Under the pieces are notes generated by a model, which saw only the letters and a program-made list of their open reading frames with translations, had not been told where the DNA came from and ran no database searches. Shown piece after piece: positions 1 to 34,110 of a DNA stretch of 34,110 bases. Position 1 is the first letter of the stretch. Each line of letters opens with the position of its first letter. A program made the translations under genes and the position numbers. This stretch comes from Cohaesibacteraceae bacterium (GTDB taxonomy: Bacteria > Pseudomonadota > Alphaproteobacteria > Rhizobiales > MH13): contig JANQJE010000138.1 in assembly GCA_028281795.1 (NCBI GenBank), forward strand, positions 1 through 34,110, given 5' to 3'.

Positions 1-2097
1 GGTGAGCGCGCGCCCTGGATCCCGGCGGAAGACATTCCAATCCAGCCCGCCTATGGCGCCGCTGACACGGCAGCGTTGGACTTCATCGACGCCCCGCCCG
101 GCGCCGCGCCGTTTCAGCGCGGGCCTTATCCGACCATGTATGTGCAGCGGCCCCGGACCGTGCGCCAGTATGCCGGTTTTTCGACGGCGGAAGCTTCGAA
201 CGCCTTTTACCGGCGCAATCTTGCCGCCGGGCAAAAAGGGCTTTCGGTAGCGTTCGATCTGGCCACCCATCGCGGCTATGACAGCGACCATCCGCGGGTC
301 GCCGGTGACGTTGGCATGGCGGGCGTGGCCATCGACTCGATCCTCGACATGCGCCAGCTCTTCGATGGCATCCCGCTCGACACCATGTCAGTCTCCATGA
401 CCATGAACGGCGCGGTTTTGCCTGTTATGGCGCTCTACATCATCGCGGCGGAGGAGCAGGGCGTTGCACCAGACAAGCTGGCCGGAACCATTCAGAACGA
501 CATTCTGAAAGAGTTCATGGTCCGCAACACCTACATCTACCCACCGGCACCGTCGATGCGGATCATCTCCGACATCTTTGCCTACACCTCGGCCAACATG
601 CCGAAGTTCAACTCCATCTCGATCTCCGGTTACCACATGCAGGAAGCCGGTGCGACGGCGGATCTGGAGCTGGCCTATACGCTGGCCGATGGCATCGAAT
701 ATGCTAGGCGCGGCGTCGGCGCAGGCATGGACATCGATACATTCGCACCGCGTCTCTCCTTCTTCTGGGCCATTGGCATGAACTTCTTCATGGAGGTCGC
801 CAAGCTGCGCGCGGGCCGCCTGCTGTGGGCAAAGCTGATGCAGGATGAGTTCGCGCCGACGAATGCGAAAAGCACGGCACTGCGCACGCATTCGCAGACC
901 TCCGGCTGGTCGCTGACGGCGCAGGATGTCTACAACAATGTGATCCGCACCTGCGTGGAAGCCATGGCGGCCACACAGGGGCATACGCAGAGCCTTCACA
1001 CCAATGCACTGGACGAGGCACTCGCCCTACCCACCGACTTTTCGGCACGCATTGCCCGCAACACGCAGCTTTTCCTGCAGCAGGAATCGGGCACAACGCG
1101 CGTCATCGATCCATGGGGCGGTTCATACTTTGTCGAGCGCCTGACCCGTGATCTGGCCGACCGGGCGATGGAGCATATCACGGAGATCGAAGGGCTGGGC
1201 GGCATGGCCAAAGCCATCGAGGCGGGTATCCCGAAAATGCGGATTGAAGAAGCTGCCGCGAAGACACAGGCGCGCATCGATTCCGGTCGGCAGTCCATCA
1301 TCGGTGTTAATTGCTACAAGCCGGACCGCGAGCAGCCTATCGAGATTCTCAAGGTGGACAATGCGGCGGTGCGGCAGCAGCAGCTGGAGAAACTTGCCAG
1401 GCTGCGTGCCGAACGCGATCAGGCCACGACCGACAGAGCTTTGGAGGCCCTGGCAAACGGCGCGGCTTCGGACGGCAACTTGCTGGCCCTGTGCGTCGAT
1501 GCGGCGCGCGCTGGTGCAACCGTTGGCGAAATGTCCGATGCGATGGAAAAGGTGTTTGGCCGCCACCGGGCCGAAATCAAAGCCATTTCCGGTGTCTACA
1601 AACGGGAGGCAGGTGAAATGTCCGATGCGATCACCAAAGCTTTGGCCATGACAGATGCCTTTGAGGAAGCCGATGGCAGACGCCCGCGCATCCTGGTCGC
1701 CAAGATGGGGCAAGACGGGCACGACCGCGGACAGAAAGTCATCGCGTCCGCCTTTGCCGATATCGGCTTTGACGTGGATATCGGACCACTGTTCGCAACG
1801 CCGGAAGAGGCGGCACGGCAGGCCGTCGAAAACGACGTTCACATCGTCGGCGTCTCATCGCTGGCCGCCGGTCACCTGACGCTGGTGCCAGCGCTGAAAG
1901 GCGCGCTGGAAGCCGAAGGGCGCGGCGATATCATGATCGTCGTCGGCGGTGTAATCCCACCGCAGGATTTTGATGCGTTAAAGGACGCCGGTGCCGCGGC
2001 CATTTTCCCGCCGGGCACGGTGATTGCCGATGCAGCATGCGCTCTACTTGAGGAATTGAACATGAAGCTCGGCTATGCCCAACAGGCAGCCGAATAG
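1..2097 (+). CDS. scpA: methylmalonyl-CoA mutase, large/catalytic subunit (5' truncated by window edge)
   Basis: Frame 1 is open from base 1 ([28 protein letters not shown]...). Mutase barrel motifs plus C-terminal B12-binding motif [22 protein letters not shown] (DxHxxG). Confidence 0.95.
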
Positions 2098-2100
2098 CGA

Positions 2101-2559
2101 TCAGCCCACCTCATCCCGCCGGTCGTCCAGCAATTGCCGGATGGCTGTGAGGTAACCGGTCAGGTCAACAACGGTGTCGTGATCCAGCTTTCCTCCCAGC
2201 CACCGAAACTCCGGACCGAGCGCGGCGATAGCGTCACCCCGCGCCTTCAGGCCACTCTCGGTGATGGCCACATATTTGCCCCGTCCATCCTGCGGGTTTG
2301 GCGTGATTGCGATGAAGCCCTTCTCTTCCAGCCGGCCGAGCGTCGAGGTCATCGTGCCTTTGGAGACCTGAAAAGCGTTGGCGAGTTTCAAAGGCGGCTG
2401 CGGGTCGGCGCGCTTCGACAGATGGTTCAGAAGCGAGAACTGCGCGATCGTCAGATCATGCGGCATGACGCGATGAAACATGGTGGTTGCCAACTGGTTG
2501 ATGATCCCGATCTCGTTGAACAGGCGAAAGAGCGCGGGATCATCAGGCTTGTCGGTCAT
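2101..2559 (-). CDS. MarR family transcriptional regulator
   Basis: 152 aa with winged-helix pattern (FSLLNHLSKRADPQPPLKLANAFQVSKGTMTSTLGRLEEKGFIAITPNPQDGRGKYVAIT). Start overlaps the stop of the upstream nitroreductase gene. Confidence 0.88.
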   Translation of the reverse strand: MTDKPDDPALFRLFNEIGIINQLATTMFHRVMPHDLTIAQFSLLNHLSKRADPQPPLKLANAFQVSKGTMTSTLGRLEEKGFIAITPNPQDGRGKYVAITESGLKARGDAIAALGPEFRWLGGKLDHDTVVDLTGYLTAIRQLLDDRRDEVG

Positions 2560-3761
2560 CAGGTAGTCCGAATGCGGCTCGCGGCTGGCCAGCGCGGCGA
2601 GGGGTTGATCTGCGGACCATAGCCGATCCGCGCCAGCATTTGCACCGTCTGGTCCGGACGCGCGCCAAGGACCTGTTTGGCTTCTCCGTAGAGCTCGGCA
2701 ATCTCCTCGTACTCCTGCAAAGCCTGGCTCAGAGGGTGCATATCGACGCCACGTGCAGTGGCTTCCAGATGCATGCGCACATAAGCGCGTCCCGCCGCGA
2801 TCTGCTCGGCGCGCGTATCGCCATCGCTGATCAGCCAGACATAGCCCATCGCGGAAAAGATCATCTCACGGTAAGCCTCCAGCCCTTGCTGAAAAGCGGT
2901 CGAGGACGTGTCGGCAAGCTGCTCGCGGCTGATCAGACCGCTTAGCCGGAGGGTATCGAACAAGGGGCCTGACAGGTCGATGCCGTCCGGATTGGTGATC
3001 ACTTCGGCCTTGCCGATCCGCATCAGATCGATGCTCTCCTGCAGCGTGCGCGGCGTGAACACTTCGATTTCGTGACCACGCCATGTCAGATCTCTGAGCG
3101 CCACTATCCTGTCATCTTCCAGGGTCCCGGCGGCCCGCAAACGTCCGGCTGCTCCGCTCGCTGCGAGGATTGCCTCGACGTCGAGCCCCGGAACAGGGCG
3201 CGCAAGGTCGTAAGGTTCCTTGTTGGTGTGCCGGGCCACAATTTGATCGAAAAGAGGATCGCTCTGCCCCTGGCCCACCACTAGTTGCAAACGGGCGACG
3301 GGTCGCGCGTCCAGACGGCCGTCTGGTGCCCCTTCAGGGAACAGAGCGATGCGTGTGCCATAGCCTTCCTCTGCCGCCGCCAAAGTGAAGAGTTCCAGAA
3401 AGCAGCCCAGGCTGATCGTGATTTGACGGTCGAACGGATCGGTCTCGGGCAGGCGGCGGTCGAGATCGCAGTAGAGCGTTACGATATCCCGCTCGGACAG
3501 GTCCACACTCCAAGGCTGACGGTTGTGCGCATTGGGAGCCAGTACGGCATAGGACAGGGCACGGACGCGGACATCCTCACCCTGTCCCGCTTGCGTCCAG
3601 GGATGACGGGCTTCCACCGGATCGCGGGTGGTCAGCCATGTGCCGGCACCCAGACCAGTGGCACCGGCGATCACGCCGCCGATTCCAAGAACGCGTAGAA
3701 ACTTCCGGCGCGAGAGGTCGGGCACGTTCTCCATGTTCGAGACAGGCTTCTGGTCAGGCAT
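2559..3761 (-). CDS. TAT-signal nitroreductase-family (Acg-like FMN) oxidoreductase
   Basis: N-terminal twin-arginine motif LSRRKFLRVLGIGGVIAGATGLGAG; downstream nitroreductase-like segments (NAHNRQPWSVDL). Start at 3761 preferred over 3773 because GGAG lies 6 nt upstream of the ATG at 3761. Confidence 0.75.
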   Translation of the reverse strand: MPDQKPVSNMENVPDLSRRKFLRVLGIGGVIAGATGLGAGTWLTTRDPVEARHPWTQAGQGEDVRVRALSYAVLAPNAHNRQPWSVDLSERDIVTLYCDLDRRLPETDPFDRQITISLGCFLELFTLAAAEEGYGTRIALFPEGAPDGRLDARPVARLQLVVGQGQSDPLFDQIVARHTNKEPYDLARPVPGLDVEAILAASGAAGRLRAAGTLEDDRIVALRDLTWRGHEIEVFTPRTLQESIDLMRIGKAEVITNPDGIDLSGPLFDTLRLSGLISREQLADTSSTAFQQGLEAYREMIFSAMGYVWLISDGDTRAEQIAAGRAYVRMHLEATARGVDMHPLSQALQEYEEIAELYGEAKQVLGARPDQTVQMLARIGYGPQINPSPRWPAASRIRTT

Positions 3762-3779
3762 GACGTTCTCCATCTATTT

Positions 3780-3815
3780 AGTTCTATATCAAACTATATA
3801 GTTTGACGTAGAACT
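3780..3815. promoter_or_regulatory. Large palindrome, candidate MarR operator
   Basis: AGTTCTA-TA-TCAAACTAT|ATAGTTTGA-CG-TAGAACT: 18-bp perfect inner palindrome plus 7-bp perfect outer arms, just upstream of the nitroreductase-marR operon. Confidence 0.75.
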
Positions 3816-3906
3816 TTCTATGGTAGATGTCAAATTCAAGCCGAGTTGCGCTGCTGCCGTTGTGGGCCTACATGCCAGAACCAGAGACGAACCAAGGAGC
3901 CACAGC

Positions 3907-4233
3907 ATGATCCTCACCACGACATCGCACCTGCAGGACAAGACCATCACCGACTATCGCGGGATCGTGACGGGTGAAGCGATCCTGGGGGCCAACATCT
4001 TCAAAGATCTGTTTGCCGGTATCCGCGACATTGTCGGCGGACGGTCGGCTGCTTATGAACGCGAATTGGCCAAGGCCCGCGCCATTGCCATGCAGGAGAT
4101 GCAGGAACGCGCCGAAGCCATCGGCGCCAATGCCGTCATCGGGATCGATCTGGACTATGAAACCGTCAGCGTTGGCGGCGGCGGCGGGATGCTGATGGTG
4201 TCGGCGTCGGGCACAGCGGTCACAGTGCGCTAG
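3907..4233 (+). CDS. YbjQ/UPF0145-like heavy-metal-binding domain protein
   Basis: [58 protein letters not shown]...[14 protein letters not shown] is characteristic of the family. AAGGAG Shine-Dalgarno upstream of ATG 3907. Confidence 0.9.
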
Positions 4234-4311
4234 ATCACGTTCGCCAAACGCCCTTTTTCTGAGCAGAGAATCCGCTACAAGGTGAGCCATAGTCAGCTTG
4301 TAGATTGCCTT

Positions 4312-4881
4312 ATGACCTTTTCCCGCCTTTGCCTTGTTGTCGTGCTCAGCGCGATGGTCGCCGCCTGTTCCGGGCGCGACGAATATGCCACGTCGTCGGT
4401 ACCCATCCAGCCAACCGCCATCCCGGGCATTGCCCTGAGCGAAACGGGCGTTGGTCTGGTGGATCAGTCCACACGCTTTGGTTCCGGTGCGATATCTGCG
4501 GCTTTGAACGGCGCGCGGGTCGAGACGGTCAATGCCACCTATGAAGGTCAGGTCATTGCCCAGCTTGCAGCTTTCGGCCCATCGGGCCTGCAGTTTGCCC
4601 GCTTCCAGGGAGCGGATGGGCGCATCTCGGCCATCCAGATCGTGTCGGAAGAGGTGCCTGGGCCGGGTGGCGCACGCGTCGGCATGACCTATCGGCAGAC
4701 CGGCGGCAATGCCATGACCTGCGAAGAAGGCAGCGGCTCCTGGACCCAGATGGCCGTCTGCCGGAGACCCGGCAGCGCGATCACCTATGTTTATTCGGTG
4801 CCCTTGTGGCGTGGCGGGGCCATGCCACGCGGCAACGATCTCAACGATGCCGTGCTCAACCGCATGATCTGGGAGCCGTGA
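4312..4881 (+). CDS. putative lipoprotein of unknown function
   Basis: Signal peptide with lipobox (MTFSRLCLVVVLSAMVAACSG). Stop overlaps the GTG start of meaB. Confidence 0.65.
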   Translation: MTFSRLCLVVVLSAMVAACSGRDEYATSSVPIQPTAIPGIALSETGVGLVDQSTRFGSGAISAALNGARVETVNATYEGQVIAQLAAFGPSGLQFARFQGADGRISAIQIVSEEVPGPGGARVGMTYRQTGGNAMTCEEGSGSWTQMAVCRRPGSAITYVYSVPLWRGGAMPRGNDLNDAVLNRMIWEP

Positions 4882-5867
4882 GCGAAGCGTCCGACCTTGA
4901 GGTCGACAGGCTGGCCAACGCTGTTCTGGCTGGCGAGCGGGCGGCCCTTGCACGCGCCATCACGCTTGTGGAATCCAAGCGGGCCGATCATCGCGACAAA
5001 GCGCGTGCACTGATCCAGACTGTTATGCCCTACACCGGGCATGCGATCCGTATCGGCGTGACAGGTGTTCCGGGCGTTGGCAAATCCACGACCATCGACA
5101 CCTTCGGTTCTATGCTGATCGAGGGCGAGCACAAGCTGGCCGTGCTTGCCGTCGATCCTTCCTCCACGCGCACGGGCGGCTCGATCCTCGGTGACAAGAC
5201 CCGCATGGCGCGGCTCGCCGCGTCCAAACAGGCCTATATCCGGCCCTCCCCCTCGGCTGGTACGCTCGGCGGCGTGACGGCCAAGTCCCGCGAGACAATC
5301 CTGCTCTGCGAAGCGGCAGGATTTGATGTCGTTCTGGTGGAGACCGTCGGCATCGGTCAATCGGAAACGGCCGTGGCCGAAATGGTGGACGTTTTCGTGG
5401 TGCTGATGCTGCCCGGTGCGGGCGATGAGTTGCAGGGCATCAAGAAAGGCGTTCTGGAGATCGCCGACATCATCACGATAAACAAGGCCGACGGCGAGAA
5501 CGCCACGGCTGCGCGCAAAGCCGCCACGCATTATCGCGCGGCGCTCGACATTCTGGCACCGACCTCCAGTGTCTGGAAACCGCCGGTCCTGACCCAGTCG
5601 GGCCTTGAAGGCGATGGGCTCGATACGTTGTGGGCAACGATTCAGGACCATCGCGCGAAGCATCAGGCGGCCGGACTTTTCGCCAAGCGCCGGACCGACC
5701 AGAACCTCGGCTGGATGCGGGACATGCTGCGCGAACGGGCGATGGAACGGCTGACCCGCGACCCGGATCTGCGGGCCGCCATCGGGCAGGCGGAAGCCCA
5801 GGTCGCCGACGGGTCGCTGGCGCCGTCCATAGCTGTTGAACAACTGGTTAAGAAAGCCGGATGGTAG
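4878..5867 (+). CDS. meaB: methylmalonyl-CoA mutase-associated GTPase MeaB (ArgK family)
   Basis: Walker A GVPGVGKST, VDPSSTRTGGSILGDKTRM, VETVGIGQSE, NKADG. GTG at 4878 gives a 4-nt overlap with the upstream gene. Confidence 0.93.
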   Translation: MSEASDLEVDRLANAVLAGERAALARAITLVESKRADHRDKARALIQTVMPYTGHAIRIGVTGVPGVGKSTTIDTFGSMLIEGEHKLAVLAVDPSSTRTGGSILGDKTRMARLAASKQAYIRPSPSAGTLGGVTAKSRETILLCEAAGFDVVLVETVGIGQSETAVAEMVDVFVVLMLPGAGDELQGIKKGVLEIADIITINKADGENATAARKAATHYRAALDILAPTSSVWKPPVLTQSGLEGDGLDTLWATIQDHRAKHQAAGLFAKRRTDQNLGWMRDMLRERAMERLTRDPDLRAAIGQAEAQVADGSLAPSIAVEQLVKKAGW

Positions 5868-5920
5868 CTGTCCCATTGTGAGACAGATGCGTCTGGCACG
5901 ACCCTTGCCCTATTCAGGGT

Positions 5921-7297
5921 ATGAAGAAACAGCCTGTCCTATCGCGGCGCAGCTTTCTGGCCGGCAGCCTGTTGGGCGCTGGTCTGACCGTTCCTGCAGC
6001 CGCCAAAGCCCAGACGCTGCTGGCGGATCTACGCGGTTCGCACGATGTCAGCACGCTCGGCGTGCGTCCCGGTGCGCTCGACAATCAGAGCGTTGCCTTT
6101 CAGCGCGCGATTGACCGCGCGGCGGCCGATGGCCAGCCGCTTTTCGTGCCTGCCGGCGATTATCTCGTTTCCAACATCGATCTGCCCTCGGGCATCACCC
6201 TTGTCGGTGTGCCCGGACGCTCGCGCATCCGCTACGCCGGTGACGGTCATCTGATGTTTGCCACCCAGGTGCGCGATGTGCGCCTGGAAGGCCTCGTTCT
6301 GGACGGCAACAACCGGCCGCTTGCCGATTATGCGCCTGCGCTGCTGCATATCTCGACCGGTGCGAACATCGCGGTGGATGACTGCATGATCCTCGGCTCG
6401 ACTAAGGATGGCGTCGTTTTCGACCGCGTGGCCGGGCGCGTGGACCACTGCACGATATCCGGCGCACGCGGTGCGGCCTTCCTGTCCAACGATGCGCAGG
6501 GCCTCTCCATTCGCGACAATGTGGTGACCGACTGTGCCGACAACGGCATTCTGGTGTATCGCTGGAACGAAGGGCGCGATGCGTCGATCATCTCCGGCAA
6601 CCGGATCGAACGCATCCGTTCGGCCTCCGGCGGCACCGGTCCGTTCGGCAACGGCATCAACGTGTTTCGCGCCGATGATGTGATGATCGCCAACAACACG
6701 ATCCATGATTGCGATTTCTCCGCCATCCGCTGCAACGCGGCCTCGAACGTTCAGATCGTCGGCAACACGTCCACGCAATCCGGCGAAGTGGCGCTGTTTG
6801 CCGAGTTCGGCTTTCAGGGTGCGATTGTCGCCAACAATGTGATCGATGGGGCAGCCAACGGGATCAGTATCGCCAACTTCCTCGATGGCGGGCGCATGGC
6901 CGTGGTGCAGGGCAACATCGTGCGCAACCTTCAGCTTCAACCCCGCTACCCGACCGGCGAGCCCTATTACGGAACCGGGATCGGCGTCGAAGCCGATACC
7001 ACCGTCATCGGCAATGTGGTGGAAGACGCGCCCTATGCTGGGATCAATGCCGGGTGGGGCCCCTATCTGCGCAACGTCATCGTCTCCCAGAACATCATTC
7101 GCCGCGCACCCATCGGCGTGACCGTCTCGGTGGTCGATGGAGTCGGGTCGAGCGTGATCTCCGACAACATCATGGATGAGACGCCCGATGGCGCCGTAGT
7201 GGGCATGCATTGGTGGGACCGCGCGACCGGCGACCTGACCAAACAGCGCTCCGTGCCGGAACCGCTGATCGTTGAGGGCAACCGGACGCTGTCCTGA
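5921..7297 (+). CDS. TAT-translocated right-handed beta-helix repeat protein (TIGR03808-like)
   Basis: N-terminal SRRSFLAGSLLGAGLTVPAAAKA TAT signal; multiple beta-helix rungs (N.I.GNTI..., NVVEDAPYAGINAG...). Confidence 0.8.
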   Translation: MKKQPVLSRRSFLAGSLLGAGLTVPAAAKAQTLLADLRGSHDVSTLGVRPGALDNQSVAFQRAIDRAAADGQPLFVPAGDYLVSNIDLPSGITLVGVPGRSRIRYAGDGHLMFATQVRDVRLEGLVLDGNNRPLADYAPALLHISTGANIAVDDCMILGSTKDGVVFDRVAGRVDHCTISGARGAAFLSNDAQGLSIRDNVVTDCADNGILVYRWNEGRDASIISGNRIERIRSASGGTGPFGNGINVFRADDVMIANNTIHDCDFSAIRCNAASNVQIVGNTSTQSGEVALFAEFGFQGAIVANNVIDGAANGISIANFLDGGRMAVVQGNIVRNLQLQPRYPTGEPYYGTGIGVEADTTVIGNVVEDAPYAGINAGWGPYLRNVIVSQNIIRRAPIGVTVSVVDGVGSSVISDNIMDETPDGAVVGMHWWDRATGDLTKQRSVPEPLIVEGNRTLS

Positions 7298-7305
7298 CAC
7301 GCGGC

Positions 7306-8478
7306 TTACGCTGCTGCCTTGAAACCCCGCTCCCGCCAGGCTTTCAGCCGTGCAACAGCCTCGTCCAGAACCTCGTCACGCTTACAGAAGCAGAAGCGCA
7401 GGAGGTGGTGTGGCGGGTTCTCCTGATAAAACGCTGACATGGGCACCGTGGTGACGCCGGCTTCGACGGTCATGCGCTGCGCCGCCTCAACATCGGAGCC
7501 AAGGCCAAGCTCGCCGATATCGGCGATCAGGAAATAGCTGCCTTCGGCTTTCAGCGTCGAGAAGCCGAGTCCTTCCAGCCCGCCCGCAAGCCTGTCGCGC
7601 TTGGCTTCCAGATCACCGGCAAGGCCCTGATAGTAGCGGTCCGGCAGATCGAGGCCGAAGGCGACCGCCTTTTGCAGATGGGGCGGGGTGGTGAAGGTGG
7701 TGTACTGGTGTGCTTTGGTGATCGGCGCAATCAGCGCCGAAGGCCCGGTGACATACCCCACCTTCCAACCGGTGAGCGAAAAGGTTTTGCCCGCCGACCC
7801 GATGCGCACGCAGCGCTCTGCCATGCCGTCCAGCGTGGCGAGCGGAACATGTTTGGCATCACCAAACACCAGATGCTCATAGACTTCGTCGCAAATCGCA
7901 TAGGCGTCGCAGGCCCGCAGCCTGGTGGCCAGACGTTCCAGTTCGTTTCGTGAAAAGACTTTGGAGGCCGGATTCAACGGGTTGTTGAGGAGCACCGCCT
8001 TGGTCTTCTCCGAGAAGGCCGCATCCAAAGCTTCATCGCGGAACGACCAGTCTGGCGGACTCAGCGCCACGGGTTTGGGAATACCGCCCGCGCGCCGGAT
8101 GAGCGGCGCATAACAGTCGTAGGACGGATCGAAGAGCACGACCTCGTCACCAGGTTCGACCAGCGCCATCAGGCAGTCCGACAGGGCTTCCGTCGCACCG
8201 GATGTGATCAGCACATCGCCTGCCTCGCGGTCGATGCCGAAGAACCGGCGCTCGTTGCGGGCCACAGCTTCGCGTAACATCGGCAAGCCCATCATCGGCG
8301 GGTACTGGTTCGGCCCCTCGATCAGCGCATCGGCGGCGGCCTGACGCACCTCCAGCGGACCATCGACATCCGGGAACCCCTGACCGAGATTGATGGCGTC
8401 ATGCTCGATCGCAAGGCGGCTCATCACCTCGAAAATGGTCGTGGGCAGACCCGTATAAAGCGGATGGGTGGAGCGCAT
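7306..8478 (-). CDS. PLP-dependent class I/II aminotransferase
   Basis: INLGQGFPD, NPLNPASKVFSRNEL, ICDEVYEHLVF, GSAGKTFSLTGWKVGY (PLP lysine). Start at M21 (MRSTHPLYTGLPTTIF) preferred to the 8538 start. Confidence 0.88.
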   Translation of the reverse strand: MRSTHPLYTGLPTTIFEVMSRLAIEHDAINLGQGFPDVDGPLEVRQAAADALIEGPNQYPPMMGLPMLREAVARNERRFFGIDREAGDVLITSGATEALSDCLMALVEPGDEVVLFDPSYDCYAPLIRRAGGIPKPVALSPPDWSFRDEALDAAFSEKTKAVLLNNPLNPASKVFSRNELERLATRLRACDAYAICDEVYEHLVFGDAKHVPLATLDGMAERCVRIGSAGKTFSLTGWKVGYVTGPSALIAPITKAHQYTTFTTPPHLQKAVAFGLDLPDRYYQGLAGDLEAKRDRLAGGLEGLGFSTLKAEGSYFLIADIGELGLGSDVEAAQRMTVEAGVTTVPMSAFYQENPPHHLLRFCFCKRDEVLDEAVARLKAWRERGFKAAA

Positions 8479-8586
8479 GGCATACCTTGCAAGACGATCT
8501 GGAACGGGGCTTTTAGCCGTATCGCTCCCAACAGGCAAAGCACGCCCTTTTCAAGCATTGCGGAATGCTGATACATCTTACGTGCT

Positions 8587-8775
8587 TTGGTGCCATCTGA
8601 ATGGATGGTGAAAAGGGAATGCGGTGCGCCGGTCCGGGGAAACCCATGGTCGGCAAATCCGCAGCTGCCCCCGCAACTGTGAGCGGCGCGGCGGATGCCT
8701 CAGCCACTGCCCGAAAAGGGCGGGAAGGCGCATCCACCGGACAACGCTGTGAGCCAGGAGACCTGCCAAGGCAAG
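8587..8775 (+). promoter_or_regulatory. Cobalamin (AdoCbl) riboswitch
   Basis: Conserved segments: GGTGCCATCTG..GGATGGTGAAAAGGGAA, GCAGCTGCCCCCGCAACTGTGA, and the B12-box-like TGAGCCAGGAGACCTGCC; lies directly upstream of cobU. Boundaries approximate. Confidence 0.93.
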
Positions 8776-8883
8776 AACGACAACCAGCCGGACGGGGTGT
8801 GCCGGGGCGGATACTGGGTTTGACTGGCAAGCCTTGCAGCGCCTCTCCCTTCACGGCTCCACAGATGGTCAGTGACGAGCCCC

Positions 8884-9432
8884 ATGGCGCAAGACAACAC
8901 GCCCTCACCTTTTTCCTGCACGCTCATTTTGGGCGGCCAGCGTTCCGGTAAGTCACGGCATGCCGAAGCGCTCTGCCGGGCGACGGAACTGGAGCGCGTC
9001 TACATCGCCACGGCGGCGGCCTATGACGATGAAATGCGCAACAGGATCGCGGACCATCGGACCATGCGGTCCGATGACGGCTGGCAGACAATCGAAGAAC
9101 AACACGACCTGGCGAGCGCGCTGGTGCGCGAGCTTGCTCCTGAGCAGATCGTCCTGGTCGACTGCCTCACCCTTTGGGTGACCAACCGGCTGCTGGCCGA
9201 TGCCAACATGAATGAGGAGTTTGACCGGCTGGAGGAGACGCTGCTTCAGCGTCGTGGTCCTGTGGTTCTGGTCTCCAATGAAACCGGCCTTGGCATCGTG
9301 CCGGACAATCCGCTTGCGCGCCGTTTCGGCGAGTATCAGGGCCGCCTCAATCAACGCATGGCCGCGCTGTCCACCCATGTCGATTTCGTTGCGGCGGGCC
9401 TGCCGCTGACTCTCAAGGAAACCGCTGAATGA
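8884..9432 (+). CDS. cobU: adenosylcobinamide kinase / adenosylcobinamide-phosphate guanylyltransferase
   Basis: LILGGQRSGKSRHAE P-loop, YIATAAAYDDEMRNRI, VLVDCLTLWVTNRL, VSNETGLGIVPDNPLAR. Start could also be 8872. Confidence 0.93.
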   Translation: MAQDNTPSPFSCTLILGGQRSGKSRHAEALCRATELERVYIATAAAYDDEMRNRIADHRTMRSDDGWQTIEEQHDLASALVRELAPEQIVLVDCLTLWVTNRLLADANMNEEFDRLEETLLQRRGPVVLVSNETGLGIVPDNPLARRFGEYQGRLNQRMAALSTHVDFVAAGLPLTLKETAE

Positions 9433-10487
9433 ACACCCCTATTCCCGCCACCATCATTACGGGCTTCCTGGGCGCTGGCAAAACCACGCTTATCCAGAAC
9501 CTGATCCGCAAGTCCGGCGGCAAGCGGATCGCGCTGGTGGTCAACGAGTTCGGCGATCTTGGCTTTGACGGCGAACAGATCGCCGGATGTGGCATCGAGG
9601 GCTGCAGCGAGGAGGATGTGATCGAGCTGACCAATGGCTGTATCTGCTGCACCGTCGCCGACGATTTCCTGCCAACTATGGAAATGCTTCTGGCGCGCGA
9701 CCCTGCGCCTGAACACATCGTGATCGAAACCTCCGGCCTTGCCCTGCCGCAACCGCTGGTCCAGGCCTTCAACTGGCCAAGCGTCGCTGCACGCACCACT
9801 GTCGACGGCGTGGTGACTGTTGCCGATGCCGAAGCGCTGACACACGGACTTTACGCGCCGGACCCGGCAAAGGTTGAGGCACAGCGCGCGGCTGATGAAA
9901 GCCTTGATCATGAGACACCGGTCGAAGAGCTTTTTGCCGATCAGATGCGTTGCGCCGATCTGGTGGTGCTCTCGAAAACGGATAGGCTGGCAAGCGGTGA
10001 ACTCGAAACGGTGGCGCAGTCGCTGACCGCCAAGCGTTCCGGTGTGGAAGTCGTCCACTCGACTGCGGAAGGTCTGTCCGCTGAGCTCCTGATCGGGCTC
10101 GATGCCAATGCCGAGCAGGACATGGATGGCCGCGAGGCCGGTCATCATCACCATGATCATGATCACGAACATGGACACGATGATCATCATCACCATCACG
10201 ATCACAGCCATGATGACTTCGACTCGCGGGTGATCACCCCACCACCGTTCGCATCCAAAGCCGAACTCGAAGGATATGTTTCCGCTATCTGCAACAAGCC
10301 CGGTGTTTTGCGGGTCAAAGGTGTCGTTCAGATTGTAGGGAAGGCAGCCCCGGTGGCGGTGCAGGGCGTCGGACCACGTGTGACCAGCCATTTCGATACG
10401 TCTGGCCGCCCGCAGAAGCTTGGCCTCGTGGTGATTGGAACCAGCCCGCTCGTCGACCTGTCCGATCTGGAAAGCGCGGCGGCCTAG
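9429..10487 (+). CDS. cobW: cobalamin biosynthesis protein CobW (GTPase/metallochaperone)
   Basis: TIITGFLGAGKTTLIQNLI, CXCC motif GCICCTV, His-rich loop HHHHDHDHEHGHDDHHHHHDHSHDD. ATGA overlap with cobU. Stop TAG coincides with the left end of a MITE-like element. Confidence 0.95.
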   Translation: MNTPIPATIITGFLGAGKTTLIQNLIRKSGGKRIALVVNEFGDLGFDGEQIAGCGIEGCSEEDVIELTNGCICCTVADDFLPTMEMLLARDPAPEHIVIETSGLALPQPLVQAFNWPSVAARTTVDGVVTVADAEALTHGLYAPDPAKVEAQRAADESLDHETPVEELFADQMRCADLVVLSKTDRLASGELETVAQSLTAKRSGVEVVHSTAEGLSAELLIGLDANAEQDMDGREAGHHHHDHDHEHGHDDHHHHHDHSHDDFDSRVITPPPFASKAELEGYVSAICNKPGVLRVKGVVQIVGKAAPVAVQGVGPRVTSHFDTSGRPQKLGLVVIGTSPLVDLSDLESAAA

Positions 10488-10794
10488 AGCCTGTCCTGCT
10501 TGGATTGAAGCGATTTGATGGATGAGATTGTGTGCGCCCCACAAGGAAAAGACCGCAGCGCGATGCCGCGCATCCCGCGAGGATTTTAACGCCGTGGGCG
10601 TGCACAAGATCGCCAAGCCAGAGGTCGTCACATTGCTGATACAGAACCATGTATCGCAACCGTCTGAGCTTGGTCTTTTCCGCCCCGGACAGCGTCGCGC
10701 GAAACTAACGGTGCCTGCACCGCATCGCCTCACGCTCCTTGCCGGACCAAAAAACTCCGGCGCTCAAACGGTTCAATCCAAGCAGGATAGGCTC
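10487..10794. mobile_element. MITE-like non-autonomous TIR element 1 (308 bp, TA flanks)
   Basis: Left end GAGCCTGTCCTGCTTGGATTGAA and right end TTCAATCCAAGCAGGATAGGCTC are inverted repeats with 1 mismatch. TA at 10485-10486 and 10795-10796. No convincing transposase ORF inside. Confidence 0.85.
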
Positions 10795-10797
10795 TAG

Positions 10798-13700
10798 ATG
10801 CATGTGCTTGCGGCCCAGGCTGGCCGGGTTGACGATGGCGAGGAACCGGTCGATCTCGCGCAGGCGCCAGGCGATATCGTGTTTCTGTCCGCTGCCGAGA
10901 CTGAGCTCTCTGCGTTTGCGCTGGATGCAAGGCATGCGGACCTGACATGCTCGCTGCGACTTGCCAGCCTGTTGCAGTTGAAACACCCTTATTCAGTCGA
11001 CCTCTATGTCGAGAAAACGCTGGCTCATGCCAAAGTGGTGGCTCTGCGTCTCATCGGTGGCGAGGCGTACTGGTCTTACGGTCTGGAGCGGTTGACCGCG
11101 CTTTGCCGGGGATCGGGAAAGCAGCTCATCATCGTGCCGGGAGAAACGGAGTGGGATGCTTCGCTTGCGCAGCATTCCACCGTGAACATGCCGCTGGTGC
11201 GCCGTTTCTGGCAGCTGTGTGTGGAAGGTGGCCCGACCAACCGCACCCATGCTCTGCACCTTCTGGCAGCGCTGGCTGACGGGCGGCAGCCCGATCTGCC
11301 GGATGTTGATCCCCTGCCCCGCTTTGGTCTGTGCGATCCGCAGACGTTGCAGCCGATGGAGAGCAAACCGAAGGCCGGTGCTGTGCCCATCGTTTTCTAC
11401 GCGAGTCTGCTGCAGGCTGCGACGACCGCACCGATCCGGGCACTCTGCCAGGCACTGCAAGCACGCGGGCTCGAGCCGCAACCGGTCTTCGTGCCGAGCC
11501 TGAAACAGGCCGAGGCGGTCCGGTTTCTCACCGATCTCCTGCCCGTCCTCGATCCACCTGTCATCCTCAACACCACGGCTTTCGCCTCGACCGGCACCGC
11601 GGAAGGTGCAGAAGGCGGTCCACTGAGCGTAACCGGTGCCCCGGTGATCCAGGCCGTGCTTTCCGGTCTCTCGCGGGAGGCCTGGGCAGAGAGCCTACGC
11701 GGCCTGCCCGGAACGGACCTTGTTATGCATGTCGCAATGCCGGAGCTCGACGGCCGGGCCCATGGCCGCGCGATAAGCTTCAAGCGACAAGGCGAACGCG
11801 ATCCGCTGACCGAGTTCGCGCCTGTCGACTACGCACCGGAGCCGACGCATGTCGAGGCCGTGGCATCGCTGACGGCGCGCTGGGCCAAGCTGCGTGCTCT
11901 GCCTGCTGAGAACAAAAGGGTCGCCATTGTGCTAGCCCACTATCCCACCAAAATGAGCCGCATCGGCAATGGGGTCGGACTCGACACGCCAACATCCGTT
12001 GCCCGGTTCCTCGGCGACATGGGAAACGCAGGATATCAGGTGGGCGACGCGCCACGCTCGTCAGACGCTTTGATGAATCAGTTGCTTGGTGGGCATGGCT
12101 GCGAACGGCTCACGCTTGCCGACTATCATGCCTTCTTTGCAACGCTGCCCGAGACGACGCGCCGCGACATGACGGCGCGCTGGGGTGTACCGGAAGACGA
12201 TCCTGCTATCAGGGATGCAGCCTTCGTTTTGCCGCTTCACCAGCATGGCAACACGCTGATCGGGATACAGCCCGCGCGCGGCTACAATGTCGATCCGGCG
12301 AGCACCTATCATGATCCGGACCTCGTCCCGCCGCACGGCTATCTGGCGTTCTACGCCTATCTGCAAAAGCACGCTGATGCGCTGATCCAGTTCGGTAAGC
12401 ACGGCAATCTGGAGTGGCTGCCTGGCAAGGCCCTCGCCTTGTCCGATAGCTGTTATCCAGCGGCGATCTTGGGCGATCTGCCGACACTTTACCCGTTCAC
12501 CGTCAACGACCCCGGCGAAGGGTGCCAGGCGAAGCGCCGAACCGCCTCTGTCGTGCTCGATCATCTCACACCACCGCTGACCCGCGCTGAAAGTCATGGC
12601 GCCTATCAGGAACTGGAGGCGCTGCTGGATGAATATGCCTTCGCCGAGGCGAGCGACCCAAAACGCGCCAAAGCTCTGGCAGCCGATATCGTCGGCTTCG
12701 CGCGCGAGACCGGACTGGCCGAGGATATCGGCCTGGAAGGTAAAACGAACGAAGATCTGGTGACGCTCGATACGGCGCTTTGCGATCTGAAGGAACTGCA
12801 AATCCGCGATGGCTTGCACATTTACGGACAGGCACCGGACGACGATCAGGTGGCCGATCTGCTGGTGGCCATCGCGCGACTGCCGCGCGGTTCAGCCCCA
12901 GGCGATGCCTCCTTGTTGCGCGCACTGGCGGAGGATTTCAGGCTCGACTTCGATCCGCTGACCCGCGATCTTGGCCAACCCTGGCAATTGGCGAAACCAG
13001 ACGCGTTGGCCGACGATGACGTCTGGCGCACAGTTGGCGATACAGTGGAGCGACTGGAAGGATTTGCGCGGAAACTGGTGCTTGACCAGATCGACGCTCC
13101 CGGTCCGGCATCGCGAGCCGTGTTGGACTGGATCCATGGCGTTTTGCGCCCGCGCCTTGCCCGTTGTCCTCACGATGAAACGGCCAACCTGCTCGCCGGA
13201 CTGGCCGGCCGGTTCGTGCCGCCCGGCCCATCCGGAGCGCCAAGCCGGGCGCGGCCCGACGTGCTGCCGACAGGACGGAACTTCTTTGCCGTCGACGTTC
13301 GCGCGGTGCCCTCTCCTGCGGCCTGGAGGATCGGTCAAAAGAGCGCTGAAACGCTCCTGACCCGTCATTTCCAGGACGAAGGTGTCTGGCTGCAAAGTCT
13401 CGTGCTGACCTGCTGGGGTACGGCCAATATGCGCACAGGCGGCGATGATATCGCGCAGGCGCTGGCCTTGATTGGCGCGGAACCGGAGTGGGATGGCGGG
13501 TCGGGTCGCGTGACCGGCTTCACGATCACACCGCTCTCGCAGCTACGCCGCCCGCGGGTCGACGTCACGTTGCGCATCTCCGGTTTCTTCCGTGATGCCT
13601 TCCCGCATCAGATCGACCTCTTCGACAGTGCCGTGCGGGCAGTCGCGTCGCTGGATGAACCGGCAGATATGAACCCGCTGGCCGCGCGCACCAGAGCGGA

Positions 13701-14472
13701 CTACCAGGCGCTGATCAATGCTGGCAAAAGTGCACAGGATGCGGACCGTATGGCCGGCTACCGCGTCTTCGGCTCGATGCCGGGCGCCTATGGCGCCGGG
13801 CTACAGGCGCTGATCGACGAGGGCGGCTGGACCCAGCGCTCTGACTTCGCCGAAGCGTTCATCGCCTGGGGCGGTTTTGCCTATGGCGCCGGACGGCAGG
13901 GCGATGCGGAAGAAGAGCTTCTGAAAGACCGGCTGCGCGGTGCGCAGGCCGTGGTGCAGAACCAGGACAATCGCGAGCACGATCTGCTCGACAGCGACGA
14001 CTATTACCAGTTCGAGGGCGGTCTGGCCGCGACCATCGAAACGCTGCGCGGCACAGCTCCCGTCAGCTACCACGTCGATCATTCGCGGCCCGAGTCGCCA
14101 ATGCCCCGCACGTTGCGCGAAGAGATCGGCCGGGTGGTGCGGGGCCGGGCGAGCAATCCGAAATGGATCGACGGCGTGATGCGCCATGGCTACAAAGGCG
14201 CTTTCGAAATGGCGGCGACACTGGATTATCTGTTTGCCTTTGCCGCCACGACGCATGCGGTCAGCGATCATCATTTCGACGCGCTGTTCGAGGCCTACAT
14301 TGCCGATGAAACTGTACGCGCCTTCATCCAGGAGGCCAATGCGCCCGCGCTGGATGATATGCTGGCGCGTTTCCAGGAGGCTCTAGACCGGGGGCTCTGG
14401 TCACCGCGCCGCAACACAACACAAGGGCTGATCGCAGCCCTTTCCGCATCTCAACAAGAGGCAGCCGAATGA
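10798..14472 (+). CDS. cobN: cobaltochelatase subunit CobN
   Basis: 1224 aa with CobN hallmarks (HYPTKMSRIGNGVGLDTPTS, QFGKHGNLEWLPGKALALSDSCYPAAILGDLPTLYPFTVNDPGEGCQAKRRT). Confidence 0.96.
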   Translation: MHVLAAQAGRVDDGEEPVDLAQAPGDIVFLSAAETELSAFALDARHADLTCSLRLASLLQLKHPYSVDLYVEKTLAHAKVVALRLIGGEAYWSYGLERLTALCRGSGKQLIIVPGETEWDASLAQHSTVNMPLVRRFWQLCVEGGPTNRTHALHLLAALADGRQPDLPDVDPLPRFGLCDPQTLQPMESKPKAGAVPIVFYASLLQAATTAPIRALCQALQARGLEPQPVFVPSLKQAEAVRFLTDLLPVLDPPVILNTTAFASTGTAEGAEGGPLSVTGAPVIQAVLSGLSREAWAESLRGLPGTDLVMHVAMPELDGRAHGRAISFKRQGERDPLTEFAPVDYAPEPTHVEAVASLTARWAKLRALPAENKRVAIVLAHYPTKMSRIGNGVGLDTPTSVARFLGDMGNAGYQVGDAPRSSDALMNQLLGGHGCERLTLADYHAFFATLPETTRRDMTARWGVPEDDPAIRDAAFVLPLHQHGNTLIGIQPARGYNVDPASTYHDPDLVPPHGYLAFYAYLQKHADALIQFGKHGNLEWLPGKALALSDSCYPAAILGDLPTLYPFTVNDPGEGCQAKRRTASVVLDHLTPPLTRAESHGAYQELEALLDEYAFAEASDPKRAKALAADIVGFARETGLAEDIGLEGKTNEDLVTLDTALCDLKELQIRDGLHIYGQAPDDDQVADLLVAIARLPRGSAPGDASLLRALAEDFRLDFDPLTRDLGQPWQLAKPDALADDDVWRTVGDTVERLEGFARKLVLDQIDAPGPASRAVLDWIHGVLRPRLARCPHDETANLLAGLAGRFVPPGPSGAPSRARPDVLPTGRNFFAVDVRAVPSPAAWRIGQKSAETLLTRHFQDEGVWLQSLVLTCWGTANMRTGGDDIAQALALIGAEPEWDGGSGRVTGFTITPLSQLRRPRVDVTLRISGFFRDAFPHQIDLFDSAVRAVASLDEPADMNPLAARTRADYQALINAGKSAQDADRMAGYRVFGSMPGAYGAGLQALIDEGGWTQRSDFAEAFIAWGGFAYGAGRQGDAEEELLKDRLRGAQAVVQNQDNREHDLLDSDDYYQFEGGLAATIETLRGTAPVSYHVDHSRPESPMPRTLREEIGRVVRGRASNPKWIDGVMRHGYKGAFEMAATLDYLFAFAATTHAVSDHHFDALFEAYIADETVRAFIQEANAPALDDMLARFQEALDRGLWSPRRNTTQGLIAALSASQQEAAE

Positions 14473-15098
14473 CCGACACCAGCCAAATGAGCGAAGCTGA
14501 ACTTGACGCGCGTCACGCTGAAAAAATGCGCAAAAAGAAGGCTGCGCGCGACAAGATCATCGCCACCAAGACCATCGAAAAAGGCCTGTTGATCGTTCAT
14601 ACAGGCAAGGGCAAAGGCAAATCGACAGCCGCCTTCGGCATGGTATTCCGCGCGCTCGGGCATGGCCAGCGGGTCGGCGTCATCCAGTTCGTCAAGGGCA
14701 AATGGGAGACCGGCGAAAGAGCGGTTCTGGAGCGCTTCTCCGATCTCGTCACCATCAACACCATGGGCGAAGGCTTCACCTGGGAGACGCAGGACCGTCA
14801 GCGCGATATTGCGGCGGCGGAAGCGGCCTGGGAAAAGGCCAAGCGACTGATCACAGGCGGTGAGCACAAGCTTGTCCTGCTGGATGAACTGAACATCGTG
14901 CTGCGCTATGGCTATATCGATCCTGCAACGGTCGTGCGCTTTCTGGTCGAAGAGAAACCGGAGGACGTGCATGTGGTTGTCACCGGACGCAATGCGCCGG
15001 ACGCGCTGATCGAAGCGGCCGATCTGGTCACCGAAATGACGCAGGTAAAGCACCCGTTCCGCAGTGGCGTAAAAGCGCAGGCTGGTATCGAGTTCTAA
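14469..15098 (+). CDS. cobO: cob(I)yrinic acid a,c-diamide adenosyltransferase
   Basis: [56 protein letters not shown] overlap with cobN. Confidence 0.95.
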
Positions 15099-15099
15099 G

Positions 15100-16563
15100 G
15101 TGTCTCGCACCCCCGCGCTGATGATCCAGGGCACCGGCTCGAACGTCGGTAAGTCCGTCATCGTAGCTGGGTTGTGCCGCTTGTTGGCACGCGAGGGCAT
15201 CACCGTGATGCCGTTCAAACCGCAGAACATGTCCAACAATGCCGCCGTTACATCCGATGGTGGCGAAATCGGGCGGGCGCAAGCGCTGCAGGCACAGGCG
15301 GCCAAGGCGCCCGCGAGCGTTCATATGAACCCGGTGCTTCTGAAACCACAAACCGATGTCGGCAGCCAGATCGTGGTCCAGGGCAAGGTCTGGGGCACAA
15401 TGAAAGCGGCGGAGTATGGAGCGCGCAAAGCCGAACTCATGGCACCGGTTCTGGAGAGCTTTGCCAAGCTTGAAGCTGAGGCGGACTTGATCCTCGTCGA
15501 AGGCGCGGGCAGTCCGGCGGAAATCAATCTTCGCGCCGGTGACATCGCCAATATGGGTTTCGCTAGGGCGGCTAATGTGCCGGTTGTGCTCTGCGCCGAC
15601 ATCGACCGCGGCGGAGTGATCGCAAGCGTGGTCGGGACGCACGCTCTGCTGCCGCCCGATGACCTTGCCACAATACATGGCTTCTTCATCAACCGGTTTC
15701 GCGGTGACCCATCCCTGTTCGAGGATGGACTGCACGAGATCGAAGAACGCACAGGCTGGTCCGGTTTTGGCGTGATCCCGTGGTTCGATCAGGCGCAAGA
15801 CCTGCCGGCAGAGGATGTTCTGGGGTTGGCCGATGGCGACGGGGAGGGTGTTGTCATTGCCGTTCCCCGTCTTGGCCGCATCGCAAACTTCGAAGACCTG
15901 GACCCGCTTCGTATGGAATCCGGCATTGACCTGCGGATCATCGAGCCCGGCGCACCCCTGCCGCCGGAGGCCGACTGCGTTATCCTGCCGGGCTCCAAAG
16001 CGACGATGGCAGATCTTGCAGCCTTCAAGGCCGAGGGTTGGGATATCGATCTTGCTGCCCATGTGCGGCGCGGCGGTCTCGTCGTCGGTCTCTGCGGCGG
16101 CTATCAGATGCTGGGCCGAACAGTGGCCGACCCAAACGGTGTGGAGGGCGAGGCCGGATCGATGACGGGGCTGGGACTGCTCGATGTTCAGACAGTGCTC
16201 GCCGGCGACAAGACCACACGTTTCACCAAGGGCACGGCGCGTGAAAGCGGTGCCGAGGTGAGCGGTTACGAAATCCATTTGGGTGATACGACTGGCGAGG
16301 ACTGCGCGCGCCCTATGCTCTGGCTGGACAGCGGGCCGGATGGTGCCATGACCGTCGATGGCCGGGTGATGGGAACGTATATGCACGGGGTCTTTGCATC
16401 GGACGCTTTCCGCGCCGCCTTTCTGACCCAGCTTGGTGCACGTCGCAGCGTCGCTTATCGGGCGCGCGTGGAGGCGGCGCTGGATGGATTGGCGGACCAT
16501 CTTGACAGGCATTTGGATGTCGATGGTCTTCTGGCGGTTGCTAGATGCCGGCAAGAACAATAG
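15100..16563 (+). CDS. cobQ: cobyric acid synthase
   Basis: [41 protein letters not shown], glutamine amidotransferase [22 protein letters not shown] start. Confidence 0.95.
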
Positions 16564-17542
16564 CCGCGACAAGCACCAGCGTTGCAGCACAGGTGGCCTG
16601 GAACAGCAGAAGACCGCCCCGGATATCATCCGCCACAAGAGCCTTGCGGCCCGCATCGTTGATGTAAGGCGCATCGACCGTGTGATCGGGATAGATCCGC
16701 GGTCCACCCAGCGCGACGCCAAGCGCGCCGGCATAGGTCGCTTCGGGCCAGCCCGCGTTCGGCGAGGCATGTGTGGGCGCGTCATGCCAGACGGTTGATG
16801 CGGGCGGCAAAGCGAGCGCAACCGGGTAACGCAGCAGCTTCGCGCCGAGCACACCAAGCGCGATGAGACCGACCGACAATCTGGCCGGCAGCCAATTGAC
16901 CGCATCGTCCAATTTGGCCGATGCCCAACCGAACGCTCTGTGACGCTTGGTCCGGTAGCCGATCATCGAGTCGGCAGTGTTGATGGCCTTATAGAGTGCT
17001 ATGCCCGGCGCACCGCCAATCAGAAACCAGAAAGCAGGTGCGACCACGCCGTCGGAGTGGTTCTCGGCAAGGCTTTCCAGTGCGGCACGGGTCACGCCTG
17101 CCTCGTTCAACGGCTCCGTTTTCCGACCGACGATCATCGACAGCGCTTTGCGGGCGGTGGGCAGGTCGCCTGCCTTCAGTGGCCGATAAACATCAGCCAC
17201 ATGGTCGTGAAGCGAACGCTGCGCTAGGAAGACGGTACCCACCAGCACCTGAACGATCAGCGCCAGTACCGGATGTACGGCCTGCGCCAATGCCAAAACA
17301 CCAAGTGTGATCGCACCGACCACGACAAGCACGACACACAGTGCGACCAGACCGGTGCCGGTGCGCCACGCATCGGACTTCGTCGCCAGGTTCCATCGCT
17401 TGTCCAGCCAGCCGATCAGTCTGCCGATCAGTACCACCGGGTGCGGCACCCGTTTCCAAAGCCAGTCAGGCTCTCCGAAAACGGCATCAAGCAGCAAAGC
17501 CAGAACCAGAGCCAACGCGTTGGCGGTGATCCATTCAGCCAC
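16541..17542 (-). CDS. cobD: adenosylcobinamide-phosphate synthase CobD/CbiB
   Basis: [58 protein letters not shown] start at 17542 overlaps the btuF stop. Confidence 0.92.
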
Positions 17543-18416
17543 CAGCCAGACGCTCCAGAGCGGCATCGCGCTCGCGGGCGATGTGGCGCACTGCCTCGAT
17601 GAGCGACGGTCCGGCACACAGGGTCAGCCGCTCCGGCAGAGCAATACGCCGTCTTGGCGGATAGCGGTCGGCAAGTGCGGGGTGTGCAAGCAGGGCAGCG
17701 CCCTGATCTTCGGTGTTGGCGTCAAGGTTGGCTGTGATCAGCACATCAGGCTCGGCGCTGATGATTGTCTCCAGATCGGCAAAGCCGCCGCGCGCGCCCA
17801 CAAGGTCTTCACTTGCCAGGGCTATGCCCAACGCAGCCAGCAGATCGCCGGTCATGGACGCTGTGCCCCGCGTGTAGCCGCCACGTTGCACAAGAAGCGC
17901 ACTCAGGACCGGGGCCGACCGTTCGGCGTCAAGAGCGTCGTCCAGATCGGCAATCAACGCCTCGCCCCGCGCAGGGTGGCCAACCATCCCGGCCACAAGG
18001 CGGATCGCCTCGCGCGCGTCATCAAGCGACTGCGCGAACGGCACCTCCTCAACCGGATAATCGAATCGGCGCAACATGGTTTTGACCGTCTGGTTGGTGA
18101 AACGACCGACCAGAATAAGATCGGGCTCGAGCACCAGCGCCGCTTCGGCGGCCGCAGGAATGTGGGGATAAGGCGCAGCCTGGTCGGCGGCAAACGACAT
18201 TCGCGTGTTGCCTGAAAACCTGCTCAGGCCGACGATCTGGTCAGGGTCGGCAAGCGCCAAGACCAGCTGATCGGTGCACATGTTCAGCGATACAATGCGC
18301 TCGGGGCGTTCCTCCGCGAGCGCCGGCGGAACATGCGTAACGGCATAGATCAGCAACAACCCCACAAGGCCCAAAAGTCGCACGTCTCTAAACCTTTCGA
18401 TTGCTTGCATGCCCAC
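17535..18416 (-). CDS. btuF: periplasmic cobalamin/iron-siderophore-type substrate-binding protein (BtuF-like)
   Basis: RIVSLNMCTDQLVLALADPDQIVGLS, LVLEPDLILVGRF; signal peptide; overlaps cobD. Confidence 0.82.
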   Translation of the reverse strand: MGMQAIERFRDVRLLGLVGLLLIYAVTHVPPALAEERPERIVSLNMCTDQLVLALADPDQIVGLSRFSGNTRMSFAADQAAPYPHIPAAAEAALVLEPDLILVGRFTNQTVKTMLRRFDYPVEEVPFAQSLDDAREAIRLVAGMVGHPARGEALIADLDDALDAERSAPVLSALLVQRGGYTRGTASMTGDLLAALGIALASEDLVGARGGFADLETIISAEPDVLITANLDANTEDQGAALLAHPALADRYPPRRRIALPERLTLCAGPSLIEAVRHIARERDAALERLAGG

Positions 18417-18507
18417 TGCGAAACCCTTAACAAAAGCTTACAGGCCCGGGACACATGCCGTGACGGGTGTTTGTGAAGAACCAGATCGAAACAGTAAAGG
18501 TCTGACG

Positions 18508-20373
18508 ATGGTACGTGTATCAGTACCCGGCTTGGCGGCCGGTTTTTTTGTGGCTGTCCTGGCCACACCCTTCCCCGCTTTCGCGCAAATTGAAGTGACG
18601 GTCTACGCTCCGTTTCGCGGCATTGCGACGCCGATCTCACGCGCAGGCAGCGCGGTCAGCGTGATCACCCGCGAAGAGATCGAACAGTCGGGACAGGCGT
18701 CCGTGGCCGAGCTTCTGCGCTCGGTTCCAGGGGTGAGTTTCACATCGTCCGGCGGGATTGGCTCCAACACGGACGTGCGCATCCGGGGCGCCGAAAGCCA
18801 GCATACGATGGTGCTGATCGATGGCGTTCCCGTCACCGACCCAACGTCGACGCGCAATGCCTTCGATTTCACCATGCTGCCGGTTTCATCCATCGAGCGG
18901 ATCGAGGTGCTGCGCGGGCCGCAGTCAGCGCTCTACGGGTCCGACGCCATTGGAGGCGTTATCGCGATCACCACACGGCAGGCACGGGAAGGTTTGAGCG
19001 GTTCTGCCAGCGTTGAAGCGGGCAGCTTCGGCACCCATCGTGAGGTCGCTGCTGCCAGTTATGGCGGCGATACGTTTGCCCTGTCGGGTGGTGTCGAGCA
19101 TCTGTTCACCGAAGGCTTCACACGCCGTCCGGGCAACGACGACGACGATGGAACCCGTCTCTGGTCCGGCAGTCTTCGTGGCCAGGCGACTCTGTCGGAG
19201 ACTGTCATTCTGGATGCGGCAGTTCAGGTCACAGATGTCGAAACGGAATACGACCGGCGGGACACCGACCCGCTCGGCGTGTCGGATCGTTTGGCTATTA
19301 CCGGCCATGCCCGCGCCCGTCACGAAGCCTTTGACGGCCGCTGGCGCCAAACGCTGACGGCCTTTGGTTCAGCCACGGACCGAGAGTTCGATGAGAGTTC
19401 GGCAACCACGCAGCGGCTCAACGACTATGACGGCTCTCGTCTCGGTCTGGACTACACAAGCGAGTTCGACTGGGAAACCGCCGGAACGACCTTGGTTGGA
19501 GCGAGCATCGAACAACAGTCCGCGAGGTATCGCGACATTGATGCTGGAACGACCGTTTTCGATGCCGAAGAGGTTTACTGGGGGGCGTTTGCGCTGCACC
19601 AGTTCTCGCTGTCGCCATCCTTTCACCTGTCGGCCGCCCTGCGGTTCGACGATTTTGACCAGGCCGGAACCTTCGTTACCGGACGGGCGACCGCCGTTTA
19701 CGAGTTTTTCGAGACGGAAACCCGCCTGCATGCCAGCGCCGGGACCGGCGCCAAGGCGCCAAGCCTTCGTCAGCGCATTTCGACGCCGACCCTGCGGCCT
19801 GAGGAAAGCTGGGGCTTTGATGCAGGTGTCACCCAAACGCTGTTCGATGGGCGTTTCACGGTGGATGTCACCGGGTTCTATCAGGAGATCACCGACCTGC
19901 ATGTGTTCGACAGCGCCAATTGGGCCTTTACCTTCGAAACCGAGAACTGGCTCAACGTCGGTGAAGCGGAACTGTATGGAGTGGAAGTCACGGCGGATGC
20001 CAGGCTGATCCCCGGCCATGTCGATGGATCGGCGCACTACACTTATCTGGTTGCCGAAGACGCCACCACAGGCTTACGTCTGCCGCGACGTCCGGAACAC
20101 GATGCGCAACTGACTTTAACCTACATCGGCGTCGATCGCTTTCGCTTATCCGGCACGCTTCATTGGGTTGGTGGCGAGCGCTTCAACCAGACAGACGAAT
20201 CGGGACCGCTTGCCGCCTATGCACGGGTCGACCTCAACGCTTCTTACCAAGTGCATGAACACCTTGAGCTGTTCGGCCGAGTCGAAAACCTGTTCGACGT
20301 GACCTATGAAGAGATAGCGGGCTACAACACGTCCGGCGTGTCGGCCTATGCCGGTATTCGAGGGACGTTTTAG
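18508..20373 (+). CDS. btuB: TonB-dependent receptor, BtuB-like
   Basis: Signal peptide; plug domain VSVITREEIEQSGQASVAELLRSVPGVSF...DVRIRGAESQHTMVLIDGVPVTDP...IERIEVLRGPQSALYGSDAIGGVI; C-terminal aromatic YAGIRGTF. Confidence 0.88.
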   Translation: MVRVSVPGLAAGFFVAVLATPFPAFAQIEVTVYAPFRGIATPISRAGSAVSVITREEIEQSGQASVAELLRSVPGVSFTSSGGIGSNTDVRIRGAESQHTMVLIDGVPVTDPTSTRNAFDFTMLPVSSIERIEVLRGPQSALYGSDAIGGVIAITTRQAREGLSGSASVEAGSFGTHREVAAASYGGDTFALSGGVEHLFTEGFTRRPGNDDDDGTRLWSGSLRGQATLSETVILDAAVQVTDVETEYDRRDTDPLGVSDRLAITGHARARHEAFDGRWRQTLTAFGSATDREFDESSATTQRLNDYDGSRLGLDYTSEFDWETAGTTLVGASIEQQSARYRDIDAGTTVFDAEEVYWGAFALHQFSLSPSFHLSAALRFDDFDQAGTFVTGRATAVYEFFETETRLHASAGTGAKAPSLRQRISTPTLRPEESWGFDAGVTQTLFDGRFTVDVTGFYQEITDLHVFDSANWAFTFETENWLNVGEAELYGVEVTADARLIPGHVDGSAHYTYLVAEDATTGLRLPRRPEHDAQLTLTYIGVDRFRLSGTLHWVGGERFNQTDESGPLAAYARVDLNASYQVHEHLELFGRVENLFDVTYEEIAGYNTSGVSAYAGIRGTF

Positions 20374-20385
20374 CGGAACAGGGCG

Positions 20386-21381
20386 ATGGCGCTTAACGGG
20401 ATTCTTGGCTGTATGGCCGCTGTTTTCTTTGCGCTGTCGCTTGCCGTTGGCACGACGATTTTCAGCCTCGACCAGTTGTCGGACGCGCTTGCCGGCAGCG
20501 ATGAGCGGTTGGCGCTGATCGTCTATGAAATTCGCCTGCCACGCACCGTGCTGGCTGTGTTGATCGGTGGATCACTGGGACTGGCGGGGGCAGCCTTGCA
20601 AGGGCTCGTGCGCAACCCGCTGGCCTCCCCGTCTCTCTTCGGAGCGCCGTCTGCTGCTGCCCTGGGCGCGGTGATCATGATCAGTTCCGGCCTGGCGGGA
20701 ACCCTGTCCTTTGCCTTGCCGGTCGCCGGGATGGCCGGAGCGTTGCTCTCGGTCGGTGTACTGATGCTGCTCGCAGGCCGGGACGCGCCGATCATAGTGC
20801 TGCTTTTGGCGGGCCTCGTCCTGTCGAGCTTTGCCGCGGCAGGGACGTCGCTTGCGCTCAACCTCTCACCCAACCCGTTTGCAGCTCTGGAGGTGGCTTT
20901 CTGGCTGCTTGGCTCGTTGGAAGACCGCTCGTTCCAGCATGTGTGGATGGCTGCACCCTTCATCCTCCTGGGCACCGTGCTGATGGCAAGTCAGGCGGGT
21001 GCGCTGCGGGTAATGAGTCTTGGTGAAGATACGGCAGCAAGCCTTGGCGTCGACGTTCTGCGTCTGCGCTTCTTCATCATTTTCGGCGTTGCCTTCGCCG
21101 TGGGCGCAGGCGTCTCCGTTGCAGGGACCATCGGCTTTGTTGGCCTGGTTGCGCCGCATCTGGTGCGGCCCCTCGTGGGGTATGACCCTGCGCGCGTTCT
21201 CCTGCCGGCGACCCTTGCAGGCATATGTCTGCTGCTGGCGGCTGATCTTCTGGTGCGCATCGTGCCGACGAGCGGCGAGCCGCTCAAGGTTGGCGTGGTG
21301 ACCGCTTTGGTTGGAGCACCCTTTTTCCTGGGACTGGTCTTGCGTGAAAGGCGCGCGCTTGCCGGGCGAACCACCCTATGA
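20386..21381 (+). CDS. btuC: FecCD-type ABC transporter permease (BtuC-like)
   Basis: IRLPRTVLAVLIGGSLGLAGAALQGLVRNPLASPSLFGAPSAA; GTIGFVGLVAPHLVRPLVGYD. Confidence 0.9.
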   Translation: MALNGILGCMAAVFFALSLAVGTTIFSLDQLSDALAGSDERLALIVYEIRLPRTVLAVLIGGSLGLAGAALQGLVRNPLASPSLFGAPSAAALGAVIMISSGLAGTLSFALPVAGMAGALLSVGVLMLLAGRDAPIIVLLLAGLVLSSFAAAGTSLALNLSPNPFAALEVAFWLLGSLEDRSFQHVWMAAPFILLGTVLMASQAGALRVMSLGEDTAASLGVDVLRLRFFIIFGVAFAVGAGVSVAGTIGFVGLVAPHLVRPLVGYDPARVLLPATLAGICLLLAADLLVRIVPTSGEPLKVGVVTALVGAPFFLGLVLRERRALAGRTTL

Positions 21382-22151
21382 TGACGCTCTCGGCCCTCAA
21401 CCTGTCGGTCACGGTCGGTACCCGTGCGCTGCTGCAACCGACCGATCTGGCTCTCAAGCGCGGCGAACTGACCACCATCGTCGGCCCGAATGGAGCCGGC
21501 AAGAGTACGCTCGTAAGGGCTTTACTTGGGCTGGTGAAGCATGACGGTCACGTGCAGCTTGACGAAGAGCCGCTCGATACGCTTCGACCCAAAGACCGTG
21601 CGAAGCGTATCGCGTATCTGCCGCAGGGCCAGAACCACGCCTGGCCGCTTTCGGTGGAGGCCGTGGTCGCGCTGGGACGATACCCGCACGGCGACGCCAA
21701 GGGGCAAAACCCTGATGACGTGGTCGATTATGTGATCGATAGCATGGGTCTTTCGACGCTGCGCCAACGATCCGTGCTGACACTGTCCGGCGGCGAGCAG
21801 ATGCGAGTGGCGGTGGCGCGGACGCTGGCTGTGCAGGCTGATTTTCTGCTCACCGATGAGCCGCTGGCCTCTCTCGACCCGCGCTACCAGTTCGAAATCA
21901 TGAACAGACTGGCCAGCGAGGCCCGCGAAGGATGCGGGGTCGTTGTGGTGATGCACGACCTTTCTCTTGCCGCGCGGTATGCGGATCGGGTCCTGCTCAT
22001 GCATCGCGGATCGGTTGCTGCCGATGGTCCGGCAGCCGACGTACTCAGGGATGACCTTGTCGGCACGGCATTCGGCGTGCGCTGCACACCCAAGGAGATC
22101 GTCCGGCACGATGGCGTTATCTCCGTCGCTCTACCGGACGGCATTGCCTAA
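21378..22151 (+). CDS. btuD: ABC transporter ATP-binding protein (BtuD/FecE-like)
   Basis: Walker A VGPNGAGKSTLVRALLGL, signature LSGGEQMRVAVARTLA, Walker B LLTDEPLASLD. ATGA overlap with btuC. Confidence 0.9.
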   Translation: MMTLSALNLSVTVGTRALLQPTDLALKRGELTTIVGPNGAGKSTLVRALLGLVKHDGHVQLDEEPLDTLRPKDRAKRIAYLPQGQNHAWPLSVEAVVALGRYPHGDAKGQNPDDVVDYVIDSMGLSTLRQRSVLTLSGGEQMRVAVARTLAVQADFLLTDEPLASLDPRYQFEIMNRLASEAREGCGVVVVMHDLSLAARYADRVLLMHRGSVAADGPAADVLRDDLVGTAFGVRCTPKEIVRHDGVISVALPDGIA

Positions 22152-22166
22152 AGCGCTTTACAGCGA

Positions 22167-23216
22167 TCAGGCTGGCAGCTCCCATGTGTCGCCTGTGCCC
22201 GGTGGTATACGTGACGAGCGCCGGACAATGAGCTTGCCGGGCAGTTCAATTGCTTCAGCTTCAAACGCTTCGCCTTCAACAGCTGCTTCAATGGCCTCGA
22301 ACAATGTTTCGCTCGTAGCCTCGATCATCGCATCGACAGGTTGGGAAAAGCTCGTGATGGAATAGGTTGGCCACTGGGCCGGACCGACATTGTCGAAGCC
22401 GACAATCGACACATCTTCAGGCACGGAAAGGTCGAGCCCCTCACGCAGTGCATCCATCACCGCGATGGCCATATGATCGTTGGCGCAAAAGATCGCGTCC
22501 GGCGGTGCGCTGCCCTGCATCATTTCGGTGGCCGCACGGGCCGACTGTTCGGCACTGTAGTTACCGACGGCCCTAGCATGCAGCGACGCGCCAGCTTCTG
22601 CCAGGCCGGCCATGAAACCGGTCTCCCGATCCCGGTTGGTCGAGGTTTCCTCAAGCCCGGCCAGATAGGCGATCCGTGTATGACCGGCCTTGGCCAGGAA
22701 ATGGGCAATGGTGCGCCCGCCATGCTCATTGGCGCCGGTGACTTTGGAAGCCGTAGGCGCGTCAGAAACCCGGTTGACCATCACCACCGGGATGCCGGCT
22801 GCATGACAGCGATCCGCAATTTCCGATGACAGCGAAACGGAGGCTAGCACCAGCCCGTCGATCTGATAGTCGAGCGCGCGCTGGAGTTCCTGATTCGCGG
22901 CATCACCCTCACCGGCGGTAAACAGGAGGATGTGATAGCCGCGCTTTTGGCAGTGATCAGAGATGCCCTGGACGAGTTCGGGGTAAAAGTGATTGTCGAG
23001 ATAGGATACCGCCATGCCGATCATGTGCGAGCGGCGCGTGATCAGCGAGCGAGCGATGGCATTGGGCCGGTATCCCAGGCGTACAGCCGCCTGATGTACT
23101 TTTTCCCGGGTTCCTTCAGCAACGCTTGCCCCAGGCGTAAAGGCGCGCGAAACGGCAGACTGGGAAACGCCAGCCTCCCGCGCGACATCGATTGATGTCA
23201 CCTTACGCCGGGCCAT
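22167..23216 (-). CDS. LacI family transcriptional regulator
   Basis: N-terminal HTH VTSIDVAREAGVSQSAVSRAFTPGASVAEGTREKVHQAAVRLGYRPNAIARSL. Confidence 0.93.
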   Translation of the reverse strand: MARRKVTSIDVAREAGVSQSAVSRAFTPGASVAEGTREKVHQAAVRLGYRPNAIARSLITRRSHMIGMAVSYLDNHFYPELVQGISDHCQKRGYHILLFTAGEGDAANQELQRALDYQIDGLVLASVSLSSEIADRCHAAGIPVVMVNRVSDAPTASKVTGANEHGGRTIAHFLAKAGHTRIAYLAGLEETSTNRDRETGFMAGLAEAGASLHARAVGNYSAEQSARAATEMMQGSAPPDAIFCANDHMAIAVMDALREGLDLSVPEDVSIVGFDNVGPAQWPTYSITSFSQPVDAMIEATSETLFEAIEAAVEGEAFEAEAIELPGKLIVRRSSRIPPGTGDTWELPA

Positions 23217-23288
23217 CGGCTATGGCCCCTGGAAGCGCTGATCGCCACAATGATGAAATAGTGTGCACCCGGACGGTTTAAGATGCAC

Positions 23289-24053
23289 TTATCCCGCCGT
23301 CCAGCCACCATCGATCAGAAGCGACGTACCGGTCACCATCGCTGAAGCATCGCCGGCCAAATACGCCACGGCGCCCATAATGTCTTCGATCTCTCCGACA
23401 CGGCCCAGCTTAATCTTCGATTCGATCCAAGCCATCTTTTCCGGATCTTTCATAGTCACTTCGGCCAGTGGCGTGCGAACAAAGGTCGGACAGATCGTGT
23501 TGATGCGAACGCCATGGGTTGCCCATTCGATGGCCATGGCTTTCACCATGCCTTCGACGGCATGTTTGGAGCCGCAGTAGACGGCGCGCTCGACACCGCC
23601 GACATGGCCCATTTGCGAGGACAGGTGAATGATGGACCCGGGCTTGCCGGCATCGATCATGCCACGAGCGGCCTCTGTGGAAAGCACAAACGCGCCGCGC
23701 ACGTTCACGTCCATGACGGCCTGATAGTCGTCCATGTCGGTTTCGAGCGCCATGGCGTGGCGCGCGATCCCGGCAGAATTCACAAGAACGTCAAACGGCG
23801 CCTGCTCGGAGAAGATGGCTTTGACAGCCTCTGTGTCGGCAACATCCAGTTGCACCGCTTCGGCGCTATACCCTGCCTTGTTCACAGCCGCGACAGCGTC
23901 TTCCAGTTCGGCAAGGCCCCGGGCTCCACAGACAATGTGTGCCCCTTGCTCGGCAAGCGCAACAGCACAGCCAAGGCCGATGCCGCGCGAGGCACCTGCA
24001 ATGAAGGCACGCCTTCCATCCAGACGCTGCGAGGGGGTTTTTGGCAGTTTCAT
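23289..24053 (-). CDS. SDR family NAD(P)-dependent oxidoreductase
   Basis: Rossmann motif AFIAGASRGIGLG; NSAG; catalytic YCGSKHAVEGMVKAMAIEWA. Confidence 0.92.
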   Translation of the reverse strand: MKLPKTPSQRLDGRRAFIAGASRGIGLGCAVALAEQGAHIVCGARGLAELEDAVAAVNKAGYSAEAVQLDVADTEAVKAIFSEQAPFDVLVNSAGIARHAMALETDMDDYQAVMDVNVRGAFVLSTEAARGMIDAGKPGSIIHLSSQMGHVGGVERAVYCGSKHAVEGMVKAMAIEWATHGVRINTICPTFVRTPLAEVTMKDPEKMAWIESKIKLGRVGEIEDIMGAVAYLAGDASAMVTGTSLLIDGGWTAG

Positions 24054-24206
24054 TTCTTCATGGTCCCCAGCCGGTGCGCTCTGGGCAGATGCCCCAACCG
24101 CTTATGTTTACCTGGCCGAAACGCTCTGGTCCAAGGCCCAACCGCTTATTCGATAGAATTCAACTTTTGCGCGGATTCGTTCCGGTTTGCTGCGCAGCCC
24201 GACCAC

Positions 24207-25535
24207 TCACTCCGCTGCCAGTCTCGGCGCAGCGGCCTCACCATAGGGCACATTGAGACCTCCATAGCGGCGCACACGCACATTGGCCTGCTCGGCATGG
24301 CCGACAAAGCCTTCCAGCATACAAAGCCGCGAGCAGTACTCACCCATCAGCGCCGCCGCCTCGTTGGTCAGCACTTTCTGATAGGAATGGGTTTTCAGAT
24401 ATTTGCCGACCCAGAGCCCGCCCGTGTAGCGGCCGGCTTTCTTGGTCGGCAACGTGTGGTTGGTGCCGATCACCTTATCGCCATTGGCAACATTGGTCCG
24501 CGCACCGAGAAACAGCGCGCCGTAACAGGTCATGTTGTCGAGGAACCAGTCGTCGCGATCCGTCATCACCTGCACGTGTTCGGAGGCAATGTCGTCGGCA
24601 ACCTGCAACATCTCGTCGTAGGTGTCGCAGACGATAACCTCACCATAGTCCTCCCACGAGGCACGGGCGGTTTCAGCCGTCGGCAGAATACCGAGCAGCC
24701 GCTCGATTTCATCGAGCGTTTCGCGGGCCAGCTTCTCGGAGTTGGTAAGGAGAACCGCCGGTGAGTTGTAACCATGCTCAGCCTGACCCAGCAGGTCGGT
24801 CGCGCATAGTTCGGCATCGGCACCCTGCTCATCGGCGATTACCATCGTTTCGGTCGGCCCGGCAAAAAGATCGATGCCGACACGCCCGAACAACTGGCGC
24901 TTGGCCTCGGCGACGAATGCGTTGCCGGGACCGACCAGCATGTGAACCGGATCGATGGTCTGCGTCCCGATGGCCATTGCCCCAACGGCCTGAATACCGC
25001 CCAGCACATAAATCTCATGAGCACCGCCAAGTTTCATGGCGGCGATCACGGCCGGGTTCGGCTCTCCCTTGAACGGTGGTGTGCATGCGATGATGCGGGG
25101 AACTCCGGCGACATCAGCGGTGGCCACCGACATGTGTGCAGACGCCACCATCGGGAACTTGCCGCCCGGCACATAGCAACCGACCGACTGCACCGGGATG
25201 TTCTTGTGGCCCAGGATGACGCCCGGCAGCGTTTCCACCTCGATGTCGACCATTGAGTTGCGCTGATGCTGAGCAAAGGTGCGAACCTGATCCTGGGCAA
25301 ACTTGATGTCGTCCATATCGCGGGTGGAGACTTTGTTCATCAGCGCGTCGATGTCATCATCCGTCAGGCGAAAACGCTCGGGTGTATATCCATCGAACTT
25401 CTGTGAGAGATCGCGCACGGCGCTGTCGCCCCGCGCTTCGATGTCCTTCAGCGTGTCCTCGACGATGGCGCGCACCTTGGCATCGTCCTGCGAGCGTTCG
25501 GTCTCGGGTTTGCCCCGTTTTAAATGGGTGATCAT
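24207..25535 (-). CDS. histidinol-dehydrogenase-like enzyme, probably sulfopropanediol 3-dehydrogenase (HpsN) type
   Basis: HisD fold motifs ([84 protein letters not shown]). Not near other his genes; HpsN-type substrate is inference. Confidence 0.7.
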
Positions 25536-25702
25536 GGCGCTCGATCCTCGTTGTCACTGGCTGGTACGGCCTCGTCCCTGACGCCCCCGTCCATGTGTCT
25601 TGCATGCGTATGCATTACAGCAATGCACCCCGTTTCGACAATGGGGTGAGCCGTCATTGGTAGACAAAAATGCGTGGCCGTCATGATGCGCCAAGCCGTG
25701 CA

Positions 25703-26728
25703 TCAGACTTGATAGTAGTCGCGGTACCAGCGCACGAAGCGTTCCACACCGTCGTCGACAGATGTCGGCGTCCACGGACCAATCAGGTGTTCCAGCAGAT
25801 CGGTCCGCGCCCATGTGGCAGGCGCGTCGCCAGGTTGCATGGGGAGCAGGTTGCGCTCGGCCTTCAGCCCAAGTGCCCTCTCAATGGCATCGATAAAGTG
25901 CTTCAGTTCAACCGTCTGACCGTTGCCGATGTTCACCACACGCCAGGGTGCAACCGGGGAAAGACTATCGCCGTCGGGAACCGCATCGGCGCTTTCTGGC
26001 CGGACGGGCGGAACTTCGACCAAACGGCAAACGGCATCCGCCAAATCATCGATATAGGTGAAGTCACGGCGCATATCGCCATGGTTGTAGACATCGATCG
26101 GACGTCCTTCGAGCATCGCCTTGACGAATTTGAAGAGTGCCATGTCCGGGCGGCCCCAGGGACCATAGACGGTGAAAAAGCGGAACATGGTGATCGGAAG
26201 ATCAAACAGATGCGCATAGGAATGCGTCATCGCCTCGGCCGCCTTCTTTGTGGCGGCGTAGAAGGACAACGGGAAATCGGCCTTGTCGGTCTCGGTATAG
26301 GGCTGCTCGGTATTGGCGCCATAGACCGAACTGGTGGATGCCATCAGCATATGGCGTGGCGGATGGGCGCGAACAGCCTCCAGAAGTCTGAACGTGCCGT
26401 CCAGATTGGACGTCACATAACTCTCCGGTTCCTCGATGGAATATCGCACACCTGCTTGAGCGGCCAGATGAACGATGACATCGGGATGTTCACGGGCCAG
26501 CAGGTCCATGAGCACCGCCGGGGTTTCCAGCCGCTCTTCCACTGCTTCGAAGTGTTGGTTCTGCAGCAGCCTTTGATGGCGGCGCTGCTTCAGTCTGACG
26601 TCGTAGTAGTCGGTCATCGCATCGAATCCGATGACCCGGTATCCGGCTTTCAACAGGCCAGTTGCCACATGCGAGCCGATGAAACCGGCTGACCCGGTTA
26701 CGAGCGCTGTGGGACGCCGGTCCGTCAT
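25703..26728 (-). CDS. NAD-dependent epimerase, UDP-glucuronate 4-epimerase-like
   Basis: ALVTGSAGFIGSHVATGLLKAGYRVIGFDAMTDYYDVRLK, LAAQAGVRYSIEEPESYVTSNLDGT, FRFFTVYGPWGRPDMALFKF. Confidence 0.9.
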   Translation of the reverse strand: MTDRRPTALVTGSAGFIGSHVATGLLKAGYRVIGFDAMTDYYDVRLKQRRHQRLLQNQHFEAVEERLETPAVLMDLLAREHPDVIVHLAAQAGVRYSIEEPESYVTSNLDGTFRLLEAVRAHPPRHMLMASTSSVYGANTEQPYTETDKADFPLSFYAATKKAAEAMTHSYAHLFDLPITMFRFFTVYGPWGRPDMALFKFVKAMLEGRPIDVYNHGDMRRDFTYIDDLADAVCRLVEVPPVRPESADAVPDGDSLSPVAPWRVVNIGNGQTVELKHFIDAIERALGLKAERNLLPMQPGDAPATWARTDLLEHLIGPWTPTSVDDGVERFVRWYRDYYQV

Positions 26729-27900
26729 CAGTCGACTCCGAAAAGGTCGCGCGTAAAGACCTTGTCTTTTACATCCTGAAGCTCATCCGAGAGCCTGTTG
26801 GCGATGATGATATCGCTCTCGGCTTTGAACGCCGACAGGTCGCGCACGACCGCCGATCCAAAGAAATGGACCGCATCCAGATTGGGCTCGTAGACAATAA
26901 CCGGAATGCCCTTGGCCTTGATGCGTTTCATGATGCCCTGCACCGAGGAATCGCGAAAATTGTCGGACCCCTCCTTCATCGTCAGCCGATAGACACCCAC
27001 GCAGGCGGGAGCCTTGGCGATGATCGAGTCGGCGATAAAGTCCTTGCGTGTGGTGTTGGCGTCGACGATGGCGCGTATCAGATTCTGCGGAACGGCATCA
27101 TAGTTGGCCAGCAATTGTTTGGTGTCTTTGGGCAGGCAGTATCCGCCATAGCCAAAAGATGGATTGTTGTAGTGATCGCCGATGCGCGGATCGAGACTCA
27201 CGCCCTTGATGATCTGCAACGTATCCATGCCAGCGATCTGGGCATAAGTGTCCAACTCGTTGAAGTACGCAACGCGCATGGCAAGGTATGTGTTGGCAAA
27301 CAGTTTGACCGCTTCGGCTTCATCCGGGTCGGTCAGCAGGGTCGGGATATCGTCCTTGATCGCGCAATCGGCCAGCATCTTTGCAAACGCCTTGCCGCGA
27401 TCCGATCGTTCGCCGACCACGATGCGCGAGGGATGAAGATTGTCGTAAAGCGCCTTTCCTTCGCGCAGGAACTCCGGCGAATGGATGATTCTGTCCGTTT
27501 CGAACCGTTCGCGCAGCGAGGACACAAGACCCACCGGTATGGTCGACTTGATGACGATCAGCGCATGATCGTTGACCTCCAACACATCTGCGATCACCGC
27601 TTCCACGCTTGATGTATCAAAGGCGTTGGTTTGCGGATCGTAGTTCGTGGGGGTCGCGACGATCACGTGAGAAGCCGCCTTATAGGCTTCCGCGGTGTCC
27701 AGCGTGGCGGACAGGTTCAGCGATCTGGTCGCCAGATAGTCCTCCAGTTCAGGATCGCTGATCGGTGCTTTCTTCTGGTTGAGAAGCTCGACCCGTTCGG
27801 CGGATAGATCGCAGGCGATCACGGGGAACTTTTGCGCCAAGAGCACCGCATTGGAGAGGCCGACATAGCCAAGGCCTGCAACAGCAAACTGAACCGACAT
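26728..27900 (-). CDS. ugd: UDP-glucose 6-dehydrogenase
   Basis: [64 protein letters not shown]. Overlaps the epimerase start by 1 nt. Confidence 0.93.
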
Positions 27901-28062
27901 TGTGCATCCTTAAAGAGGCCCGCCCCGGGCCGGTGATATGCGCGCCGCTCCTTCGCATGCAGGCGGTTGCGTAGCAAGTCTGTGGGCGCCTTCATTCCAT
28001 AGTGACGTATTGAGATCACGCGGCGATGGGTTTAACTGGGCCAAACGACGCAAGGAAATCTC

Positions 28063-29022
28063 ATGAGCGGCTTACTGGCTCTGCTGGACGATGTTGCGGC
28101 GATTGCCAAGCTTGCGGCCACCCAGTTGGACGATGTCGCGGCGCAAGCGAGCAAAGCCGGAACCAAGGCCGCCGGCATCGTCATCGATGATGCGGCCGTC
28201 ACGCCGAAATATGTGACGGGTCTTCCGGCAGCGCGCGAACTGCCAATCATCTGGAAGATCGCCAGGGCGTCTTTCTTCAACAAGCTGATCATTCTCTTGC
28301 CGGTGGCCCTCCTGCTCAGTGCGTTTGCACCATGGCTCCTTACGCCCCTCCTGATGCTTGGGGGTTCGTATCTTTGCTTCGAAGGTGCCGAAAAGATCTG
28401 GCATATCTTTTCCCATGAGAAGCATCATGCCGTGGACACCGAGCATGGGTTGGATGCTGCGCATTTGGAAGAACAGCGCGTGAAAGGCGCGATCAAAACC
28501 GACTTCATTCTGTCAGCGGAGATCATGACCATCACGCTTTCGGCCATTGACGCGACCAATGTATGGACCCGCGGCGTCACACTCGCCATCGTTGCCATCG
28601 CCATCACAGTGCTGGTCTATGGAGCCGTCGCGTTTCTTGTAAAAATGGATGATGTCGGCCTGAAGCTTTCTCAGACGGGACGTTTGGCGGCGACACGTGC
28701 TTTCGGCCGTGGCCTGGTCAAGGGAATGCCGCTTCTCATGACCATTATTTCAACGGTCGGAACAGCGGCGATGCTCTGGGTCGGCGGCAGCATCATGGTG
28801 CATGGCGTGCATGATCTCGGATGGCACCTGCCCTTCGATTCCATTCATCATGTTGCTGATCTCGGTGCTCATGCCATTAGAACGGCTGAAGGCTTCGTCC
28901 AGTGGTTCATTACGGCCGCGCTGGATGGCGTCGTTGGACTGGCCTGGGGCCTGGTTCTCATTCCGATGGTTGTCGGCCTGATCAATCCGGCATTGAAGCG
29001 GATGACACCGGCAAAGGGCTAA
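28063..29022 (+). CDS. DUF808 (YedI-like) membrane protein
   Basis: MSGLLALLDDVAAIAKLAATQLDDVAAQASKAGTKAAGIVIDDAAVTPKYVTGLPAARELPIIWKIARASFFNKL is the family N-terminus. Confidence 0.92.
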   Translation: MSGLLALLDDVAAIAKLAATQLDDVAAQASKAGTKAAGIVIDDAAVTPKYVTGLPAARELPIIWKIARASFFNKLIILLPVALLLSAFAPWLLTPLLMLGGSYLCFEGAEKIWHIFSHEKHHAVDTEHGLDAAHLEEQRVKGAIKTDFILSAEIMTITLSAIDATNVWTRGVTLAIVAIAITVLVYGAVAFLVKMDDVGLKLSQTGRLAATRAFGRGLVKGMPLLMTIISTVGTAAMLWVGGSIMVHGVHDLGWHLPFDSIHHVADLGAHAIRTAEGFVQWFITAALDGVVGLAWGLVLIPMVVGLINPALKRMTPAKG

Positions 29023-29031
29023 AGTGCCTGC

Positions 29032-29781
29032 TTAAACCATGACGCGCCGAGTGGCCTCGGCAAGCAGATCGCCCTTTGGTAAAGGCAGATGATCAGTGTC
29101 GAGTTTTCCGTCGATCTTCAGGAAAGCATGGCCGTGGACAAAGGTCCACAGCATGAACGCACGGCGCCGAATCTCTTCCGGATCCGCACCTTCGGGCATG
29201 GCAGCTGTTACTTCACGGATGACGATGCCAAACGTCTCTTCGCCGGCAGCCGCAATGTCCGGGTTCTTTCCGTGCGACTCGGTCAGGCCGAACATCAGAC
29301 GGAACACGCCCTGCTCGGCTTCGGCAAAGTGAATGTATGCAGCTCCGATTGCGTTCAGTCGCGCAAGAGGTTTGGGCGGCGCGGCGTTGGCTGCCTCATC
29401 CATCTGTGTACCCAATCGGCGCATGCCTTCCAGAACAACGGCCCGCACAATCTCCATCTTGTCTGCGAAATGTTTGTAAGGCGCAGCGCTGCTTACGCCC
29501 GCCAGACGGCTCGCTTCGGAAATCGAGAACCCATCGATACCTTTCTCCTCGACCAGGTGGCGCACCGTCTCAATCAGATGAGCACGCAAATCACCATGAT
29601 GATAGCTCGCTCGCTTGTCGGTCGGGGCAGAAGACGAAATCGCTTTGTCCAAGACGTTGTTCCAATGACGATTGTTCCGGCGGATTGCTGGTGCCGTGGT
29701 CGCACGCTCCAGACAGTGTCCTTTGTTTAGCCCGGACTTATGGACGACATCAAATCGAACGGAAAAATGCCGGACCGTCAC
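29032..29781 (-). CDS. TetR/AcrR family transcriptional regulator
   Basis: RASYHHGDLRAHLIETVRHLVEEKGIDGFSISEASRLAGVSSAAPYKHFADKMEIVRAV. Exact start uncertain; likely downstream of 29781. Confidence 0.85.
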   Translation of the reverse strand: MTVRHFSVRFDVVHKSGLNKGHCLERATTAPAIRRNNRHWNNVLDKAISSSAPTDKRASYHHGDLRAHLIETVRHLVEEKGIDGFSISEASRLAGVSSAAPYKHFADKMEIVRAVVLEGMRRLGTQMDEAANAAPPKPLARLNAIGAAYIHFAEAEQGVFRLMFGLTESHGKNPDIAAAGEETFGIVIREVTAAMPEGADPEEIRRRAFMLWTFVHGHAFLKIDGKLDTDHLPLPKGDLLAEATRRVMV

Positions 29782-29966
29782 CGCAAGACGTGCCTTGGAT
29801 CAGGTCTCGTCTCGACCGACAAATCGCCGGACTCCGTTTGACGTCATGATGCTTCGTTAGCGTGTTCGTAACCAAACTTCCTATACGTAAACAATAGCAG
29901 AATTTCGACAATCTTGGACGAAGACTGTTGTTCTTGTTCTGCAATGGAAGAAGTTGATGGTGAGTT

Positions 29967-31457
29967 ATGTTATCTTTTGGTGTGAAAGCTAACGTTGAGT
30001 CCTCAAGTCCGGAGGAGCCCGTTCCCGCCGAAGAGCACGAAGACGCGGGCACGGCTTTGCCGATTAACCCGCCAGCATCAGATGAAACAGCCAAAACGCT
30101 GACCCAGGTTGCCGAAGCCCTTTCGACCTTCGGCGTTGAGATGGTCGACGTTTCCGGTGCCATCGAAACCGCGAACGCTGCAACGGAAGGGCTTACCGAA
30201 GCCTTTAACGTTCTTTCCCAGGCTGCCGAAGAAACACAGGTTCAGACAGGCGTCATCCGCGAAGCCGTGACCACGACAAGCATGGTGGCCGGCCAGTCCG
30301 GTGAAGCGATGCAGCGCTCGCGCGAAGCACTTGGACGCGCATCGAATGACATCGGCAACCTCATCTCGGCCGTCACCGAGATCAACAACCAGTTGCAGGG
30401 TCTGCAGGGCGCCTTGACGAGCGTTGGCGAAGTCTCCGAGTCCATCGATCAGATTGCCCGCCAGACGAACCTGCTGGCACTGAATGCAACCATTGAAGCC
30501 GCACGGGCCGGAGAAGCCGGGCGTGGCTTTGCCGTCGTTGCCGGAGAGGTCAAGCAGTTGGCGGCAGAAACCTCCTCTGCAACGCAGCAGATTCAGGACA
30601 CGCTGTCCCAGCTTAACGACGAGGCCGATACCCTGATCGGGCTTGGACAATCAGCGCTGGATGGCGTGTCGGCCGTTCAGACAAGCACAGGCGCGCTCGA
30701 CGAGGTTGTTGAAGAACTGTCCGAAGCGATTGGCGAGATCGGCTCGGCAGCCGGCATCGTCGAAACCGGCATTGTCGACATTGAGTCGGCAACGCAAGAC
30801 TTCGTGTCGAACGTCACCACCATGCAGGAAACCGTCAGCGGCAACAGCGACATGCTGAGTTCGGCTGCGCAGCGAATCGGCAAAGCGGTGGACGAAACGG
30901 ACCGTCTGGTTGGCGTGACGGCCGACAGCGACGTTGAAACGGATGAGGGTCGCTTCCTCGATATGGCCCGAGAGGCGGTTCAGGCGATCGAGGACGCGTT
31001 TGAAGCAGAAATCGAAGCCGGCAAAGCGACGATGGCCGACTTCTTCGACCAAGACTATAAACCCGTCGCCGGTTCCGACCCTGAACAGATGACCACCTGC
31101 TTCACGGCGATCACCGATCGGCTGCTGCCGGACATTCAGGAACCGGTTATCCAGAAGGATGATCGGATCGTGTTTTGCGCGTGTGTGGATACCAATGGCT
31201 ATTTGCCAACCCACAACGCCAAGTTCTCCAAACCGCAGGGCGATGACCCACTCTGGAATGCCGCCAACTGCCGCAACCGCCGAATCTTCGATGACAAGGT
31301 CGGTTTGCGGGCAGGCCGGAACGAGGCGCCTTTCCTGATGCAGTCGTACCGGCGCGATATGGGCGGGGGTACGTTTGCCATCATGAAGGACCTCTCGGTC
31401 CCCATCTTCATTCGCGGCCGCCATTGGGGTGGGCTAAGACTGGCATACAAGGTTTAG
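29967..31457 (+). CDS. soluble methyl-accepting chemotaxis-type signalling protein with a C-terminal extra domain
   Basis: MCP hairpin tip [40 protein letters not shown]. No transmembrane segment seen. C-terminal ~170 aa (ending [14 protein letters not shown]...[35 protein letters not shown]) is separate from the MCP domain. Confidence 0.88.
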
Positions 31458-31570
31458 CGCCAGACCCCCTGCAAGCGACGCCCTTGCCAGCAGCTTTGGC
31501 TCCTGTTCTCATGGATGACAATAACTTAGCGCCCGGTTTTTGCCGGACGCGATCCATGTGAGTGCTTGTT

Positions 31571-32872
31571 ATGACTGCCCGTATCACTCGTATATCCGCT
31601 CAGGACATTCGTTTTCCAACATCGCGGGAGTTGGATGGCTCGGACGCCATGAACCCGGCGCCGGACTACTCAGCCGCTTATGTCACGATCGAAACGAGCG
31701 GTGGGATGGAAGGTCATGGCCTTACCTTCACCATCGGACGCGGCAATGAACTGTGCGTTGCCGCCATAGAGGCTCTCGCGCCGCTGCTGGACGATATGCT
31801 GCTGGACGATCTGTTCGCCGATATGGGCGGCATGTGGAAGCGTCTCACCGGGGACAGTCAGTTGCGTTGGCTCGGCCCGGAAAAGGGCGTCATTCATCTG
31901 GCCGCCGGCGCACTCATCAACGCCGTGTGGGATCTGTACGCAAAGGTGGAAAAGAAGCCTGTCTGGCAGCTTCTTGTCGATATGTCGCCGCAGGAGATCA
32001 TCGATCTCGTCGATTGGACGTACATTGCCGATGCGCTGGACCCGGGCCATGCACGCGAGCGGATCGAGGAACAGGTTTCCGGCCGCGAAGAACGCATCGC
32101 ACAGCTGCTTGAAACAGGGTATCCGGCTTACACCACGTCTGCCGGCTGGCTTGGCTACTCCGATGACAAAATGCGCGCGCTTTGCCAGGACGCCATCAAG
32201 GATGGCTGGTCACACTTCAAGATGAAGGTCGGGCGCGACATCGAAGACGATATTCGCCGCGCCAGGATCCTGCGCGAGGAAATCGGCCTGGACCGCAAAC
32301 TGATGATGGATGCCAACCAGGTCTGGAACGCCACAGAAGCCATCGACGCAATCGCCCAGCTGGCCCATATCGATCCCCTTTGGATCGAAGAACCGACGAG
32401 CCCGGACGACATTTTGGGACATGCCCGGATCGCCAGGGTCATCGCTCCCATCGGCGTTGCCACCGGCGAGCACTGCCACAACGCCGTGATGTTCAAGCAG
32501 TTCCTCCAGGCCAAAGCGATGCAGTTCTGTCAGATCGACGCCTGCCGTCTGGCCGGACCCAACGAGATCATCGGGGTGATGCTGCTTGCCGATCATTTCG
32601 AGGTACCCGTATGCCCGCATGCGGGCGGGGTCGGCCTGTGTGAGTATGTCCAGCACATGTCGATCTTCGACTATGTCTGCATCTCAGGCTCGCTGGACAA
32701 TCGCGTGCTGGAGTATGTCGACCACCTGCACGAGCATTTCCTGCACCCGGTCGTGATGAAGGAGGGCCGCTACATGCCGCCGACCGCGCCCGGCTATTCG
32801 ATTACGATGAAATCGGACAGCCTTGCCGCACACCTTTACCCGACCGGATCTGCCTGGGCAGACCCGGATTAG
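31571..32872 (+). CDS. L-fuconate dehydratase (enolase superfamily)
   Basis: ITRISAQDIRFPTSRELDGSDAMNPAPDYSAAYVTI, HFKMKVGRDIEDD, MMDANQVW, WIEEPTSPDDILGH, GEHCHNAVMFKQFLQA, PHAGGVGLCEYVQH. GTG 31562 is an alternative start. Stop TAG coincides with the left end of MITE-like element 2. Confidence 0.9.
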   Translation: MTARITRISAQDIRFPTSRELDGSDAMNPAPDYSAAYVTIETSGGMEGHGLTFTIGRGNELCVAAIEALAPLLDDMLLDDLFADMGGMWKRLTGDSQLRWLGPEKGVIHLAAGALINAVWDLYAKVEKKPVWQLLVDMSPQEIIDLVDWTYIADALDPGHARERIEEQVSGREERIAQLLETGYPAYTTSAGWLGYSDDKMRALCQDAIKDGWSHFKMKVGRDIEDDIRRARILREEIGLDRKLMMDANQVWNATEAIDAIAQLAHIDPLWIEEPTSPDDILGHARIARVIAPIGVATGEHCHNAVMFKQFLQAKAMQFCQIDACRLAGPNEIIGVMLLADHFEVPVCPHAGGVGLCEYVQHMSIFDYVCISGSLDNRVLEYVDHLHEHFLHPVVMKEGRYMPPTAPGYSITMKSDSLAAHLYPTGSAWADPD

Positions 32873-33135
32873 GGTCAGGACCCATTCATGTGATTGAAAT
32901 GGCGTTCGATATGGCAAGCGATACAAGGAAAAGTCCGAAGAGCGGGGTTTATCCCCCGGTCAAGGGCTTCGACGCCGTAGGGCGCCGGCAGATCGAGCGT
33001 CCTTCGGATCGGGCGCGTTTGCACGGGCTGCTGTGTCGCAATCCCTTGAACGTCGGAAGACGTCCTGCGGGCTTGCTCCTTGCATCCGCACAAACGCGCC
33101 ACGACCATTTCAACCACATGAATGGGTCCTGACCC
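32872..33135. mobile_element. MITE-like non-autonomous TIR element 2 (264 bp, TA flanks)
   Basis: TIRs GGGTCAGGACCCATTCATGTGATTGAAATGG (32872-32902) and CCATTTCAACCACATGAATGGGTCCTGACCC (33105-33135): 31 bp, 1 mismatch. TA at 32870-32871 and 33136-33137. No transposase ORF inside. Confidence 0.88.
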
Positions 33136-33242
33136 TAAGGCCCTCCGATGCTGGACGATGTGGTCCGACTTTCGCCATAGTGCCGCGTCAGGCAATCGCC
33201 TGAAGCAAACCCAATGTGAGGGGTAGGCATGAGAGAGTTCGT

Positions 33243-34110
33243 ATGGCTGAAGCACTGAGACGCGGCGTCAGCCGGCTGGAAACCACCACAAAGCTCACCT
33301 TGGCCATTCTGGCGCTGGCAAGCGGGGTCTACACCTATCTTGGTGTTCGCGGTCTGTTGCAGGGTATCGGTCCGGTCGTGTTCTTCGGTGCGCTGATCTA
33401 TTCGACCGCCGTTTCCATCGGCATTTACGCCTTCTGGTCCTACCTCATTCAGTTCACCCCGCACGTCAAACATGCCGCCGAGCGCCGCACTATGCTGATC
33501 GCCATGGTACTTGGCTCGCTGATGATCGTCGCCATGTCGTCCTGGCTGAACGCCGCAGCGCTGGCCGGTGGTGCAGCCATCGAACAGCATCTGGCCAACA
33601 CGACCGAGGAGTATCAGTCACGGCTTTCCGAAGCGCACAACAATGCGCTTGCTGCGCAAGGCCTCCTGCCGGACATCGAACTGGCCAGCGAACGCTTCCG
33701 GCGGTTGGCACAGGAAGAACAGGCTACGGGCTCACTTACCGGAACATCCGGCTCCGGGACCGTGGTGCAGCTTCTCAATCAGATGTCAGGTCAGCTTGAA
33801 GGTCTGGCCGCCGAAGTGCGTGCGGCGCGCGTGGAGTCCGATGCCCTGTTCGAGCAGGGTGGACGCTATCTGGGCGAGATGCGGCGCATCGTATCGGCCA
33901 CTGGCCCGATTGAGCCACGATCCATCGCTTATGCCGAGGAAGCGGTGTCGCTTGCTGGTGTCATCGCTGCTTTATCCGAGACATCGATTGCCCCGGCGGT
34001 GAGACGCGCCGCCGAAGACCTTTCCGCCGCGTTCGTTGCGCCCGAAGTGGATGGGGGCACAGCTGATCTGGCCAGCCGGCAGGCAGCCATCGTGTCGCGG
34101 GTGGAGTCGG
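33243..34110 (+). CDS. membrane protein with long helical region, unknown function (3' truncated by window edge)
   Basis: ATG 33243: MAEALRRGVSRLETTTKLTLAILALASGVYTYLGVRGLLQGIGPVVFFGALIYSTAVSIGIYAF... Several hydrophobic segments then a charged alanine/glutamate-rich helical stretch. Frame appears open to the window end; not listed in the ORF track because it has no stop. Confidence 0.7.
   Translation, partial: MAEALRRGVSRLETTTKLTLAILALASGVYTYLGVRGLLQGIGPVVFFGALIYSTAVSIGIYAFWSYLIQFTPHVKHAAERRTMLIAMVLGSLMIVAMSSWLNAAALAGGAAIEQHLANTTEEYQSRLSEAHNNALAAQGLLPDIELASERFRRLAQEEQATGSLTGTSGSGTVVQLLNQMSGQLEGLAAEVRAARVESDALFEQGGRYLGEMRRIVSATGPIEPRSIAYAEEAVSLAGVIAALSETSIAPAVRRAAEDLSAAFVAPEVDGGTADLASRQAAIVSRVES

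Follow-up and report, generated by a model that had tools for sequence, protein, structure and literature searches.

REP/REPIN palindromes (RAYT, Y1 transposases) are gene-adjacent hairpins with fixed unpaired bases, for which recognition of the folded DNA is possible, and the element described here is similar in this regard. MITEs derived from IS630 prefer a CTAG-like target, as this element also does. RUP, with IS630-Spn1, is an example of an IS630-derived MITE (PMC2229807). The TA-ended MITEs of bacteria, namely NEMIS/Correia, RUP, and ERIC, are about 100–200 bp long and form one long stem-loop (PMC2229807, PMC10969869). The CIR elements of Caulobacter and Brucella (Chen and Shapiro 2003) are portrayed, in the accounts drawn on here, as sequences of about 110 bp without a TIR stem and with a conserved GANTC at the arm loop (PMC2229807, PMC10969869).

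The locus considered here lies in a window of 34,110 nucleotides, that is, the whole stretch of Cohaesibacteraceae DNA that was analysed. Behind a cobalamin riboswitch is an operon with the order cobU-cobW-cobN-cobO-cobQ/cobB type, and an element of 308 bp, with TA on each flank, separates cobW from cobN. The left end of the element, GAGCCTGTCCTGCTTGGATTGAA, is mismatched to the reverse complement of its right end at one of 23 positions, and the inverted repeat continues to 32 nt at 91% identity. The layout of the locus is as follows.

8571–8784, + strand: cobalamin riboswitch upstream of the operon (Rfam RF00174, 133.8 bits)
8872–9432, + strand: cobU (Pfam CobU)
9429–10487, + strand: cobW (Pfam cobW and CobW_C); its stop TAG, 10485–10487, is the target TA followed by G, the first base of the element
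10485–10486, no strand: TA target duplication, left copy
10487–10794, + strand: foldback element of 308 bp, very probably a MITE, with a predicted Y-shaped fold
10487–10509, + strand: left TIR, the 5′ strand of the outer stem; pairing runs on to about 10518
10536–10598, + strand: left-arm tip, a motif conserved class-wide (match to covariance model R1 at L001:1557–1619, 73.8 bits)
10622–10656, no strand: hypervariable centre separating the two half-units, with approximate limits (column identity 0.70–0.79 vs 0.89–0.97 elsewhere)
10686–10747, − strand: right-arm tip, a weak inverted homologue of the left-arm tip (R1 on the − strand with 20.6 bits and E 0.02; relatives have a strong match)
10772–10794, − strand: right TIR, the 3′ strand of the outer stem; contains the AGGA upstream of cobN
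10795–10796, no strand: TA target duplication, right copy
10798–14472, + strand: cobN (Pfam CobN-Mg_chel)
14469–15098, + strand: cobO (Pfam CobA_CobO_BtuR)
15100–16563, + strand: cobQ/cobB-type glutamine amidotransferase gene (Pfam CbiA and GATase_3)

An earlier note on this DNA had described a 308-bp element with 23-bp TIRs, one mismatch, and TA flanks between cobW and cobN, and the coordinates and the TIR comparison agree with it. The tight junctions that it reported elsewhere in the operon are confirmed, with the genes verified by Pfam: cobU/cobW and cobN/cobO are 4-nt ATGA overlaps, and cobO and cobQ have a gap of 1 nt. It had further deduced that the ancestral cobW stop directly abutted the cobN ATG. 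Such an empty site is seen in G003, a genome of the same genus, in which the uninterrupted junction reads GCAGCC-TAA-ATG-CAC, with 0 nt between the cobW stop TAA and the cobN ATG. In a second congener, G002, the junction reads TAA-C-ATG, and one base separates stop and start. Relatives thus have empty junctions, abutting or 1 nt wide, and not a shared 300-bp spacer of non-repetitive sequence.

The source genome is a 3.33-Mb draft of 298 contigs, 79% complete. BLASTN searches with the element in this genome and its relatives show that the sequence is multicopy, as an insertion reading expects, and not single-copy. About 38 further places in the source genome match it, the best of them with E about 1e-110, far above chance, and the full copies are 80–88% identical to the window copy. 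Eighteen full copies have pairwise identities of 81–95.5%, and the TIR pattern occurs at 54 sites, against 0 for a reversed control. The flanks of the copies are unrelated past the TA. A genome from a different family within the order, G064, has 7 copies, the complete single-contig genome G043 has 71 TIR sites, and the element is absent from three same-genus genomes, G003 and G002 among them. Many of the copies in the source genome are found at contig ends (e.g., C74, C225, C247, C286), so its copy number is a lower bound; the draft assembly was probably broken at the element repeats. By its copy number, its unrelated flanks, its TA duplication, and the empty site in a relative, the element is mobile DNA. 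The earlier label of a MITE-like insertion, which the multiple copies, the TA duplication, and the relatives with an empty site bear out, is correct, and it understates the Y-shaped fold.

The predicted fold of family members follows one plan: the TIRs form an outer stem from which a left arm and a right arm extend, giving a Y, and this Y was found in nearly all two-ended elements (one element examined per genome). The window copy has a folding energy of −150.7 kcal/mol (z −9.2). Outer-stem positions are 98% paired across 24 full copies and reach a covariation score of 0.165 vs 0.085 for shuffled columns and 0.016–0.041 for slid partners; columns 15, 17, and 18 have three or four pair types each. 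In 60 GAGC-ended elements, Watson-Crick pairing at outer-stem positions 7–30 is 86% within a copy vs 57% for arms exchanged between copies. Six copies in genome G334 have only 49% of the left-arm sequence in common, and each arm nevertheless pairs with its own partner, at 93% overall. The centre of the element (window 10622–10656; A1 columns about 140–175) has about 35–40 hypervariable nt in copies that are otherwise well conserved, as if it were an unconstrained linker joining the two half-units.

The left-arm tip reads about CCGCAGCGCGATGCnGCGCATCGGGCAAGG. The covariance model of this tip, R1, has 14 of 21 pairs covarying. Among 79 distinct tips, in an alignment fitted to R1, 95.8% of cells are paired and the covariation score is 0.523 vs 0.173 shuffled; a MAFFT alignment of 21 tips gives 0.358 vs 0.148 shuffled, in agreement. 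Across the class, the arm tip keeps a fixed 3x2 loop and a 1x1 mismatch. The alignment lacks the tandem G-A pairs that a kink-turn requires, and this reading of the tip loop was therefore rejected. A Rfam scan of the element and of loci in 16 relatives gave no family at the gathering threshold. The right arm, too, is matched by R1, on the opposite strand: the match is strong in L281 (62 bits) and L283 (50 bits) and weak in other elements, the window copy among them. The element is thus composed of two inverted half-units, each an outer-stem strand and a hairpin arm, in a predicted Y. Beyond the terminal TA-GAGC and the arm tips, the sequence is nearly free, but base pairing is retained.

The two arms differ in the kind of mismatch that they tolerate. 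In the left arm, single G-T mismatches exceed A-C mismatches by 69:37, and in the right arm the ratio is reversed, 23:71 (Fisher 9e-9 by cells, 6e-4 by genome-position events). It seems that each arm is tuned to fold on whichever strand is read inwards from that arm's end of the element. An opposite wobble bias of this kind suits two DNA ends, or the nascent RNA of genes on either side, and argues against a function on a single RNA strand. A role as + strand RNA only, which was the first reading of the G-U excess of the window copies, was given up because the right arm is opposite and the MFE of the whole element is strand-neutral.

Members of the family, about 260–310 bp long, are spread across Alphaproteobacteria. 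Within the order, R1 has matches in 72 of 397 genomes and in 50 of 141 genera; a class-wide sample gave matches in 38 of 385 genomes, 37 of them from other Alphaproteobacterial orders. Weak BLAST matches led to elements in other genomes with unrelated stem sequences and an identical plan. Only the terminal TA-GAGC is broadly fixed among the ends. A second end type, ATACCAA...TTGGTAT, accompanies the same Y core (L178, L181, L262–L265, L269, L280–L282, L320), and G334 carries both this and the GAGC type. A third, unrelated end type, TAGCAGGCTGTTGAAGAACTCA, is present in the Y element L323 of genome G199. There are also single-arm derivatives of about 140–185 bp, with the left arm only (L222/L313, L280, L307, L316, L321) or the right arm only (L184, L193), some of which are nearly perfect long hairpins; their form suggests the loss of a half-unit through recombination or template switching. 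Plasmid searches with divergent members found none, and with the window element as query the only plasmid was one from Hoeflea. This plasmid, from Hoeflea sp. IMCC20628 (NZ_CP011480.1), carries the diverged member L341, from 2481, with no annotated feature over the element.

The target of insertion is YTAR in 46 of 55 joined sites, 24 of them CTAG, and the misfit of about 15% of insertions is due in part to decay. In 23 of 55 insertions, the target TAR is the exact end of an ORF of 250 aa or more, compared with 7 of 120 YTAR sites taken from the flanks as controls (Fisher 2e-8); this control does not entirely distinguish targeting from survival. Leaving out sites within long open frames gives 23/44 vs 7/60 (7e-6), with copies from the same genome not fully independent. 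Full-length, real genes have their stop at the element's TAG, namely those for xylose isomerase (model position 435/435), DUF924, MlaE, rhomboid, and CobW. On the Hoeflea plasmid, the stop of an independently annotated TRAP permease CDS is likewise the element's TAG. Since the element begins with G and finishes with C, TA plus G gives TAG in either direction. Insertions are thus found preferentially at YTAR, often at a TAA or TAG stop, and the first base, G, regenerates TAG for genes on both sides. This explains how the element can lie between two cob genes without damage to either protein. The insertion point that the earlier note gave, the cobW/cobN junction, is right; more precisely, it is the cobW stop codon, a target of the kind the family prefers and not a chance junction. 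In the source genome, copies seemed strongly biased in their orientation relative to the gene upstream, but over all genomes the counts were 14 vs 10 and the bias was gone.

The folding predictions bear on the expression of cobN. The 18 nt that precede the cobN ATG, which hold the sole Shine-Dalgarno-like sequence, AGGA, are fully paired in the predicted outer stem (unpaired probability about 0). Once the element is removed and the empty site rejoined, the bases immediately before the cobN ATG are predicted to be mostly open. The window copy has paired, two-sided changes in its TIRs (10487–10509 and 10772–10794) at A1 columns 7/308 and 12/303, from A-U to C-G and from U-A to C-G. Through them, CAAGATATGC has become CAGGATAGGC immediately ahead of the cobN ATG, and the AGGA has arisen, which lies sequestered in the stem. 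We propose that the insertion would abolish the 0-nt coupling of cobW and cobN, place a structure of about −150 kcal/mol in the mRNA, and bury the cobN initiation region. With coupling lost, structure added, and initiation buried, there would be an even chance that cobN is expressed below cobW, unless processing or readthrough compensates.

What moves the element was sought in several genomes. The TIR pattern revealed no autonomous partner in G000 (the source genome), G064, G043, G082, G116, or G145, and in the complete G043, paired TIR sites are only about 150–280 bp apart. The IS630-type DDE_3 domain (PF13358) had no match in the source genome or G064. For DDE_Tnp_1 (PF01609, IS5/IS427), the source genome had no match and G064 only a single fragment, below threshold and containing a stop; an intact IS4/IS5 family transposase had no match in either genome.

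We consider it very probable that the element is a non-autonomous, TA-duplicating foldback MITE of an Alphaproteobacteria-wide family, taken together with the whole explanation proposed here. As for its movement, a transposase acting in trans may read the short TA-GAGC end and the folded or palindromic DNA of the arms, and not a long TIR sequence; this step is plausible, at somewhat less than an even chance. We infer structure-based recognition from the covariation, and copying from arm to arm could also yield matching arms. More broadly, and more tentatively, there may be a class-wide mobile lineage whose heritable identity is a folded shape and not a sequence. Such a lineage would consist of inverted hairpin half-units recognised by structure, as folded DNA or RNA; it would insert into stop codons that are then rebuilt, and its mover would read only a 4–6 nt end and the fold.

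The features that this lineage is meant to explain have been weighed against other origins. The elements could be ordinary MITEs of several TA-targeting IS (IS630, IS5/IS427, and others) whose parents are lost, with the arms as leftovers and the folds incidental to long inverted repeats. The TA duplication, the CTAG-like target, and the presence of several end types even in one genome fit this origin, and MITEs frequently outlive their parent IS. However, the arm tip is class-conserved with strong covariation while the ends differ, and shared transposase ends would give the opposite; moreover, G000, G064, and G043 have no TIR-sharing IS, and G000 and G064 no IS630 or intact IS4/IS5 match. We regard this origin as rather unlikely. 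On the unlikely side too is a purely mutational source of the covariation, in which template switching in replication copies arm onto arm (quasipalindrome correction), so that the covariation is a by-product and not a sign of selection for structure. The match of the arms inside each copy regardless of sequence, and the existence of nearly perfect single-arm hairpins (L222/L313), are what such copying would leave, but the tip has the same 3x2 loop and 1x1 mismatch throughout the class, and simple correction does not predict that the direction of the wobble-type mismatches differs between the arms.

Unlikely as well, and slightly more so in our judgement, is that the element acts as RNA, with a transcript running inward past the stop codon and folding an arm, stabilising or terminating mRNA from both sides, and with hosts retaining copies at gene ends. 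The stop-codon placement of copies and the extreme RNA stability of the element are in keeping with this, as is the G-T excess, which the left arm shows on the + strand and the right arm on the − strand, in each case the strand transcribed inward from that end. Folded single-stranded DNA, however, leads one to expect the same wobble bias; the MFE has no whole-element strand preference (16/28 genomes), and the patchy presence, with three congeners lacking the element, points to a mobile parasite rather than a retained regulator. That the element is an assembly artefact or a chance inverted repeat is virtually impossible, since, fragmented draft of 298 contigs as the source genome is, this is already refuted by the about 38 diverged copies, the better assembled carriers, including the single-contig G043, and the empty site in a congener.

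The reading that we prefer, a foldback MITE with a free stem sequence and conserved pairing, makes structure-based recognition testable. Insertion at a stop-codon TA with the TAG rebuilt amounts to a safe-landing rule. The very strong mRNA structures that it places directly behind genes could change operon stoichiometry, and for the cobW/cobN insertion a congener with the empty site offers a natural control.

No Rfam family describes these elements, and a literature search that covered few subscription journals yielded general papers on MITEs and CIR but no publication describing the family. With NEMIS/Correia, RUP, and ERIC, the element shares a short, non-coding sequence, TIRs, TA ends, transcripts predicted to be highly paired, and a mostly intergenic location (PMC2229807, PMC10969869). 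In contrast to them, its family is 260–310 bp long and has an outer stem with two inverted-homologue arms, a free but paired stem, and a class-conserved tip. IS630-derived MITEs share the TA duplication, but here neither G000 nor G064 has an IS630-type transposase or an IS sharing the TIRs. Unlike REP/REPIN, the element has a TA duplication, which speaks against RAYT, and a long TIR stem. The CIR elements are, like it, Alphaproteobacterial intergenic repeats, and the RNA models given for them have two linker-joined arms (PMC2229807). As these descriptions present CIR, at about 110 bp, the element is set apart by its 308 bp and its 32-nt TIR stem, a separation drawn from the descriptions and not from CIR sequence. 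Its size, its Y shape, its inverted-homologue arms, its free but paired stem, and its stop-codon preference distinguish the family from both the TA-ended MITEs and CIR.
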